Both the position numbers and the translations under genes were made by a program. A stretch of DNA of 64,000 bases, taken from Pseudomonas brassicacearum (lineage in GTDB: Bacteria > Pseudomonadota > Gammaproteobacteria > Pseudomonadales > Pseudomonadaceae). This document shows, piece after piece, positions 1 to 64,000 of this stretch (position 1 is its first letter; every line of letters starts with the position of its first letter). Location: positions 62,001-126,000 of the forward strand of contig NZ_CP007410.1 of NCBI RefSeq assembly GCF_000585995.1, read 5' to 3'. The notes below the pieces were generated by a model. It was given only the letters and a program-made list of their open reading frames with translations, was not told the DNA's origin and searched no databases.

Positions 1-780
1 GGCGGTGTAGGCATACAGGCCGTTGCCGCGGATCTGGGCGGCGCTGACTTCCTTGAGGCTGGCGCCGGGCGTGCGGTCTTCCAGTTGGGTGCTGATCGCC
101 ACTTCGGTCATCCACAGCGTGGCCGGCGGTACCCAGGAGCGCAGCACCCAGCCGGCGGCGCCAATCCCGACGGTAATACATAAAATGGCCAGGGCGTTGC
201 GCACGGTGCGGATCGGAAAGATCGACGCCAGGCTCGGAAACGACAGCAGCATGGCGATGCCCAGGGCCAGCTTGAAGCTCTGGTCGGTGGTCAAATGCAG
301 AATGACCGGCAACGCGGTGAGCAGGGCGGCGAACAGTGTCAGCGTATGCAACGCCAGGAACGCCCAGCGCCGGGGCGCCAGCCATTTGTAGTACAGAGGG
401 TCAACGATTGAGATCAGCGCCGCCGTAGCGAGCAGGCCGGTGAAAAGCAGCTGGCTGCTGTTCCAGGTGGTGGTGATGAGGAAAAACGGCAGGACGAAAA
501 ACAGGCTTTCCTGGTGAATCATCTGCGTGGCGTAACGCAACAACGGCTGGGGTATTTCCCGCTTGAAAATGCGCGCGAACAGCCGGGTCATGCTGTTCTC
601 GACCATCAGCCAGAGCCAGCTCACCAGCATCATGACCGCAATCCAGGTCGCCAGGCCCTGCTGGCGGTCAACCAACATGAAGCTGCCGAGCCCGGAGATG
701 AAACCACCCAGCGCAATGACCCCTGGATAGCGCTTCATCAACTCAAGGAGGCGCTGGATGTAGACGGTCAGGTTCTGCAT
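1..780 (-). CDS. Multi-pass membrane protein, DUF5924-like (3' end cut by window)
   Basis: Reading the minus strand from the ATG at 780 gives an open frame of 260 codons that runs off the left edge, so the C-terminus is missing. It begins MQNLTVYIQRLLELMKRYPG and holds about six hydrophobic segments (around residues 20-60, 90-130, 140-160, 170-190 and 200-215), followed by a soluble stretch. No SD is obvious immediately upstream. The sequence resembles the Pseudomonas DUF5924 proteins, which have an N-terminal membrane part and a soluble C-terminal part; this name is from memory and its function is unknown. An integral inner-membrane location is inferred from the hydrophobic segments. Confidence 0.75.
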   Translation of the reverse strand, partial: MQNLTVYIQRLLELMKRYPGVIALGGFISGLGSFMLVDRQQGLATWIAVMMLVSWLWLMVENSMTRLFARIFKREIPQPLLRYATQMIHQESLFFVLPFFLITTTWNSSQLLFTGLLATAALISIVDPLYYKWLAPRRWAFLALHTLTLFAALLTALPVILHLTTDQSFKLALGIAMLLSFPSLASIFPIRTVRNALAILCITVGIGAAGWVLRSWVPPATLWMTEVAISTQLEDRTPGASLKEVSAAQIRGNGLYAYTA

Positions 781-930
781 TAGGTGGTTTCACAGTAAGT
801 CGTAGGAAATATCCCTGACAGGATATCGCCAGGCCAACGGTGTGACGAGCATGCTTTTGTGGTGAGGGGATTCATCGGGCAAGGGGACTTATCTGTGGCA
901 TGAGGTATACCTGTGGCATGGGGATTTATC

Positions 931-1046
931 TGTGGCGAGGGGATTTATCCCCGTTCGACTGCGAAGCAGTCGCTATCAAGGGCGGCTCGATTTTACTCAG
1001 TGGGGGCTGCTTCGCAGCCCAGCGGGGATAAATCCCCTCGCCACAG
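931..1046. repeat. REPIN, GTGGCGAGGGGATTTATCCCC class
   Basis: Two inverted REP arms (GTGGCGAGGGGATTTATCCC and its complement) face each other across a 70-base centre that also holds the inner pair GACTGCGAAGCAGTC and GGCTGCTTCGCAGCC. A partial copy lies just upstream at 900-930. The 301-base gap between the flanking genes contains little else. Confidence 0.9.
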
Positions 1047-1081
1047 ATAAATCCCTCATCACACAGGTACATGTCGCGGAC

Positions 1082-2473
1082 TCAGCCCTCGGTCGGTCGG
1101 GCCCGGCGACGCACTTGCCAAGCCACCAACCCCAGCAACAACAAGCCCAGCACACCGACCAGCCCCCAAACGAGTTCGTCATCGCTGAGCAAAGGCTTCT
1201 CGATGCGCAGATAACCTGGGTCCTTGAGCAGCTCGCGCAGGGCCTGGTTGGCCTGTTCCAGGCTCACCCCCTGCAAACGCACGGCCGGGTTGGCGAAGCG
1301 GCCGTCTTCATAATCGCCCAGGGCTCCCCAATAGTAATCGGCCAAGGCACTGTTACCTTGAACCGCCCAGGTCTGATGCGCGATGGCCGCTCGTTTGATG
1401 CGCATGAAGCTGTCGGGGTCCAAGCCATCCTTGAGCAACGTACTGCGCAGCTCTTCGAGGGCTTGTTCGGCTTGCGGCAGGTCTTCGCGGGCCAGGTCCG
1501 CGTTCAGGCTGAAGAAGCCGACGCCGCCGAATACTTCCCGTTCCACCCACGGCCCATAGGACAGACTGCGGGCCAGGCGCAACTGGCGATAGAGCGCCCA
1601 GTCCAGGTAATCCTTGAGCAGGTCGAAGGTTTCGTCGTGTTGCTGCTCCAGCACCGGCTCCGGAAAAAGCCAGTGAAGCTTGGCGCCATTGCCGACCAGG
1701 CCACGAATGAGGTTGCGCTTGGTGACCGCGCTGTAGCGGATCTGTGGCAGCGGTTTGTGGGTGCTGGGTTCGACCGGCTCGAGTGCGCCAAAGGTGCGTT
1801 CCAGATAGGCCGGCAGCAACCGGTCGAGATCGCCGACCACAATCAGCGTCATGTTGTTCGGCGCATACCAGGCCTCGCGCGCCTGCTCGATCTTGGCGAG
1901 GGTGAGGCGTTCGACCTCGGCCCGTTCCGCGCAACGCAGGCCCAATTCCACTGCCAGTTGATTGCTGGCCTTGTGGCTCAGGTCCTGCTGGTCGAGCCAG
2001 CGTTGCAGATGAGTGTAATGGCCGCCGTCTTCGCGTTCGACCACCCGCTTGGCAGCCTCCAGGGCTTTGTCGTCGATGCGGGTGCGGGTCAACAGCGCCA
2101 GCAGCAGGTCGAGGATCTTGCGTTGATTGCGTGCCGGCGCTTCGATGACAAACGTGGTGTCGGCATTGCTCGTGAAGGCGTTCCACTCGCCGCCCAATGC
2201 CTGCATGCGTTCTTCCAGGCCGCCTTCGCCGCCCTCATCGACACCGCTGAACAGCAAATGCTCAAGCAGATGGGGCAGTTCCTTGTCGGCGCAGCTGAAA
2301 TCGTCCAGGCCCACGCCGACGACCAGCCGGATCGCCACGTGCCCGCGTTCACTGCCGGGCTTGAGCAGCAGTTGCAGGCCGTTGGGCAACGCATAACCCT
2401 CGACCTGGAATCGATCCTGGGCTACCGCAGGCAGCGAGCCGAGCAAAAGAAAGGCGAACAACAGACAACGCAT
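1082..2473 (-). CDS. M16 (insulinase/pitrilysin family) zinc peptidase
   Basis: 463 residues from the ATG at 2473, chosen over an upstream in-frame start because it opens with a clean signal peptide (MRCLLFAFLLLGSLPAVAQ). The inverted zinc motif HxxEH is present as HLLEH at about residues 68-72, and a downstream glutamate in VVERED (about 146-148) fits the third ligand of the M16 family. A second M16 domain without the motif follows. The C-terminus has a single transmembrane helix (about 428-448) with a basic tail RRRARPTEG, so the peptidase domain is probably periplasmic and anchored. The substrate is unknown. The single-gene unit is isolated between a REPIN and the Na/Pi gene. Confidence 0.9.
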   Translation of the reverse strand: MRCLLFAFLLLGSLPAVAQDRFQVEGYALPNGLQLLLKPGSERGHVAIRLVVGVGLDDFSCADKELPHLLEHLLFSGVDEGGEGGLEERMQALGGEWNAFTSNADTTFVIEAPARNQRKILDLLLALLTRTRIDDKALEAAKRVVEREDGGHYTHLQRWLDQQDLSHKASNQLAVELGLRCAERAEVERLTLAKIEQAREAWYAPNNMTLIVVGDLDRLLPAYLERTFGALEPVEPSTHKPLPQIRYSAVTKRNLIRGLVGNGAKLHWLFPEPVLEQQHDETFDLLKDYLDWALYRQLRLARSLSYGPWVEREVFGGVGFFSLNADLAREDLPQAEQALEELRSTLLKDGLDPDSFMRIKRAAIAHQTWAVQGNSALADYYWGALGDYEDGRFANPAVRLQGVSLEQANQALRELLKDPGYLRIEKPLLSDDELVWGLVGVLGLLLLGLVAWQVRRRARPTEG

Positions 2474-2643
2474 AACGGGCTTCCTGGCGGCTGAGTGGGG
2501 TCCATGTGCCGGGCAGGCCGTTATCGCAAGCAAGCGTGTTCCCACCTTGAATCGATTGGCTGGATGACACGGTGGGAGCGTGCTGGCTCGCGAATGGCTT
2601 TAAACCCAAGCCACTGTTACTGACTGGCCAATGCGCCAGTCGT

Positions 2644-4302
2644 TCACGGCGAATGGGTGATGTCGGACATTTCATCCGCCGCCAGCGCACCGATCTCGGC
2701 GGTTTCCAGTACCACGTAGGCGCTGCCACAGAACAGCGAATTGAGGCGCCGCATGTCGGCGATCAGTTCCAGGTGCAAGGAGCTGGTCTCGAGGCTTTGT
2801 ACGACTTTGCGCTGTAGACGACTGACGTGGGCGTGGGCCATTCGCCGTTCCTGCGCCCGAAAGCGCCGTTTCTCCCGCAGCAACTGACGGGCGCTCTCCC
2901 GATCGGCACTGAGAAACACCGACAGCCCCAGCCGGAGGTTGGCGATCAAATGGCTGTGCAGCCCGGCCAGTTCTTCCAGGCCCACATCGGAAAATGAACG
3001 GCGTTGGGAGGTTTTCTGCTGCTGGACCTTGCGCAACATGCGTTCGATCAGGTCGCTGGCCAGCTTCAGGTTGATCGCCAGCTCAATGATTTCCGCCCAG
3101 CGGCGGCTGTCCTGTTCGCTGAGGTCCTCACGGGGCATTTGTGCCATGTACAACTTGATGCTGCTGCACAACGCCTCAACGTCATCGCTCATGCGCCGCA
3201 CTTCCTGGGTGACCGCCGTCTGCTGACCGCGCAGCACGTCCAGCATGGCTTCGAGCATGTTTTCGATCAGGTCGCCGATGCGCAGGGTTTCCCGGGCGGC
3301 ATTGGCCAGCGCCAGGCTCGGCGTGGGGAGGGCGGCGAGGTCCAGGTGGCGGGGCTTGGCCGTGCCGTTGAGGTCCGGACGCTCCGGCAGCAGCCAGGCA
3401 CAGAGCCGGGCCATCGGTGCGACGCTGGGCAGCAGCACCAGGCAACGCACGGAGTTGTAGAGCAGGTGAAAACCAATGACCGTTTCCTGGGGACTGAAAT
3501 CCAGACCGTCCAGCCAGCCCACCAGCGGATCGAGTACCGGAATGATCAGCAACAGGCCGATCAGCTTGTACAGCAGGCTGCCCAGTGCCACCTGACGTCC
3601 GGCGGCGTTCTGCATGCTGGTGCTGAGAAAGGCCAGTATGCCGCTGCCGATGTTGGCGCCGATCACCAGGCCGATGGCCACCGGCAGGCTGATCACCCCG
3701 GCACCGGCCAGGGTTGCGGTCAGCAGCACGGCGGCCAGGCTGGAATAGGAAATCATCGCGAACAGCGCGCCCACCAGCGCATCGAGCAGGATGTCGCCGG
3801 TCAGCGAGGCGAAGATCACCTTCACGCCCTGGGCCTGGGTGATGGGCGCGGCGGCTTCGACGATCAATTGCAATGCCAGGATGATCAGGCCCAGGCCGAT
3901 GCTGACCCGACCCATTTGCCCGACGCGGGTCTGTTTGCGCGAGAGGAAAAAAATCACCCCGAGGAAAATCAGCAACGGTGACAACCACGAAAGGTCCAGG
4001 GTCAGCACCCGCGCCATCAGCGCGGTACCGACATCGGCGCCGAGCATGGTTGCCAGGGCAGGGGTCAGCGCCATCAGGCCCTGGCCGACGAACGAGGTGA
4101 CGAGCATGGCCGTGGCATTGCTGCTCTGGACCATGGCCGTGACCATGATGCCGGCGACGAACGCCAGCCAGCGCTTGGACATGTTCTGGCCGATGACATG
4201 GCGCAGGTTCGAGCCATAGACCCGCAAAATGCCGGTGCGGACGATGTGCGTGCCCCAGATCAGCAGGGCCACGGCGGAGAGTAGATTCAGCAGGGTCAGC
4301 AT
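2644..4302 (-). CDS. Na/Pi cotransporter family protein with PhoU-like C-terminal domain
   Basis: 552 residues from the ATG at 4302; an upstream TTG in frame is less likely. The N-terminal part (about 1-310) has two related blocks of membrane helices containing the QSSNAT and SYSS(L)AA signature segments typical of the Na_Pi_cotrans (NptA/PF02690) family. From about residue 330 to the end the protein is helical, charged and soluble, as in PhoU-like domains fused to these carriers (for example E. coli YjbB). The expected role is sodium-coupled phosphate movement, with export possible as proposed for YjbB. It stands alone; no Pho box was identified upstream. Confidence 0.9.
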   Translation of the reverse strand: MLTLLNLLSAVALLIWGTHIVRTGILRVYGSNLRHVIGQNMSKRWLAFVAGIMVTAMVQSSNATAMLVTSFVGQGLMALTPALATMLGADVGTALMARVLTLDLSWLSPLLIFLGVIFFLSRKQTRVGQMGRVSIGLGLIILALQLIVEAAAPITQAQGVKVIFASLTGDILLDALVGALFAMISYSSLAAVLLTATLAGAGVISLPVAIGLVIGANIGSGILAFLSTSMQNAAGRQVALGSLLYKLIGLLLIIPVLDPLVGWLDGLDFSPQETVIGFHLLYNSVRCLVLLPSVAPMARLCAWLLPERPDLNGTAKPRHLDLAALPTPSLALANAARETLRIGDLIENMLEAMLDVLRGQQTAVTQEVRRMSDDVEALCSSIKLYMAQMPREDLSEQDSRRWAEIIELAINLKLASDLIERMLRKVQQQKTSQRRSFSDVGLEELAGLHSHLIANLRLGLSVFLSADRESARQLLREKRRFRAQERRMAHAHVSRLQRKVVQSLETSSLHLELIADMRRLNSLFCGSAYVVLETAEIGALAADEMSDITHSP

Positions 4303-4459
4303 GAGGAGCCCCCTGTTAGCGTCCCAAAGGGACAAATTGACAGTGCCACATCATTTTTAGGTATGTACTTAAGCTGTAGTTGGCTAATGGTTCGAGCGCC
4401 AGCATTGCACAGCTAAAGAATCGATTGAAACAAAACTGTCATAAAAAATACCGCGCCCC

Positions 4460-4551
4460 TGTGGGAGCGAGCTTGCTCGCGATGGAGCCCTGACATTCAA
4501 CATCTTCATTGGCTGACAGAACGCTATCGCGAGCAAGCTCGCTCCCACAGG
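4460..4551. repeat. REPIN, GTGGGAGCGAGCTTGCTCGCGA class
   Basis: Inverted arms GTGGGAGCGAGCTTGCTCGC at 4461 and its complement ending at 4549 enclose about 50 bases. It lies between the Na/Pi gene promoter side and the terC terminator. Confidence 0.92.
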
Positions 4552-4581
4552 GTTATGCGCACCGGGCTTTTCTCGGGGCAT

Positions 4582-4607
4582 GAAAAAGGGGCTCCAAAGA
4601 GCCCCTT
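4582..4607 (-). terminator. Intrinsic terminator of terC
   Basis: On the minus strand a 9-bp stem AAGGGGCTC/GAGCCCCTT with a 4-base loop is followed by a T run (CCCCTTTTTCA). It starts 21 bases beyond the terC stop codon. Confidence 0.85.
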
Positions 4608-4627
4608 CATTCAAATGCCCCACGCCA

Positions 4628-5395
4628 TTACTGACCCGGAACATCCTTACGCAGTTTCACCGGATCCTGCTGCTTGCGCTTGCGCGCCATGGCAGTCCGC
4701 ATCTTGATGTTGACCGCTTCCACCGCCAGGGAGAATGCCATGGCGAAGTAGACGTAGCCTTTTGGCACGTGCACGTCGAACGACTCGGCGATCAGCACGG
4801 TACCGACCACCAGCAGGAACGACAGCGCCAGCATCTTCAGCGACGGGTGCTTGTCGATGAACTCACTGATGGTGCCCGAGGCCAGCATCATCACCAGCAC
4901 GGCGACGATGATTGCCGCCACCATCACCGGTACATGGGAAACCATGCCGACAGCGGTGATGACCGAGTCCAGGGAGAACACGATGTCGATGATCGCGATC
5001 TGGATGATGGTGTAGATGAAGTTGCCGCCCTTGCCCGAAGGTTCGTCGTTGCTTTCGTCTTCGCCCTCCAGCGCGTGGTACATCTCCTGGGAGCTTTTCC
5101 ACAGCAGGAACAGACCACCGAAGAACAGGATCAGGTCGCGACCGGAGATGCCCGTGCCGAACACTTCGAACAGGTCGTTGGTCAGGCGCATGACCCAAGT
5201 GATGGACAGCAGCAACAGGATCCGCGTGACCATGGCCAGCGCCAGGCCGAAAATCCGGGTGCGCGCCTGCATGTGCTTGGGCATGCGGCTGACCAGGATC
5301 GAGATCATGATGATGTTATCGATGCCCAGAACGATTTCCAGGGCGGTCAGGGTAAAGAAGGCAACCCAGATTTCCGGGTTGGTCAGCCATTCCAT
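4628..5395 (-). CDS. TerC family integral membrane protein
   Basis: 255 residues with seven or so membrane helices. The family's acidic membrane motifs are visible: ALEIVLGIDN (E20, D26) and AIIDIVFSLDSV near residue 135; these carboxylates are thought to bind metal in TerC/Alx proteins. The protein resembles E. coli YgdQ/YoaE-type TerC members rather than the tellurite operon protein. Known relatives export manganese, so metal-ion export is a reasonable inference but is not shown here. The start is supported by AAGGAA five bases upstream. It is followed by its own terminator and preceded by the citrate transporter gene on the same strand, with a hairpin between. Confidence 0.9.
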   Translation of the reverse strand: MEWLTNPEIWVAFFTLTALEIVLGIDNIIMISILVSRMPKHMQARTRIFGLALAMVTRILLLLSITWVMRLTNDLFEVFGTGISGRDLILFFGGLFLLWKSSQEMYHALEGEDESNDEPSGKGGNFIYTIIQIAIIDIVFSLDSVITAVGMVSHVPVMVAAIIVAVLVMMLASGTISEFIDKHPSLKMLALSFLLVVGTVLIAESFDVHVPKGYVYFAMAFSLAVEAVNIKMRTAMARKRKQQDPVKLRKDVPGQ

Positions 5396-5423
5396 GTGAG
5401 TTCCTTTGAGCGAGTGTTAAGCC

Positions 5424-5443
5424 GCGTCACCTGGGGGTGACGC
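5424..5443 (-). terminator. Hairpin between citrate transporter and terC
   Basis: Stem GCGTCACC/GGTGACGC with a 4-base loop lies 15 bases beyond the transporter stop codon. There is no T run, so it may stabilise the 3' end rather than terminate efficiently. Confidence 0.4.
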
Positions 5444-5457
5444 AGCGGGCATTGCTT

Positions 5458-6765
5458 TTATAGAGTGCTGAACAGCGGAAAAATCCCCATCAGCAACGCG
5501 GCGAACATTATGCACAGGCAAACCAATACTGCCCACTTCAGGGTGAAGCGCTGGTGATCGCCGAACTCGATCCCGGCCAGGGCCACCAGCAAGTAGGTGG
5601 ACGGAACCAGCGGGCTCAACAGGTGGACGGGCTGGCCGACGATCGAGGCACGTGCCATTTCAACGGCGGTGATGCCGTAGTGGCTGGCCGCTTCGGCGAG
5701 AACCGGTAACACCCCGTAATAAAATGCGTCGTTAGACATGAAGAAGGTGAACGGCATGCTCGCCAGGGCGGTAATCACCGCCAGGTACGGGCCGAGGAAA
5801 TCCGGGATCACCGCCAGCAGGCTCTTGGACATGGCGTCGACCATGCCGGTGCCGGACAGGATGCCGGTAAAGATACCCGCCGCGAAAATCAGCCCGACCA
5901 CCGCCAACACGCTGCCGGCGTGCGCCGCGACGCGGTCCTTCTGCTGTTGCAGGCAAGGGTAGTTGACGATCATCGCGATACTGAAGGCCACCATGAACAA
6001 CACCGGCAGCGGCAACAGGCCGGCAATCAGGGTGCACATCAGGCCGAGGGTCAACGCGCCGTTGAACCAGATCAGCTTCGGACGACGGGCGTCCGGGAAC
6101 TGGGAAACGCTGATTTCGCTGTGGTCGATGTCATCACCGGCCAGGTGCAATTCACCCAGGCGAGCGCGCTCGCGTTTACCGTACATGTAGGAAATCGCCA
6201 GGATCGCCACCACACCGGCCAGCATCGCAGGAATCATCGGCACGAAGATGTCGGATGGATCGACATGCAGCGCACTGGCCGCCCGGGCAGTCGGGCCGCC
6301 CCAGGGGGTCATGTTCATCACGCCACCGGCGAGAATGATCAGGCCAGCCATGATGCGTGGGCTCATGCCGATGCGGCTGTAGAGCGGCAGCATCGCGGCC
6401 ACGCAGATCATGTAAGTGGTCGCGCCGTCACCATCGAGGGAAACGACGAGCGCCAGAACGGCGGTACCGACCGAAACTTTCAACGGGTCGCCCTTGACCA
6501 GCTTGAGGATCTTGCGCACGGCCGGGTCGAACAGGCCGGAGTCGATCATCAGGGCAAAGTAGAGAATTGCGAACATCAGCATCACCCCGGTGGGGGCGAG
6601 CTTGGTAATGCCTTCGAGCATCATCGGACCGATCTTCGGCGCAAAGCCACCGAACAGGGCGAACAGGATCGGGATGATGATCAGGGCGATCAGCGCGGAC
6701 AGGCGCTTGGTCATGATCAGGAACATGAACGTGATGACCATGGCGAAGCCAAGGAAAGTCAGCAT
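5458..6765 (-). CDS. CitMHS family citrate-metal:proton symporter
   Basis: 435 residues, the usual length for the CitMHS family (Bacillus CitM/CitH), which take up citrate complexed with a divalent metal ion. About eleven to twelve hydrophobic segments are visible; family-like stretches include SLDGDGATTYMICVAAMLPLY near residue 110 and MTPWGGPTARAASAL near residue 152. The ATG at 6765 has GGAG nine bases upstream. A CA-rich motif and a 26-codon upstream frame lie in the 5' region, hinting at post-transcriptional catabolite repression. It is transcribed towards terC; a combined transcript is possible. Confidence 0.92.
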   Translation of the reverse strand: MLTFLGFAMVITFMFLIMTKRLSALIALIIIPILFALFGGFAPKIGPMMLEGITKLAPTGVMLMFAILYFALMIDSGLFDPAVRKILKLVKGDPLKVSVGTAVLALVVSLDGDGATTYMICVAAMLPLYSRIGMSPRIMAGLIILAGGVMNMTPWGGPTARAASALHVDPSDIFVPMIPAMLAGVVAILAISYMYGKRERARLGELHLAGDDIDHSEISVSQFPDARRPKLIWFNGALTLGLMCTLIAGLLPLPVLFMVAFSIAMIVNYPCLQQQKDRVAAHAGSVLAVVGLIFAAGIFTGILSGTGMVDAMSKSLLAVIPDFLGPYLAVITALASMPFTFFMSNDAFYYGVLPVLAEAASHYGITAVEMARASIVGQPVHLLSPLVPSTYLLVALAGIEFGDHQRFTLKWAVLVCLCIMFAALLMGIFPLFSTL

Positions 6766-6893
6766 AGGAAATACTCCAGGCGTGGCGCGGCGGGCAAAGG
6801 CGAACCGGACAGGTCAGCGCGGGATGCAAGGCTCGGGACGGACGGACGGAGTGGGTGCAACGGAGTGGGGAGCAGCGGACATCAGAATCACCA

Positions 6894-6904
6894 TTGTTGT
6901 TGTT
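6894..6904 (-). promoter_or_regulatory. Possible Hfq/Crc (CA) motif upstream of the citrate transporter
   Basis: On the minus strand the sequence AACAACAACAA matches the repeated AAnAAnAA pattern bound by Hfq/Crc in Pseudomonas catabolite repression. It lies about 130 bases before the transporter start and directly abuts the ATG of a 26-codon frame (MVILMSAAPHSVAPTPSV...) ending at about 6815. Whether the site is in the transcript is unknown. Confidence 0.35.
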
Positions 6905-7036
6905 AAAAGGGCCAAACGAGCGTTCAACACTCGCTTCTGGCCACCGGTCTTTTGCCGGTAGTGGGGGCGATCCTAATCGCGCTAGCTTTCAGTAACCTTT
7001 CGCGGCTGGCAATGACTGACGGTTGGCCCTGCCTTT

Positions 7037-7129
7037 GTGGCGAGGGAGCTTGCTCCCGCTCGGTTGCGCAGCGACCGCAAAATCTTGGGGCCGCTTCGCT
7101 GCCCAGCGGGAGCAAGCTCCCTCGCCACA
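7037..7129. repeat. REPIN, GTGGCGAGGGAGCTTGCTCCCG class
   Basis: Arms GTGGCGAGGGAGCTTGCTCC and the complement ending CTCGCCAC enclose a 45-base centre with GGTTGCGCAGCGACC-like inner hairpins. It is the main content of the 3' side of the 6766-7137 gap; the other part holds the transporter leader. Confidence 0.92.
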
Positions 7130-7137
7130 GAGGTCAG

Positions 7138-7476
7138 TCAGGGACTGACTTTAAACGCCGAAAGATTTAGCGGCCGCATCGCGCCCATCCAGATCGCATG
7201 CTCGGTGTGGTCCGTCAGGTCGTCGCCGGTGTCCGGGTGCATGAAAATCACCAGGCCTTTGCGATTGAGCGCCAACCACGGCAGGACCACGCCGATGTAC
7301 TGCGGATCGAACGCCAGCTGACAGCTCCAATCCGGATGCGGGCCGACCGGGCGTTGGTGGACGCGGCCCATTTTCAACGGGAACAGTTGCGCCGCTTCCT
7401 CGCACAGCGCCCGCGCCTGATCGAGCGTACTGGCGTCGAAATATACGTGGGCATGGTAGCCCTTGATCCGCTGCAT
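7138..7476 (-). CDS. DOPA 4,5-dioxygenase-like protein
   Basis: 112 residues, start ATG at 7476 with GGAG seven bases upstream. It opens with MQRIKGYHAHVYFD, the YHAHVYFD signature of the DOPA dioxygenase-like family (PF08883), and has further conserved histidines in GPHPDWSCQLAF (about 62-73) and LVIFMHPDTGDD (about 84-95) and TDHTEHAIWMG. Fungal members cleave the catechol ring of DOPA for betalain-type pigments; the bacterial substrate is not known, so only a non-haem catechol dioxygenase-like fold is claimed. Divergent from the NAD(P)-binding protein gene at 7562 across 85 bases that must hold both promoters. Confidence 0.88.
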   Translation of the reverse strand: MQRIKGYHAHVYFDASTLDQARALCEEAAQLFPLKMGRVHQRPVGPHPDWSCQLAFDPQYIGVVLPWLALNRKGLVIFMHPDTGDDLTDHTEHAIWMGAMRPLNLSAFKVSP

Positions 7477-7561
7477 CTGTCGCTCCTCGATAAAGAGGCC
7501 GAACCCTCTTCGTTTTCCGCGGGTCAGAGGCCTTACACGCGGATTAAAAGGAAAACCAGCC

Positions 7562-8221
7562 ATGAAAAATGCCGAAACCCCGGCCGTCAAAGTGGTGCTC
7601 TATGGTGCCATGAGCAGCCTTGGCAGTGCGTTGATGGCTGAAATGCTGCGACGCCAGCATGAAGTCATTGCCATTCTCGATGATCTCACGGCCCTGGCGC
7701 CCCGTCCGGGCCTGCGGACCAAGACCGGAGATCTCTATGACCCGGAACGGGTCAAGCAAAGCGTGGCCGGCGCCAGCGCCGTGGTGTGTCTGCTGAACGC
7801 GCCGGGGTTGCCGATGAACAGCGAACAGGTAGAACGTACGCTCATTCCCGGCCCCGTGGAGCAGGTGCTGGCCGTGGATGCATTGATCGCCGGCATGGAG
7901 GCAGTGAGCATCTCCCGGCTGTTTCTGGTGGGTGACTTCGCGGTGCTCGACGAGGAAGCGTCGGACGATGATCTGCAACGCCATGCCGCCGAGGAAGTCC
8001 TCGATGCCCTGAAGAACAGCACCTTGCAATGGACTCTGGTCAATGCCCCCTATGCTGCTCCAGGCTTGGGCATCGAGCATTTCAGCCAGGTCAGTACCAG
8101 CCTGGAACCGGGCATGGCCGAATCCCTGGAGCGACTTAATCGGGTGGCGGTGGGCATCGCCGACGAGCTGCGCCTGAACCTGCACGTCGGCGAGCACGTC
8201 AGCTTCGTGGCCGCCAACTAG
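7562..8221 (+). CDS. NAD(P)-binding Rossmann protein (SDR/epimerase-like)
   Basis: 219 residues from the ATG at 7562, preceded by AAGGA. The N-terminus KVVLYGAMSSLGSALMAEMLRR (about 10-31) is a Rossmann nucleotide-binding turn of the NmrA/atypical SDR type (GxxxxxG), with an acidic end to strand two (AILDD) that would favour NAD(H). SAVVCLLNAPG near 79-89 corresponds to the strand-four region. No canonical YxxxK catalytic pair is evident. The family includes redox-sensing and sugar-epimerase-like members; the substrate is unknown. It is divergent from the dioxygenase-like gene and may share its regulation. Confidence 0.8.
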   Translation: MKNAETPAVKVVLYGAMSSLGSALMAEMLRRQHEVIAILDDLTALAPRPGLRTKTGDLYDPERVKQSVAGASAVVCLLNAPGLPMNSEQVERTLIPGPVEQVLAVDALIAGMEAVSISRLFLVGDFAVLDEEASDDDLQRHAAEEVLDALKNSTLQWTLVNAPYAAPGLGIEHFSQVSTSLEPGMAESLERLNRVAVGIADELRLNLHVGEHVSFVAAN

Positions 8222-8239
8222 CTGTCGACATCCACCCCT

Positions 8240-8281
8240 GTGGCGAGGGAGCTTGCTCCCGCTGGGCTGCGAAGCAGCCCC
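8240..8281. repeat. Single REP arm, GTGGCGAGGGAGC class
   Basis: GTGGCGAGGGAGCTTGCTCC with the inner GGGCTGCGAAGCAGCCC hairpin. The partner arm is degraded (GCCGGAGCACCCCTCACCAC near 8308), so this is a decayed REPIN. Confidence 0.8.
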
Positions 8282-8332
8282 AAGATATTGCGGCCGCTGC
8301 GCAACCGAGCCGGAGCACCCCTCACCACCGCC

Positions 8333-9283
8333 TCAAACCGCAATCGAAGGCAACGGCAACCCCGTGAGCGATTCAGCACTGTTGGCCTGTTCTTCCGTCA
8401 ACCAATCCACAAACTGCCGGATCAACGCCCCGCGCCGTTTACGCTGGGGCAGGACCACGTAATACCCCAACCGCGATAACACCGTTTCAGCGATGGGCCG
8501 GCACAAGAGCCCCTGCGCCAGCAAGTTATCCACAAGGTGGCGCCAGCCGATCGCCACGCCTTGGCCGCCAATCGCGGCCTGGATCAGCAAGGTGTAATTG
8601 TCGAACCGTAGCTGTCCGGGTGCCGGCGGCGAGGTGATGCCCAGCTCACGGAATACACCACTCCAGTCGAACCAGTTGCTGCTGTTTTCTCCGCGCAGGT
8701 GCAGCAGGGGGAATTCCGACAAGGCCTGGGCGGGCAAGGGCAGGGGGCGCTCCTTAAGCAACAGCGGGCTGCACACCGGAAAAACTTCTTCGCTGAAAAG
8801 CCAATGACTTTCGCCTTGTTTGAAGCGTCCATCGCCGAACAGTACGGCAACGTCGATATCCGTGCGCAGCATGTTGTGGTTGCGCTCGCTGGTCACCAGG
8901 CTAACGTCCACCTGCGGGTTGGCGGCGTGAAATCGATGCAGTCGCGGCATCAGCCAATAGGCGGCGAAAGCGAAGTCCGTGGCGACTTGCAGCACCTCAT
9001 GCTGATGTTGGGCGGTGATCGCGTGCAATCCGGCGTCGATGCTCTGCAAACCGGCCTGCACCTGTTCGAAGAGGATCGTCCCGGCCTCGGTCATTTCGAT
9101 GCCGCGATAGATGCGATCGAACAACCGTGTACCCAGTTGTTCTTCCAGGCGTTTGATCTGCTGGCTGATGGCCGGTTGCGTAGTGCCCAGCTCAATCGCC
9201 GCCGCCGTAAAGCTGCGATGGCGGGCTGCGGCTTCAAAGGCACGGAACAGGTCCAGAGACAGGTCACCCAAGGCTTCATACAT
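8333..9283 (-). CDS. LysR-type regulator of choline sulfate utilisation
   Basis: 316 residues. The N-terminal winged helix-turn-helix (about 10-68) reads LDLFRAFEAAARHRSFTAAA then TQPAISQQIKRLEEQLGTRLFDR, a textbook LysR pattern, and a two-lobe effector-binding domain follows. It is divergent from betC across about 115 bases, the arrangement of the choline-sulfate regulator family (TIGR03418 type) seen in Pseudomonas and rhizobia. It is therefore expected to control betC and choX in response to choline-O-sulfate or a derivative. The link to choline sulfate rests on the neighbourhood as well as overall similarity; no T-N11-A operator was pinned down with confidence. Confidence 0.88.
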   Translation of the reverse strand: MYEALGDLSLDLFRAFEAAARHRSFTAAAIELGTTQPAISQQIKRLEEQLGTRLFDRIYRGIEMTEAGTILFEQVQAGLQSIDAGLHAITAQHQHEVLQVATDFAFAAYWLMPRLHRFHAANPQVDVSLVTSERNHNMLRTDIDVAVLFGDGRFKQGESHWLFSEEVFPVCSPLLLKERPLPLPAQALSEFPLLHLRGENSSNWFDWSGVFRELGITSPPAPGQLRFDNYTLLIQAAIGGQGVAIGWRHLVDNLLAQGLLCRPIAETVLSRLGYYVVLPQRKRRGALIRQFVDWLTEEQANSAESLTGLPLPSIAV

Positions 9284-9397
9284 AAGCTGTGCTTATCCTA
9301 GTCATTACCTTGCATGGGCTTTACCCCAAAAGATGGGCGCTACATGCTCAATCGCAGCAATGTCGCATAACTATCCACTATGGAATGCCGCGAATAC

Positions 9398-10912
9398 ATG
9401 AAGCGCAAGAACATTCTTTTCATCATGGCCGATCAAATGGCCGCGCCAATGTTGCCGATCTACGGTCCTTCGCCGATCAAGCTGCCCAACCTGTCGCGCC
9501 TGGCCGAGCAGGGCGTGGTCTTCGACGCTGCTTATTGCAACAGCCCGCTCTGTGCGCCGTCACGCTTTACCCTGGTGAGCGGCCAATTGCCCAGCAAGAT
9601 CGGCGCCTACGACAACGCCGCGGATTTCCCGGCAGACGTTCCCACTTATGCCCATTACCTGCGTCGCCTTGGCTACCGTACGGCACTGTCCGGCAAGATG
9701 CACTTTTGCGGGCCGGACCAACTGCACGGCTACGAAGAACGCCTGACCAGTGACATTTATCCGGCCGATTACGGCTGGGCGGTGAATTGGGACGAACCTG
9801 ATGTGCGGCCGAGCTGGTACCACAACATGTCTTCGGTGTTGCAGGCCGGGCCGTGCGTGCGTACCAACCAGCTGGATTTTGACGAAGAAGTGGTGTTCAA
9901 GGCCCAGCAGTACCTGTTCGACCACATCCGTGAGGACGGCGACCAGCCTTTCTGCCTGACGGTCTCCATGACTCACCCACATGACCCGTACACGATTCCC
10001 AAGGCCTTTTGGGATATGTATGACGACAACGACATCCCGCTGCCGCAAACCCCGGCGCAAACGGAACTCGACCCCCACTCCCAGCGCCTACTGAAAGTGT
10101 ATGACCTGTGGGACAAACCGCTGCCTGTGGATAAGATTCGCGATGCCCGCCGTGCGTACTTCGGCGCGTGCAGCTACATCGACAGTAACGTCGGCAAACT
10201 GCTGCAGACTCTGGAAGACACCGGCTTGCTGGACGACACCATCATCGTTTTCTCCGGCGATCATGGGGACATGCTTGGCGAAAAAGGCCTGTGGTACAAA
10301 ATGCACTGGTTCGAAATGGCCGCCCGTGTACCGCTGCTGATCAGCGCGCCGGGCCAGTTCGCCAGCGCCCGGGTCGGCGCGGCGGTGTCCACTGCCGACC
10401 TGCTGCCGACTTTGGTCGAACTCGCCGGCGGTACGCTGGAGCCCGGGTTGCCGCTGGATGGCCGTTCGTTGCTGCCGCATCTGCAAGGGCAGGGCGGGCA
10501 TGACGAAGTCTTCGGTGAGTACATGGCCGAAGGCACCATCAGCCCGTTGATGATGATCCGCCGTGGCCCGTGGAAGTTCATCTACAGCGAAGATGACCCG
10601 TGCCTGCTGTTCGATGTGCGCAACGATCCCAAGGAGCAGGAAAACCTCAGCCAATCAGCTGAGCACCAGGCGCTGTTCGCCGAATTTCTCGCCGAGGCGC
10701 GGGCCAAATGGGACATTCCAGCCATTCATCAACAGGTGCTCGCCAGTCAGCGCCGCCGCCGTTTCGTCGCCCAGGCCCTGGCCTTGGGCAAACTCAAGAG
10801 CTGGGATCACCAGCCGCTGGTGGACGCCAGTCAGCAGTACATGCGTAACCACATCGACCTCGACGATCTGGAGCGCAAGGCCCGTTATCCACAACCCTGC
10901 CAAAACCAATAA
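9398..10912 (+). CDS. betC: Choline-sulfatase BetC
   Basis: 504 residues from the ATG at 9398; another in-frame ATG at 9380 lacks an SD and would add six residues. Type I sulfatase: NILFIMADQMAAPMLP near the start supplies metal-binding aspartate, and the formylglycine signature CAPSR occurs in NSPLCAPSRFTLVSGQ (Cys about 54). The FSGDHGDMLGEKGLWYKM block (about 286-303) holds the C-terminal metal site. BetC hydrolyses choline-O-sulfate to choline plus sulfate, feeding glycine betaine synthesis and sulfur supply. A Cys-type sulfatase needs a maturase, not present in this window. choX follows 15 bases downstream, probably as one operon. Confidence 0.95.
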   Translation: MKRKNILFIMADQMAAPMLPIYGPSPIKLPNLSRLAEQGVVFDAAYCNSPLCAPSRFTLVSGQLPSKIGAYDNAADFPADVPTYAHYLRRLGYRTALSGKMHFCGPDQLHGYEERLTSDIYPADYGWAVNWDEPDVRPSWYHNMSSVLQAGPCVRTNQLDFDEEVVFKAQQYLFDHIREDGDQPFCLTVSMTHPHDPYTIPKAFWDMYDDNDIPLPQTPAQTELDPHSQRLLKVYDLWDKPLPVDKIRDARRAYFGACSYIDSNVGKLLQTLEDTGLLDDTIIVFSGDHGDMLGEKGLWYKMHWFEMAARVPLLISAPGQFASARVGAAVSTADLLPTLVELAGGTLEPGLPLDGRSLLPHLQGQGGHDEVFGEYMAEGTISPLMMIRRGPWKFIYSEDDPCLLFDVRNDPKEQENLSQSAEHQALFAEFLAEARAKWDIPAIHQQVLASQRRRRFVAQALALGKLKSWDHQPLVDASQQYMRNHIDLDDLERKARYPQPCQNQ

Positions 10913-10927
10913 CGTAAGGGGAAGCAC

Positions 10928-11848
10928 ATGCAAAAGTTATCCACAGTACTGACCGCTGGGCTGTTGGCGTTGAGCAGTGTTTCGGCGTGGGCCGAGCAGA
11001 GCTGCGAGACCGTGAAGATGGCCGACCCGGGCTGGAGTGACATCGCCGCGACCAATGCCATCACCGGTTTCCTGTTGGATGGCATGGGCTACAAGGCCAA
11101 GGTCGATACGCTCGCGGTGCCGATTACCTTCGGCGGCCTCAAGGACGGCCAGGTGGATGTGTTCCTGGGTAACTGGATGCCGGCGCAGCAGGGGTTCTAT
11201 GACAAATTCGTGGCCACTGGCGATGTCACGCAACTGGCCAAGAACCTCGACGGCACCGAATTCACCCTGGCGGTTCCGGATTATGTCTGGGACGCGGGTG
11301 TGCATAACTTTGCCGACCTGAACAAGTTTGCCGACAAGTTCGACAAGAAGATCTACGGCATCGGTTCCGGCGCTCCGGCGAACCTGTCCCTGAAAGACAT
11401 CATCAAGACCAATGACTTCGGCATGGGCGAGTGGAAACTGGTGGAATCCAGCGAACAGGCGATGTTGGCGGAAGTCTCCCGGGCCGTGAAGAAGCAGAAG
11501 TTCGTGACCTTTCTCGGCTGGACGCCGCACCCCATGAACGTGCAGCTGAAAATGCACTACCTCAAGGGTGGCGAGAAATACTTCGGCGACACGGGCAGTG
11601 TTTATACACTGACGCGCAAGGGTTATGCACAGGCCTGCCCGAACGTTGGCAAGCTGCTGACCAACCTGAGCTTCACCCAGGAAATGGAAAACAGCATCAT
11701 GGCCGAGGTGGTGAACAACAAAATCAGCAACGCCGATGCGGCCAAGGCCTGGATCAAGGCCAACCCGGCGGTGCTGGATAAGTGGCTGGACGGCGTGAAG
11801 ACCCTGGATGGCAAGGATGCGTTGGCGGCGGTGAAGGCCAAGCTGTAA
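10928..11848 (+). CDS. choX: Choline ABC transporter periplasmic binding protein ChoX
   Basis: 306 residues, start preceded by AAGGGG. Signal peptide MQKLSTVLTAGLLALSSVSAWA, mature protein beginning EQSCETVKMADPGWSD, a type II binding protein of the glycine betaine/choline (OpuAC) class. Aromatic residues expected to box the trimethylammonium group are seen in DPGWSD, LGNWMPA and FLGWTPHPMN. It would deliver choline or a related quaternary amine to a permease. No choW/choV permease or ATPase gene is next to it, so it must work with components elsewhere. Co-transcription with betC ties it to choline-O-sulfate use. Confidence 0.92.
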   Translation: MQKLSTVLTAGLLALSSVSAWAEQSCETVKMADPGWSDIAATNAITGFLLDGMGYKAKVDTLAVPITFGGLKDGQVDVFLGNWMPAQQGFYDKFVATGDVTQLAKNLDGTEFTLAVPDYVWDAGVHNFADLNKFADKFDKKIYGIGSGAPANLSLKDIIKTNDFGMGEWKLVESSEQAMLAEVSRAVKKQKFVTFLGWTPHPMNVQLKMHYLKGGEKYFGDTGSVYTLTRKGYAQACPNVGKLLTNLSFTQEMENSIMAEVVNNKISNADAAKAWIKANPAVLDKWLDGVKTLDGKDALAAVKAKL

Positions 11849-11874
11849 AGCCCATGTGCCGGTGAGTTGCTCTT

Positions 11875-11992
11875 GTGGCGAGGGAGCTTGCTCCCGCTGG
11901 AGGGCGAAGCCCTCCCAAAACCGATACGGTGTCGTGCCGTCTCAGATTTTGAGGCTGCTTCGCAGCTCAGCGGGAGCAAGCTCCCTCGCCAC
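11875..11992. repeat. REPIN, GTGGCGAGGGAGC class
   Basis: Arms GTGGCGAGGGAGCTTGCTCC and complement, with inner GAGGGCGAAGCCCTC and GAGGCTGCTTCGCAGCTC hairpins, fill the choX-SulP gap. Confidence 0.92.
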
Positions 11993-12043
11993 GGGTGGGC
12001 GCTCGCCTGATACTCTTGCGCCAAACCCCATCCTTGAGGCCCC

Positions 12044-13612
12044 ATGGCAATCCCCACTCGCCATTCACTCTTTCCGTTCCTGAGCTGGCTGCCCCGACAG
12101 ACCCGCCAGAGTGTCGGCCGCGACCTGATCGTCGGCCTGAGCGGCGCGATTCTCGCGTTGCCGCAATCCATTGCCTACGCCCTGATTGCCGGGTTGCCAC
12201 CTGAGTACGGCTTGTACGCGGCGATTGTCCCTGTGCTGATCGCCTGCCTGTGGGGTTCGTCCTGGCATTTGATCTGCGGTCCTACGGCGGCGATCTCCAT
12301 CGTCCTGTATGCCAGCGTCAGTCCCCTGGCCGTGCCCGCGACCCAGGACTACATCACCTTGATTCTGTTGCTGACAGTACTGGCGGGTATTTTCCAATGG
12401 CTGTTGGGGCTGTTGCGTTTCGGTGCGCTGGTGAATTTCGTTTCGCACTCGGTAGTGCTGGGGTTCACCCTGGGGGCGGCGGTGGTGATTGCATTGGGGC
12501 AGCTGCCAAACCTGCTGGGCCTGGATTTGCCGAATGAAGCCACGGCGTTGAAGGGCTTGCTGATGTTGCTCAGCCACATCGGGGCTGTGGATAAACCGTC
12601 CTTGCTGCTGGGGTTAGGCACGCTGGTCCTGGGCGTGGTGCTCAAAAGGCTGCTGCCACGCTGGCCGAGCCTGTTGATAACGTTGGTCATCAGTAGCCTG
12701 GTGGTCTGGCTATGGCCGGCGATGTTCGGGCATGTGGCGCTGGTCAGCGCCTTCGCCGGGCGCCTGCCGCCGTTCACAGTGTTGCCGCTGGACCTGGAAT
12801 TGATCCTGCGCCTGCTGCCCGGCGCAGTCGCGGTGGGCATGCTTGGGCTGGTCACCAGCCTGTCCATCGCCCGTTCGTTGTCGGTACGTTCCGGGCAATT
12901 GCTCGATGCGAATCAAGAGGTGAGGGCGCAGGGGCTTTCCAACATCGTCGGAGGATTTTTCTCTGGATCATTGTCGGCCGGTTCTTTCACCCGTTCCGGC
13001 CTCAGCTATGACGCTGGAGCCTGTTCGCCCCTGGCCGGTGTGTTTTCGGCCTTGTGGGTGGCGTTGTTCGCCGTGGCTGGCGCGAAGCTGATCGCGCACA
13101 TCCCGATTCCGGCCATGGCCGGCAGCATTCTGCTGATCGCCTGGGGACTGGTGGACCATCGCGGCATCCGCGCGTTGTACCGCGTGAGCCGCGCCGAGTT
13201 CGTGGTGATGGGCCTGACCTGCCTGGCCACGTTGCTGCTGGAGCTGCAAACCGCCATCTATGCCGGTGTGCTGGCCTCGCTGTTCTTTTACCTCAAGCGC
13301 ACCTCACAGCCGCGCGTGCACCACTCCTGTGAGGGGGAGGCCGACATCCTACGGGTGGGCGGCTCGATCTTTTTTGGTGCCAGCCATTACCTGCAAGTGC
13401 GGCTGCAACGGTTGCAAGCGCCGCGGGTGGTGATCGATGCCCAGCAGATCAACTTCATTGATTATTCCGGGGTGGAAATGCTCCACCAGGAAGCCCGGCG
13501 CCTGCGCAGCCAGGGGCGTAGCCTGACGTTGCGCAAGGCCAGGCCGCATGTGGTGGAGGAGTTGAAGAAGTTGGAAGGGGCGGAGCACTGCCCGATTCAC
13601 TTCGAAGACTAG
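12044..13612 (+). CDS. SulP family inorganic anion transporter with STAS domain
   Basis: 522 residues, ATG at 12044 with GAGG upstream. About eleven to twelve membrane helices; the SulP signature region is seen in ALPQSIAYALIAGLPPEYGLYAAIVP (about 38-63), followed by GPTAAIS and by the conserved stretch GFFSGSLSAGSFTRSGLSYDAGA near 300. The C-terminal STAS domain (about 420-520) contains VVIDAQQINFIDYSGVEMLHQ. Family members move sulfate, bicarbonate or other anions. The position after betC and choX suggests disposal or uptake of sulfate linked to choline sulfate use, but a REPIN separates it, so the link is inference. Confidence 0.9.
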   Translation: MAIPTRHSLFPFLSWLPRQTRQSVGRDLIVGLSGAILALPQSIAYALIAGLPPEYGLYAAIVPVLIACLWGSSWHLICGPTAAISIVLYASVSPLAVPATQDYITLILLLTVLAGIFQWLLGLLRFGALVNFVSHSVVLGFTLGAAVVIALGQLPNLLGLDLPNEATALKGLLMLLSHIGAVDKPSLLLGLGTLVLGVVLKRLLPRWPSLLITLVISSLVVWLWPAMFGHVALVSAFAGRLPPFTVLPLDLELILRLLPGAVAVGMLGLVTSLSIARSLSVRSGQLLDANQEVRAQGLSNIVGGFFSGSLSAGSFTRSGLSYDAGACSPLAGVFSALWVALFAVAGAKLIAHIPIPAMAGSILLIAWGLVDHRGIRALYRVSRAEFVVMGLTCLATLLLELQTAIYAGVLASLFFYLKRTSQPRVHHSCEGEADILRVGGSIFFGASHYLQVRLQRLQAPRVVIDAQQINFIDYSGVEMLHQEARRLRSQGRSLTLRKARPHVVEELKKLEGAEHCPIHFED

Positions 13613-13633
13613 GGCTTAAGGCAGACATACCCT

Positions 13634-13725
13634 GTGGCGAGGGGATTTATCCCCGTTGGACTGCGAAGCAGTCCCAAAAAAGCGGGGCCGCTTCGCGCCC
13701 CAGCGGGGATAAATCCCCTCGCCAC
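13634..13725. repeat. REPIN, GTGGCGAGGGGATTTATCCCC class
   Basis: Arms GTGGCGAGGGGATTTATCCC at 13634 and the complement ending at 13725, lying between the convergent SulP and aroE genes. Confidence 0.92.
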
Positions 13726-13738
13726 AACAGCCTAAAAC

Positions 13739-14560
13739 CTACAGCGCCAGTTGGCGGCGCAGCTCGACGAGCACCGGCGCGGTGTCCGGGCGTACCCCAC
13801 GCCACAAATAGAACGCTTCGCCCGCCTGTTCGGCGAGCATACCCAGCCCATCCATCGCCACCGCCGCGCCGTGCTCACTGGCCCAACGGCAGAACGAGGT
13901 CGGCTCCTTGCCATACATCATGTCGTAGCAGACCGTCTTGCCGGGCTCGATCAAGCTGGCGGCAATCGGCGGTACATCCCCCGACAGGCTGGCGGATGTG
14001 GCATTGATGATCAGGTCCACCGGCTCTTGCAGCCAGTCGAAACCACTGGCCGACACCGGGCCCAGGTCCGCGAACAGCTCAGCCAGCAACTCGGCCTTTT
14101 CCACCGTACGATTGGCGATGATCAGCGAGGCCGGCCCTTCGGCCAGTAGCGGTTCCAAGGCGCCTCGCACCGCGCCGCCAGCCCCCAGCAACAGGATGCG
14201 CTTGCCCTTGAGGCTGAAGCCGGCGTTGACGGTCAGGTCCCGCACCAGCCCGGCGCCGTCGGTGTTATCACCCAACAGGCGGCCGTCGGCCAACTTGCTC
14301 AACGTGTTGACCGCCCCGGCCCGCTGCGCCCGTTCGGTCAGGCTGTCGGCCAAGCGGAAGGCGTCTTCCTTGAACGGCACCGTGACATTCGCCCCACGGC
14401 CCTCGCGGAAAAATGCCCGGGCGCAACCGGCAAAATCATCCAGCGGCGCGAGCAGTGTGCTGTAGTCCAGTGCTTGCCCGGTCTGCTCGGCAAACAAGCG
14501 GTGAATCAGTGGCGACTTGCTGTGGCCGATGGGGTTACCCATTACAACGTAGCGATCCAT
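13739..14560 (-). CDS. aroE: Shikimate dehydrogenase AroE
   Basis: 273 residues, standard length. Catalyses NADPH-dependent reduction of 3-dehydroshikimate in the aromatic amino acid pathway, in the cytosol. The substrate-binding [10 protein letters not shown] (8-17) and catalytic NVTVPFKE (lysine about 65) are intact, NTDGAG follows near 101, and the nucleotide loop is [10 protein letters not shown] (about 126-135) with NRTVEKA after strand two, the NADPH-preferring NRT motif. It lies 13 bases after hemF on the same strand, the usual hemF-aroE order in Pseudomonas. Confidence 0.97.
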
Positions 14561-14573
14561 GAGTAATCCCCGT

Positions 14574-15512
<939 letters not shown>

Positions 15513-15632
15513 CTACGCGGCGGGCAACGGGCCGGTGGCAAATGGGCGCACAGGATAACACCGCACCTGGCGACGCTACAGTTGACGAAGGTCAAGCTTA
15601 GGAGTCCGATAGCAGGCTTGGTAAAAAGTCTT

Positions 15633-15762
15633 GTGGCGAGGGAGCTTGCTCCCGCTGGGTCGCGAAGCGGCCCCAAAACTTGCCGAATGCGCCGCATCAG
15701 GCACACCGCGCCGACGAATCACGACTGCTTCGCAGCCGAGCGGGAGCAAGCTCCCTCGCCAC
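15633..15762. repeat. REPIN, GTGGCGAGGGAGC class
   Basis: Arms at 15633 and ending 15762 with a longer 90-base centre. It occupies most of the 329-base divergent gap between hemF and qor; the promoters of both genes must lie on either side. Confidence 0.92.
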
Positions 15763-15817
15763 GGGTTTGTCGGTGGCCTTAAGTCAATAGCATCACTGCG
15801 ACAAGGAGAAAGTGAAG

Positions 15818-16795
15818 ATGGCCAAACGTATCCAGTTCAGTTCCCACGGCGGCCCCGAAGTGCTCGAGTATGTGGACTACCAGCCCGCCGAGCCGGGCCC
15901 GCAGCAAGTGCGCGTCAGCAACCGGGCGATCGGCCTGAACTTCATCGACACCTACTACCGCAGCGGTCTGTATCCGCCGCCGACGCTACCATCGGGCCTG
16001 GGCGCCGAAGGGGCGGGCGTGGTCGAGGCGGTCGGCAGTGAGGTCACGCGATTCAAGGTCGGTGACCGGGTGGCTTACGGCAGCGGTCCGTTGGGGGCCT
16101 ATAGCGATGTGCATGTGCTGCCCGAGGCCAACCTGGTGCATTTGCCCGAATCCATCAGCTTCGAGCAGGCGGCCGGTGTGATGCTCAAGGGCCTGACCGT
16201 GCAGTACCTGTTGCGCCAGACTTATGAACTCAAGGGTGGCGAAACCATCCTGTTCCATGCCGCCGCCGGTGGTGTGGGTTCCTTGGCCTGCCAATGGGCC
16301 AAGGCCTTGGGCGTGAAGCTGATCGGTACCGTCAGTTCACCGGAAAAAGCCGCCATCGCCAAATCCCACGGCGCTTGGGAAACCATCGACTACAGCAAGG
16401 AAAACGTCGCACAGCGAGTGCTGGAATTGACTGACGGCAAAAAGGTGCCGGTGGTGTACGACGGGGTTGGCAAGGACACCTGGCTGACCTCCCTGGACAG
16501 CGTCGCCCCCCGTGGCCTGGTGGTGAGCTTCGGCAATGCCTCCGGTGCGGTGGACGGCGTGAACCTGGGGATCCTCTCGGCGAAGGGCTCGCTGTACGTC
16601 ACCCGCCCGACCCTGGCGACCTACGCCAACAACGCCGAGAACCTGCAGCGCATGGCCGATGAGCTGTTTGGGATGATCAGCAGCGGCAAGATCAAGGTGG
16701 ACATCAACCAGCGTTATCCACTGGCGGAAGCGGCCAAGGCCCAGACCGAGTTGTCGGCGCGACGGACGACGGGGTCGACCATTCTCTTGCCCTGA
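15818..16795 (+). CDS. qor: NADPH:quinone oxidoreductase Qor
   Basis: 325 residues from the ATG at 15818, preferred to the GTG six bases upstream because AAGGAG at 15803 is nine bases from the ATG. Zinc-free medium-chain dehydrogenase: N-terminal GroES-like domain with IGLNFIDTYYRSGLYPPP (about 42-59), then the Rossmann domain with the nucleotide loop AAAGGVGSLACQWAKALG (about 148-165). It lacks the structural zinc cysteines of alcohol dehydrogenases, as expected for quinone reductases. Divergent from hemF, as I recall for P. aeruginosa PA0023/PA0024. Confidence 0.93.
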   Translation: MAKRIQFSSHGGPEVLEYVDYQPAEPGPQQVRVSNRAIGLNFIDTYYRSGLYPPPTLPSGLGAEGAGVVEAVGSEVTRFKVGDRVAYGSGPLGAYSDVHVLPEANLVHLPESISFEQAAGVMLKGLTVQYLLRQTYELKGGETILFHAAAGGVGSLACQWAKALGVKLIGTVSSPEKAAIAKSHGAWETIDYSKENVAQRVLELTDGKKVPVVYDGVGKDTWLTSLDSVAPRGLVVSFGNASGAVDGVNLGILSAKGSLYVTRPTLATYANNAENLQRMADELFGMISSGKIKVDINQRYPLAEAAKAQTELSARRTTGSTILLP

Positions 16796-16822
16796 GATTT
16801 GATGGTTCAGGTTGCTTGAAAA

Positions 16823-17183
16823 CCTGTGGGAGCGAGCTTGCTCGCGATAGCAGTGTGTCAGTCAACATCAATGCTGGCTGACCTGGCGCCTTCGCGAGCA
16901 AGCTCGCTCCCACAAGGGTTTTGCAGTGACCACAGATCCGGCATTCGCCACAAATTCCTGTGGGAGCGAGCTTGCTCGCGATAGCGGAGTGTCAGTCAAC
17001 ATCAATGCTGGCTGACCTGACGCCTTCGCGAGCAAGCTCGCTCCCACAAGGGTTTTGCAGTGACCACAGATCCGGCATTCGCCACAAATTCCTGTGGGAG
17101 CGAGCTTGCTCGCGATAGCGGTGTGTCAGTCAATATCAATGCTGGCTGACCTGGCGCCATCGCGAGCAAGCTCGCTCCCACAG
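16823..17183. repeat. Tandem array of three class-A REPINs (134-base unit)
   Basis: Copies of CCTGTGGGAGCGAGCTTGCT start at 16823, 16957 and 17091, exactly 134 bases apart. Each unit is a complete REPIN plus the spacer GGGTTTTGCAGTGACCACAG..., so the array arose by tandem duplication of REPIN and spacer, not by independent insertion; the last spacer is truncated. It fills most of the 423-base convergent gap between qor and tsaC. Confidence 0.93.
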
Positions 17184-17218
17184 TGGTTTTGTGCAAGATG
17201 CAGAGTTTGTATCCGGGC

Positions 17219-17776
17219 TCAGTCCGGCCGCACGACCTTGCCGGTCGCCAGGTCGCGAATCACGCTGGGGTTCTTGCGCCCGCCCAGGTTGCCACCCAGC
17301 ACCAGGTCGATCTGCCCACGGAAATACTGCTCGACCCGAATCCGCGTGCGCGCCGCCGGGCGGCCCTGGGGGTTGGCCGAGGTGGACACCAGCGGTCCCA
17401 CCAGTGAGCACAGGTCGCGCACGGTGGGATGATCGCTGACCCGCAGCGCGACCGTGTCATGCACGCCGGTGATCCATTCCGGCAGCAGATTCTGGTGCGG
17501 CACCAGCCAGGTGTTAGGCCCCGGCCAAGTGCTGGCCATGCGGTCCATCCAGGTTTCGGGGAAGTCTTCGAACAGGAAATCGAACTGGTGGATGTTGTCC
17601 GCCACCAGGATCAAGCCCTTGTCGGGCAACCGCGACTTGATCGCCAGCAGGCGTTCCACCGCTTCCTCGTTCCACGGATCACAACCCAGGCCCCAGACCG
17701 CTTCGGTTGGATAGGCAATCACCGCCCCGGCGCGAATTTCCCGCGCGGCTTGTTGCACACGCCAACTGTTGACCAT
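17219..17776 (-). CDS. tsaC: L-threonylcarbamoyladenylate synthase TsaC
   Basis: 185 residues from the ATG at 17776 (GGAG nine bases upstream), the usual length for TsaC/YrdC. It makes threonylcarbamoyl-AMP from threonine, bicarbonate and ATP for the t6A37 modification of ANN-decoding tRNAs. The YrdC fold shows [14 protein letters not shown] (about 22-35), [13 protein letters not shown] (about 45-57, the KxR motif) and the STSAN motif near 140. Its position next to dprA matches other Pseudomonas chromosomes. Confidence 0.95.
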
Positions 17777-17836
17777 GAAAGATTCTCCGCAACACAAATA
17801 AGGCTGTGGGCAGTTTACCGATCTTCCCCATAAAAC

Positions 17837-18937
17837 CTAGCGTGTCCGCGCAAACCAGCACCCGTTGTCGCACGTGGCCCGTCCTTCCATTTCCAACTCG
17901 GTCAGCGCCGCCAACACTTTGGGCAAGCCCCAGCCACTGGCGTCGGCCAACGCTTCGCTGGTGAGCGGTGCGGCATGGAGCAAGCGCAACAGCGGATGCG
18001 TGACAGGCACAGGCTCCGCGGTCAGCGGTAACCGCTGCCAACCGCGCAGTGCTTCCAGGATGTGCTCGACGGTTTCCACCAGCACCGCGCCGTCGCGGAT
18101 CAATTGATGGCAGCCGCGGGCGCCCGGGTGGTGGATCGATCCCGGAATGGCGTACACCTCGCGGCCCTGTTCCGCCGCCAGGCGTGCGGTGATCAGCGAG
18201 CCGCTGGCGACACTGGCTTCAACCACCAGCACACCCAGGGATAAACCGCTGATGATCCGGTTACGGCGCGGAAAGTGGCTGGCGTGGGGTGGCGCGTCCA
18301 GCGGGAACTCCGACACCACCGCGCTGCCTTGGTCGATCATGGCGTCCGCCAGCCGTCGATTGCGCTGTGGATAAAAATTTTCCAGCCCGGTGCCCAACAC
18401 GCCAACGGTCTGCCCGCCGACATCCAGGGCCGCTTGATGAGCCGCCGCATCGATGCCCAGGGCCAAGCCGCTGGTGATGACAAAACCGGCCCCGGCCAGG
18501 CTTCGGGAAAATGCCGCCGCCGTGTCCATGCCCGGACGCGATGCCCGGCGGCTGCCGACCAGCGCCAGCTGCGGTTTTTCCAGGAATCCGGCGTCGCCGG
18601 CGACGAACAGCAGCGGTGGCGCATCGCTGATCTGCGCCAGCAACGCCGGGTAGTCAGGCTGGTCCCACATCAGTAAATGCTGGCCCGAACGCTCCAGCCA
18701 GGCCAATGCGTGGTAGGCACCGTCACGCACATCCGGGTGGCGTCGAGCCTCGGCACACGTCGCGGGCAAGCCCAGCGCTCGCCAGGCGCTGGCCGGCGCG
18801 CTGACGGCTTTGGAGGCTGAGCCAAACGCCTCCATCAAGGTCATGAAACGTTTGGGTCCCAGCTCCGGCAAGCGGTGCAGGCGCAGACGGGCTTCCAGTT
18901 CCGCAGGGGAAACCGAAGCGAATTCAGGCAGTGACAT
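17837..18937 (-). CDS. dprA: DNA processing protein DprA (Smf)
   Basis: 366 residues. Loads RecA onto incoming single-stranded DNA during natural transformation and protects that DNA. The Rossmann-like DprA domain is clear: LALVGSRRASRPGM (about 125-138), SGLALGIDAAAHQAAL (about 156-171), GVLGTGLENFYPQRNRRL, FPRRNRIISGLSLGVLVVEA and GREVYAIPG. An N-terminal helical region and a C-terminal winged helix (about 300-360) complete the architecture. Lies upstream of tsaC on the same strand. Confidence 0.96.
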   Translation of the reverse strand: MSLPEFASVSPAELEARLRLHRLPELGPKRFMTLMEAFGSASKAVSAPASAWRALGLPATCAEARRHPDVRDGAYHALAWLERSGQHLLMWDQPDYPALLAQISDAPPLLFVAGDAGFLEKPQLALVGSRRASRPGMDTAAAFSRSLAGAGFVITSGLALGIDAAAHQAALDVGGQTVGVLGTGLENFYPQRNRRLADAMIDQGSAVVSEFPLDAPPHASHFPRRNRIISGLSLGVLVVEASVASGSLITARLAAEQGREVYAIPGSIHHPGARGCHQLIRDGAVLVETVEHILEALRGWQRLPLTAEPVPVTHPLLRLLHAAPLTSEALADASGWGLPKVLAALTELEMEGRATCDNGCWFARTR

Positions 18938-19017
18938 GTGATCATCCTTGATCGTGATAAGCCCCGTTCAAACGGGAACAAGCTGTGGATAACTCTGTTG
19001 GTAACTTGTGAGACCCG

Positions 19018-20043
19018 TTACGGATTGCGCACCTTGTCGAGCACGGCCAATGAGCGCGAGGCATACAGCACCAAGCCGTAGCTGAGCTTGTCGTAGGTGC
19101 GGAAAACCATCAGCAGGCCGGCCCGTTCATCCGGGATCTTCACCTGCTCGCCGCTGATGCGATCACGCACGGTTTCCCCGGTCTTCATCACCGCCAGCAC
19201 GTTGCCTTCGGCCAGCCCATCGCGACGGCCCTTGTTCAGGGTGACCACATCCATTGCGCCGATCTGGGTCACGCCGCGAGGCACGTCAAGGATCAGCCCG
19301 TTAATGTCGGTTTTCGGCGCGCTGGGCATGAAGGTGGAGTTGATCGAGCGTTCTTCGCCGCTGAACAAGCGGTCACCGAGGCGCACTTCCTGGGTGGTGC
19401 GTTGCAGGGCCAGGGTGGTGACATCACCTTCGGTGGCAACCACCTCGCCGCCGCCGATGTCGTCGGCGTTGATGCCCAGGAATTCCTTGGTCTCGGGATC
19501 GGTGTAGACCTTGCCCTGGCGGAAGATGCCGTAGGCCGATTGGCTCGTCTCGAAGGTGCCGCGGGCAAAGATCCGGTCCCCCATGCCGCTGAGTACCCGC
19601 TCGGCATTGCCGGCGACGACGTAGGGCGCCTTGTTGAAGTCCTCGGCTGTGTCGACGATGCGGTTGCTCAGCAAAAAGCTGTTGATGGCTTGCAGCGGGA
19701 TGCTTGGGATGGCATCGGCCACTGGCGAGCTGCGGATGCGCGGCGACAGTTTGATGGTGCCCCGCGAGGCGCCGCGATTGAGGGTCAGGCGCGGCTGGCC
19801 GTTGACGTAGACCAGCGACAGGGTGTCGCCGGGATAGATCAGGTTGGGGTTTTCGATCTGCGGGTTGGCCTGCCAGAGTTCCGGCCATTTCCAGGGTTCG
19901 CGCAGGTACTTGCCGGAAATGTCCCACAGCGTGTCCCCCGTCACCACCGTGTATTGCTGGGGAAAACCTTCCCGAAGTTGCACTTGCCCGTGCGCGATAC
20001 CGGCCGAGGCCAGGAGCAGCAGGGCGAGTAGTGATTTCCTCAT
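19018..20043 (-). CDS. LysM-domain cell envelope protein (TsaP-like)
   Basis: 341 residues with signal peptide MRKSLLALLLLASAGIAHGQ. A LysM domain (about 32-80: YTVVTGDTLWDISGKYL... IYPGDTL) should bind peptidoglycan. The rest is a beta-rich domain (about 150-330). The gene sits between dprA and def, the place of P. aeruginosa PA0020, which has been described as TsaP, the LysM protein associated with the type IV pilus secretin; that identity is by synteny and architecture. Divergent from def with 167 bases between. Confidence 0.85.
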   Translation of the reverse strand: MRKSLLALLLLASAGIAHGQVQLREGFPQQYTVVTGDTLWDISGKYLREPWKWPELWQANPQIENPNLIYPGDTLSLVYVNGQPRLTLNRGASRGTIKLSPRIRSSPVADAIPSIPLQAINSFLLSNRIVDTAEDFNKAPYVVAGNAERVLSGMGDRIFARGTFETSQSAYGIFRQGKVYTDPETKEFLGINADDIGGGEVVATEGDVTTLALQRTTQEVRLGDRLFSGEERSINSTFMPSAPKTDINGLILDVPRGVTQIGAMDVVTLNKGRRDGLAEGNVLAVMKTGETVRDRISGEQVKIPDERAGLLMVFRTYDKLSYGLVLYASRSLAVLDKVRNP

Positions 20044-20210
20044 GCGGTGAATCCCTTTATTATGTGCGTTCGCGTAAAACGCCAGAGCCCCCGTGGCTCG
20101 CTTCTTGAGAAGCTGTGTCTCAGAAGCTACGTTTTACAACGGTAGCCTGCATCCCAAGACACGCCAGGCCAGCCACCCGACTTTACCTCACACGTGCATT
20201 TATCAAGCTT

Positions 20211-20717
20211 ATGGCCATTTTGAACATTCTCGAATTTCCGGACCCGCGCCTGCGCACTATCGCCAAACCCGTGGCCGTAGTGGACGACGAAGTGCGTCAG
20301 TTGGTCGATGACATGTTTGAAACAATGTATGAAGCGCCAGGTATCGGCCTCGCCGCGACCCAGGTCAACGTGCACAAGCGTATTGTCGTGATGGACCTCT
20401 CCGAAGACCGCAGCGAACCGCGAGTGTTCATCAACCCCGAGTTCGAAACCCTGACCGACGAGATGGACCAATACCAGGAAGGCTGCCTGTCGGTGCCGGG
20501 TTTCTACGAAAACGTCGACCGTCCGCAAAAGGTCAAGATCAAGGCCCTGGACCGCGACGGCCAGCCTTATGAACTGATCGCCGAAGGGTTGCTGGCGGTG
20601 TGCATCCAGCACGAGTGTGACCACCTCAACGGCAAGCTGTTCGTGGATTACCTGTCTACCCTCAAGCGTGACCGGATCAAGAAAAAACTGGAAAAACTTC
20701 ATCGCCAGAATGCTTGA
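20211..20717 (+). CDS. def: Peptide deformylase Def
   Basis: 168 residues from the ATG at 20211; longer in-frame readings extend into the divergent promoter region and lack family similarity. It removes the formyl group from nascent N-termini. All three family motifs are intact: GIGLAATQ (44-51), EGCLSVPG (90-97, metal ligand C92) and QHECDHLNG (133-141, ligands H134 and H138, catalytic E135). No strong SD precedes the start. It heads the def-fmt-rsmB-trkA set, with a terminator between def and fmt. Confidence 0.96.
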
Positions 20718-20728
20718 TGCCTCCTTTC

Positions 20729-20760
20729 AAAGGCTTGCCACGGCAAGCCTTTTTCTTTTT
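20729..20760 (+). terminator. Intrinsic terminator after def
   Basis: An 11-bp stem AAAGGCTTGCC/GGCAAGCCTTT with a 2-base loop is followed by TTTTTCTTTTT. It suggests fmt can be transcribed from its own promoter or by read-through. Confidence 0.88.
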
Positions 20761-20788
20761 GCGACTGCTTTGTAATTGAGAGCTTCCC

Positions 20789-21748
20789 ATGACTGAGCCA
20801 CTGCGCATCGTCTTTGCCGGCACTCCCGAATTTGCCGCCGAACACCTCAAGGCCCTGCTGGCCAGCCCCCACGAAATCGTCGCGGTCTACACCCAGCCGG
20901 ATCGGCCGGCCGGCCGTGGGCAAAAACTCATGCCCAGCCCGGTCAAGCAGCTGGCCCTGGAAAACGGTATTCAAGTGTTGCAGCCACCAACCCTGCGTGA
21001 TGCCCAAGCCCAGGCCGAACTGGCCGCGCTGCAGCCGGAGCTGATGGTGGTGGTCGCCTACGGCTTGATCCTGCCGCAAGTGGTGCTGGATATTCCGCGC
21101 CTGGGTTGCATCAACAGCCACGCCTCGCTACTGCCGCGCTGGCGCGGTGCGGCGCCGATCCAGCGCGCCGTGGAAGCCGGCGATGCCGAGAGCGGCGTCA
21201 CGGTGATGCGCATGGAAGCCGGCCTGGACACCGGGCCGATGCTGCTCAAGGTCAGCACCCCCATCAGCGCCGAAGACACCGGTGGCAGCCTGCACGACCG
21301 CCTTGCGCTGATCGGCCCGCCCGCCGTGGTCGAGGCCATTGCCGGCCTGGCTGCCGGCACGCTGGAAGGCGAAGTGCAGGACGACAGCCTCGCCACTTAC
21401 GCACACAAATTGAACAAAGACGAAGCCCGCATCGACTGGAGTCGCCCGGCCATTGAGCTGGAGCGCCTGGTGCGCGCCTTCAATCCTTGGCCAATCTGCC
21501 ACAGCACCTTGAACGGTGAAGCCCTGAAAGTGCTGGCGGCCAGTTACGCCGAAGGGCAGGGCGCCCCCGGTGAAATCCTCGGCGCCAGCAAGGACGGCCT
21601 CGTCGTCGCCTGCGGTGAGCAAGCGCTGTGCCTGACCCGTTTGCAATTGCCCGGCGGCAAGGCCCTGAACTTCAGCGACTTGTTCAACAGCCGCCGTGAG
21701 AAATTTGCCGTCGGCACCCTCTTGGGCCAAGCGGTGGATGCCTCATGA
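20789..21748 (+). CDS. fmt: Methionyl-tRNA formyltransferase Fmt
   Basis: 319 residues. Formylates initiator Met-tRNA using 10-formyltetrahydrofolate. The N-terminal hydrolase fold has [12 protein letters not shown] (about 9-20), the [20 protein letters not shown] catalytic block (about 108-127) and the later GxD-type segment TGPMLLKV; the C-terminal OB-like tRNA domain starts near 205. Together with def it forms the formylation/deformylation cycle. The stop codon overlaps the rsmB start (ATGA), indicating translational coupling. Confidence 0.97.
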
Positions 21749-23055
21749 ACCCGCGTCTGGCCGCCGCCAAGGCACTTGCCGCTGTCCTCAGTGGCAAAGC
21801 CTCGCTCAACAGTTCCCTGCCGACCCAACTGGACAAGGTTGAAGACCGTGATCGCGGCTTCACCCAAGACCTGGCGTTCGGCACCGCCCGCTGGCAGCCG
21901 CGGCTGTCGGCCCTGGCGGCCAAGTTGCTGCAGAAACCGTTCAAGGCCGCCGACGCTGACGTCGAAGCGCTGCTGCTGGTGGGGCTTTATCAATTGCTCT
22001 ACACCCGCGTTCCCGCCCACGCTGCCATCGGCGAAACCGTGGGTTGCGCCGACAAGCTGAAAAAGCCCTGGGCCAAGGCCCTGATCAATGCCGTGTTGCG
22101 CCGCGCCCAACGGGAAAGCGAAGCCCTGCTGGCCGAGCTGGAACACGACCCGGTGGTGCGCACCGCCCACCCGCGCTGGTTGCAGAAATCCCTGAAGGCC
22201 TTCTGGCCCGAGCAATGGGAAGCCATTTGCGCGGCCAACAACGCCCATCCGCCGATGATCCTGCGGGTCAACCGTCGTCACCATACCCGCGATGCCTACC
22301 TGGCCTTACTGGGCGAGGCGGGCATCCCGGCCATCCCGTGCCAGTACAGCCGCGACGGCATCGTGCTGGAAACCCCGGGCGATGTGCGCGCCCTGCCGGG
22401 CTTCGCCGAAGGCTGGATCAGCGTCCAGGACGAAGCCGCGCAACTGGCCGCCGACCTGCTGGAGCTGGCCCCCGGCCAACGGGTGCTGGACGCCTGCTGC
22501 GCGCCGGGCGGCAAAACCTGCCACATCCTTGAGGCCGAGCCGAAGCTGGCCGGCGTAGTGGCGGTGGATCTGGAAGCCAAGCGCCTGGTGCGGGTCAAGG
22601 AAAACCTCGAACGTCTGGGCCTGGACGCCGAGCTGATCGCCGCCGACGGCCGCGACACCGCGACCTGGTGGGACGGCAAACCGTTCCAGCGCATCCTGCT
22701 GGACGCGCCGTGTTCGGCCACCGGGGTGATCCGTCGCCACCCGGACATAAAACTCACCCGCCAGCCGGACGACATCGCCGCACTGGCCACATTGCAAGGC
22801 GAACTGCTCGATGCGCTGTGGCCGATCCTGGAAGTCGGCGGCATGTTGCTCTACGCCACCTGCTCGACCTTGCCGACCGAGAACACCGAAGTGATCGAGG
22901 CCTTCCTCGCCCGCACCCCGGGCGCCCGGGAACTGGACATCGCCAGCCAGGCCGGTCTCAAGCAGCCCCATGGCCGCCAGTTGCTGGCCCAGGAAGGCGG
23001 ACATGACGGGTTCTACTACGCCAAACTGATCAAGATCGCCGCCGCACGCGGTTAA
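21745..23055 (+). CDS. rsmB: 16S rRNA (cytosine-967-C5)-methyltransferase RsmB
   Basis: 436 residues. It has an N-terminal NusB-like RNA-binding domain (about 1-140) and a SAM-dependent methyltransferase domain with the SAM loop [16 protein letters not shown] (about 249-264), [15 protein letters not shown] (about 319-333) and the catalytic-cysteine segment [14 protein letters not shown] (about 370-383). Both cysteines needed for C5 methylation are present. It overlaps fmt by four bases and is followed by trkA after 24 bases. Confidence 0.97.
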
Positions 23056-23079
23056 AACCGATTCGATAGGAGTGACTGG

Positions 23080-24453
23080 ATGAAAATCATCATCCTCGGC
23101 GCAGGGCAGGTCGGCGGTTCGCTGGCGGAACATCTGGCCAGTGAGGCCAACGACATCACCGTGGTCGACACCGACGGCGAACGCCTGCGGGGCTTGGGCG
23201 ACCGCCTCGACATCCGCACCGTACAAGGCCGGGGTTCCTTGCCTACGGTGCTGCGCCAGGCCGGTGCCGACGATGCCGACATGCTGGTGGCCGTGACCAA
23301 CAGCGATGAAACCAACATGGTCGCCTGCCAGGTCGCTCACACCTTGTTCCACACCCCGACCAAAATCGCCCGGGTGCGCGAAGCGGCCTACCTGACCCGC
23401 GCCGACCTGTTCGACAACGAAGCGATTCCGGTGGACGTGCTGATCAGCCCCGAGCAGGTGGTGACCAACTACATCAAGCGCCTGATCGAGCACCCCGGTG
23501 CCCTGCAGGTGATCGACTTCGCCGAAGGCAAGGCGCAACTGGTGGCGGTCAAGGCCTACTACGGCGGGCCGCTGGTGGGCCAGCAACTGCGCCAGCTGCG
23601 CGAGCACATGCCGAATGTGGAGACGCGGGTCGCGGCGATTTTCCGACGTGACCGGCCGATCCTGCCCCAGGGCGATACGGTGATCGAAGCGGACGACGAG
23701 GTGTTTTTCATCGCCGCCAAAGCGAATATTCGCGCGGTGATGAGCGAAATGCGTCGTCTCGATGAGAACTACAAGCGCATCGTCATCGCCGGCGGCGGGC
23801 AGATCGGCGAGCGCCTGGCCGAAGCCATCGAAAGCCGCTACCAGGTCAAGATCATCGAGATGAACCCGGCGCGCTGCCGTTACCTCTCGGACACCCTCGA
23901 CAGCACCGTGGTGTTGCAAGGCAGTGCCTCTGACCGCGACCTGCTGATGGAAGAAAACATCGCTGACGCCGACATCTTCCTGGCCCTGACCAACGACGAC
24001 GAAGCCAACATCATGTCGTCGCTATTGGCCAAGCGCCTGGGGGCGAAGAAGGTCATGACCATCATCAACAACCCGGCCTACGTCGACCTGATCCAGGGCG
24101 GCGACATCGACATCGCCATCAGCCCGCAACTGGCAACCATTGGCACCTTGCTCGCTCACGTGCGCCGCGGCGACATCGTCAGCGTCCACTCCCTGCGCCG
24201 CGGCGCGGCCGAAGCCATCGAAGCCATTGCCCACGGCGACGCCAAGTCCAGCAAAGTCATCGGCAAAGCCATCCGCGACATCGGCCTGCCGCCCGGCACC
24301 ACCATCGGCGCGATCATCCGTCACGAAGAAGTACTGATCGCCCACGACGACACCACCATCCAGACCGGCGACCATGTCATCCTGTTCCTGGTGGACAAGA
24401 AGCACATTCGCGACGTCGAGAAACTGTTCCATGTGGGGTTGAGTTTCTTCTGA
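23080..24453 (+). CDS. trkA: Trk potassium uptake regulatory protein TrkA
   Basis: 457 residues, ATG preceded by AGGAG. It is the cytosolic NAD-binding regulator of the TrkH/TrkG potassium channel. Two tandem RCK units are visible: the first Rossmann loop is [19 protein letters not shown] (1-19) and the second is [18 protein letters not shown] (about 235-252), each followed by a smaller RCK_C domain. No trkH lies in the window. It closes the def-fmt-rsmB-trkA block. Confidence 0.97.
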
Positions 24454-24484
24454 TCCGGAATCTGCGATGCCTGATCGTTCGACT

Positions 24485-24574
24485 TCGCGGGCAAGCCCGC
24501 TCCCACAGGATTAGGTGTTGTTCACGACAATTGTGAGCAACACAGATCTACTGTGGGAGCGGGCTTGCTCGCGA
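24485..24574. repeat. Inverted pair of class-A REP arms
   Basis: TCGCGGGCAAGCCCGCTCCC at 24485 and CTGTGGGAGCGGGCTTGCTC near 24551 lie in the opposite mutual orientation to a normal REPIN, with a TTGTTCACGACAATTGTGAGCAA palindrome-like centre. Confidence 0.8.
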
Positions 24575-24626
24575 AAGCGGTCCAACGGCCAACAGATCAA
24601 TCACTGACACAACCGAGGACGCCCCC

Positions 24627-24938
24627 ATGCTCGACTCCCTGGAAAAAATGCTCGCCAAAGGCGTGGACAACGCCCTGCTACGCTTCGGCCTGGGCAAGGG
24701 CTATCTCGACCTCGGCGAATTCACCCGAGCCGCCGAACACTTCCAACGTTGCGTCGAACTCGACCCCAAGTACTCAGCCGCCTGGAAACTACTGGGCAAG
24801 GCCCACCAAGGCCAAGGAGACCTACCGGCCGCCCGTCAAGCCTGGGAGCAAGGCCTGGAAGCCGCCCGCGCCCACGGCGACAAACAAGCCGAGAAAGAGA
24901 TGACCGTGTTCCTCAAGAAACTGGATCGCCATCCCTGA
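24627..24938 (+). CDS. Small tetratricopeptide repeat protein
   Basis: 103 residues, ATG with GAGGA seven bases upstream. Two TPR units are visible, LRFGLGKGYLDLGEFTRAAEHFQRCVELDP (about 18-47) and AAWKLLGKAHQGQGDLPAARQAWEQGLEAA (about 51-80), so it is probably a small protein-binding adaptor. No signal peptide or partner domain is seen. The 3' end (codons for EKEMTVFLKKLDRHP) and the REP arm after it recur in a diverged copy at 28.6 kb. Confidence 0.88.
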   Translation: MLDSLEKMLAKGVDNALLRFGLGKGYLDLGEFTRAAEHFQRCVELDPKYSAAWKLLGKAHQGQGDLPAARQAWEQGLEAARAHGDKQAEKEMTVFLKKLDRHP

Positions 24939-24959
24939 ATTCACAAAAAACCGCTTTTT

Positions 24960-25087
24960 GTGGCGAGAGAGCTTGCTCCCGCTTGAGTGCGAAGCACTCA
25001 TATTCAATACCAGCCCCCCCCAAGCAACCGACACACAACTCCCTGTGGCAAGGGGATCTATCCCCGCTAGGCTGCGAAGCAACCTCA
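24960..25087. repeat. Decayed REP arms
   Basis: GTGGCGAGAGAGCTTGCTCC with the inner GAGTGCGAAGCACTC hairpin (24960-25000), and GTGGCAAGGGGATCTATCCC with a damaged inner arm (25044-25087). Both differ from the intact consensus at several bases. Confidence 0.75.
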
Positions 25088-25121
25088 AAACCCTAGCTCA
25101 CGAGCTATCCAAATTCACGTA

Positions 25122-25149
25122 TTGACATATCGAAAAATCTCGATATCCT
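25122..25149 (+). promoter_or_regulatory. Promoter of the ArsR-type operon, apparently leaderless
   Basis: TTGACA at 25122-25127 and TATCCT at 25144-25149 are separated by 16 bases. The expected transcription start falls at about the ATG at 25156, and no SD precedes that ATG, so the regulator mRNA may be leaderless. Confidence 0.55.
25127..25146. promoter_or_regulatory. Operator O1 of the ArsR-type regulator
   Basis: ATATCGAAAAATCTCGATAT: 7-base arms ATATCGA/TCGATAT spaced by six bases, lying between the -35 and -10 elements. A matching site is at 25476, which supports its being the regulator's binding site. Confidence 0.65.
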
Positions 25150-25155
25150 CGCCGC

Positions 25156-25458
25156 ATGGACCTACTCGAAATATTCAAAGCCCTCTCAAACCCGACACGT
25201 CTCCAAATCCTGAAAGGTTTGAAGGATCCGGCAAAGAACTTCCCCCCGCAGGATGAGGGTGACGTTCACACGGTCGGCGTCTGCGTCAGCAGTATCCAGG
25301 AAGGGATCGGCCTGTCGCAGTCAACGGTGTCCGGTTATCTGGCCACGTTGCAACGGGTGGGTCTGGTCGAAGTCAGGCGCATCGGCCAGTGGACCTATTA
25401 CAAACGCAATGAAGCAACCATCAGTGCTCTCGCCGAGATCATTGGCAAAGACCTGTAG
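25156..25458 (+). CDS. ArsR/SmtB family transcriptional repressor
   Basis: 100 residues. The winged helix-turn-helix begins at once: [20 protein letters not shown] (about 3-22), then the recognition region [34 protein letters not shown] (about 53-86). VGVCVSSIQ contains a cysteine, but the classical CVC metal motif of ArsR proper is absent, so it is more likely a redox/electrophile or small-molecule sensor than an arsenic sensor. It is expected to repress itself through O1 and the downstream genes through O2. The start has no SD and coincides with the predicted transcription start. Confidence 0.9.
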
Positions 25459-25475
25459 CGTTTTTTTACCACAGA

Positions 25476-25495
25476 ATATCGAGATATTCCGATAT
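25476..25495. promoter_or_regulatory. Operator O2 upstream of the oxidoreductase gene
   Basis: ATATCGAGATATTCCGATAT shares 16 of 20 positions with O1, including both arms ATATCG/CGATAT. It lies 28 bases before the ATG of the oxidoreductase gene. Confidence 0.65.
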
Positions 25496-25522
25496 CCCTT
25501 TTTGTCGATACGAGGATTTACT

Positions 25523-26497
25523 ATGAAAGCGATGATTCTTAAATCATTCGGCGGTCCTGAATCGTTCGAACTCCGCGACGTGCCCAAGCCCGTTCCGCAA
25601 GCGGGGCAAGTCTTGGTCCGCGTACACGCCACTTCCATCAACCCGCTGGATTACCAGGTTCGACGCGGCGACTATCCCGACCTGGTGCCACTGCCGGCCA
25701 TCACCGGCCACGACGTATCCGGCGTGGTCGAAGCCGTTGGGCCCGGTGTGACCACCTTCGCCCCTGGAGACGAAGTCTGGTACACCCCGCAAATATTTGA
25801 AGGGTCAGGCAGCTATGCCGAGTACCACGTCGCGGCCGAAAGCATTGTCGGGAAGAAACCGCCCGAGCTGAGCCATCTTGAGGCCGCAAGCCTGACCCTG
25901 GTGGGCGGGACGGTGTGGGAGGCGCTGGTGGTGCGCGCGGCGCTCAGGGTCGGGGAGAGCATTCTTGTCCACGGCGGCGCTGGAGGCGTCGGGCATGTCG
26001 CGATCCAAGTGGCGAAAGCCATGGGCGCCCGGGTGTTTACCACTGTGCGCGAAACAAACGCTGAGTTCGCCCGCAACTTGGGGGCCGACGTGATCATCGA
26101 CTACGAAAAAGAAGATTATGTCGACGCTGTCCTTCGGGAAACCGCTGGCCACGGCGTGGATGTGGTGTTCGATACGATCGGCGGCAACACACTGTCCCGC
26201 AGCCCCGACGTCCTCGCCCAACTGGGACGCGTCGTCTCGATCGTGGACATCGCCCAGCCACAAAACCTCGTCCAGGCCTGGGGCAAGAACGCGAGCTATC
26301 ACTTCGTATTCACCCGACAAAACCGCGGCAAGCTGGACGAGTTGAGCGCATTGATCGCCCGCGGTCAGCTGCGCCCCCACGTCGGCGCCGTCTATTCGCT
26401 GGCCGACATACCCCTGGCTCATGCCCGGTTGGAAAGCCCCAACAACGGTCTTCGAGGAAAAGTCGCGATTGCCGTCGAGCCATCGCTCATCCCGTAA
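25523..26497 (+). CDS. Zinc-independent MDR family quinone oxidoreductase/alcohol dehydrogenase-like protein
   Basis: 324 residues from the ATG at 25523 (CGAGGA upstream). N-terminal GroES-like domain ([15 protein letters not shown] about 37-51; [16 protein letters not shown] about 63-78) and Rossmann domain with [23 protein letters not shown] (about 151-173). It lacks the zinc ligands of true alcohol dehydrogenases and resembles NADPH:quinone reductases. It forms an operon with the monooxygenase-like gene at 26530 under ArsR control; such trios often detoxify quinones or electrophiles, which is inference here. Confidence 0.9.
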
Positions 26498-26529
26498 GTG
26501 CGGACTTTTAGCCAATTCAGAGGTGCGTC

Positions 26530-26823
26530 ATGGTTTACGAAATCGCTGTGTTTCCTGTTCACAAAGAACGCATTGAAACGTTCCGAGGTGCATTTGCCGA
26601 GGTCGCTCCATTGCTCACACGGGCCAAGGGTTACGGCGGCCACATGCTGGCGCAAGGGATCGAAACCCCCGAGCAATTCAACCTGATCGTGCGATGGCAA
26701 TCGCTGGAAGACCACACACCGGGCTTTGAAGCGAGTGAAGACCATCGGCTGTTCATGATGGGGTTGGAGGAATATTTTTCGGAGGAGCCGAGGGTTTACC
26801 ATGTTGAAGGGGGCAGCTTTTAG
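26530..26823 (+). CDS. Antibiotic-biosynthesis-monooxygenase (ABM) domain protein, putative quinol monooxygenase
   Basis: 97 residues, one ferredoxin-like ABM domain: IAVFPVHKERIETFRGAFAEV (about 5-25), AQGIETPEQFNLIVRWQSLEDHTPGF (about 42-67), then EDHRLFMMGLEEYF. Small ABM proteins such as YgiN oxidise quinols without a cofactor. It follows the quinone oxidoreductase by 32 bases, so a quinone/quinol cycle under the ArsR repressor is plausible. A hairpin with a following T-rich run ends the unit. Confidence 0.85.
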   Translation: MVYEIAVFPVHKERIETFRGAFAEVAPLLTRAKGYGGHMLAQGIETPEQFNLIVRWQSLEDHTPGFEASEDHRLFMMGLEEYFSEEPRVYHVEGGSF

Positions 26824-26832
26824 GACTGACGA

Positions 26833-26867
26833 AGGGGGGCAGAAAATAAATCCGTCCCCCTATTTTT
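26833..26867 (+). terminator. GGGGGCAGA/TCCGTCCCCC hairpin terminator
   Basis: Imperfect stem GGGGG...CCCCC around AAATAAATCC followed by TATTTTT, ten bases after the monooxygenase stop. It is the first member of a hairpin family repeated at 30020, 30628 and 30756. The remaining gap to 27073 shows no other clear feature apart from the SD of the next gene. Confidence 0.65.
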
Positions 26868-27073
26868 CTAGCTGCACGCCAAGTGCAGCCGCTACCGTTC
26901 GGATTCATGACCTGCATTTGTAAGCCACTGTATCCAGCGCCTTCACAGACTCAAAACAACGCATAAACGCCGGTTCTCGAACATAGCCGGTATACATCCC
27001 GTTGCCAGAATCCTCCCCATCGACTCGCCATCGGATCCCCGAATGACGAGCCCTTATTTCAGGAGATCTTGCG

Positions 27074-27721
27074 ATGAATACCCAATCCTACCGTCCTCAA
27101 GGCTGGCAGCTGTTCAGCCTGATCGCCGCCCTGGTGGTGGCAATGAGCATCGCGGCTGTCGCGGTACAACCCGACCTTATCGAGGGCCTGCGCAGCGCCA
27201 TCCGCGCCACCGCACGTTCCTCCTTCGCACTGTTTCTGATCGCGTTCACCGCGTCGGCCTTTGCCGTACTGGTGCCTTCACCGCTCGCCAAGGCACTGGT
27301 CCGCGAGAGACGCTTCATCGGCCTCGCCTTTGCCTTCTCCCACCTGGTGCATGCCGTGCTGATCTACGCCTATGGGCAACTCAACACCGAGTTCTGGCCC
27401 GCCCGCACCGTTGCCAACAACATCCCGGGCGGGACCGCCTACGCCTTCATCCTGCTGATGGCCCTGACCTCATTCAAAGGGCCCGCCCGACTGCTGGGGC
27501 CCAAGGCCTGGAAGGCATTGCATGTCACCGGCATGTGGGTCATCGCCGCGGTATTTGCCTTCTCCAACTTCAAACGTATCCCGATGAGTGACTGGTACGT
27601 GCTGCCTTTCGGCCTCACCTGCGCCGCCGTGGCGATCCGACTGGTCGGCAAGCTGGCCATGGCTAACAAACGCAGCCAAGCCAGGCAAGCGTCGATGCGC
27701 CGGGCAGCGGTCGCCTCCTGA
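27074..27721 (+). CDS. Ferric reductase-like transmembrane protein
   Basis: 215 residues, ATG with AGGAG upstream. About six membrane helices (near 15-34, 50-70, 80-103, 118-135, 150-170 and 175-192). Haem-ligand-like histidines occur in FAFSHLVHAVLIYAYGQ (about 90-106) and WKALHVTGMWVIAAV (about 149-163), the pattern of the ferric-reductase transmembrane domain (PF01794) also found in MsrQ-like proteins. It lacks a C-terminal FAD/NAD domain, so it would need an external electron donor. No partner is adjacent; specific substrate unknown. Confidence 0.85.
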   Translation: MNTQSYRPQGWQLFSLIAALVVAMSIAAVAVQPDLIEGLRSAIRATARSSFALFLIAFTASAFAVLVPSPLAKALVRERRFIGLAFAFSHLVHAVLIYAYGQLNTEFWPARTVANNIPGGTAYAFILLMALTSFKGPARLLGPKAWKALHVTGMWVIAAVFAFSNFKRIPMSDWYVLPFGLTCAAVAIRLVGKLAMANKRSQARQASMRRAAVAS

Positions 27722-27890
27722 TCGTCCAGACAGGCGGCCCGCCATAGCGGTCCGGAACACGCGAAGCGGCTTTCTGGTTGTTTATTGCAAAGCGCTCCGT
27801 GGCGAGGGCGCTGCTCCTCACCGACAGCGAACGCGGACGCCTGCGCGGGCTGCCTTTTGGCGAGGCTGTTATAGTTTCCTGCCCTGAGCG

Positions 27891-28529
27891 ATGGAAATGG
27901 ATCTCGTGAATCTATGGGTAGTACGGCATGGGGAAACCGAGCCTAACGCTGAGAAGCGCTACGTCGGATCCATTGATCCCGGGCTAAATCAGCGGGGTAG
28001 AGAGCAGGCTCTCGCGCTAGCCAAGCACTTGCCCGACAACCTGGATGCGATGGTTGTATCCCCTCTGCGTAGAGCCCAAGAAACCGCCGTTATCCTGAAC
28101 CGCACGTTGAACCTCCCAAGCTCAACCCTGGATGCGTTTCGCGAACGCAGTGTGGGTGTTTTCGAGGGGCTGACTCAGGCTGATGCAAGCGAGCGTTACC
28201 CGCAGCTTTGGTCTCAAAACATCACGCGGTGCTGGGCGGTTGGGCCAACGGATGGAGAGTCGGTTCGCGACGTGGTTCAGCGTGTTCGAGAGGGGCTGCT
28301 CGAGCTGCAAAAGCGCTACCCGTCGAAACACGTTTTGCTGGTCGCCCACGGCTTCGTTGCAAAGACGATCCGGGCCTTGGCGAAAGCAGACTTTTCAGAC
28401 TTCTATGATTGGCAGCTCGGCAACGGGCAGATGCTCTTGCTGGAGAATGTTGATGTCGAGCTACGCGATGCTTTCGGTCAGAAGCGCCCTGAAGGGTGGG
28501 ATCCTTCGGATTTGGTTTTGGAAAGGTAA
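27891..28529 (+). CDS. Histidine phosphatase family protein (phosphoglycerate mutase-like)
   Basis: 212 residues from the ATG at 27891; a GTG at 27906 (giving VNLWVVRHGET) is an equally credible start, since neither ATG has a good SD. The catalytic motif is LWVVRHGETEPN (RHG about residues 12-14), the second arginine is in SPLRRAQETA (about 57-66), the acid is in RERSVGVFEGLT and the second histidine in VLLVAHGFV (about 148-156). This is a complete branch-1 histidine phosphatase active site; the substrate cannot be told. GC is lower than in core genes upstream. TTATAG at 27868 may be a -10. Confidence 0.88.
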   Translation: MEMDLVNLWVVRHGETEPNAEKRYVGSIDPGLNQRGREQALALAKHLPDNLDAMVVSPLRRAQETAVILNRTLNLPSSTLDAFRERSVGVFEGLTQADASERYPQLWSQNITRCWAVGPTDGESVRDVVQRVREGLLELQKRYPSKHVLLVAHGFVAKTIRALAKADFSDFYDWQLGNGQMLLLENVDVELRDAFGQKRPEGWDPSDLVLER

Positions 28530-28623
28530 GGGCGTTGGTGGTTGACTGCTTACGATGAAGCGGGAGTTCAGGTAAGCCAGTGGATCGTGGTATCCGAGCT
28601 CATGAGCAACTGTCTGTCGAGAA

Positions 28624-28701
28624 CCCGAAAAAGAAATGATCGTATTCCTCAAAAAACTGGATCGCCATCCTGACACCGCCCTTAAAGCCGACAAAGGTCC
28701 C
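28624..28701 (+). pseudogene. Remnant copy of the 3' end of the TPR gene at 24.6 kb
   Basis: In frame, 28624-28671 encodes PEKEMIVFLKKLDRHP, matching AEKEMTVFLKKLDRHP at the end of the 24627-24938 TPR protein, with several silent changes (GAG to GAA, GTG to GTA, AAG to AAA). No start codon or TPR repeats remain. A REP arm with the same inner CTTGAGTGCGAAGCACTCAT follows both copies, so the duplicated segment included gene end and REP. The rest of the 28530-28843 gap shows no gene. Confidence 0.75.
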
Positions 28702-28745
28702 GTGGCGAGGGAGCTTGCTCCCGCTTGAGTGCGAAGCACTCATAG
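28700..28745. repeat. Single REP arm, GTGGCGAGGGAGC class
   Basis: GTGGCGAGGGAGCTTGCTCC plus inner GAGTGCGAAGCACTC; the partner arm is missing. Counterpart of the arm at 24960-25000. Confidence 0.8.
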
Positions 28746-28843
28746 AGTAAGGCTTTGCTAAGTGCCGGCGTCAGCGCACGATCAGCTTATGGCATCATCC
28801 GACTGAAGGGCTACATGGCTCAAGATTAACCGAAGGAACGACG

Positions 28844-29125
28844 ATGCTTCGCACCTTGCTTATGGCAGCAACCGCTCTATTTCTCGCCGCCTGTGCAGGC
28901 ATAGCTCACGACACACCTGTAGCTAAACAGCAAATGAAGCAGGATCTGCATCTGGCCACGATCATAGACTCCTCCAGAATGAACTGGTGCGTTCACCCCT
29001 ACGGGAGCGCTCCGGGATGTAAGCCGGAGAAGGGCGTTGGCATTGTTACCCCGGACGGCTTAGTGATGGCCCATTTTGTCGAAGGTAAGTATGTGTTAGC
29101 ACGTATTCTTAAATCGGGGAAGTGA
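28844..29125 (+). CDS. Small lipoprotein of unknown function
   Basis: 93 residues, ATG preceded by AAGGA. Signal peptide with lipobox LAAC (lipidated cysteine at 17), then AGIAHDTPVAKQQ; the mature part is short and contains two more cysteines (WCVHPYGSAPGCKPEKG, about 47-63) that could form a disulfide. No family is recognised. Its stop overlaps the ATG of the next frame at 29125 (TGATG), so the two are translationally coupled. Confidence 0.75.
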   Translation: MLRTLLMAATALFLAACAGIAHDTPVAKQQMKQDLHLATIIDSSRMNWCVHPYGSAPGCKPEKGVGIVTPDGLVMAHFVEGKYVLARILKSGK

Positions 29126-29439
29126 TGTGCTCAGCCGTACCTGGCGGAGCATCTGCAGACGGGTATTTTTTTGCGTTTGCTTCCAATGCGGCTTATATGC
29201 TGGGCCCCCTGAAAGCCGATCGGGATGAGATCAATACGCGCTTCAAAGCCAACATGTTCTACTATCTTCACAGCAAGGGTCAACATAGCTATAGCGGGCC
29301 GGAAGTGAACTTTCAGCGTCCGACCGGTGAAAAAATCAAACAGATAACTTTCATTCCTGTCGGTCTGTCTACTGTAAGTACCACTGAAATGATTGATGTG
29401 CTAGAAATTTACAATCCCTGCGCTGACGGCGGCAGTTAA
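29125..29439 (+). CDS. Hypothetical protein coupled to the lipoprotein
   Basis: 104 residues from the ATG at 29125, which overlaps the stop codon of the lipoprotein gene by one base. It begins MCSAVPGGASADGYFFAFASNAA and has no convincing signal peptide of its own. I do not recognise a family. The tight coupling suggests it works with the lipoprotein; alternatively an old frameshift may have split one longer lipoprotein gene, since the first product is very short. Confidence 0.65.
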   Translation: MCSAVPGGASADGYFFAFASNAAYMLGPLKADRDEINTRFKANMFYYLHSKGQHSYSGPEVNFQRPTGEKIKQITFIPVGLSTVSTTEMIDVLEIYNPCADGGS

Positions 29440-29542
29440 TAGACTGTTGGACGGTTCATAGAGCGCGTTCGGAAAAATTGCGGTAAAGCAGTATGACTAT
29501 TTGTAATGGATTTTATTTGAGTTTCACTTTGTCGAGAACAAT

Positions 29543-29984
29543 ATGAAAATTCGAAACGCCTTACTAACCGATGCGGAATCGGTGTCTAAACTCCTAGGGC
29601 AGCTAGGTTACCAAGCCTCGCCACAGCTTATCCGGAATAAGATTGAGGCTTTAGACGTTAGTACCTGCGATACCAGTGCTACTGGCTCAAGACGGTGAAA
29701 ATATTGTTGGTGTTATAAGCTTGCACGTACTTGAGCTGTTTCATCAGCCAGGCAGACTCGGACGTATTACCTCGTTAGTCGTTGACGATAACTTCCGAGG
29801 ACAAGGAGTAGGGGCAAAGCTAGTTGCCGCTGCCGATGCGTTTTTTACAAGTCAACTTTGCATCCGGGCTGAGGTGACTAGCAGTGACCACCGAATAGAG
29901 GCCCACACATTTTACCAGCGGCTAGGTTACGCGGCTGACGAGCGTCGGTTTGTAAAACAATATGGATTTTTCGAGGCAGAGTAG
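29543..29984 (+). pseudogene. GNAT acetyltransferase gene broken by a frameshift
   Basis: The first part (MKIRNALLTDAESVSKLLGQ... from ATG 29543) and the second part (VLLAQDGENIVGVISLHVLE... in the next frame to 29984) together read as one GNAT protein of about 147 residues. The acetyl-CoA loop VVDDNFRGQGVGAKLVAAAD and the C-terminal FYQRLGYAADERRFVK are intact in the second part. Total length is one base more than a multiple of three, so a single-base insertion between about 29655 and 29675 would explain it. A sequencing error is the alternative. Confidence 0.7.
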
Positions 29985-30019
29985 TTTAAATTCAGCGCGT
30001 AAACGAAAGAGGACTAAAT

Positions 30020-30060
30020 GAAGGGACAAGTTTATTTACTGGAAGTAAATCTGTCCCTTT
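30020..30060. repeat. GGGACA...TGTCCC hairpin repeat, copy 2
   Basis: AAGGGACAAGTTTATTTACT and AGTAAATCTGTCCCTTT face each other with TTTG following. It probably works as a bidirectional terminator between the acetyltransferase remnant and the next gene. Confidence 0.65.
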
Positions 30061-30084
30061 GTTCGGGAGCTGGAGGGATATTGA

Positions 30085-30495
30085 ATGAGTCTTGATCTGC
30101 ACATAGAAGCTGATCGCGTTTTGACAATTCCGATGCTGAGCACGGCATTGGCAAAAGCCGGTGCGACAGAGGTCGAAAATGTGAATGGCGCTTTGGAGGC
30201 CGCCTTCGCCTCCGGGCTAAGGCTGACAGCAGACGACGAAACCACTGACTTCACGATATACGCCGAAGACAAGAAAGGTCTTGAATTCAAAGTCGGTATG
30301 CGTTGCAGCATTAGAATCAAAGGTCCTGAACCTGAAGGTCAGTCATCTATGGATGAGCTGGAAAAAATCGCTGAGTCGATTGCTCAGACTTGCTCATCCC
30401 TCTTCCTGCTAACCTTCCAGTATGAGAGTACGTTGTACTGGCGGGACGCAATGGGCCTGCACCGTTCCCGGGCTTACGGTCGCCGAGAAATTTGA
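30085..30495 (+). CDS. Hypothetical protein
   Basis: 136 residues, ATG with GGAGG eight bases upstream. It is a soluble, acidic alpha/beta protein with no signal peptide (MSLDLHIEADRVLTIPMLST..., ...KVGMRCSIRIKGPEPEGQ...). No family is recognised; the small size and acidity are compatible with an immunity-type protein, but no toxin gene is next to it, so this is only a thought. The last 14 residues are basic (GLHRSRAYGRREI) and unlike the rest, so the original 3' end may have been replaced. Confidence 0.6.
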   Translation: MSLDLHIEADRVLTIPMLSTALAKAGATEVENVNGALEAAFASGLRLTADDETTDFTIYAEDKKGLEFKVGMRCSIRIKGPEPEGQSSMDELEKIAESIAQTCSSLFLLTFQYESTLYWRDAMGLHRSRAYGRREI

Positions 30496-30627
30496 CCCTC
30501 CCGCTATGGGGCGGAAGCAGCCGCTCATCACTGACCGCTTTCGGCCGATTGCTGCCTGTCACCGAAGGTTGCAATCGACTGTGGATTCAACGTATCCGTC
30601 CGGCCAACACACCTTCCTGAGCCCAAC

Positions 30628-30670
30628 AAAAAGGGGGCAGATTTCTTAAAATAAATCTGTCTCCTTTTTT
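30628..30670. repeat. GGGGGCAGATTT...AAATCTGTC hairpin repeat, copy 3
   Basis: AAAAAGGGGGCAGATTT and AAATCTGTCTCCTTTTTT form a stem followed by T runs on both strands. It lies in the 30496-30903 gap, which otherwise holds only copy 4 and a short upstream frame. Confidence 0.7.
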
Positions 30671-30755
30671 GTCGTCCCCTTTTTTGTAGCGCAAAGTCAG
30701 GTTTTTAATGTTTTCCTTAATTTTATCAGCTAGTTAGCTGTAAATAAGTGCCATT

Positions 30756-30795
30756 CGGGACGGGTTTATTTTGTAAAAATAAAGCTGTTCCCTTT
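30756..30795. repeat. GGGAC...GTTCCC hairpin repeat, copy 4
   Basis: GGGACGGGTTTATTTT and AAAATAAAGCTGTTCCC are inverted arms around a 5-base loop. It lies within a possible upstream in-frame extension of the membrane-protein frame, which argues against that extension being coding. Confidence 0.6.
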
Positions 30796-30823
30796 CTGGT
30801 CGTGACGAAAGGAAAAATCGCTC

Positions 30824-30907
30824 ATGAGCAGATTATCGAGCAAGTGCGCGAAATTGGATCCATCGTACGACTTTGCTCTGGCGCAAAATGGCTTTTTGAT
30901 ACTATGA
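30824..30907 (+). CDS. Possible 27-residue leader peptide
   Basis: Begins ATG at 30824 after AAAGGA (ten bases upstream) and reads MSRLSSKCAKLDPSYDFALA... to a TGA that overlaps the ATG of the three-helix membrane protein at 30904 (ATGA). This is the pattern of a translationally coupled leader frame and would supply ribosomes to a start codon that has no SD of its own. It could also be chance or the 5' part of a frameshifted gene. Confidence 0.35.
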   Translation: MSRLSSKCAKLDPSYDFALAQNGFLIL

Positions 30908-31524
30908 TGGGTTTAACCTTGGGTTATGGTCGCATGCAGATGAAGTCAGACGACGAAGAATACAAGCTTTACGAGAAAATTTACCTCGCAGAAGCCGAAC
31001 GAAAAGAAAAACTGATGTCGCGTCTCAATCTACCTTTGGCAATGATTGTGGCGCTGCTTAGCTTTCTTTCTTATCTTTTGTCGAAGGCACCAAGCGTCGA
31101 AACCACCGAAGGGGTTCTTTTCTGGATCGCTTATCTTATGGCCGGAGTCTATCTCTTGGTCGCGATGGCCCATTTTTCAAAAGCTTGGCGGGTGCGCAAG
31201 GACGATTTGGTCATTCCGACTGCTGAAAAACTCGAAAGTCACCGAAAATCGTTGTTCGACTATTATGATGGGAATATCGTACAAGCCAATGGGCAGTTCA
31301 TGCAGACCATGATGGACTATTACATTATGGGCGCAACGAGAAACGCGACGAATAATGATAGCCGTAGTGCCCAGCTAGACCAGTTTTCTAAATATGTTAT
31401 CTACGCGGTTATCGCGTCAGTTATCGCTTTTATTCCAGCTTATGCAGCAACTAACAACAGGGAGATATGTGATGTCCGACCAAAAGCCGCCACCACCACC
31501 GCCACCACCGATGCGCAATGTTAG
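30904..31524 (+). CDS. Three-helix membrane protein of unknown function in the defence cluster
   Basis: 206 residues from ATG 30904; the frame is open back to 30748 but that part overlaps a hairpin repeat. The N-terminus is acidic and helical (SDDEEYKLYEKIYLAEAERK). Helices lie at about residues 43-62 (NLPLAMIVALLSFLSYLL), 74-94 (VLFWIAYLMAGVYLLVAMAHF) and 169-186 (YVIYAVIASVIAFIPAYA), with a cytoplasmic loop containing FDYYDGN and NATNNDSRSA. The two-helix hairpin plus distal helix resembles small membrane effectors in bacterial conflict systems (SLATT-like in layout), but no family is confirmed. The 3' end overlaps the proline-rich microprotein gene. The codons are AT-rich compared with flanking core genes. 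Confidence 0.65.
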   Translation: MMGLTLGYGRMQMKSDDEEYKLYEKIYLAEAERKEKLMSRLNLPLAMIVALLSFLSYLLSKAPSVETTEGVLFWIAYLMAGVYLLVAMAHFSKAWRVRKDDLVIPTAEKLESHRKSLFDYYDGNIVQANGQFMQTMMDYYIMGATRNATNNDSRSAQLDQFSKYVIYAVIASVIAFIPAYAATNNREICDVRPKAATTTATTDAQC

Positions 31525-31585
31525 AGGTGATGTGCCGTTGCCACGTCGTGAGCCACCGCCACCGCCGCTACCCAAGAAAGCTTAA
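31472..31585 (+). CDS. 37-residue proline-rich microprotein overlapping the membrane protein gene
   Basis: ATG at 31472 with GGAG seven bases upstream, in the +1 frame relative to the membrane protein gene, which it overlaps by 53 bases. The product has a run of eight prolines at residues 6-13 and a second run of five near 28-32, with a basic end (PKKA): SDQKPPPPPPPP ... REPPPPPLPKK. Fifteen or more of 37 residues are proline. Such polyproline segments need EF-P for translation and bind SH3/WW-like or profilin-like pockets. The SD and intact frame beyond the upstream stop support it as a real gene; function unknown. Confidence 0.6.
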   Translation: MSDQKPPPPPPPPMRNVRGDVPLPRREPPPPPLPKKA

Positions 31586-31599
31586 GTTGAAAGAAACTT

Positions 31600-31627
31600 A
31601 ACCCCTGAGCTTAAATCGCTCAGGGTT
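31600..31627 (+). terminator. Hairpin after the microprotein gene
   Basis: AACCCCTGAGC and GCTCAGGGTT form a stem with one bulged C around TTAAATC. The T run is poor (GACTCTTATC), so it may be a weak terminator separating this unit from the TIR-caspase genes. Confidence 0.5.
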
Positions 31628-31867
31628 GACTCTTATCTGCAACGGATCGGAACTTAATTGGCAAATTTTTCAGAGTAGATCTTGTCCGTTGGTAGATGTG
31701 CGAATCAGTAGCTTCGTCGGCCGACGTGCGCCAGCCGTCAAAATCGAAGATACCGTGCGCTGTAAAGTTTGTTTTTTTAAAAAATAAATGCTCTAAAAAA
31801 ATTCATAGTTTATTTTTATCTAGGAACTACGACTGATAGGTACTTGACCGCATTGAACCTGATGATC

Positions 31868-31896
31868 TTGAGAGGCTGACATCTAGGTGATATCAC
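31868..31896 (+). promoter_or_regulatory. Possible promoter of the TIR-caspase operon
   Basis: TTGAGA at 31868 and TATCAC at 31891 are 17 bases apart, giving a leader of about 25-30 bases before the TIR start. The rest of the 31586-31929 gap is very AT-rich and shows no gene. Confidence 0.4.
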
Positions 31897-31929
31897 AAAC
31901 TTAAACGCAAGTAGATATGGATTTCTCCA

Positions 31930-32316
31930 ATGAAAACACGCGCTTTCATTTCTTTTGACTATGACAATGATGTAACCTTGAAAAACCTTCTCGTCGGCCA
32001 AGCAAAGCTGGAGGACAGCCCTTTTTATTTAGCGGATTGGTCAATCAAAGAACACATTGATGATGACTGGAAGGCGAAAGCTAGAACGAGGATTAAGGCT
32101 GTTGATGTTGTGTGCGTAATATGCGGCGAGAACACCGATACAGCCGTCGGCGTAAGCGCGGAAGTAAAAATTGCTCAAGAAGAAAATATTCCGTACTTTT
32201 TTCTTAAAGGCTACTCAGAAGCTGTGTGTGTCAAACCTAAAGCTGCATTACTTGGTGACAAGCTTTACAAGTGGACGTGGGATAATCTGAAGGCTTTGAT
32301 CGGCGGGGGACGATAA
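31930..32316 (+). CDS. TIR-like domain protein (ThsB-like)
   Basis: 128 residues, a single domain of the TIR-like ThsB/DUF1863 type. It begins with the strand-one motif KTRAFISFDYDND (2-14), then FYLADWSIKEH (32-42), AVDVVCVICGEN (57-68) and the helix with the putative catalytic glutamate, VGVSAEVKIAQEENIPYFFLKGY (E78). In Thoeris systems such TIR proteins detect phage and convert NAD+ into cyclic ADP-ribose-type signals. The gene overlaps the caspase gene start by one base (TAATG), so the pair is coupled. Base composition is far more AT-rich than the core genome, indicating acquisition by transfer. Start lacks a good SD. Confidence 0.88.
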   Translation: MKTRAFISFDYDNDVTLKNLLVGQAKLEDSPFYLADWSIKEHIDDDWKAKARTRIKAVDVVCVICGENTDTAVGVSAEVKIAQEENIPYFFLKGYSEAVCVKPKAALLGDKLYKWTWDNLKALIGGGR

Positions 32317-33302
32317 TGAAAAAAGCCTTAGTAATTGGCATAGATGCATATCCTAGTGCCCCGTTAATGGGTTGTGTGAATGATGCTGTTGCTATCGCTG
32401 AGTTGCTAGAGAATGACGGAAACGGTGATCCCAATTTTTCTGTTGTAAAATTGGTCAGCAATGAACAGGAAGTTACGAGTGAGTCGCTGGTTAATGCGAT
32501 CTCTGAGTTGTTCAGCGGGGAGGCTGATACGGCGCTCTTATATTTTGCCGGGCATGGAATAATCGTGCCCGAGACAAATGCTGGATATATTGTGAGTAGT
32601 GATGGACGCCGTGGCGCTTGGGGCACTTCACTTTCTGAAATTCTCGGTTTGGCGAATAGAGCCCACCCGAAGATTAAGTCTTGTGTGATCATCCTTGATT
32701 GTTGCCATTCGGGTTATGCTGGAGAAGTGGCGGGAGTTGATGGAAATGCATCAGCGATCGGTACTGGTGTCACGATATTGACTGCTAGCCATCGGGAAGG
32801 TGGCGCAATGGAGGAGGACGGCCGAGGAATTTTCACGGATATATTGCTTGATGGTCTTAGAGGCGGGTGTTCGGACATTCTTGGAAATATCACGCCGGCT
32901 GCAATTTATTCGCACGTCGATCAAACCCTTGGGCCATGGGAGCAGCGGCCAATGTATAAAGCAAATGTTCAGCATTTTGTAACATTGCGAAAAGTTGAAC
33001 CGAAAGTCCCAAAGGATGTGTTGCGCAGGCTAGTGACATACTTCCCCAACAAGACTGATGTTTTCGCACTTGATCCATCTTTCGAGCCTGATAGGATAAA
33101 CATTCCAGAGAAATATAGGCATCTGCCCGTTAACGATGAAAATGTAAAAGTCTTTAAAGAACTCCAAAAATGCAATCGTTATGGTCTAGTGGTTCCGGTA
33201 GATGCAGATCACATGTTTTATGCCGCTATTAATTCCACAGGATGTAAACTGACAGGCCTTGGGGCGCACTACAGAAAACTGGCAGAAATGAAGAGGATAT
33301 AA
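32316..33302 (+). CDS. Caspase-like (C14) cysteine protease with C-terminal winged-helix-like domain
   Basis: 328 residues. The peptidase domain (about 1-225) starts KKALVIGIDAYPSAPLMGCVNDA and carries the catalytic dyad: histidine in YFAGHG (H80) and cysteine in ILDCCHSG (C130). Later segments TILTASHREG and GIFTDILLDGL fit the caspase fold. The C-terminal 100 residues contain a helix-rich segment ending KELQKCNRYGLVVPVDADHMFYAAINS..., which looks like a winged-helix element and may sense the signal. In type IV Thoeris a TIR protein makes N7-cADPR, which activates a caspase-like protease that degrades cell proteins and stops phage growth; this pair has the same two components. No separate cargo or adaptor gene follows. 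Confidence 0.88.
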   Translation: MKKALVIGIDAYPSAPLMGCVNDAVAIAELLENDGNGDPNFSVVKLVSNEQEVTSESLVNAISELFSGEADTALLYFAGHGIIVPETNAGYIVSSDGRRGAWGTSLSEILGLANRAHPKIKSCVIILDCCHSGYAGEVAGVDGNASAIGTGVTILTASHREGGAMEEDGRGIFTDILLDGLRGGCSDILGNITPAAIYSHVDQTLGPWEQRPMYKANVQHFVTLRKVEPKVPKDVLRRLVTYFPNKTDVFALDPSFEPDRINIPEKYRHLPVNDENVKVFKELQKCNRYGLVVPVDADHMFYAAINSTGCKLTGLGAHYRKLAEMKRI

Positions 33303-33445
33303 TTTAAGCGTAGTTTTTTGACTCCATTGATAAAGCAATGCAGAAAAAATTAAGGGCGGGTTCTGGCGTCGTCGCTTCTACGGTTTTTATTTATGCAACC
33401 TCGTCTGAGTGAGACGGTGAATTTGGTATTTACCGAGATTGATCG

Positions 33446-33706
33446 TTAGATATCAATTTGTTGCAGGATGAAATCCAAATAGCGTTTGACTTGCTCTCTA
33501 TCGCTATCCTTTTCTTTTTGAGAAAGGTTGTGGTAGGGCGTTTTTAATTGCTGCTCCCATCTCTCAACAAGTTCGCAAGGAATTGTCAGGGAACCGTCAC
33601 GGTTCTTTGAGCACTGAGAATGAAGATATTTCTGCCAGTGGGACCAGCGCTCGTGTTCGATTGCTGCAAGTGGTTCTAATAGTTCAAGTAAATCCTGCGC
33701 TAACAT
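33446..33706 (-). CDS. Small RyR-like domain protein
   Basis: 86 residues from the ATG at 33706 (GTGAG upstream); the frame is open to 33871 and ATG 33748 is an alternative start. The sequence LAAIEHERWSHWQKYLHSQC... ELVERWEQQLKTPYHNLSQKEKDSDREQVKRYL has the EHxxW...PY..L...EK..DR pattern of bacterial/phage RyR-like domains, which bind small ligands or nucleotides. Such short proteins are common in phages and mobile elements. It points towards the caspase gene on the opposite strand; 143 AT-rich bases with no clear terminator separate them. Function here is unknown. Confidence 0.65.
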   Translation of the reverse strand: MLAQDLLELLEPLAAIEHERWSHWQKYLHSQCSKNRDGSLTIPCELVERWEQQLKTPYHNLSQKEKDSDREQVKRYLDFILQQIDI

Positions 33707-34077
33707 TTGTTTACTCACTTTTCTCGGTGGGTTTTGAGCCGGCGGCATGTCATCGTAGCAATTGCTGCGGTAAAAATCTGCCGCGTCTTGTAGAACATGT
33801 GCTCTAGAGTTGATGCAAGGTAAAGTACAGTGCTTGCCAGAACAACTCGTATCGCTTACGTACATTATCACCCCGGGCTACTAAAGTATGGAGGTGCGCC
33901 GCTTCACTCTACGAAGAGGGCTACTCCCTGGGGACGTAGTCTTTCATCTGTATTTTGCCATCTGATCCCTTTATTTTGTAGATACACGGGATGCCTGCTT
34001 GAGTGTGGTGGGATACGCGGGGAAAACTATCCGAGACTTCTAGAGCTTTTTCGTCAGCTCCTACGGACGGAAGAACC

Positions 34078-34107
34078 AAAACCCGACGCAGAACGCCGGG
34101 TTTTTTC
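34078..34107. terminator. AAAACCCG/CGGGTTTTTT bidirectional terminator
   Basis: Stem ACCCGACG/CGCCGGGT-like with flanking A and T runs, 17 bases beyond the stop of the DUF6124 gene on the minus strand. The stretch 33749-34077 has no gene; at 33873-33892 it holds a piece (CCGGGCTACTAAAGTATGG) resembling the DUF6124 leader. Confidence 0.7.
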
Positions 34108-34123
34108 ATGGGCAAACGTTTAC

Positions 34124-34486
34124 CTACTGCCGCGGCTCCACATTATCCAACACCCGATTCGCCAACAACGAACCCAGCTCAATCAACTGCTGAATCCCCA
34201 GCGCCACATGACGCCTCGATCCATCCAACTCAAACGCCAAATCACTCACCATCGCATCAGCCGAAGCCAGCGTCTCACTGAGGTTAGCGAGCAAGCATTC
34301 GTTATCGAGGCCTTTCACGACGGTGAATAGCTGGCCCGGTTTTGGTTCATCTTTAGATTTTTCAGATTTCGGCAGCAAGTAGTGATCGAGCACGCGTTTG
34401 GTGGTTTCGTCTTGCTTCTTGGCTTTGGATTTTGCGGACTGTGCGGTGGAGTCTGTTTCTGGTGGGTTCGGAGTTACTTTGAACAT
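34124..34486 (-). CDS. DUF6124 family protein
   Basis: 120 residues. It starts MFKVTPNPPETDSTAQSAKS and ends with the conserved block [50 protein letters not shown], the hallmark of the Pseudomonas DUF6124/DUF3077 small proteins. The function is unknown; the C-terminal half is predicted to be a helical bundle. AGGA lies ten bases upstream of the ATG. A structured leader and a distal promoter-like element shared with another small gene lie upstream. Confidence 0.88.
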   Translation of the reverse strand: MFKVTPNPPETDSTAQSAKSKAKKQDETTKRVLDHYLLPKSEKSKDEPKPGQLFTVVKGLDNECLLANLSETLASADAMVSDLAFELDGSRRHVALGIQQLIELGSLLANRVLDNVEPRQ

Positions 34487-34610
34487 TGGTGTGATCCTCT
34501 AACGGGCCGCACCATTTCGCTACTAAACGGAATGGAGGCGGCTGTGCGCAAGTTAGTAGACCGGTGATCACACCAAACCCGGCGCGCCCGAAGGCGCCAT
34601 GCGCACAGCC
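34487..34610 (-). promoter_or_regulatory. Structured 5' leader of the DUF6124 gene
   Basis: On the minus strand GGCTGTGCGCA (34610-34600) pairs with TGCGCACAGCC (34550-34540), enclosing the hairpin GGCGCC-TTCGGGC-GCGCC. TTGGTGTGATC (34578-34568) can instead pair with GATCACACCAA (34498-34488) that covers the SD and start region, giving mutually exclusive folds. This resembles a conditional leader such as a riboswitch or RNA thermosensor. No ligand class is recognised. Confidence 0.5.
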
Positions 34611-34666
34611 ACCATCGAGAATAGGCTAATGCCTATCTGATGAGACTTGTACAACCGTGATGTGAA

Positions 34667-34682
34667 CCGGGCTACTAAACCC
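34667..34682 (-). promoter_or_regulatory. CGGGTTTAGTAGCCCG hairpin in the DUF6124 upstream region
   Basis: Perfect 5-bp CGGGT/GCCCG-type stem presenting TTTAGTAGC. The same TTTAGTAG core occurs at 34519-34530 and at 33877-33890 on the same strand, so it is a repeated motif of this leader family. Confidence 0.45.
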
Positions 34683-34689
34683 GACCACT

Positions 34690-34781
34690 GATGGGCAGTG
34701 GCAGGAAAACAATAGAACCCCGGGACAAGGCGCACAAGCGGGCGGATTCTGGCGTAGTTGTAGGCAAAGGCGCAAGGATGC
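34690..34781 (-). promoter_or_regulatory. Conserved upstream element of the DUF6124 gene
   Basis: Minus-strand text includes TTTGCCTACAAC, CTTGTGCGCCTTGTCC and TTCTATTGTTTTCCTGCCAC. The same words in the same order and spacing occur on the plus strand at 36311-36396 before another small gene, so this is a conserved promoter or leader element. The remainder up to the IS left end at 34883 shows nothing else. Confidence 0.6.
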
Positions 34782-34874
34782 GTGGGTTGGTGGTGGGGTG
34801 TAGGTGGAGTCTGTAGGAGCAGGGTTTGTCGGCGATGCGGGTGACTTGTTTTGGTCTGGAACCGAGTCGATTTC

Positions 34875-34882
34875 ATCGCGAG
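34875..34882. repeat. Left 8-bp target site duplication of the IS element
   Basis: ATCGCGAG immediately outside the left end of the insertion sequence; identical copy at 36247-36254. Confidence 0.85.
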
Positions 34883-36246
34883 GGGGTGTCAGAAATTTTG
34901 TGTTCGGGCATAACATGAGTAAGAGGTGCATGTATGCCAACCAAGAAGAAACCCGCGTTGCGAGAGCTGCCGAAAATCCCGAAAGAGCTGCTTGAGCAAT
35001 TTACCGATGGACCGATGACCGCTGAAGCCATTGAGGATGCCTCTGCGGCGTTCAAGAAGGCTTTGATCGAGCGAGCCTTGAGTGCTGAGCTTGGCCACCA
35101 CCTGGGCTATCCGCCGGGCGCGCAGCGCCCAGAGGATGAAACCAACCAGCGCAATGGCAAAAGCGGCAAGACGGTTCTAACCGGTGATGGTCCGCTCCGA
35201 CTGGATATTCCTCGCGACCGGGACGGCAGTTTTTCTCCCATCCTGATCCCCAAACACGAGCGGCGTTACACTGGGTTCGACGACAAGATCATCGCCATGT
35301 ATGCCCGCGGAATGACTGTTAGAGAGATCCGTGCGTTTCTTTCCGAGCAGTACGGTACGGACGTTTCTCCCGACTTCATTAGCTCTGTAACCGACGAAGT
35401 CATGGCAGAGATCGGTGCCTGGCAACAGCGGCCTTTGGAGCCGATGTATCCGGTTATTTTCTTCGATGCTCTGCGGGTCAAAATCCGCGAAGAGGGGCTG
35501 GTTCGCAACAAGGCAATCTACCTGGCCTTGGGTGTTTTGCCTGACGGAACACGCGATATTCTCGGCATTTGGATCGAAACGACCGAGGGCGCCAAATTCT
35601 GGATGAAGGTGTTCAACGACCTCAAGACACGCGGCGTCGAAGACGTGTTGATTGCTGTGACCGATGGCCTTAAAGGCATGCCGGAAGCTCTCAGCGCTGT
35701 ATTTCCGGACACGACACTGCAAACATGCATTGTTCATCTGATCCGCAACAGTCTTGATTACGCGGCTTGGGATAAGCGCCGCGAACTGGCCAAGGCGCTC
35801 AAACCGATCTATCAGGCAGTCACCGCCGAAGCGGCCGAGCAAGCGCTGGATGCGTTTGAAAGCGGGCCATGGGGCAAGCAGTATCCGACGGTAGTGGCTG
35901 CTTGGCGCCGCGCTTGGGATCGTGTGATTCCTTTTTTCGTTTTCCCGCCGGCGATCCGAAAAGTGATCTACACGACCAACGCCATTGAGAGCATCAACGC
36001 TCAACTGCGCAAGATCATCAAGACCCGAGGCCACTTCCCGACCGACGATGCGGCGACCAAGCTGATCTGGCTTGGGCTGCGCAATATCACAGCAAACTGG
36101 GGTTCAGCGGCCCATGACTGGAAAAGTGCGATGAATCAATTCGCGATTCTGTACGGAGATCGATTTATCAGACCGACCTGGTAAAAGCATGGCCTGCCTA
36201 ACGGCAGGCCGTTACCGGCCCGCACACAAAATATCTGACAGTCCCC
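34883..36246 (+). mobile_element. IS256 family insertion sequence
   Basis: 1,364 bases with imperfect terminal inverted repeats: left GGGGTGTCAGAAATTTTGTG, right (complement) GGGGACTGTCAGATATTTTG, both continuing into TGTxCGGGC. It carries one transposase gene and is bordered by a perfect ATCGCGAG duplication. The intact duplication and gene suggest a fairly recent insertion. The target is within a REP arm (ATCGCGAG/TAAGCTCGCTCCCAC). Confidence 0.92.
34934..36184 (+). CDS. IS256 family (mutator-type) transposase
   Basis: 416 residues, full length for the family. N-terminal region (about 1-100) with KALIERALSAELGHHLGYP and the NQRNGKSGKTVLTGDGPL segment, then the DDE nuclease core: aspartate in VIFFDALRVKIRE (about 173-185), aspartate in LIAVTDGLKGMPEALSAVFP (about 239-258), the CIVHLIRNSL motif (about 266-275), and the glutamate in VIYTTNAIESINAQLRK (about 342-358). 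No frameshift or stop. A GGCCTGCC/GGCAGGCC hairpin at 36191-36210 follows the stop codon. Confidence 0.95.
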   Translation: MPTKKKPALRELPKIPKELLEQFTDGPMTAEAIEDASAAFKKALIERALSAELGHHLGYPPGAQRPEDETNQRNGKSGKTVLTGDGPLRLDIPRDRDGSFSPILIPKHERRYTGFDDKIIAMYARGMTVREIRAFLSEQYGTDVSPDFISSVTDEVMAEIGAWQQRPLEPMYPVIFFDALRVKIREEGLVRNKAIYLALGVLPDGTRDILGIWIETTEGAKFWMKVFNDLKTRGVEDVLIAVTDGLKGMPEALSAVFPDTTLQTCIVHLIRNSLDYAAWDKRRELAKALKPIYQAVTAEAAEQALDAFESGPWGKQYPTVVAAWRRAWDRVIPFFVFPPAIRKVIYTTNAIESINAQLRKIIKTRGHFPTDDAATKLIWLGLRNITANWGSAAHDWKSAMNQFAILYGDRFIRPTW

Positions 36247-36270
36247 ATCGCGAGTAAGCTCGCTCCCACA
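36247..36270. repeat. Right target duplication and disrupted class-A REP arm
   Basis: ATCGCGAG (36247-36254) is the second copy of the duplication and continues as TAAGCTCGCTCCCACA, which is a REP arm with one change (TAAG for CAAG). The opposing REP arm is not found on the left flank. Confidence 0.75.
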
Positions 36271-36299
36271 GAGAGTGGCAACAGGAACAAACGCCTACG

Positions 36300-36396
36300 C
36301 CCACGCCCCTGCGACTTTGCCTACAACCAAACCGGACCCAGCCTGATTGTGCGACTTGGTCCGTGAGTCCTATTGTTTCCTAACACTTCCGCCATC
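36300..36396 (+). promoter_or_regulatory. Conserved upstream element before the 36.4-kb small gene
   Basis: Contains TTTGCCTACAAC, TTGTGCGACTTGGTCC, GTCCTATTGTTTCC and CCGCCATC in the same order as the minus-strand element at 34690-34781. It ends about 25 bases before the ATG at 36419. Confidence 0.6.
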
Positions 36397-36418
36397 TTAT
36401 TTATTGCCCGAGTTTTCC

Positions 36419-36589
36419 ATGAAAACTTCAACGCGTACTCCAAAGCCGTTGCTTGCTGCCCGGTACCAGGTAGAGGCCCGCCTTCTGGCTGGTTGCCCGT
36501 CCAGCATCGAGCGCCAGTTCTTGTCGGTCAGCCTCGCCAAAGGTAAGGAGCTTGAACCCATTGGCCTAATGGCTGGTGTCAGAACCTGA
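36419..36589 (+). CDS. 56-residue hypothetical protein
   Basis: ATG at 36419 reads MKTSTRTPKPLLAARYQVEA and continues to GLMAGVRT. No family is recognised and the SD is weak. It is kept because it is preceded by the same conserved upstream element as the DUF6124 gene and is followed by a good terminator, which together mark a transcription unit. It may belong to the group of small Pseudomonas proteins expressed from such elements. Confidence 0.45.
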   Translation: MKTSTRTPKPLLAARYQVEARLLAGCPSSIERQFLSVSLAKGKELEPIGLMAGVRT

Positions 36590-36602
36590 GCTTTGTTGAC
36601 AC

Positions 36603-36633
36603 AAAAAAACCACCACATGGGCGGTTTTTTTTG
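36603..36633 (+). terminator. AAAAAACCACC/GGGCGGTTTTTTTT terminator
   Basis: Stem with one mismatch around ACAT followed by eight T residues, 14 bases after the 36.4-kb small gene. It supports transcription of that gene. Confidence 0.8.
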
Positions 36634-36754
36634 GTTCTTGCTATGAACAAAGCTAAATCTACCGAGCCGCAGCCACGGGGTTACGCGCCAACGCTTTTGC
36701 CCAATAGAGTGCCCAGCCACAGCGTTTTGCCGTGTTGATTGCGTTCAGGCTTGG

Positions 36755-36797
36755 GGGGCTGCTGCGCAGCCCAGCGGGGATAAATCCCCTCGCCACA
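36755..36797. repeat. Single REP arm, GTGGCGAGGGGATTTATCCC class (complement)
   Basis: GGCTGCTGCGCAGCCCAGCG leads into GGGGATAAATCCCCTCGCCAC. Its partner is replaced by a short tandem array on the right. Confidence 0.8.
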
Positions 36798-36873
36798 AGG
36801 GACTCCTCACCACAGGGAATCCCTTCGCCACAGGGAATTCCCTCACTACAAGGAGTTCCCTCACCACAATGGA
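36787..36873. repeat. Degenerate ~18-base tandem repeat derived from the REP end
   Basis: About five units of the type CCCTCACCACAAGGGAATT (variants CTCGCCACAAGGGACTC, CTCACCACAGGGAATCC, TTCGCCACAGGGAATTC, CTCACTACAAGGAGTTC, CTCACCACAATGG). It appears to have grown from the CTCGCCAC end of the adjacent REP arm. With the terminator and REP arm it makes up the 36590-36914 gap. Confidence 0.7.
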
Positions 36874-36914
36874 TCGGCATGGATGGTTAGCTGAACGGCA
36901 TGCCCTTGGAAGGG

Positions 36915-37550
36915 TTATTTGCGCTTCAGCATCTCCGGCAACTGCGCCACCAGTTTCTGGTTATTCAACGGCGCGCGGATGAAGCCGCGTTGGGTGCCGT
37001 CCGGGCCAATCACTGCGAGGTTACCGCTGTGGTCGACGGTGTAATTGGGCTTACTGGTATCCGCCGGAATAAACGGAATGCTCACCGCATTCGCCAGTTT
37101 CTGCAGGTCTTCAACCGATGAAGCTGTCAGCCCTATGAACTGCGGATCGAAGTACCCCAGGTACTGCTTCAACTGCTTGGGCGTGTCGCGGTTCGGGTCG
37201 ACGCTCACCAGTACGATCTGCAACTTATCCACAGCCTCTTTCGGCAGCTCGCTTTTGATCTGGCGCAGTTGGGCGAGGGTGGTGGGGCAGATGTCCGGGC
37301 AGAAGGTGTAGCCGAAGAACAGCAGGCTCCATTTATCCTTCAAGCCATCGATTGCCACGGGCTGGCCGTCCTGGTCGGTCATTTTCACGTCCGGCAGGTT
37401 GCGGCTCTGGGGCAGCAGGATGATGCCGGCGTCGATCAGTGCGGTCGGGTCGCCCTGGCCTTTGCCCGACAGCACTTTGTTGATGGTCAGGCCGAGAATC
37501 AGTGCGATCACGGCCACGAGGATGAAGACGGTTTTCTGGGTTCGAGTCAT
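36915..37550 (-). CDS. SCO1/SenC copper chaperone for cytochrome oxidase
   Basis: 211 residues from the ATG at 37550; a longer minus-strand reading upstream runs through cyoE in another frame and is not real. N-terminal membrane anchor ([17 protein letters not shown], about 7-23), then a periplasmic thioredoxin-like domain with the copper-binding CxxxC in [15 protein letters not shown] (about 80-94) and the distal histidine in [12 protein letters not shown] (about 169-180). It delivers copper to the CuA site of subunit II (ctaC here). It overlaps cyoE by four bases and closes the ctaA-cyoE-sco unit. Confidence 0.94.
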
Positions 37551-38446
37551 AGGCTCAACAGTAAGTAATGATCTACAAGCAGGGCGATGAACAGCAGGAA
37601 CAAGTAGTAAATAGAGTACTTGAAGGTGTTGATCGCCGCGTGCGGCCGAGTGCCACGGTACAACACCACGGCCCATTGCAGGAACCGGGCGCCGAGCACC
37701 AGCGCGCAAATCAGGTAGAGCATGCCGCTCATCTGGATCACGAACGGCATCAGGCTCACCGCCAGCAGCACCAGGGTGTAGAGCAGGATATGCACCTTGG
37801 TGTAGTGCTCGCCGTGGGTCACTGGCAGCATCGGGATGTCGGCCTTGGCGTATTCCTCTTTGCGGTGGATTGCCAGGGCCCAGAAGTGCGGTGGGGTCCA
37901 GGCGAAGATGATCAGCACCAGCAGCAGTGGTTCGGCGCTGACGTGCCCGGTGGCCGCGACCCAGCCCAGCAGCGGTGGCGCCGCGCCGGCGAGGCCGCCG
38001 ATGACGATGTTCTGCGGCGTTGCGCGCTTGAGGAAGCCGGTGTAGACCACTGCGTAACCCAGCAGTGAGGCGAGGGTCAGCCAGGCTGTCAGCGGGTTGG
38101 TGAAGGCCAGCAGCAAGGCTTGGCCGATCACGGCCAGGGCCAGGGCGAAGGTCAGGGCGGCGGCCGGGGAGATCCGCCCTTCGGCCAGTGGCCGTTTGTG
38201 GGTGCGGGCCATCACCGCGTCGATGCGCCGGTCCACCACATGGTTGACCGCTGCCGCACCACCGGCGCACAGGGCGATGCCCAGGTTGCCGAATACCAGC
38301 ACCGTCCACGGCACGCCGGCGCGGGTGGCGAGGAACATGCCGACCAGTGAGGTGATCAGCATCAGCACCACCACTTTGGGCTTGGTCAGCTCCAGGTAAT
38401 CGCGCCAGATCGCTTGGCTGTGGCGTTCACCGGTCAAGGTTGCCAT
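37547..38446 (-). CDS. cyoE: Protoheme IX farnesyltransferase (haem O synthase) CyoE/CtaB
   Basis: 299 residues, integral membrane UbiA-family prenyltransferase with about eight to nine helices. The aspartate-rich [20 protein letters not shown] motif (about 69-88) binds the farnesyl diphosphate magnesium complex, and a second polar motif lies in [26 protein letters not shown] (about 168-193). It converts haem B to haem O, the substrate for CtaA encoded just upstream. The gene overlaps the 3' end of ctaA by 13 bases and the start of the SCO gene by four, so the three are translationally coupled. Confidence 0.96.
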
Positions 38447-39513
38447 GGCATCTCTCCTTTTATAGTTATGGGGCTGGCGCCGTGTTTATGCGGGTTGAAC
38501 CGCCAGCGCAGCGGGACTTGATGCTTGACCCGGACCAGGCTGGTGCGGGCGTGATAATTGACCAGCACCAGGGTCAGCAGCAGCGCGGCGCCCCCGGCGT
38601 TGTGGGCCACGGCCACCGGCAGCGGCAAGTGGAACAGCACGTTGCTGATGCCGAGGGTGATCTGTGCTGCCAGTGCAGCCAGTACCAGGCCGGCCAGTCG
38701 GGTCATGCCGACGGTCTTCAATTGCCAGGCCAACCCCAGCAGTACCACGGTCACCAGCAAGGCGCCGATGCGGTGGGTCAGGTGGATGGCGGTGCGGGCG
38801 TCGCTGTCGAGCTGCCCGCCCAGGTAGTTCGGGCCGATGTGCTGGGTGAGGTGGAAGCCGTTGGCAAAGTCAGCCGGAGGCAGCCATTGGCCGTGGCAGG
38901 TGGGGAAATCGATGCAGGCCACGGCGGCGTAATTGGAGCTGACCCAGCCGCCGAGGGCGATCTGGCCGATCACCAGCAGCAGCCCGGCGGTGGCCCAGTG
39001 TTGCAGGCGTTTGGGCACGGTCAGCGCTGGCAGGACGCCGGACAATCTCAGCGTGAGCAGGAACAGCAGGCTCAACGTCGCGAACCCGCCCAGCAAATGC
39101 CCGGTGACTACTTGGGGCCAGAGCTTGAGGGTCACGGTCCACATGCCAAACGCCGCTTGCGCAAAGACCACGGCCAGCAGGAACAGCGGCAATTTCAACG
39201 GCAGGCCAGGATGACGGCGGTTCATCCAGGCGCGGGCGGCCAGTACGGTAATCAGCAGGCCCAGGGTCCCGGCGAAGTAGCGATGGACCATCTCGTTCCA
39301 GCCCTTGTGGGCTTCCACCGGAGTGTCGGGAAAGTGCAACTCGGCATGGGCCAGTTGGGCTTCGCTCTTGGGCACGCTGATGAACCCGTAGCAACCGGGC
39401 CAGTCGGGGCAGCCGAGGCCGGCGTGGGTGAGCCGGGTGTAGGCGCCCAGCAGGACGACGATCAGTGCCAGCAGCGTGGCAAACAGCGCGAGGCGAAATC
39501 CAGGTTTGGCCAT
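38434..39513 (-). CDS. ctaA: Haem A synthase CtaA (COX15 type)
   Basis: 359 residues with eight membrane helices. Oxidises the C8 methyl of haem O to a formyl group, yielding haem A for the aa3 oxidase. Haem-ligand histidines are visible in [17 protein letters not shown] (about 71-87), VTGHLLGGF (about 137-145), [14 protein letters not shown] and [13 protein letters not shown] (about 241-253), and [13 protein letters not shown] (about 302-314). The extracytoplasmic cysteine pairs GCPDWPGC and CIDFPTC are conserved. First enzyme of the haem A branch in this operon. Confidence 0.96.
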
Positions 39514-39523
39514 GTCGATGCCC

Positions 39524-40117
39524 TCATCCGATGTTCGACAGTTTCAGCAAGTGGCGCAGGTCGTTGAGCAGATCCTTGCCCTTGACCCGGGCGTCGTAGC
39601 GCAGCACCAGGTTGCTGTGGGGGTCGATGATCCACAGCTGAGCGCCGCCAGAGCCTTCGGCGCCTTTCTGATAGGCCGGTAGGTCCAGTGGATAACGTTG
39701 CAGCTGCGGGTATTCGCGTTGCAGTTGCGCGTCATATTCGGCGTCCAACGGTTGCGCGATGGCCAGGGCGTGGCTGGCGCGGGACGCTTCGCGACCGAGG
39801 CCGATCTGCACCTGGCGGGCGAGGTACACCAGTTGGCGACAATCCACCGCACAGCCCTGCGGCGCCGTGACCAGGATCTGCCAGCGCTGTTCATCGGCCT
39901 GCACGCCAATCTCGGCGCGGGTCTGGCCGGTGCCGATCAGCTCGCCGTGGTAGCTGCGGCTGTCCGGCACCCAGAACTGGAATTTGTACATGACGGTGGC
40001 CAGGAGCATCGGGCCGACCACCCCGAGCACAATCAGCAGCAATTGCAGACGCCCCTTGCGCCGGTTGTGGGCCGTGGGTGCTTCAGACGTGTTGGTTGGA
40101 TTCATGGCGGTTCCCAT
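39524..40117 (-). CDS. Membrane-anchored protein of the cytochrome oxidase cluster
   Basis: 197 residues from the ATG at 40117, chosen because GGGAG lies seven bases upstream; an ATG at 40105 is a lesser alternative. One N-terminal helix (LQLLLIVLGVVGPMLLATVMYKF, about 24-46) is followed by a periplasmic domain with a CAVDCRQLVYL segment (CxxxC, about 87-97) and a thioredoxin/SCO-like tail LWIIDPHSNLVLRYDA. In P. aeruginosa the equivalent position holds PA0111. A redox or assembly role is plausible. The start lies inside the 3' end of the SURF1 gene (35-base overlap). Confidence 0.85.
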   Translation of the reverse strand: MGTAMNPTNTSEAPTAHNRRKGRLQLLLIVLGVVGPMLLATVMYKFQFWVPDSRSYHGELIGTGQTRAEIGVQADEQRWQILVTAPQGCAVDCRQLVYLARQVQIGLGREASRASHALAIAQPLDAEYDAQLQREYPQLQRYPLDLPAYQKGAEGSGGAQLWIIDPHSNLVLRYDARVKGKDLLNDLRHLLKLSNIG

Positions 40118-40820
40118 GGTGTCTCCCTGCGTTGTGCCATCCGAGATAAAGAAAAAGGCCGAACAGCGCCGCCGCCATGGCGAACCACTGCACGGCATAA
40201 CCGAGGTGTTTTTCCGGCCCCATGGCCACCACGGGCCAATCGGTCCGGTAGGCGCCGGGGCCGTTTTGTTGGCGTAATTCATAGGTGAAACCGCTGCGGC
40301 CCAGTTCGGCCCAGAGCTTGTCGGGCTCGACGGCGGTGACCAGGCGCGGCCACGCGGCGCCGGCCGGATCGGCGTGCAGTTGGAACGTCGCGCCAGGGGC
40401 GACGTAGACCCAGGCTTGCAGGCTCACCGGTGCATCAGGCGTGTTGAAGACCGGCGGGGTGCGTCGGTCCGGCCACGGCAACCAGCCGCGATTGACCAGC
40501 AACCACAGCCCGGTGGCGTGATCGAGAAAGGGTTGCAGCAGTTCGACGCCGACCTTGCCGTCGTGCTGGCGGTTGTCCAGGAGAATGCTGTGCTCGGCGT
40601 CGAACTGGCCGTGCAGGCTGACGGGGCGAAACGCCGGATCTGTCGTGTGTTGCAGCTCGGCGCTGTCCAGCGGCGGCGCCACGCGGCGCTCGGCATAACT
40701 CTCCATGAGCACACGTTTCTGTTCGCCCCGGCTCAATTGCCAGAAGCCCAGGCACACCATCACCGGCACCAGAATGGCGACCACCAGCGACGGCACGATG
40801 CCCGGCCGAAAGTGTTTCAT
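40083..40820 (-). CDS. SURF1 family cytochrome oxidase assembly protein
   Basis: 245 residues from the ATG at 40820 (a longer upstream reading overlaps the divergent gene). Two membrane helices at the ends, LVVAILVPVMVCLGFWQLSRGEQKR (about 11-35) and GYAVQWFAMAAALFGLFLYLGWH (about 207-229), flank a periplasmic domain; the signature ILLDNRQHDGKVGVELLQPF and LLVNRGWLP are typical of SURF1. It helps insert haem A into subunit I. The gene is divergent from the DUF2909 gene and overlaps the next gene of its operon. Confidence 0.92.
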   Translation of the reverse strand: MKHFRPGIVPSLVVAILVPVMVCLGFWQLSRGEQKRVLMESYAERRVAPPLDSAELQHTTDPAFRPVSLHGQFDAEHSILLDNRQHDGKVGVELLQPFLDHATGLWLLVNRGWLPWPDRRTPPVFNTPDAPVSLQAWVYVAPGATFQLHADPAGAAWPRLVTAVEPDKLWAELGRSGFTYELRQQNGPGAYRTDWPVVAMGPEKHLGYAVQWFAMAAALFGLFLYLGWHNAGRHHGNRHESNQHV

Positions 40821-40890
40821 GGCGCCGTCCGAAAGCCGTCGAACGGGATAGCTATACTCATGTGCATCGCGTCCCCCCGGAGTGTCCCTA

Positions 40891-41094
40891 ATGCTAAAAG
40901 CAGCCATCGTCCTGATGCTGATTGCCACGATTGCCAGCCTGTTCAGCGGTCTGTTTTTTCTGGTCAAGGATGAGGGCAATTCCAATCGCCTGGTCATCGC
41001 CCTGGCGATTCGGGTCGGTCTGGCCGCTATCACCGTCGGCTTGATTGCCTGGGGTTTTTTCAGCGGCCAGTTGGTGTCGCATGCTCCTTGGTAA
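40891..41094 (+). CDS. DUF2909 family twin-helix membrane protein
   Basis: 67 residues from the ATG at 40891 (GGAG seven bases upstream). Two hydrophobic helices, LKAAIVLMLIATIASLFSGLFFLV (about 2-25) and LVIALAIRVGLAAITVGLIAWGFFSG (about 34-59), are joined by a short KDEGNSNR turn. The family sits in cytochrome oxidase clusters (P. aeruginosa PA0109) and resembles the twin-helix domain of respiratory supercomplex factors, but its function is unproven. It is the only plus-strand gene in this cluster and converges on ctaE with eight bases between stops. TATACT at 40853 may be its -10. Confidence 0.88.
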   Translation: MLKAAIVLMLIATIASLFSGLFFLVKDEGNSNRLVIALAIRVGLAAITVGLIAWGFFSGQLVSHAPW

Positions 41095-41102
41095 CGCCTG
41101 CC

Positions 41103-41990
41103 TCAGAGCACGTAGACGAAGATGAACAAGCCGATCCACACCACATCGACGAAGTGCCAATACCAGCTCGCCGCCTCGAAGCCGAACTGATGCTCGTTGT
41201 CGAAGTGCCCGCGCATGATCCGCATCAGCATGACGAACAGGATGATCGTGCCGATGGTGACGTGGGCGCCGTGAAAGCCCGTGAGCATGAAGAAGGTCGC
41301 GCCGTAGACGCCGGAGCCCAGGGTCAGGCCCAGCTCTTTATAAGCGTGGATGTACTCCTCGGCCTGGAAGCCCAGGAAGGCACAACCCAGCAGTACGGTG
41401 AGGGCCAGCCAGATTTTTAGCGCGCCGCGATGGCCTTTTTTCAACGCATGGTGGGCGATGGTCACGGTGACGCTGGAACTGACCAGCAGGATGGTGTTGA
41501 GCAGCGGCAAGCCCCAGGGGCTGATGACCTCCTTGGGCGCCGGGAAGAGTTTCGGGTCGGGGTTGTTCAGCAACGGCCAGGCGAACTCGAAGGTCGGCCA
41601 GAGCATATGGGAAATACCCTTGGCGCCTTCACCGGCTAAACCTGGCGCGGAGATCGTGCGCACGTAAAACAGCGCACCAAAGAACGCGATGAAGAACATC
41701 ACCTCGGAAAAGATGAACCAGCTCATGCCCCAGCGGAACGAGCGATCGAGCTGCGCGCTGTAGAGCCCGGCGCGGCTTTCCTTGATCACCGCGCCGAACC
41801 AGCCGAACAGCATGTAGGCCACCAGCAGGCCGCCGACGAAAAAGATCAGCGGGCCGTGGGATTCGGGTCGGGCGGCCTTCAGGTCGTTAAACCAGGTCGC
41901 CAGGCCGTATACCGTGACGAACATCCCGACCGTGGCGATGATCGGCCATTTGCTCTGGGCCGGAACGTAATAGTGTTCGTGAGTTGCCAT
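41103..41990 (-). CDS. ctaE: Cytochrome c oxidase subunit III
   Basis: 295 residues with seven membrane helices. Conserved segments include SWFIFSEVMFFIAFFGALFY (about 90-109), NTILLVSSSVTVTIAHHALKKG (about 169-190), GFQAEEYIHA (about 207-216) and GFHGAHVTIGTIIL (about 238-251), ending in YWHFVDVVWIGLFIFVYVL. This is the phospholipid-binding subunit that stabilises the catalytic core of the aa3 oxidase. It follows ctaG on the same strand after 24 bases. Confidence 0.96.
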   Translation of the reverse strand: MATHEHYYVPAQSKWPIIATVGMFVTVYGLATWFNDLKAARPESHGPLIFFVGGLLVAYMLFGWFGAVIKESRAGLYSAQLDRSFRWGMSWFIFSEVMFFIAFFGALFYVRTISAPGLAGEGAKGISHMLWPTFEFAWPLLNNPDPKLFPAPKEVISPWGLPLLNTILLVSSSVTVTIAHHALKKGHRGALKIWLALTVLLGCAFLGFQAEEYIHAYKELGLTLGSGVYGATFFMLTGFHGAHVTIGTIILFVMLMRIMRGHFDNEHQFGFEAASWYWHFVDVVWIGLFIFVYVL

Positions 41991-42014
41991 TTATTGTTCT
42001 CCTTATCGGGCACG

Positions 42015-42566
42015 CTATCGGTCAGTGCTTAGAGCCACCGGTGGATGACGAGCGGTGATATCGAACAGCGTGTAGGACAGCGTCAGGTGCTTCACTTCCT
42101 TGGGCATGTCCCGGTCGACGATGAAGCGCATGGGCATTTCGATGCGTTCGCCGGGTTGCAGCACTTGCTGGGTAAAACAAAAACATTCGGTCTTGTGGAA
42201 ATAGGCCGCCGCGTTGCTCGGCGCGATGCTCGGAACCGCCTGGGCACTCATCGGCCGGTTGGTGGGGTTGTGGACGACGAAGACCATCTCGTTCACCGCC
42301 CCCGGCCGGACCACCAGCTCATTGCCCTTGGGGTAGAAGTCCCAGGGCATGTCCACCGAATTGGTCGACAGGAACTGCACGCGAACCTGGCGCGACTCAT
42401 CGACGGTTTGCTCGCCTTCGTATTGCCCGGCGGTCTTGCCGTTGATGCCGAACGCCTTGCACATCACGTCGTAGATCGGCACCAGGGCAAACCCGAAGAC
42501 GAACATGGCCACCACCACCAGCAACAGGCGGGTGACCAGTTTTTTCATCGAGATTGAATCAGCCAT
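42015..42566 (-). CDS. ctaG: Cytochrome c oxidase assembly protein CtaG/Cox11
   Basis: 183 residues. One N-terminal helix (LVTRLLLVVVAMFVFGFALVPIYDVMC, about 10-36) and a periplasmic immunoglobulin-like domain with the copper-binding CFCF motif in FHKTECFCFTQQVL (about 127-140). It delivers copper to the CuB site of subunit I. Located between ctaD and ctaE, but separated from ctaD by a REPIN. Confidence 0.95.
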   Translation of the reverse strand: MADSISMKKLVTRLLLVVVAMFVFGFALVPIYDVMCKAFGINGKTAGQYEGEQTVDESRQVRVQFLSTNSVDMPWDFYPKGNELVVRPGAVNEMVFVVHNPTNRPMSAQAVPSIAPSNAAAYFHKTECFCFTQQVLQPGERIEMPMRFIVDRDMPKEVKHLTLSYTLFDITARHPPVALSTDR

Positions 42567-42592
42567 GATTTCCAGTCCCTACCAGGAACCCT

Positions 42593-42669
42593 GTGGGAGC
42601 GAGCTTGCTCGCGATAGCGGTGTGTCTGACACACCGAGTCGCGGCCATCGCGAGCAAGCCCGCTCCCAC
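42593..42669. repeat. REPIN, GTGGGAGCGAGC class, inside the ctaCD-ctaGE operon
   Basis: GTGGGAGCGAGCTTGCTCGC and the complement ending GCCCGCTCCCAC enclose about 35 bases. It lies between the ctaD stop and the ctaG start, all transcribed on the minus strand, and could affect mRNA stability. Confidence 0.92.
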
Positions 42670-42688
42670 ACAGGTCCTCTGTGTCATC

Positions 42689-44281
42689 TCATTTCACTTC
42701 CGGCGGCGTAGTAAACGTGTGATACGGCGCCGGCGACGGCACGCTCCACTCCAACCCTTCCGCCCCATCCCACGGCTTGGCCGGTGCCGGCTCGCCGCCA
42801 CGGATGGTCTTGATCACGATGAACAGGAAGAAGATCTGCGTGGTGCCGAACATGAAGGCGCCGATGGACGAGACCATGTTGAAGTCGGCGAACTGCAGGT
42901 TGTAGTCCGGGATCCGCCGAGGCATGCCCGCCAGCCCGACGAAGTGCATCGGGAAGAACGCCATGTTCATCCCGACGAACGACAGCCAGAAGTGCAGCTT
43001 GCCGAGGGTTTCGTCGTACATGTGGCCGGTCCATTTCGGCAGCCAGTAGTAGGCCGAGGCGAAGATCCCGAAGATCGCGCCGGGCACCAGCACGTAGTGG
43101 AAGTGCGCGACCACGAAGTAGGTGTCCTGGTACTGGAAGTCCGCCGGGGCGATGGCCAGCATCAGCCCGGAGAAACCACCGATGGAAAACAGGATCACGA
43201 ACGCCACGGCAAACAGCATCGGCGTCTCGAAGGTCAGCGAGCCTTGCCACATGGTGCTGGCCCAGTTGAACACTTTCACCCCGGTGGGCACGGCGATCAG
43301 CAGGGTGGCGTACATGAAGAACAGCTCGCCCACCAGCGGAATGCCGACCACGAACATGTGGTGCGCCCAGACGATGAACGACAGGAACGCAATGGCGGCC
43401 GTGGCGTAGACCATCGAGGTGTAGCCGAACAACGGCTTGCGCGAAAAGGCCGGGATGATCGAGCTGACGGCGCCGAAGGCCGGCAGGATCATGATGTACA
43501 CCTCGGGGTGGCCGAAGAACCAGAACACGTGCTGGAACAGCACCGGGTCACCGCCGCCGGCGGCACTGAAGAAGCTGGTGCCGAAGTGGATGTCCATCAG
43601 CATCATCGTCACGCAGCCGGCCAGCACCGGCATCACCGCGATCAGCAGGAACGCGGTGATCAGCCAGGTCCAGACGAACAGCGGCATTTTCATCAGGGTC
43701 ATGCCGGGGGCGCGCAGGTTGAGGATGGTGGCGATCACGTTGATCGCGCCCATGATCGAACTGATGCCCATCAGGTGGATGGCAAAGATGAAGAACGTCA
43801 CGCTTTCCGGCGCATAGGTGGTGGACAGCGGCGCGTAGAAGGTCCAGCCGAAGTTAGGCCCGCCACCGGGTGTGAACAGTGTGGACACCAGCAGCAGGAA
43901 CGCCGCCGGCAACAGCCAGAAGCTGAAGTTGTTCATGCGCGGCAGGGCCATGTCCGGCGCGCCGATCATCAGCGGGATCATCCAGTTGGCGAGGCCGACG
44001 AATGCCGGCATCACCGCGCCGAAGACCATCACCAGGCCGTGCATGGTGGTCATCTGGTTGAAGAACGCCGGCTCCACGATCTGCAGGCCAGGCTGGAACA
44101 GCTCGGCGCGGATCACCATGGCGAACGAGCCGCCCAGCAGGAACATGGAGAACGCGAACCACAGGTACAGCGTGCCGATATCCTTGTGGTTGGTGGTCAG
44201 TACCCAGCGCATCAGGCCCTTGGCGGGGCCGTGGGCGTGGTCGGCACCGGCATGACCGTGGTCATCGATCACAGCACTCAT
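42689..44281 (-). CDS. ctaD: Cytochrome c oxidase subunit I
   Basis: 530 residues, twelve-helix catalytic subunit of an aa3-type oxidase. Haem a ligand histidine in TTMHGLVMVFG (about 78-88), the CuB/tyrosine-histidine crosslink region WFFGHPEVYIMILP (about 251-264), CuB histidines in IVWAHHMFVVG (about 303-313) and haem histidines in YFVVAHFHYVLV (about 387-398) are all present. It reduces oxygen to water and pumps protons in the inner membrane. The start is supported by GGAGACAGG upstream, and it follows ctaC by 82 bases. Confidence 0.97.
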   Translation of the reverse strand: MSAVIDDHGHAGADHAHGPAKGLMRWVLTTNHKDIGTLYLWFAFSMFLLGGSFAMVIRAELFQPGLQIVEPAFFNQMTTMHGLVMVFGAVMPAFVGLANWMIPLMIGAPDMALPRMNNFSFWLLPAAFLLLVSTLFTPGGGPNFGWTFYAPLSTTYAPESVTFFIFAIHLMGISSIMGAINVIATILNLRAPGMTLMKMPLFVWTWLITAFLLIAVMPVLAGCVTMMLMDIHFGTSFFSAAGGGDPVLFQHVFWFFGHPEVYIMILPAFGAVSSIIPAFSRKPLFGYTSMVYATAAIAFLSFIVWAHHMFVVGIPLVGELFFMYATLLIAVPTGVKVFNWASTMWQGSLTFETPMLFAVAFVILFSIGGFSGLMLAIAPADFQYQDTYFVVAHFHYVLVPGAIFGIFASAYYWLPKWTGHMYDETLGKLHFWLSFVGMNMAFFPMHFVGLAGMPRRIPDYNLQFADFNMVSSIGAFMFGTTQIFFLFIVIKTIRGGEPAPAKPWDGAEGLEWSVPSPAPYHTFTTPPEVK

Positions 44282-44363
44282 GTCCTGTCTCCTTCGATCG
44301 AGTGGGCTGGACGGCGCGGGGCGATGAGCCCCGACCGGTTACGGGAACACACGTCAGGCCGGC

Positions 44364-45491
44364 TCATTTGCTTTCTGCCTGTTTGAGTTCCAGCACTTCT
44401 TTAGGCGTAACCATGTCGCCCTTGTTGTTGCCCCAGGCGTTACGTTCATAGGTCACGACCGCCGCAATATCGACTTCCGACAGCTGCTTGCCGAACGCGG
44501 CCATGGCGGTGCCGGGTTTGCCGTGGAAGACAATGCTCAGGTGATCAGCCTTGGGCCCGGTGGCGATTTTCGAGCCCTTGAGCGCCGGGAACATCGGTGG
44601 CAAGCCCTGACCTTCGGCCTGGTGACAGGCCACGCAGGTGGTGTGGTAGATCTTGTCACCACGCTCCTTGAGTTCTTCGAGGGTCCATTCCTTGCTGGTC
44701 AGCTCTTTAAGCTGCGCGGCCTCGGCCTTGCGCTCGCCCAGCCACTTTTCGTAGTCGGGCTTGCTCTTGACCTCCACCACGATGGGCATGAAACCGTGGT
44801 CCTTGCCGCACAACTCGGCGCACTGACCGCGGTACAGGCCGGGTTTATCGACACGGGTCCAGGCTTCGTTGACGAACCCGGGAATCGCATCGCGCTTGAC
44901 CGCGAAGGCCGGCACCCACCAGGAGTGGATCACGTCGGCGGAGGTCACCAGAAAGCGCACCTTGGCATCGACCGGCAGCACCAGCGGCTTGTCGACTTCC
45001 AGCAGGTAATGCTCGCCCTTGGCGCTCTGGTTATGGATTTGTTCGGCGGGGGTGGCCAGGTTGCTGAAGAACTCGACGTCCTGGCCCAGGTACTTGTAAT
45101 GCCACTTCCATTGATAGCCGGTGATCTGGATATCGATGTCCGATTCACTGGAGTCGTACATCTTGATCAGGGTCGCGGTGGCAGGAATCGCCATGGCCAC
45201 CAGGATCAGGAAGGGCACGATGGTCCAGAGAATTTCGACGCGGGTGTTTTCGTGGAAGTGCGCGGCATTTTGGCCGGTTGAGCGGCGGTGCATCATCATC
45301 GACCAGAACATGGCGCCGAAGACGATGATGCCGATGACTACACAGATCCAGAAGATGGTCATGTGCAGGTCGAACACTGCGTTGCTGATCTGTGTCGCTC
45401 CAGGCGCCATATTCACAGTCCAGGCCGCTTGCGCCTGACTGAAAATCGACCACAACAGGAGGCCCATCCATACGTGTGGATGTCGCGTCAT
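44364..45491 (-). CDS. ctaC: Cytochrome c oxidase subunit II with fused cytochrome c domain
   Basis: 375 residues. Signal peptide MTRHPHVWMGLLLWSIFSQAQA, two membrane helices (about 45-65 and 90-110), a cupredoxin domain with the CuA ligands in GQCAELCGKDHGFMP (about 217-231), and a C-terminal class I cytochrome c domain with the haem site CVACH (about 295-299) and distal methionine in the GTAMAAFG segment. The fused cytochrome marks a caa3-type enzyme that can receive electrons from soluble cytochrome c. First gene of the oxidase operon; its promoter must lie in 45492-45864. Confidence 0.97.
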   Translation of the reverse strand: MTRHPHVWMGLLLWSIFSQAQAAWTVNMAPGATQISNAVFDLHMTIFWICVVIGIIVFGAMFWSMMMHRRSTGQNAAHFHENTRVEILWTIVPFLILVAMAIPATATLIKMYDSSESDIDIQITGYQWKWHYKYLGQDVEFFSNLATPAEQIHNQSAKGEHYLLEVDKPLVLPVDAKVRFLVTSADVIHSWWVPAFAVKRDAIPGFVNEAWTRVDKPGLYRGQCAELCGKDHGFMPIVVEVKSKPDYEKWLGERKAEAAQLKELTSKEWTLEELKERGDKIYHTTCVACHQAEGQGLPPMFPALKGSKIATGPKADHLSIVFHGKPGTAMAAFGKQLSEVDIAAVVTYERNAWGNNKGDMVTPKEVLELKQAESK

Positions 45492-45864
45492 TGCGGGTTC
45501 CCCTTATCGTTCTTGTTATCCCGTAGGCGTAAAGCCTGCGGCAAGGGATCGGCTACTTCAGACTACCAACTTGAACCGCCGCGCCTTGCTGCACATGCAA
45601 TCGGGTGTCATCAGCTAACTCCATTCCAAACCGAGTATAGACAGCGACTGCAACCTCGCAACGCGATGGCGTAAATCGTTTGAAACAGACGGGGCTTGCG
45701 CTAGAGCCCGCGAATGGAGAAGGATGCGAACCTGAGTGATGGCAAATCGATATAACTGCGACGTAGCAAGGAAGCGACGGTTATGAAAAATAGGTCTTAG
45801 GAGTGTTTTTGCGCCAGCTAAGTTATGTCTTCCCTATTTCATTGCCTTGTTTACTGGAGTTGTC
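45492..45864. other. Divergent intergenic region of ctaC and the 45.9-kb gene
   Basis: 373 bases with no gene. It must contain the oxidase operon promoter (minus strand) and that of the hypothetical gene. No repeat or strong palindrome was noticed, and no confident -35/-10 pair was assigned. Confidence 0.6.
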
Positions 45865-46515
45865 ATGAACACCGCCGCATTGCGCGAGCAGATCCAAAAA
45901 GCCCAACAACACGAGGCCGAGACCGGCCAGTTGACCCGTCAGTTGACGGCCCAGCTGCCGAACCTGCACCGAGCCATTCAATTGCCGGACGCGAACGCCA
46001 ACGACGTCCTGGCGCGTTTTGTCGCCGCCTACATTGATGAAGTACCTGACCTGCTGGATGCAGCCAATGACGTCGCCAGGGAGGCGGGTATCGAGTCGCA
46101 GATCAAACCGGTTTTGAAGATTGCCGAACAGTACTTCCTCCAGCCGCCGACCATCATGGCCGGGCATGTCGGGCTCGACAGCCTTCTGGACGAAGCCTAC
46201 CTGGCACATCGGTTTGTCGAAGAGGTCAACGACCTGTACATCAAGCATTTCGGCCAGCCATTGATCCCCTTGGACATGACGGTCGCCAATCTGATCGCTC
46301 ACCAGTTGATCGGTGAGGCATTTGCCAACCAACTCGATGAAGTGGTCCATCACACGTTCGATGAGATGCTCAACGACGAGACGTTTGCATTGGAGTCGGT
46401 AGAAACCTACCGCGAGAAGCTCAGCAGCCCGGAAACCGGCGCGGCCTGGAAGCGCTGGCCGTGCATGTCCCGCCGCTTGGGCGTGGGACTGGAGCTGGAT
46501 CAGCCGGCGGCTTGA
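45865..46515 (+). CDS. Conserved hypothetical protein next to the oxidase cluster
   Basis: 216 residues from the ATG at 45865 (GGAG six bases upstream). Soluble and mostly helical, without signal peptide. It starts NTAALREQIQKAQQHEAETG and includes the acidic stretch DEVPDLLDAANDVAREAGIES. It corresponds in position to P. aeruginosa PA0104. No domain is recognised, so no function is given. It is divergent from ctaC and is followed by two REPINs. Confidence 0.8.
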   Translation: MNTAALREQIQKAQQHEAETGQLTRQLTAQLPNLHRAIQLPDANANDVLARFVAAYIDEVPDLLDAANDVAREAGIESQIKPVLKIAEQYFLQPPTIMAGHVGLDSLLDEAYLAHRFVEEVNDLYIKHFGQPLIPLDMTVANLIAHQLIGEAFANQLDEVVHHTFDEMLNDETFALESVETYREKLSSPETGAAWKRWPCMSRRLGVGLELDQPAA

Positions 46516-46538
46516 TCGGGCTGAAACACATAACCCCT

Positions 46539-46626
46539 GTGGGAGCGGGCTTGCTCGCGAAGGCGATGTATCAGCTAACGAAAGAGTTGCCTGACACTAC
46601 GCCTTCGCGAGCAAGCCCGCTCCCAC
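46539..46626. repeat. REPIN, GTGGGAGCGGGC class, copy 1 of a pair
   Basis: Arms GTGGGAGCGGGCTTGCTCGC and complement around AGGCGATGTATCAGCTAACG. The centre is nearly identical to that of the neighbouring copy at 46676, so the two arose by duplication. Confidence 0.92.
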
Positions 46627-46675
46627 ATTGAATCCGGGTGGTTCATAAAAGTAGGTGTCCAGCAACAATCCCCCT

Positions 46676-46764
46676 GTGGGAGCGGGCTTGCTCGCGAAAG
46701 CGGTGTAGCAGTTAACGAATGAGTTGCCTGACACTACGCCTTCGCGAGCAAGCCCGCTCCCACA
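46676..46764. repeat. REPIN, GTGGGAGCGGGC class, copy 2 of a pair
   Basis: Same arms and centre (AGTTGCCTGACACTACGCCT) as the copy 137 bases to the left. It separates the convergent hypothetical gene and SulP gene. Confidence 0.92.
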
Positions 46765-46778
46765 GGGTTTCTTGGGTG

Positions 46779-48311
46779 TCAGGCAGAAGCCGCGCCAACC
46801 CCCACGGTCGTACGCAACCGCCCTTCCAACCTACGCTTGAGCCCACGGGATTCGATCAGCAGCTTCGAGCCCTTGCTGGCATTCGCCCGGCCCCATTCTT
46901 CCAGCAACTCCAGGCATGAGTGGTCGATGTAGCTCAGGTTGTTGAGCGGCACATGCACGGTCGCGCCGGTCGGTATGGTGCCCAGTACCTGGGTCAGTGC
47001 CGGCACCTTGAGAAAGGTCGCCGCCCCCACCAGGCGCAATTCCATCTCACCCTCCTGGGGCAGATCGATCAGGCTGATTTTCAGTCGCGAGGCTTTCCAG
47101 GCCAGTTTCGCCAGGGTCAGGCCGAAACCGATCAGCACACCGGTCAGCAGGTCGGTGAAGATGATCGCCAGGGCCGTCGCGGCATAGGTGAACATCGGCA
47201 TCCGGCCATAACGGCCCAGGCTGCGAAACGCCTTGAGGTCCACCAGTTTGAAACCGGTGTACACCAGCACACCCGCCAGGCTGGCGACCGGAATGCTTTG
47301 CAGCACGCTGGACAGCAACAGCACGAAGAGCAACAACCACAGACCGTGGAAAATCGTCGACATCCGTGTGGTGGCCCCGGCCTGGACGTTGGCCGAGCTG
47401 CGTACGATCACCCCGGTCATCGGCAACGCGCCGAGCAGGCCGCACAACATGTTGCCGATACCTTGGGCCGACAGTTCGCGGTCGAAGTCCGCACGCTCAC
47501 CGCTGTGCATGCGGTCCACGGCGGCGGCCGACAGCAGGGTTTCGGCGCTGGCGATAAAGGCCACGGCGAAGGCGGCGATCAGCAACGTGGGATCGGCCAG
47601 GTTCAACAGGTCCGCCGGACGCAGCCAATCGATGGCTTCGGCGAGGTTCTCCGGGACTTCCACACGCTTGACCTGCAAGGCCAGCATCAGGCTGGCAACG
47701 GTCGCCAGGCCTACGCCGAGCAGGGCGCCGGGAATGAAACGCAGGCTATGGGGGCGAAACTTTTCCCACAGCCACATCACCGCGATCGTCGACAAACCGA
47801 GCAGGCCGGCCTGCCAGCCAAAGGACGGCAACGCCTGGGCTACTGCCGCCGGGAACGCCGCCAGGTTATCCAACCCGGAAGGCTTGGGTGCCGCGTCGAG
47901 CATCACGTGGACCTGGGACAGCACGATCAGCACGCCGATACCCGCCAGCATGCCGTAGACCACGGCCGGCGCAGTCACGCGGAACCAGCAGCCCAGGCGA
48001 AAGCGCCCGGCCAGCAACTGCAGAAGACCCGCCAGCAACAGGATCGGCCCGAGCATCGCCACGCCATGTTGGCGCACCAGTTCGAAGACCAACACCGCCA
48101 AGCCGGCGGCCGGGCCACTGACTTGCAGCTTTGAACCGGCCAGGAAACCCACCACCAAGCCACCGATGATGCCGGTGATCAAGCCCTTGGCCGGCGGCAG
48201 GCCAGAAGCGATGGCGATGCCCATGCACAAAGGCAGGGCCACCAGAAACACAACCACCGAAGCCAACAGCTCCCGAGGCAGAACAGCTTTGAATTGTTGA
48301 GCAGCACGCAT
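46779..48311 (-). CDS. SulP family anion transporter, probable bicarbonate transporter
   Basis: 510 residues from the ATG at 48311 (GGGAG seven bases upstream; a longer upstream start has no SD). About eleven membrane helices: LPRELLASVVVFLVALPLCMGIAIASGLPPAKGL (about 12-45), SGPAAGLAVLVFELV, and the FAVAFIASAETLLSAAAVDRMH segment near 255, followed by a C-terminal STAS domain (about 420-500). The arrangement with a beta-carbonic anhydrase gene immediately upstream on the same strand suggests the pair handles bicarbonate/CO2. Unlike the SulP protein at 12044, it is not linked to sulfur genes. Confidence 0.9.
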   Translation of the reverse strand: MRAAQQFKAVLPRELLASVVVFLVALPLCMGIAIASGLPPAKGLITGIIGGLVVGFLAGSKLQVSGPAAGLAVLVFELVRQHGVAMLGPILLLAGLLQLLAGRFRLGCWFRVTAPAVVYGMLAGIGVLIVLSQVHVMLDAAPKPSGLDNLAAFPAAVAQALPSFGWQAGLLGLSTIAVMWLWEKFRPHSLRFIPGALLGVGLATVASLMLALQVKRVEVPENLAEAIDWLRPADLLNLADPTLLIAAFAVAFIASAETLLSAAAVDRMHSGERADFDRELSAQGIGNMLCGLLGALPMTGVIVRSSANVQAGATTRMSTIFHGLWLLLFVLLLSSVLQSIPVASLAGVLVYTGFKLVDLKAFRSLGRYGRMPMFTYAATALAIIFTDLLTGVLIGFGLTLAKLAWKASRLKISLIDLPQEGEMELRLVGAATFLKVPALTQVLGTIPTGATVHVPLNNLSYIDHSCLELLEEWGRANASKGSKLLIESRGLKRRLEGRLRTTVGVGAASA

Positions 48312-48403
48312 GGCGACTCTCCCGCAGATTTCTTCTGGCATGGCGAGGCCCTACCGCGCAAACAGCGGTAAGGCTTGAACCATGCAAGGATGATTAGGAG
48401 TGG

Positions 48404-49135
48404 TTAGAAGCGCGCTTTGGGCGTCGCCACCGGAATCGGATGGCTGCCATCGAGCGGCAGGAAACGTCCCTGGTCCGCGTCATAGGCTTTGATCTCGCTG
48501 GTCTCGATGTTGTACACCCATCCGTGAATGAACAATTGACCATTGGCCATGCGCGAGGCCACCGAGGGATGCGTTCGCAAATGCTGCAACTGCGCGATCA
48601 CGTTCTCTTCGGTAAGGACAGGCATGACCTGTTTTTCGTCGCCGCACGGGCAGTTGTCATGGACCATGGTCTTGGCCACTTCGGCGTGGCGCAGCCAGGC
48701 TTTGACCGTGGGCATTTTTTCCAGCGTGTCGGGGTTGAGCACCGCACGCATGGCGCCGCAATCGGAGTGGCCACAAACAATGATGTGTTGCACGCCGAGG
48801 GCCAGCACGGCGTATTCGATGGCGGTGGAGACGCCGCCGTTCATCTGCCCGTAGGGCGGAACGACGTTGCCGACGTTGCGGGTCACGAACAGGTCGCCGG
48901 GGGAGCTATGGGTGATCAACTCGGGCACGATGCGCGAATCGGCGCAGGTGATGAACATCGCCCGGGGAGCCTGGGCGGTGGCGAGCTTCTTGAAGAGTTC
49001 TTCCTGCTGCGGAAAGATCTCGTGATGGAAATGCAAAAAGCCGTCAACAATATGCTGCAGCGCTGCATCGGCGGTCTCCGCCTCGGGTTGGGCTGAAGCC
49101 GACGCAGCCAACGGCTGTTTATCCTTGTCACTCAT
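48404..49135 (-). CDS. Beta-class carbonic anhydrase
   Basis: 243 residues. Interconverts CO2 and bicarbonate in the cytosol. The zinc ligands and active-site residues are in MFITCADSRIVPELI (about 58-72; C and D-R pair) and HIIVCGHSDCGAMRAVL (about 116-132; H and C), the standard CxDxR...HxxC pattern. The N-terminal 35 residues are an extension rich in alanine and glutamate. Upstream of the SulP gene by 92 bases, consistent with an operon coupling transport and hydration. Confidence 0.95.
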   Translation of the reverse strand: MSDKDKQPLAASASAQPEAETADAALQHIVDGFLHFHHEIFPQQEELFKKLATAQAPRAMFITCADSRIVPELITHSSPGDLFVTRNVGNVVPPYGQMNGGVSTAIEYAVLALGVQHIIVCGHSDCGAMRAVLNPDTLEKMPTVKAWLRHAEVAKTMVHDNCPCGDEKQVMPVLTEENVIAQLQHLRTHPSVASRMANGQLFIHGWVYNIETSEIKAYDADQGRFLPLDGSHPIPVATPKARF

Positions 49136-49350
49136 GATTCATCCTCTTTTGACGGTACGACGCCAGTGGCTGGTTAAAAAACGTCCAGGTCGAAGGGGCC
49201 CGACCTGTCAGTCACTCGATGAACAAGGTAGCGGCCGAAACTTAACTCAAACTGAATCGAAGGCTCTAGGACGTATCTTGCAAGGCATAAACAACGTGGT
49301 TGAAGCGTGTAAGCCATCGGGTTCGAAAGCCAATTTAAGGTCAACTGTAT

Positions 49351-50409
49351 TTAAATCAAAGACATCTGTCGGCCCGGCGGACAAAAGGCATCGCAATCGA
49401 GGTTGTAGCCTTCGCGGCGATCAAGCCCCAGGCGCTTGATCGCCTTGGTGAACCGCTGGGCCAGCAGGTCGGCGAAAGGCCCCTCGCCGCGCATGCGTTT
49501 ACCGAACTGGCTGTCGTAGAGCTCGCCGCCGCGACTCTGGCGGACCAGGCTCAGCACATGGGCGGCGCGCTGCGGGTAGTGCGCCTGCAACCATTCCTCG
49601 AACAGCGGCGCCACTTCCAGCGGCAGGCGCAACATGATGTAGGCGGCACTCTGCGCGCCAGCGGCATGGGCCTCGGCCAGCAGGCTCTCGATCTCGCTGT
49701 CGTTGATCATCGGAATCATCGGCGAACACAGCACCCCCACCGGAATACCGGCCTCGCGCATCACCTTTATCGCCCGCAACCGCGCCTTGGGCGCCGCCGC
49801 GCGCGGTTCCAGGATGCGCTTGAGCTCATCGTCCAGGGTGGTGAGACTGATCATCACCGCCACCAGTCGCTGTTGCGCCAGTTCGCTCAACAAGTCCAGG
49901 TCCCGCAGGATCAATGAGCCCTTGGTCACGATGGTCACCGGATGACGATAGCGCAGCAGCACCTCGAGAATCCGGCGGGTGATTCGCTGCTCGCGTTCGA
50001 TGGGCTGGTAAGGGTCGGTGTTGGAGCCCAAGTTGATCGGCGCGCATTGATAGCCGCGCTTGGACAGCTGCTCCTCCAGCACATCGGCGGCGTTGGTCTT
50101 GGCGATCAGCTTGGTTTCGAAATCCAGCCCCGGCGACATGTCCCAGTAGGCATGGCTGGGCCGCGCATAGCAGTAGATACAGCCGTGCTCACAGCCCCGA
50201 TAAGGGTTGATCGAGCGATCGAAGGGGATATCCGGCGAGGTGTTGCGGGTGATGATGGTCTTCGCCATTTCGAAGCGCACTTCGGTGCCCTGGGTCGGCG
50301 GGACTTCCTGATACCAGCCGTCATCTTCGGCCACCGAGCGACTCGGGGCGAAGCGGTTATGCGGGTTGGTTGCGGTGCCGCGGCCGCGCGGCGGCAGAGA
50401 GGCTGACAT
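49351..50409 (-). CDS. Radical SAM protein, PA0069 family
   Basis: 352 residues. The radical SAM cluster motif is CEHGCIYCYARPSH (about 73-86, CxxxCxxC), preceded by FDRSINPYRG. The protein belongs to the SPL-like/PA0069 group, which is related to spore photoproduct lyase in sequence but of unknown reaction. The N-terminal 45 residues contain PPRGRGTATNPHNRFAPSRS. Its 215-base downstream gap to the carbonic anhydrase gene holds nothing evident. Confidence 0.9.
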   Translation of the reverse strand: MSASLPPRGRGTATNPHNRFAPSRSVAEDDGWYQEVPPTQGTEVRFEMAKTIITRNTSPDIPFDRSINPYRGCEHGCIYCYARPSHAYWDMSPGLDFETKLIAKTNAADVLEEQLSKRGYQCAPINLGSNTDPYQPIEREQRITRRILEVLLRYRHPVTIVTKGSLILRDLDLLSELAQQRLVAVMISLTTLDDELKRILEPRAAAPKARLRAIKVMREAGIPVGVLCSPMIPMINDSEIESLLAEAHAAGAQSAAYIMLRLPLEVAPLFEEWLQAHYPQRAAHVLSLVRQSRGGELYDSQFGKRMRGEGPFADLLAQRFTKAIKRLGLDRREGYNLDCDAFCPPGRQMSLI

Positions 50410-50605
50410 GGATATGCTCCGAAAGCTGTATGCGCATACAGTATTCGCTGCCTTTCAGTTAGGCCAGTGCCATTCAGCAGTCCGATGGGCATTGGCGTCA
50501 TCCCGGTGCGCAATTCACAACGCTTTGACGTCCTTCTTACGGGTTTTTAACCGGAGCGAGCCGAAACTGGTCACCTCGCATTCTTTCGCTCCCGGTCCCT
50601 CCTGC

Positions 50606-51286
50606 ATGCTCACGCTATGTTCCCGCTCACTGCTCTGCCTGGCCTTGCTCATCGGGCTGGCCGAATCCCCGGCCCAGGCGGCCGATGCCGCTGAAACGAG
50701 GCCTGCTGAATGGGCCCAACCCGTGGAAAAGGACTACAACCTTTACCAGATGTCTCCCACGCTGTACCGCAGCTCCTTGCCGGACGGTGGGGCTTTGCCC
50801 TTGCTGAGCAAACTCAGGATCGGCACGGTCATTACCTTCCTGCCGGAGTCGGATAAGCGCTGGCTGTCCACCCCCGGCATCGAGCAAGTGCAGTTGCCCT
50901 ATCGCACCAACCATGTCGATGACAGCGACATCCTCCGGGCCCTGCGCGCCGTCCAGACCGCCGAGGCCAAGGGGCCGGTGCTGATGCACTGCAAGCACGG
51001 CTCGGATCGCACCGGGCTGGTGGCCGCCATGTACCGGGTGGTGGTGCAGGGCTGGAGCAAAGAAGACGCCCTGAACGAAATGACGGAAGGCGGCTTCGGT
51101 GACAGCCATCACTTCAAGGATGGGGTTCGCTACATGATGCAGGCCGATGTAGAAAAACTCCGCACGGCGTTGGCGAACGGCGACTGCAGCACCAGTGTGT
51201 TTGCCCTTTGCTCCCTGGAAAGCTGGGTCAATTCAACAACGACGGCGCAGCACCTCGAGCCTCAGGTTGGGCAACCGGAGCGCTGA
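50606..51286 (+). CDS. Exported dual-specificity-type protein phosphatase
   Basis: 226 residues from the ATG at 50606, chosen because it opens with a signal peptide (LTLCSRSLLCLALLIGLAESPAQAAD); the longer reading overlaps the divergent radical SAM gene. The active-site loop HCKHGSDRTGLVAAMYR (about 131-147) is the Cx5R motif of DSP/PTP enzymes, and the upstream aspartate is in HVDDSDILRAL. It should be a periplasmic phosphatase; substrate unknown. The 3' end overlaps the antisense end of the M3 peptidase gene by 59 bases. Confidence 0.88.
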   Translation: MLTLCSRSLLCLALLIGLAESPAQAADAAETRPAEWAQPVEKDYNLYQMSPTLYRSSLPDGGALPLLSKLRIGTVITFLPESDKRWLSTPGIEQVQLPYRTNHVDDSDILRALRAVQTAEAKGPVLMHCKHGSDRTGLVAAMYRVVVQGWSKEDALNEMTEGGFGDSHHFKDGVRYMMQADVEKLRTALANGDCSTSVFALCSLESWVNSTTTAQHLEPQVGQPER

Positions 51287-53279
51287 TCGGCGGTGTTCCG
51301 GTAAAGGCTGCAATGGATTCGGACAACGGTCGCGAATCCCCCGGAGCGAAGATTGTTTCGCGCAGCGCCCGACCTGTTGCCGCGTTGAACAACCCGTCGC
51401 GCGTGAACCGCTCGAACACGGTGAGGGCCCATTCCTTCGACCAGGCATAGGCGTAAATCCTCGCCGCGTAGCCAGTCACCATATAGTCCAGGCCATTGGG
51501 CCAGCGTTCGTTCGCGTACACGGGCAGGTGCTTGGTGTGCGCATTGACCTGGTCGAACACCTGCTGGACGGTACGCCCGTCGCCGTGGGTCCGGTGCAAC
51601 TCCATGTCGAATAGCGCGTTGCGCAAAAGGAGCGCGGTTTCCCAACTGGCCTGGGTGTTGGCGAAGGTCAGCAATTGATCGGCGACCTTGTCAGGCATCG
51701 CCGCGCCGGTTTGGTAGTGCTTTGACACGCGGACCAGGCATGGCTTGGAGAAGCACCATTGTTCGAACAACATGCCGGCAAACTCGGACGTATCGCGGGA
51801 GAGATCGCTGATGCCGGACACCTCGCGGTACTCGGCCCGGGTCAACAGATGGTGCAGGCAATGGCCGAACTCATGAAACAGAATGCGCAATTGCAAGTGG
51901 TCGAGCACGGCCGGCTGGGCGCCCGAGCCGCGTGGCAGCCAGCCATGCAGGATCGCGATAGGGTGCCGGGGGCGACCTTCGGCGGTGACGGCGCGGTTTC
52001 GCAGGGTGGTGGTATTGGGGTAGCCGTTGCGGCTCGCATCATCGAACGGATCGAAATACAGGTAGCCAATGAGCTGCCCCCACTCATGGACTTCGAAGAG
52101 ACGCACCTCGGGATGCCAGGTAGCAATGTCCTGACGCTCGATGAAATCCACCCCGAACAGCTCTTTGGCGATCAAGAGCAATTGTGAAAACGTGGATTCC
52201 AGGGGAAACCAGGCGCTGAGCGCCGGTCGGGAGATTCCCGCCGCCTGCTGACGAAGCTTTTCCGTCAGGTACGGATAATCCCAAGGTTGGAGCTCGCTGT
52301 ACCCATGCTGGCTGGCAAAGGCCTGGAGCTGTTCTGCGTCTTTGGCAAAAGCGCTTTGGTGAAGGGTGAGTTGTCTGTGCAAGAACGCCGTGACCTGGTC
52401 AGCCGACTCGGCCTGCTCGGGTTCGACAGCCATCTGAGCGAAATTTGCGTAGCCGAGTAATGTTGCGTACTGGTGTCGATCATCCAGCAATTGCCAGAGA
52501 ACCTCGCCGTTGTCGAACTGACCGGCCTGGGGCCCCTGGTCCGATGCGCGGGTGCTGTAGGCCACGTACAGCGCTTGGCGCAAAAGGCGATTGTCGGCGT
52601 AGCCCGTGACGATGCCAAACGACTCGTCGTTGAGGGTCAGCCGCCATCCCGTGTGCCCGGCCTCACGCGCCTGGCGGGCCATCTGCTGTTTGAACGCCGA
52701 TGGCAGGCCGCTCAACTCGCGCTCATCGTCGAAGGTTTTGCTCCAGGCGTTATTGGCCTTGTGCAGGTTCTCCAAAAACAGTTGTTGAGCCCCTTTGATG
52801 CGGCGTTTCAAGGCGTCCAGGTCGGCCCGCGAGGCGTGTGCCAGACCGTTCTGGCGAAATTGTCGGAGGACTTTTTCCAGGACGCGTTTGCGCGCCGGTT
52901 CGAAATGCTGGGCGATCTGGCTGTCCGCCAGGCGCTGATACAGCTCGAACAGTTGCGGATGCTGCCTCAGCGAGCGCTGGAAATCATGCAGCCGCTGCGT
53001 GCAGTCCAGTGAAGCCTGCGCCCACGCGTCCCCGGTCCTGGCCGAGGCCAGAAGGTCCAGCAGGGCGTCGAAACCTTCCAGGCGTGTGTGGATTTCATCC
53101 ATGGCCAGCACCAGATCGTCCCAGGTGGGAAACGGCGCCTGGGTCTTGATGATCTGGGCGACCTGGGCACGGCTCTCGGCCAGGATCCGGTCGAGGGCCG
53201 GTGAGAAATGCCTGGCTTTGATCCGGGCGAAAGGGGGCAGGTCGTAGGCCTGCAACAGCGGGTTGTCAGCGTGGGGCAT
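51228..53279 (-). CDS. M3 family oligopeptidase (second PrlC-like paralogue)
   Basis: 683 residues, same length as oligopeptidase A. The M3 zinc motif is ILFHEFGHCLHHLLT (about 462-476; HEFGH), with the third ligand glutamate in the following SGISDLSRDTSEFAGM region where the canonical paralogue has GVAWDAVELPSQF. The N-terminus NPLLQAYDLPPFARIKARHFSPAL parallels NPLLQSYDLPPFSAIRAEHVQPAI of the other copy. It likely degrades short cytosolic peptides. It lies 114 bases after the zinc-ribbon gene, downstream of prlC on the same strand, so the pair is probably a tandem duplication with later divergence. Confidence 0.92.
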   Translation of the reverse strand: MPHADNPLLQAYDLPPFARIKARHFSPALDRILAESRAQVAQIIKTQAPFPTWDDLVLAMDEIHTRLEGFDALLDLLASARTGDAWAQASLDCTQRLHDFQRSLRQHPQLFELYQRLADSQIAQHFEPARKRVLEKVLRQFRQNGLAHASRADLDALKRRIKGAQQLFLENLHKANNAWSKTFDDERELSGLPSAFKQQMARQAREAGHTGWRLTLNDESFGIVTGYADNRLLRQALYVAYSTRASDQGPQAGQFDNGEVLWQLLDDRHQYATLLGYANFAQMAVEPEQAESADQVTAFLHRQLTLHQSAFAKDAEQLQAFASQHGYSELQPWDYPYLTEKLRQQAAGISRPALSAWFPLESTFSQLLLIAKELFGVDFIERQDIATWHPEVRLFEVHEWGQLIGYLYFDPFDDASRNGYPNTTTLRNRAVTAEGRPRHPIAILHGWLPRGSGAQPAVLDHLQLRILFHEFGHCLHHLLTRAEYREVSGISDLSRDTSEFAGMLFEQWCFSKPCLVRVSKHYQTGAAMPDKVADQLLTFANTQASWETALLLRNALFDMELHRTHGDGRTVQQVFDQVNAHTKHLPVYANERWPNGLDYMVTGYAARIYAYAWSKEWALTVFERFTRDGLFNAATGRALRETIFAPGDSRPLSESIAAFTGTPPISAPVAQPEARGAAPSLLN

Positions 53280-53393
53280 GAAGCCTTCCTGTGAGTGGAC
53301 TTGATGGACAAGTCTGGGCAGGAAGGCCGTAAGCCCTGCGGTATATATGTATCGCTTCCGAGCCGGGCGGCCCGGAAGGTGATGCCGCAGATG

Positions 53394-53672
53394 TCAGTCG
53401 GTTTTTTTCTTCAACTTGGGGTTGGGGAAAAACTGCACCGCCTGGACCTTGGCGTCCGGCGCTTTAAGCGCCGACGTGTTCACGCGGGTGCCCAACTCCT
53501 TGGGCACCGACAGGCCTTGCTCGTTGAGGGTGTCGCTATAACCGCAGGCCACGCATTCGCGGTGAGGCACGCCGTCTTCGTTCCACATCATCAACTTGTC
53601 CGGCTCACTGCACGCCGGGCAGACCGCCCCGGCGATGAAGCGTCGTTTGGTAATCACAGGCCCCTCACTCAT
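53394..53672 (-). CDS. YheV-like zinc-ribbon protein
   Basis: 92 residues. Two CxxC pairs form a zinc ribbon: AVCPACSEPDKLMMWNEDGVPHRECVACGYSD (about 17-48). The C-terminus is basic (NPKLKKKTD). In enterobacteria and pseudomonads the equivalent gene follows prlC, and here the start codon overlaps the prlC stop by four bases (ATGA), indicating coupled translation. The function is unknown; a nucleic-acid or protein-binding adaptor is possible. Confidence 0.9.
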   Translation of the reverse strand: MSEGPVITKRRFIAGAVCPACSEPDKLMMWNEDGVPHRECVACGYSDTLNEQGLSVPKELGTRVNTSALKAPDAKVQAVQFFPNPKLKKKTD

Positions 53673-55720
53673 GCTGCCGCGTCCTCGGTCAGGCCGCTGT
53701 GGCGCAAGAGTGCGTCAATCGACGGCTCACGGCCACGGAAGTCGACGAACAGCACCATCGGCTCCTGGGAGCCGCCACGGGCCAGGATCGCCTCGCGGAA
53801 GGCGCGACCGGTGTCGGCGTTGAGCACGCCGTCCTCTTCGAATTTGGAGAACGCATCGGCCGACAGCACTTCAGCCCACTTGTAGCTGTAGTAGCCCGCC
53901 GCATAACCGCCGGCGAAGATGTGGGCGAAGCTGTTGGGGAAACGGTTGTAGGCCGGCGGACGCATGACCGACACCTCGTCGCGCACGCCTTCGAGCACTT
54001 GCAGCACGCTGCGGCCGTCGCCGTGGGTGGCGTGCAGCTCGAAGTCGAACAGCGAGAACTCCAGTTGGCGAACCATCATCAGGCCGGACTGGAAGTTTTT
54101 CGCCGCGAGCATTTTTTCCAGCAGGTCCTGAGGCAACGGTTCGCCGGTTTCGTAGTGGCCGGAAATCAGCGCCAGGCCTTCGGGCTCCCAGCACCAGTTC
54201 TCCATGAACTGGCTTGGCAGTTCCACGGCATCCCAGGCCACGCCGTTGATGCCGGACACACCAGCGTGTTCGACGCGGGTCAGCAAGTGGTGCAGGCCAT
54301 GGCCGAACTCGTGGAACAGGGTGGTGACTTCGTCGTGGGTCAGCAGCGCCGGCTTGCCGCTGTCGGCCGGGGTGAAGTTGCACACCAGGTTCGCGACGGG
54401 GCTTTGCAGAACACCCTCGAAGGTGCGCCGACGGTCGCGGGCGCCGTCCATCCAGGCACCGCCACGCTTGTTGGCGCGGGCATAGAGGTCGAAGAAGAAA
54501 CGGCCGACGTGCTGGCCGTTCTCCTTGATTTCGAACAGGCGCACGTCTGGATGCCAGGTGTCGAAGCCTTTCAGTTCGGCAATCTCGATGCCGTAGAGGC
54601 GTTGCACGATGGCGAACAGGCCGCCCAGCACTTTGTCGATCGGGAAATACGCGCGCAGGGCTTCCTGGGCGACGCTGTAACGCTGCTGGCGCAGTTTTTC
54701 ACCGTAGAACCCGCTGTCCCAGCTTTGCAGGTCGGGGCAGCCCTGTTCGGCGGCGAAGGCCTTCAGCTGTTCCAGGTCCAGGGCCGCGAACGGCTTGCTG
54801 CGCTTGGCCAGGTCTCGCAGGAAACTGAGGACCTGATCGCTGGACTCGGCCATCTTGGTCGCCAGGCTCAACTCGGCGAAGTTGGCGAAACCCAGCAATT
54901 GAGCCAGTTCCTGACGCAGGTCGAGGATCTGCTCCATCACCGGGCTGTTATCGTTCTGACCGGCATTCGGGCCCTGGTCCGAGGCGCGGGTGCAGTACGC
55001 GGCGTAGACTTCTTCACGCAGGGCGCGGTCTTCGGCGTAGGTCATCACCGCGTAGTAGCTGGGGAATTCCAGGTTGATCAGCCAGCCGTCCAGCTCCTTG
55101 GCCTGGGCGGCCGCGGCCATTTGCGCCTTGGCCGAGTCGGTCAGGCCGGCAAGGGTGGCCTCGTCGGTGACGTGCTTGGTCCAGGCCTGGGTCGCGTCGA
55201 GCAATTGATTGGAGAAGCGGCTGCCCAACTCGGACAGTTTGCTCTGCACTTCGGCGTAGCGCTTCTGCTGCTCCGGCGGCAGGTCGATACCCGACAGGCG
55301 GAAGTCACGCAGGGAGTGTTCCAGGATGGTTTTCTGCGCCACGTCGAAACCGGCGGCTTCAGGGCTGTTCGCCAGGGCTTCGAAGGCCTGGAACAACTCG
55401 CGGTTCTGCCCCAGTTCGGTGGAGTAGGCACTCAACGCCGGCAGGCAGGCCTCATAGGCCTCGCGCAGTTCCGGGCTGTTGCGCACGGCGTTGAGGTGGC
55501 TCACCGGACTCCAGGCAGCGCCCAGGCGATCATTGAGTTCGTCCATCGCCAACACCAGGCCGGCCCAGGTAGGCTGGCTGCCCTGGGTCTTGAGAATTTC
55601 AGCGATGGCGGCACGGTTGTCAGCCAGGATCTGCTCGATGGCCGGTTGCACGTGCTCGGCACGGATCGCCGAGAACGGCGGCAGGTCATAAGATTGCAAA
55701 AGAGGGTTGTTCACGCTCAC
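53669..55720 (-). CDS. prlC: Oligopeptidase A PrlC
   Basis: 683 residues from the GTG at 55720 (AAGGTG seven bases upstream), giving the usual VSVNNPLLQSYDLPPF start; an ATG at 55747 would add nine residues. M3 metallopeptidase with zinc motif TTLFHEFGHGLHHLLTRVEHAGVSG (HEFGH about 461-465), third ligand in WDAVELPSQFMENW. It degrades signal peptides and other short peptides in the cytosol. It is coupled to the zinc-ribbon gene and has a close paralogue downstream. Confidence 0.95.
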   Translation of the reverse strand: MSVNNPLLQSYDLPPFSAIRAEHVQPAIEQILADNRAAIAEILKTQGSQPTWAGLVLAMDELNDRLGAAWSPVSHLNAVRNSPELREAYEACLPALSAYSTELGQNRELFQAFEALANSPEAAGFDVAQKTILEHSLRDFRLSGIDLPPEQQKRYAEVQSKLSELGSRFSNQLLDATQAWTKHVTDEATLAGLTDSAKAQMAAAAQAKELDGWLINLEFPSYYAVMTYAEDRALREEVYAAYCTRASDQGPNAGQNDNSPVMEQILDLRQELAQLLGFANFAELSLATKMAESSDQVLSFLRDLAKRSKPFAALDLEQLKAFAAEQGCPDLQSWDSGFYGEKLRQQRYSVAQEALRAYFPIDKVLGGLFAIVQRLYGIEIAELKGFDTWHPDVRLFEIKENGQHVGRFFFDLYARANKRGGAWMDGARDRRRTFEGVLQSPVANLVCNFTPADSGKPALLTHDEVTTLFHEFGHGLHHLLTRVEHAGVSGINGVAWDAVELPSQFMENWCWEPEGLALISGHYETGEPLPQDLLEKMLAAKNFQSGLMMVRQLEFSLFDFELHATHGDGRSVLQVLEGVRDEVSVMRPPAYNRFPNSFAHIFAGGYAAGYYSYKWAEVLSADAFSKFEEDGVLNADTGRAFREAILARGGSQEPMVLFVDFRGREPSIDALLRHSGLTEDAAA

Positions 55721-55819
55721 GGTTGACACCTTGGCTGGAAGAAACATGGACCCATCTTAATTACAATCGACGTTCACCGCAGCTAGCAGCACCTATCAGT
55801 AACAAAGAGAGAGCCTATC

Positions 55820-56365
55820 GTGACCCTTCGCACGTACCAGAATCACAGCCCGCGGCTCGCCCGGGGCGCTTTTGTCGACAGCACCGCGGTGGTGATCGGC
55901 GACGTCGAAATCGGCGAAGACAGCTCCGTCTGGCCGCTGACGGTCATTCGCGGCGACATGCACCGCATCCGCATCGGCGCCCGTACCAGCGTGCAGGATG
56001 GCTGCGTGCTGCACATCACCCACGCCGGCCCCTTCAATCCCGATGGCTTCCCGCTGTTGATCGGCGACGACGTGACCATCGCCCACAAGGTCATGCTCCA
56101 TGGTTGCACCGTAGGCAGCCGGATCCTGATTGGCATGGGCAGCATTGTCATGGACGGTGCGATAGTTGAAGACGAGGTGATCATCGGCGCCGGCAGCCTC
56201 GTACCGCCGGGCAAACGATTGGAAAGCGGCTTTTTATACGTGGGCAGCCCGGTGAAACAGGCCCGGCCACTGACCGACAAGGAACGCGCGTTTTTCACCT
56301 ACAGCGCGGCGAACTACGTGAAGCTCAAGGACTTGCATCTGGCCGAAGGCTACGACCAGGCCTGA
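55820..56365 (+). CDS. Gamma-carbonic anhydrase family (YrdA-like) hexapeptide protein
   Basis: 181 residues, GTG start with a GAGAG SD. A left-handed beta-helix of hexapeptide repeats runs from about residue 20 to 140 (VIGDVEIGEDSSVWPLTVIRGD, IGARTSVQDGCVLHITHAG, IGDDVTIAHKVMLHGCTVGSRILIGMG). The metal-ligand histidines of gamma-carbonic anhydrases correspond to H66, H89 and H94 region residues in CVLHITH and IAHKVMLHGC. Enzymatic activity is not certain for this family. Divergent from prlC. Confidence 0.9.
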   Translation: MTLRTYQNHSPRLARGAFVDSTAVVIGDVEIGEDSSVWPLTVIRGDMHRIRIGARTSVQDGCVLHITHAGPFNPDGFPLLIGDDVTIAHKVMLHGCTVGSRILIGMGSIVMDGAIVEDEVIIGAGSLVPPGKRLESGFLYVGSPVKQARPLTDKERAFFTYSAANYVKLKDLHLAEGYDQA

Positions 56366-56388
56366 CGAGTTCGCCTGCTACCTCATCT

Positions 56389-56475
56389 TGGAGAGGGAGC
56401 TTGCTCCCGCTTGGGCGAAGCTCTCACAAAAATGGGTCTGCTGCGCAGCCCAGCGGGAGCAAGCTCCCTCGCCAC
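56389..56475. repeat. REPIN, GTGGCGAGGGAGC class (left arm diverged)
   Basis: Left arm TGGAGAGGGAGCTTGCTCCC is altered at its tip; the right arm GGGAGCAAGCTCCCTCGCCAC is intact. It lies between the gamma-carbonic anhydrase and HAD genes. Confidence 0.85.
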
Positions 56476-56529
56476 GGGTTTACCGAACTCCTTAAGCGAG
56501 CTGTATTACGCCACTGCCCAGGAATTGCC

Positions 56530-57180
56530 ATGCATTACCAAACCGTACTCTTCGACCTCGACGGCACCCTCACCGACCCGCGCGAGGGCATCACCCGTTC
56601 GATCCAGTTCGCCCTGAGCAAACTGGGCATCGACGAGCCCGACCTCACTCGCCTCGAACACTTCATCGGCCCACCGCTGTTGCAGGCCTTCATGCAGTTC
56701 TACGCCTTCGACGAAGCCAAGGCCTGGGAAGCGGTGAATTTCTACCGCGAACGCTTCAAGGTCACCGGGCTGTACGAAAACCGAGTCTTCGACGGCGTGA
56801 TGCCGCTGCTGGAAACCCTCGGCGGCCAAGGCCGGCAGCTGTACATCGCCACCTCCAAACCCTGGGTCTTCGCCCGGGAAATCGCCCGCCACTTCGACTT
56901 CGCCAAACATTTCAAAGTGATCTACGGCAGTGAGCTGGACGGCACACGCACCAACAAGGTCGAGTTGATTGCCTATTTGATGGCTGAAGAAGGGCTCGAC
57001 CCGGCCAGTACCCTGATGATCGGGGATCGGAAGCACGATTTGATTGGCGCTCGTAGCAATGGCTTGGATGCGGCGGCGGTGGGGTATGGGTTTGGGAGTC
57101 ATGAGGAGTTGAGTGCGGAGGAGCCGGCGTATCACTTTCAGACGTTGGATGAGTTGCATCAGGCCTTTATGCGGCGGTGA
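56530..57180 (+). CDS. HAD family phosphatase (phosphoglycolate-phosphatase-like)
   Basis: 216 residues from the ATG at 56530 (AGGA seven bases upstream). HAD motif I is VLFDLDGTLTDPREGI (about 6-21, nucleophile D9), motif II is in LYIATSKPW (about 103-111), and motif III/IV lysine and acidic pair appear in KVIYGSELDGTRTNK and MIGDRKHDLIGARSNGL (about 159-175). The alpha-helical cap (about 22-85) marks subclass I. Similar proteins include Gph and PpaX-type phosphatases; substrate not identified. Confidence 0.9.
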   Translation: MHYQTVLFDLDGTLTDPREGITRSIQFALSKLGIDEPDLTRLEHFIGPPLLQAFMQFYAFDEAKAWEAVNFYRERFKVTGLYENRVFDGVMPLLETLGGQGRQLYIATSKPWVFAREIARHFDFAKHFKVIYGSELDGTRTNKVELIAYLMAEEGLDPASTLMIGDRKHDLIGARSNGLDAAAVGYGFGSHEELSAEEPAYHFQTLDELHQAFMRR

Positions 57181-57206
57181 TCGAGCCAAGCACCGGCCTG
57201 CTGTTC

Positions 57207-57336
57207 GTGGCGAGGGAGCTTGCTCCCGCTCGGCGGCGCAGCCGTCGTAGACCGGTTGATGCGGTGTGTCTGGAAGCATGTGGCAGGCCTTTTTGGGGCG
57301 GCTTCGCCACCCAGCGGGAGCAAGCTCCCTCGCCAC
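57207..57336. repeat. REPIN, GTGGCGAGGGAGC class
   Basis: Arms GTGGCGAGGGAGCTTGCTCC and complement with inner GGCGGCGCAGCCGTC hairpin. It lies between the convergent HAD and HELAH-peptidase genes. Confidence 0.92.
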
Positions 57337-57383
57337 AGGGGGTGGTGGTGTACGCGCAAGTGGTGACCACCAAAAAATCCAAT

Positions 57384-57405
57384 GTGGGAGCGAGCTTGCT
57401 CGCGA
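57384..57405. repeat. Single class-A REP arm
   Basis: GTGGGAGCGAGCTTGCTCGC followed by GATGAGG, without an opposing arm; eleven bases from the peptidase stop codon. Confidence 0.85.
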
Positions 57406-57415
57406 TGAGGCCCTT

Positions 57416-58507
57416 TCAGGTACCGGAAGCCTTCGATTCTGCCAAGGACTTCAAGGCCACTTTGCGCTCATCGATCGGCAGTTTGCCGAGCTTTTCCACC
57501 GCCGCATAAAACGCCACCCAATCTCCATTCACCTGCTGGAACAACGCCGCAAACGCCGGCACCCACTGGTCATACAAACCAAACGGCAATAACCGCGCAT
57601 TGTTCAGCGGCGCATAGACCCAGGCGTCGAAGTATTTGTCGCCCGCCCATTGGGTGTCGCGCAGGTGTTCATAGTCGGTGCGTAGGCGCTGGAATTCCTG
57701 GGCCTTGCGCTGGCGCATCTGTTCGGCCGGCAGGGGTTGGGTGTAGAGCTGTTCCAGCCGCTGACGCGTGTCGAGGACCCGTTGGATAAATTGATCGCGC
57801 TGGCGCATCCGTTTGCCGGTATCCGGCGCCAGCCCGCGGCTGGCGCGCCATTGGCGGGTGCCTTCCTGTTCGACGAAGGTGGCGAAGGACTCGTTGAATT
57901 CCGTGTCGTCCTTTACGTAGAACCGTTGGTGCGCCAGTTCGTGAAAAATCAGCGTCGCCAGGCGCTCATCGCCCCAATGCATCATCGAACTCAGGATCGG
58001 GTCGTTGAACCAGCCCAGTGTCGAATAGGCCTCTACGCCGCCAATCGCCACGTCCATGCCCTGCAAGCGCTGCAGCGCGGCTTCGCCACGGGCGGCGCCC
58101 TGGGTGTAGTAGCCGCGATACGCCACGCAACCGGCAATCGGGAAGCAGTGGTTTTGCGGCGCCAGGGAAAACTCCGGCGTGGCGAAGACATTCCAGACCA
58201 CGAACGGCCGGCCAATGTCCGCGTACAGGCGATAGCTTTTGTTATCTGGCAGGTGCAGGCGCGAGCTGGCGAACCCCCGTGCCTCGCGCGCCTGGGCCAG
58301 ATGCTTGCGCAGTTGGGGATCTCGGGCGGGGTCGGCAATGACCTGGTCGATAGGCTCGCGAGCCTGCAACAGCCGCAGCTGTCCGCCGACGAGCTGGCTG
58401 TAGTAACCGAGGCTGGAGCAACCGTTGAGTAACAAAAGCAGGAGGCCTGGAAACAAAATCCGGAAAACACGGTCGAGTAACCGATGGCTTGAACGCAGCC
58501 TGATCAA
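57416..58507 (-). CDS. Lipoprotein with a zinc-dependent HELAH peptidase motif (putative aminopeptidase)
   Basis: 363 residues. Type II signal peptide with lipobox LLNGC (Cys about 30). The zinc-binding HExxH is LIFHELAHQRFYVKDDTEFNESFATFVEQEG (HELAH about 190-194, third ligand glutamate about 209 in NESFA). This matches the putative aminopeptidase family PF10023. The protein should be anchored to an envelope membrane facing the periplasm. It is divergent from the lipoprotein gene at 58567; substrate unknown. Confidence 0.88.
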   Translation of the reverse strand: MIRLRSSHRLLDRVFRILFPGLLLLLLNGCSSLGYYSQLVGGQLRLLQAREPIDQVIADPARDPQLRKHLAQAREARGFASSRLHLPDNKSYRLYADIGRPFVVWNVFATPEFSLAPQNHCFPIAGCVAYRGYYTQGAARGEAALQRLQGMDVAIGGVEAYSTLGWFNDPILSSMMHWGDERLATLIFHELAHQRFYVKDDTEFNESFATFVEQEGTRQWRASRGLAPDTGKRMRQRDQFIQRVLDTRQRLEQLYTQPLPAEQMRQRKAQEFQRLRTDYEHLRDTQWAGDKYFDAWVYAPLNNARLLPFGLYDQWVPAFAALFQQVNGDWVAFYAAVEKLGKLPIDERKVALKSLAESKASGT

Positions 58508-58566
58508 TTGGAATCACCCTGGGAAAGTCTGACCCCAAGACTATCTCGCCTGCCTGGAGCTTCGCT

Positions 58567-58980
58567 ATGCGCGTGTTGATGCTGACGAGTGGCCTGTTGC
58601 TGCTGACCGGGTGCGCCGGTCTGCCTGACCCTGATCCATCCCAAGCGTGGATCGACCTGGGGAACCATCAGGACACCGCGCTGCAAGCGCTGGAAGTCGA
58701 TGACAAGACGTCCATCGACCGCCGTTATTTTGAAGTACAACCGGGTAGCCATGAGCTGACGGTGCGTTATCAATTTGCCGTCGAGCCCGGCAACATCGGC
58801 CCGGATGCCGAGCCGCTGTGGCGCGATTGCCGGTTGAATGTGAAATTCAAGGACTTCAACGCCGGCCAGCGTTACCAGTTGCAGGCGGGCAGCATCGGTT
58901 TCCGGCCATGGGCCAAGCTCTACGATCAACAGCGAAAAGTAGTGGGGCAAGGTATACCGGCAGGCTGCCAACAAAGCTGA
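58567..58980 (+). CDS. Putative lipoprotein, paralogue of the 59.0-kb gene
   Basis: 137 residues. Lipobox LLTGC with lipidated cysteine at 16. The mature part contains SQAWIDLGNHQDTALQALEVDD, SPGSHELTVRYQF-type segment VQPGSHELTVRYQFAVE (about 56-72), and LNVKFKDFNAGQRYQLQAGS, all echoed in the following gene. The position equals P. aeruginosa PA0062/PA0061. The likely fold is a small beta-sandwich; function unknown. Confidence 0.85.
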   Translation: MRVLMLTSGLLLLTGCAGLPDPDPSQAWIDLGNHQDTALQALEVDDKTSIDRRYFEVQPGSHELTVRYQFAVEPGNIGPDAEPLWRDCRLNVKFKDFNAGQRYQLQAGSIGFRPWAKLYDQQRKVVGQGIPAGCQQS

Positions 58981-59019
58981 TCGGCGCTATGCTCAGAACT
59001 TGATCCCAGGAAACTCACC

Positions 59020-59445
59020 ATGCGCCTCTACCTGCTGTTATTGGCTTTCATCTCCCTGAGCGGTTGTGCAACGAGCCCACCGCCCAAGGTCGATCCGAAC
59101 ATGGCGTGGGTCGATTTCGCAACGCCTACGCCGGGCGGCAGGATGCTGATGGCTGAAAGCCTGGATGGCCAACGGCTGCGGGACGGGCGGTTCTTCCAGG
59201 TCTCGCCGGGCAGCCATGAACTGAAAGTGCGCTTCGACTTCGAGGTTTTTACCGGCGGGGGATTGGGCATGCAAACCAACCCGCAGGAGCGACTGTGCTA
59301 CATGCTCGTGCGTTACGATCATTTCGAGGCCGGCCAGCGCTATCGGTTGGAAGCCCGCAACCTGGCGTTCACCCCAAGCGCCCGGCTCTATAACGCCAAG
59401 CGCGAAATCGTGGCCGAAGATCGGCAAATCAACTGCATTCCGTAA
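59020..59445 (+). CDS. Putative lipoprotein, paralogue of the 58.6-kb gene
   Basis: 141 residues. Lipobox LSGC (Cys about 16). It repeats the pattern MAWVDFATPTPGG, FFQVSPGSHELKVRFDFEVF (about 66-85) and VRYDHFEAGQRYRLEARNLAF, so the two genes are a tandem duplication with considerable divergence. They are 39 bases apart and probably co-transcribed. Converges on the DUF1161 gene with six bases between. Confidence 0.85.
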   Translation: MRLYLLLLAFISLSGCATSPPPKVDPNMAWVDFATPTPGGRMLMAESLDGQRLRDGRFFQVSPGSHELKVRFDFEVFTGGGLGMQTNPQERLCYMLVRYDHFEAGQRYRLEARNLAFTPSARLYNAKREIVAEDRQINCIP

Positions 59446-59451
59446 CGCTGC

Positions 59452-59685
59452 CTAGCGGTCGTTCTTCTGGTAGATGATTTTTTTGGTGCCGTTGTCGCAC
59501 GTGCCCACCACCATGTTCTGGTCGTGGACTTCTTCGTTGACGACAATTTCCAGGGTGTAGGACGACACGTTATTCGCCTGGATCTTCGCTTCGATTTCCG
59601 CTTTCAATTCTTCACAGGATTTGGGCGCAGCGAGGGCCGACGAGGCCAATGCGCAACCGATGATCACCAGGGCAAATCGTTTCAT
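59452..59685 (-). CDS. DUF1161 family exported protein
   Basis: 77 residues from the ATG at 59685, which opens the signal peptide KRFALVIIGCALASSALA; a longer reading upstream is not supported. The mature part KSCEELKAEIEAKIQANNVSSYTLEIV...VVGTCDNGTKKIIYQK is the DUF1161 pattern, with two cysteines likely forming a disulfide. Periplasmic, function unknown. A close paralogue is at 61563. Confidence 0.88.
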   Translation of the reverse strand: MKRFALVIIGCALASSALAAPKSCEELKAEIEAKIQANNVSSYTLEIVVNEEVHDQNMVVGTCDNGTKKIIYQKNDR

Positions 59686-59837
59686 GCTCGAACTCCTCAT
59701 TGCAGCGCGCACTGCCTGGGCGCTGAAACTGCAGGCATGCATTCGACCACAATTGCGTCGGGGTAAACAGATCACCCGCGAGCAGAAAGATCGCAGCCTT
59801 CGACAGTGTCTACAAAGGCTGCGACCCTTTCACTGCC

Positions 59838-60269
59838 TCAGTTCACCAGCGTCGCATCCAACGTGATCTTGGCATTCAGGACCTTGGAAACCGGGCAACC
59901 CTCCTTGGCCTTGGTGCTCAGCTCTTCGAATTGCTGCTGGCTGGCGCCGGGGATCTTCGCCTTCAGAATCAGCTTCACGGCGGTAATCGCAAAGCCGCCC
60001 TCCACCTGATCCAGGGTCACTTCGGCGTTGGTGTCGATACTGTCGGCCTTGAGTCCGGCGTCGCCGAGGATCATCGAAAACGCCATGGAAAAGCAGCCCG
60101 CATGGGCGGCGCCGATCAGCTCTTCAGGGTTGGTGCCCTTGCCGCCTTCGAAGCGCGCCTTGAAACCGTAGGGTGCTTCACGCAACACGCCGGTTTCCGT
60201 GGAGATGGAGCCGATGCCGGTTTTCAGGTCACCTTCCCAATGAGCCGATGCTTTCTTGATGATAGCCAT
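59838..60269 (-). CDS. osmC: OsmC family peroxiredoxin
   Basis: 143 residues. The OsmC fold uses two cysteines, here in GAAHAGCFSMAFSMIL (Cys about 59) and KEGCPVSKVL (Cys about 124), to reduce organic hydroperoxides. N-terminal KKASAHWEGDLKTGIGSISTE and the TNPEELIGAAHAGC block distinguish OsmC from Ohr. Cytosolic; in relatives it is induced by osmotic and stationary-phase stress. Divergent from the LLM oxidoreductase gene across 237 bases. Confidence 0.94.
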   Translation of the reverse strand: MAIIKKASAHWEGDLKTGIGSISTETGVLREAPYGFKARFEGGKGTNPEELIGAAHAGCFSMAFSMILGDAGLKADSIDTNAEVTLDQVEGGFAITAVKLILKAKIPGASQQQFEELSTKAKEGCPVSKVLNAKITLDATLVN

Positions 60270-60506
60270 GTCTGCCTCCTCAATATCCGGCGCGGGAGTC
60301 GCGCCTGGGTGTTTTTCGTTGTCAGGGTTGTGAGGATAGACCGCCCGATAAAGTTCATCCTGTCGATTGTCCGACGAATTTAGTAGGAAATTTCGTCGTA
60401 GCTATTGAAACTCGGGTATATGCCCACATTGCATGGAACACACCTATAGAAACGGCTGGCTTTTGCCCGTAGGAAAAGCCCGGAACGCCGTTGGAGATCC
60501 CGGCCC

Positions 60507-61508
60507 ATGAAACAGCTGTCCGAAGTGAAGTTCTCAACCCTCGACCTGGTGCCAGTCCGCGCCGACGGCAACGCCGCCCAGTCCTTGCGCAATTCGCTGG
60601 ACCTGGCGCAACACGTGGAACAGTACGGCTACACCCGCTTCTGGGTGGCCGAGCACCACAACATGGATGGCATCGCCAGCTCCGCGACCGCCGTGCTGTT
60701 GGGCTATTTGGCGGGGGGGACTTCGACGATTCGCGTCGGCTCTGGCGGGGTGATGCTGCCCAATCATGCGCCGTTGATCATCGCCGAACAGTTCGGCACC
60801 TTGGAAAGCCTTTACCCTGGCCGAATCGATCTGGGGCTGGGGCGCGCACCCGGTTCCGACCAGATGACCGCTCGGGCGCTGCGTCGCGAGCGCTCCGGCA
60901 GTGCGGACGATTTCCCTGAAGACGTGGCCGAGCTGATGCGCTATCTCGGCCCGCGCACCCCGGATCAACGGATCATTGCCATGCCCGGCACCGGGACCAA
61001 CGTGCCGGTCTGGCTGCTGGGATCGAGCCTGTTCAGTGCGCAACTGGCCGGCGAACGCGGTTTGCCCTACGCCTTCGCCTCGCATTTCGCACCGCGCTAT
61101 ATGCATGAGGCGATCCGGATTTACCGCAATCACTTCAAACCGTCGGCGGTGCTCGACAAGCCTTATGTGATGCTCGGCGTGCCGCTGGTGGCGGCGGACA
61201 CGGATGAACAGGCCGACTATCTGGCGACGTCGGTGTATCAGCGGATCCTGGCGCTGATGCGCGGCCAGAGCCTGGTGCAGCGCCCACCGGTCGAGTCCAT
61301 GAATGGTCTCTGGTTACCCCATGAGAAAGAAGCGGTGGGCGACTTCCTGGGCCTGGCCATGGTCGGCGGCCCGCAGAAAATCAGGGCCAAGCTCGAAGTG
61401 CTGATCGAGCAAACCCAAGCCGATGAATTGATCTTCACCAGCGATCTGTATGAGCACGCTGATCGCTTGCACTCTTATGAGTTGCTGGCGCAGGTCATGA
61501 AAGGCTGA
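60507..61508 (+). CDS. LLM class flavin-dependent oxidoreductase
   Basis: 333 residues, a luciferase-like TIM barrel of the single-component group (MsnO8/YhbW type). It begins [20 protein letters not shown], with [22 protein letters not shown] (about 46-67), the [41 protein letters not shown] block (about 76-116) typical of this family, and [24 protein letters not shown] near the C-terminus. It would use FMN or another reduced flavin; substrate unknown. Single-gene unit. Confidence 0.92.
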
Positions 61509-61522
61509 ATCACGCGCATAAA

Positions 61523-61547
61523 AAAGCCGACGCGTTGCGTCGGCTTT
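61523..61547. terminator. AAAGCCGACGC/GCGTCGGCTTT terminator
   Basis: An 11-bp perfect stem with a GTT loop. On the minus strand it is followed by TTTTTT and serves the DUF1161 gene at 61563; on the plus strand it lies 14 bases after the LLM gene and may work there too. Confidence 0.85.
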
Positions 61548-61562
61548 CACGTGCGAAAAAAA

Positions 61563-61784
61563 TCATTTTTTGTAGACGATTTCCTTCGTACCGCCCTCGC
61601 AGGTACCGACGACTTTTCCGTCAGCCGCTGCGCCTTTATCGACAATCTCCAGGGAATAACCTGACACACCCTTGGCGTCGATTTTCGCTGCGATTTCGCT
61701 TTTCAGCTCTTCACAGGACTTGCCGGCCGCAAACGCACCGCCCGCAAAGCTCAACAAACACAGGGCTACCATCAACTTTTTCAT
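61563..61784 (-). CDS. DUF1161 family exported protein, second copy
   Basis: 73 residues from the ATG at 61784 (GGAG eight bases upstream). Signal peptide KKLMVALCLLSFAGGAFAAG, then KSCEELKSEIAAKIDAKGVSGYSLEIVDKG...VVGTCEGGTKEIVYKK, the same layout as the gene at 59452. Function unknown; periplasmic. The two copies are separated by osmC and the LLM gene, so the duplication is not strictly tandem. Confidence 0.88.
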   Translation of the reverse strand: MKKLMVALCLLSFAGGAFAAGKSCEELKSEIAAKIDAKGVSGYSLEIVDKGAAADGKVVGTCEGGTKEIVYKK

Positions 61785-61897
61785 CGCTCGCACTCCTTGG
61801 TCGGATTAATAGGGCAGGTATCGGAAAAACCGGATGCGCAGACAATAGCGCATCGCCATTCCCTATGGCACTCCGCCAGCGTGCAAGTTCACTGTGC

Positions 61898-62113
61898 TCA
61901 GCTATTCACAATCCGGAACCCGACCTTGAGGGTCACCTGGAAGTGCGCGGCCCGGCCGTTTTCAATGTGTCCACGGGTCTCTGTGACTTCGAACCATTCC
62001 AGGTGCTTGAGGCTTTTGCTGGCTTCGGCCAGGGCGTTGTTGATGGCGTCTTCAATGCTGGTGGGAGACGAGCCGACCAGCTCGACTTTTTTGTAGGTGT
62101 GATGATCACTCAT
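61898..62113 (-). CDS. Dodecin family flavin-binding protein
   Basis: 71 residues, the usual dodecin length. [24 protein letters not shown] and [29 protein letters not shown] match the family; dodecins form dodecameric shells that store riboflavin, FMN or coenzyme A-linked ligands. The conserved tryptophan (about 40) that stacks on flavin is present. Single-gene unit. Confidence 0.92.
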
Positions 62114-62268
62114 GACGTTCTCCTTGGTTGTCTTTAACAGCCTAGCAGCGATTTTTCGCCTTACGTGTGGCGCCGTTTGCGCAGTGAAGTTCAGATTTAC
62201 TGCACTTTCAGAAACGCCCGCAGTCCCAATTCACACACGCCAATCAACCACTGCAGGAGAGAGCCACC

Positions 62269-62595
62269 ATGGCCAGCAATTCGTTACGTAAAGCCTCGTT
62301 GCAAAGCATGGAAGCGGAAATCGAGAGTCTGCTCAAGTCGTTGGAAAGCCTGAAGGACGATGCTTCGGACGAGTCGCGTAAGACCCTCAAGTCGCTCAAG
62401 GCCAATGCTGAGAGCGCACTGAAACACTCTCGGCATCTGCTGAGCGATGCGTATGAAGAGGTCAAGGTAAAAACCCGTGAAACCGGGATTGCCACACGCG
62501 ATTACGCTCAGGAACACCCATGGACCACGGCCGGCGTTGCCGTCGGGGCGCTGGGTTTATTGGCCGCTTATTTGTTGTGCAAACGCGGTGACTGA
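62269..62595 (+). CDS. DUF883 (ElaB/YqjD-like) membrane-anchored protein
   Basis: 108 residues. A charged helical region (about 10-80, with [36 protein letters not shown]) is followed by the [21 protein letters not shown] membrane anchor (about 84-104), the DUF883 hallmark. E. coli relatives YqjD and ElaB bind ribosomes at the inner membrane in stationary phase; a similar role is possible. SD GGAG lies about eight bases upstream. The 3' end overlaps the antisense end of trpI by 28 bases. Confidence 0.92.
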
Positions 62596-63485
62596 GTCGA
62601 TGGGTTCAGCTCATGCCTGAGCCATTGCGCCAATTGCCGGGCGCGGCCGTCTGCGGCGCGCTTGGGTAGCCACAATGCCAGTCGCGCCGGGGTTTCATCG
62701 AAGCCCCACGGCGCGACGAGGCGACCGGCACGCAAGTCCTCGGCCACCAGCGGCTCGGGTGCGATAGCCACGCCCAGCCCCGCTACAGCCGCCTCCAGCA
62801 AGTAATACAAATGCTCAAACCCTTGCCCGAACTTCAATGCCTGGGGTTCAAGGGCGTTTTGTCGTGCCCAGGTCGGCCAGGCTTGGGGTCGAGAGGTGGT
62901 ATGCAGCAGGGGCTCGTCCAGGATTGCCCTGGCCGGGGCGCTTTGCAGGCGCTCGAAACCGGCGTAGCGCGGGCTCATGACCGGGCCGATCCGCTCGCTG
63001 ACCAGCTCATACACCTGCATGTCTGCCGGCCAGGGCGGCTCGGCGAACACCAGCAAGGCGTCCAGCCCAGGTCGCCGCGGGTCAAGGTCGCCTTCCCCGG
63101 CGGACAGGTGCAAGCGCAGGTCTGGCAGGTCGGCATTGAGCCGGCCCAGGCGGGGAATGAACCACCGCGCCAGCAGACTTCCCGAACAGCCCAATACGAA
63201 CGGGGCATCTGCCGTGCTTTGCGTCAGCTCTGCGCAAACTGTACGCAGGCGCTCGAACGCGTCGGCGCTGACGTCGCGCAGGCGCATGCCCGCATCTGTG
63301 AGTTTCAGGCCGCGACCATCCTTGCTGAACAGGCTGACGCCCAAATGTTCTTCCAACACCTTCAGCTGTCGGCTGACCGCACCGTGGGTGACGTGCAGCT
63401 GTTCGGCCGCCTGGCTTACGCTGTTCAGGCGGGCAGTGGCTTCGAAGGCGCGCAGGGCGTTGAGCGGGGGAAGATCGTGGCTCAT
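62568..63485 (-). CDS. trpI: LysR-type tryptophan regulator TrpI
   Basis: 305 residues. N-terminal helix-turn-helix [46 protein letters not shown] (about 8-53) and a LysR effector domain. It is divergent from trpB, the arrangement in which TrpI of P. aeruginosa and P. putida activates trpBA in response to indoleglycerol phosphate. The overlap with the DUF883 gene at the 3' end is convergent. Confidence 0.95.

Positions 63486-64000
<515 letters not shown>

Follow-up and report, generated by a model that had tools for sequence, protein, structure and literature searches.

A chromosomal TIR–caspase module of Pseudomonas brassicacearum and its linked RyR-like gene, a possible brake on the TIR signal

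The TIR–caspase pair and its genomic setting

The window, a 64,000-nucleotide stretch of a Pseudomonas brassicacearum genome held in one 6.65 Mb contig, carries a ThsB-type TIR gene (31930..32316, + strand, 128 aa) followed by a gene for a caspase-like (C14) protease (32316..33302, + strand, 328 aa). Both open reading frames are present as given in the original prediction and overlap by one base within ...GATAATGAAA..., where a direct reading of the sequence confirms the TAATG stop/start overlap (32314..32318, +) that had been described as joining the two genes. The candidate catalytic glutamate of the TIR (E78) and the dyad of the protease (H80/C130) had also been correctly placed, and alignments of 15 TIRs and 16 caspases, each set drawn from the best matches, show no variation at these residues. 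A ThsB-like fold, set beforehand as a test of the prediction, was found for the TIR with the Pfam family ThsB_TIR (PF08937; 3.7e-7, 30.9 bits against a cut-off of 21.2), the PADLOC ThsB profile (3.8e-6), and an AlphaFold2 model (pLDDT 86) for which the top PDB match of the predicted structure is 8fz9 (TM 0.70–0.71); a sequence search returned no relative of the TIR in the PDB. The protease matches Pfam Peptidase_C14 (PF00656; 71 bits against a cut-off of 21.4) and the PADLOC caspase model, its predicted model is MALT1-like, and its profile matched metacaspases alone amongst the PDB sequences, with an NCBIfam scan returning only a caspase model under the cut-off. Residues about 230–328 of the protease form a distinct C-terminal part, helical for the most part, for which VIA-align gave no family and was uninformative. 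Because the ThsB_TIR and Peptidase_C14 scores exceed the Pfam cut-offs and the key residues are invariant, the pair is not a chance product. A scan for promoters and terminators gave no signal over chance, and the intergenic RNA fold is unremarkable (z 0.49).

By itself, the TIR–caspase pair is ordinary. A search of a database of 5.8 billion proteins (E ≤ 1e-3) returned 4,760 matches for the protease and 4,352 for the TIR, with identities of at least 67% and at least 72%, respectively, amongst the 120 listed for each, and since the relatives number in the thousands, a new or divergent pair (a "divergent variant" had been offered as one option) was rejected. Amongst named relatives, the closest one retrieved comes from Pseudomonas graminis (locus L009), with a caspase that is 96% identical. 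In four other Pseudomonas genomes (loci L002–L005), the caspase is about 48–51% identical and adjoins TIR ORFs, and amongst the related caspase loci in genomes a TIR gene lies ≤300 bp from the caspase in 78 of 80. A second, longer TIR (about 158–200 aa as called) flanks the pair in loci L013, L015, L016, L022, L029, L031–L034, L036, L038, L039, L043, and L152–L154; it matches TIR_2 and ThsB_TIR in both of the examples scanned (L016 and L153) and may widen phage recognition.

The G+C content of the pair is 0.454 compared to 0.599 for the window, with 15 of 627 tiles of the same length equal or lower. The AT-richness had been read as a sign of recent acquisition, and while the compositional difference stands, "recent" is unsupported given a synonymous distance of ~0.98 between the caspase and that of P. 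graminis, the closest relative retrieved. The window and P. graminis have a cassette in common (30865..33721) that consists of an upstream membrane-type gene, the TIR, the caspase, and a third, RyR-like gene, aligned by blastn in two blocks (30865–31650, 83.5%; 31900–33721, 81.3%); at E ≤ 1e-5, blastn matched the 13 kb P. graminis locus nowhere else in the window. The membrane-type protein (258 aa, by eye; 30748–31524, +) matched no Pfam family over the cut-off, and a small proline-rich ORF (31472–31585, +) overlaps the 3′ end of its gene in another frame, the region as a whole forming part of the cassette. A relative (G010) has conserved flanks (window 26889–27722 and 34131 onward), between which about 14.5 kb (L175, 2161–16654), with a few short matches at most, takes the place of the 6.4 kb that includes the cassette in the window. 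As this relative holds different DNA between the conserved flanks, the cassette site (window about 27722–34131) is variable. Other genes at the G010 site include one for an M78 peptidase-like protein, which PADLOC scores as RmrA. In the window, a Mutator-family transposase (34934–36184, +) is found downstream of the cassette.

A RyR-like gene linked to the caspase family

The interval of the original prediction (31930..33302) covers the pair and omits a RyR-like gene that lies 143 bp past the caspase stop, on the opposite strand and convergent with the caspase, hence not co-transcribed with it. The mechanical ORF spans 33446–33871 (−); since blastn similarity to the P. graminis locus ends at 33721, the gene lies inside the cassette and probably starts at GTG 33718 or ATG 33706 (33446..33718, − strand, stop at 33446; 86–90 aa). 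The ORF has a G+C content of 0.441 against 0.599 for the window, and dN/dS relative to P. graminis is 0.196 over 86 codons, and therefore the gene is under purifying selection. The window protein matches Pfam RyR (PF02026) at 6.1e-5 with 23.6 bits, under the curated cut-off of 27.4, and for this reason it is named RyR-like and not a member of the RyR domain family. PF02026 matched 23 of 24 family members scanned at E ≤ 0.1, the best being the window protein itself and the other matching members, by E-value rank, also under the cut-off; the precomputed PF02026 annotation is present on two of the 120 database relatives listed. In a comparison with solved RyR Repeat12 domains, a profile built from five sequences picked out RyR1 chains with a whole-sequence E of 1.6e-5, though no single stretch passed by itself. 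PADLOC returned no match for the two RyR-like copies tested, and a nucleotide search of E. coli genomes found no DNA match to the gene.

The RyR-like gene is linked to the type IV-like caspase family in two phyla and two deep caspase clades. Amongst 72,556 plasmid records, tblastn with the window RyR-like protein matched 21 records, as did the homologue from L091, and the caspase matched 102 records, 40 of them listed. A caspase place is present in 20 of the 21 RyR-like records, against about 0.03 records expected to have both if the two were independent. The matched parts lie ≤300 bp from each other in 19, and in 18 the caspase is followed directly, in the same direction, by the RyR-like gene. 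These counts treat every near-copy as a separate record (four are of Rhizobium etli type and two are from Sphingomonas paucimobilis, as judged by identical match scores). Other arrangements include a RyR-like gene just upstream of the caspase (NZ_MK318989), one 3 kb from the caspase and directly behind a second TIR gene (NZ_CP155753), and one beside a caspase remnant that consists of the last 60 residues, just upstream (NZ_AP017657.1). The decayed module in NZ_AP017657.1 (L090, 3744–4213) is next to an IS1380-type transposase.

Annotated gene order, inspected in 17 of the 21 plasmid regions, revealed operons of TIR, caspase, and "hypothetical protein" in Pseudomonas, Citrobacter, Rhizobium, Sphingomonas, Paenarthrobacter, Pseudarthrobacter, Rhodococcus, Methylobacterium, Bradyrhizobium, and Rhodopseudomonas; in two of these the TIR is also annotated as hypothetical and was identified by profile. 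Plasmids from Agrobacterium and Curtobacterium carry the third gene without annotation. The hosts of the linked gene belong to the Gamma- and Alphaproteobacteria and the Actinomycetota, and in the plasmid operons the third gene is co-directional and usually overlaps the caspase stop or lies no more than ~20 bp from it. As it is annotated as a hypothetical protein or unannotated in the plasmid regions inspected, tools for finding defence systems may overlook it. In several loci, a calcineurin-like metallophosphoesterase (~460 aa) comes next after the RyR-like gene (L152 4228–5604, L153 4225–5604, L154 4224–5606, and L150 4216–5571), and in L094 (5445–6818) a protein of this kind and length comes next after the caspase, which suggests a TIR-TIR-caspase-RyR-phosphoesterase variant of the module.

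The RyR-like gene is lacking in 32 of 52 plasmid records of type IV-like loci and in 76 of 80 type IV-like genome loci (five of the 76 have <700 bp of 3′ flank). Since most of the loci are without it, the gene is an optional accessory, and an obligate three-gene system is ruled out by the same counts. The four genome loci that carry it differ in arrangement: 134 bp from the caspase (P. graminis L009), 0.5 kb from the caspase and directly behind a second TIR (L016), 2.3 kb from the caspase and directly behind a TIR (L026), and 1.4 kb from the caspase and divergent from a TIR (L035). Outside the starting genome, the gene was found in 0 of 297 Pseudomonas genomes with the single window protein as the query, and, with alignment A4, in 0 of 368 genomes of the class, 0 of 389 of the order, 0 of 296 of the family of G688, and 0 of 384 of the class of G688; the five draws overlap in part, and in the four that used the A4 alignment the best 13–17 first-look candidates were scored per genome where more existed. 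The searches picked up 10 of 10 gene-bearing plasmid records from outside the query alignment, against 0 of 3 records lacking the gene, and 5 of 5 whole genomes were detected with an alignment from which they had been excluded. Together with the linkage on plasmids, the background draws and these controls disfavour the RyR-like gene as a chance neighbour.

On a caspase tree (n = 105, from which 5 rows with too little 3′ flank for RyR scoring were dropped before the counts), the distribution of the RyR-like gene requires 7 changes, which fall in two deep clades and of which well-supported branches force 4 or more; the mean for shuffled data is about 21, with near-copies favouring the clustering. 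The tree and inspection of the loci also revealed close relatives of the pair without the gene. Pairwise distances of the caspase and TIR are correlated (r 0.75), those of the RyR-like protein and the caspase weakly (r 0.32; 23 pairs, near-copies included), and those of the RyR-like protein and the TIR not significantly (r 0.13, p 0.085; 21 pairs, near-copies included). Co-evolution of the RyR-like gene with the pair is unsupported by these correlations, and because its distances track the caspase weakly and the TIR not significantly, the gene is modular.

Proposed role and competing explanations

In our interpretation, at a probability of about 0.5, the locus is an anti-phage module like type IV Thoeris, carried on the chromosome and linked to a RyR-like accessory whose most likely role is that of a brake on the TIR signal. 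By analogy with the described system, infection would lead the TIR to cyclise NAD+ to N7-cADPR using E78, the N7-cADPR would activate the caspase-like protease (dyad H80/C130), and the activated protease would degrade cell proteins and halt phage growth. The RyR-like protein is proposed to be a signal-handling accessory that may act on N7-cADPR either by binding or by hydrolysis at the distal-ribose C1″; we infer a role in the signal of the linked TIR by likeness to phage RyR proteins. As a brake it would spare the protease from basal signal or allow the response to end, in a role that may resemble that of ring nucleases. A brake is likelier than an essential part, given that the pair is also found on its own and that close relatives are without the RyR-like gene. 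Separate regulation of the accessory would be in keeping with its convergent orientation in the window.

A more specific form of this proposal is that, in several lineages, type IV Thoeris systems have their own RyR-like enzyme that hydrolyses N7-cADPR (C1″-N7) and so resets or restrains the caspase, which we put forward as a tentative possibility. If true, the bacterium itself would encode a built-in off-switch for a TIR alarm, one that is kin both to the proteins with which phages disarm Thoeris and to a domain found in animal ryanodine receptors. H73, W76, and D124 are kept in 22 of 22 operon-linked RyR-like copies and occupy the motif positions of H75, W78, and D117 of the phage enzyme RyDEP, an equivalence by motif only, since a direct profile comparison with RyDEP is weak (E 0.35). 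The RyDEP residue H100, its site placed by motif spacing, has no equivalent in 22 of 22 operon copies, which have R, K, Q, A, T, or N at this site (Q in the window).

The RyR-like protein might instead be a positive part of the system, as a receptor or co-effector that aids the caspase or as a guard that senses phage interference. The tight, co-directional spacing behind the caspase in the plasmid operons, the conservation of H73, W76, and D124, and the binding of ADPR-type ligands by RyR domains (PMC13232231, available text) are all in keeping with this explanation. However, close relatives of the pair without the gene imply that the core does not need it, and its orientation and distance vary within the caspase clade of the window, making a positive part rather unlikely.

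The locus could also be a plain two-gene type IV Thoeris pair in which the RyR-like gene is an unrelated neighbour within the same cassette. In the window the gene runs opposite to the pair from a start of its own, it is absent from most type IV-like loci, and RyR distances correlate poorly with TIR distances. Still, all 21 plasmid copies are beside or near a member of the caspase family or its remnant, the gene is otherwise missing from the genomes sampled, and the linkage is present in separate caspase lineages, which renders an unrelated neighbour improbable.

Similarly improbable is that the gene is a captured phage counter-defence, kept by mobile elements to enter hosts that bear Thoeris. 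Stand-alone phage relatives do exist: the RyR-like subfamily occurs in 10 of 50,697 phage records, nine of them cyanophages, in a search that says nothing on more distant RyR proteins because RyDEP itself was not reached, and a pattern scan of 2.9 million viral contigs returned 41 RyR-like loci, 40 without a caspase in the DNA examined. Many of the linked copies are also plasmid-borne. On the other side, the plasmid copies are always beside or near a caspase, and the top match amongst the phage records is itself a TIR-caspase-RyR operon (2228–3891) on an unverified faecal scaffold (L096, MT835687.1). This scaffold is labelled bacteriophage and is probably plasmid DNA, because its caspase is identical to one on a Sphingomonas paucimobilis plasmid. 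Further, the tree allows the operon-linked copies to form a single clade that excludes the stand-alone viral copies (p-AU 0.884 over 68 columns, where a value over 0.05 denotes compatibility with a clade and no proof of one), which speaks against repeated phage capture; recent capture is likewise not favoured by the 68-column tree. Lastly, a housekeeping or stress-death module that is not anti-phage, a reading open insofar as the anti-phage function is taken over from annotation and the literature, is very improbable given an architecture equal to that of the tested system (PMC12847820, available text) and the occurrence of the module on plasmids and at a variable chromosomal site.

How a cell that makes a TIR signal keeps it low or ends it appears to be an open question. 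A phage sponge against TIR–caspase was reportedly described in Chen 2026. The linkage of the RyR-like gene to a TIR–caspase module makes the question of an off-switch testable with two small proteins, and would tie bacterial TIR–caspase immunity to a domain common to animal ryanodine receptors. No report of a RyR-like gene beside TIR–caspase genes was found in the available portions of PMC12847820, PMC13373217, PMC12799240, PMC13232231, PMC9503650, PMC7159879, and PMC8195603, and the association may already be in Rousset 2025, Chen 2026, Burroughs 2015, or Burroughs 2020. In the available text of PMC13232231, no mechanism for degrading 2′/3′cADPR is known before the phage enzyme, and cADPR is implicated in animal ryanodine receptors.

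Comparison with known systems

The locus has a ThsB-like TIR, a caspase-like protease with a His/Cys dyad, and a conserved operon pairing of the two. The founding description of type IV Thoeris is said to be that of Rousset et al. 2025. In the available parts of the sources, type IV Thoeris is a tested system of a TIR and a caspase-like protease (PMC12847820) and is also named in PMC13373217. The locus shares with it a ThsB-type TIR and a C14 protease in a single operon with conserved catalytic residues, and differs in the addition of the linked RyR-like gene, the likeness being drawn from the described architecture. The type IV Thoeris-like reading of the original prediction agrees with that architecture and with the retention of the catalytic residues, but it overlooked the linked third gene. 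The effectors of type I and type II Thoeris carry SIR2 or TM-macro domains (PMC12847820, available text). A ThsB-type TIR that makes a NAD-derived signal would be common to those types and the present locus, whereas the effector here is a caspase-like protease. There is no SIR2-SLOG or TM-macro ThsA beside the TIR: the coupled gene is Peptidase_C14, and the ten other neighbouring proteins (27891–36184) gave no match to SIR2, SLOG, or macro domains.

Ring nucleases are signal-degrading accessories encoded alongside type III CRISPR-Cas systems. The idea of an accessory that degrades the signal of its own system would be the same for a RyR-like brake, but the signal and the fold are different, and the likeness is a functional analogy only.

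The closest comparison for the RyR-like protein is with phage RyR-domain proteins, which, in the available text of PMC13232231, cleave or sequester 2′/3′cADPR. The key residues of the glycosidase RyDEP are a catalytic dyad (H75/D117), an adenine-stacking W78, and a phosphate-binding H100, and of eight phage RyR homologues tested, six bound and none hydrolysed (PMC13232231). RyDEP is phage-encoded, while the RyR-like gene adjoins bacterial immune genes, and the RyR-like protein is without an H100 equivalent and has a weak profile match to it; the work on RyDEP concerns 2′/3′cADPR, and the signal of type IV Thoeris is N7-cADPR. Both are small proteins, RyR-like by profile, that retain the HxxW and D motif positions, and any action of the RyR-like protein would, as with RyDEP, be on cADPR isomers made by a TIR.
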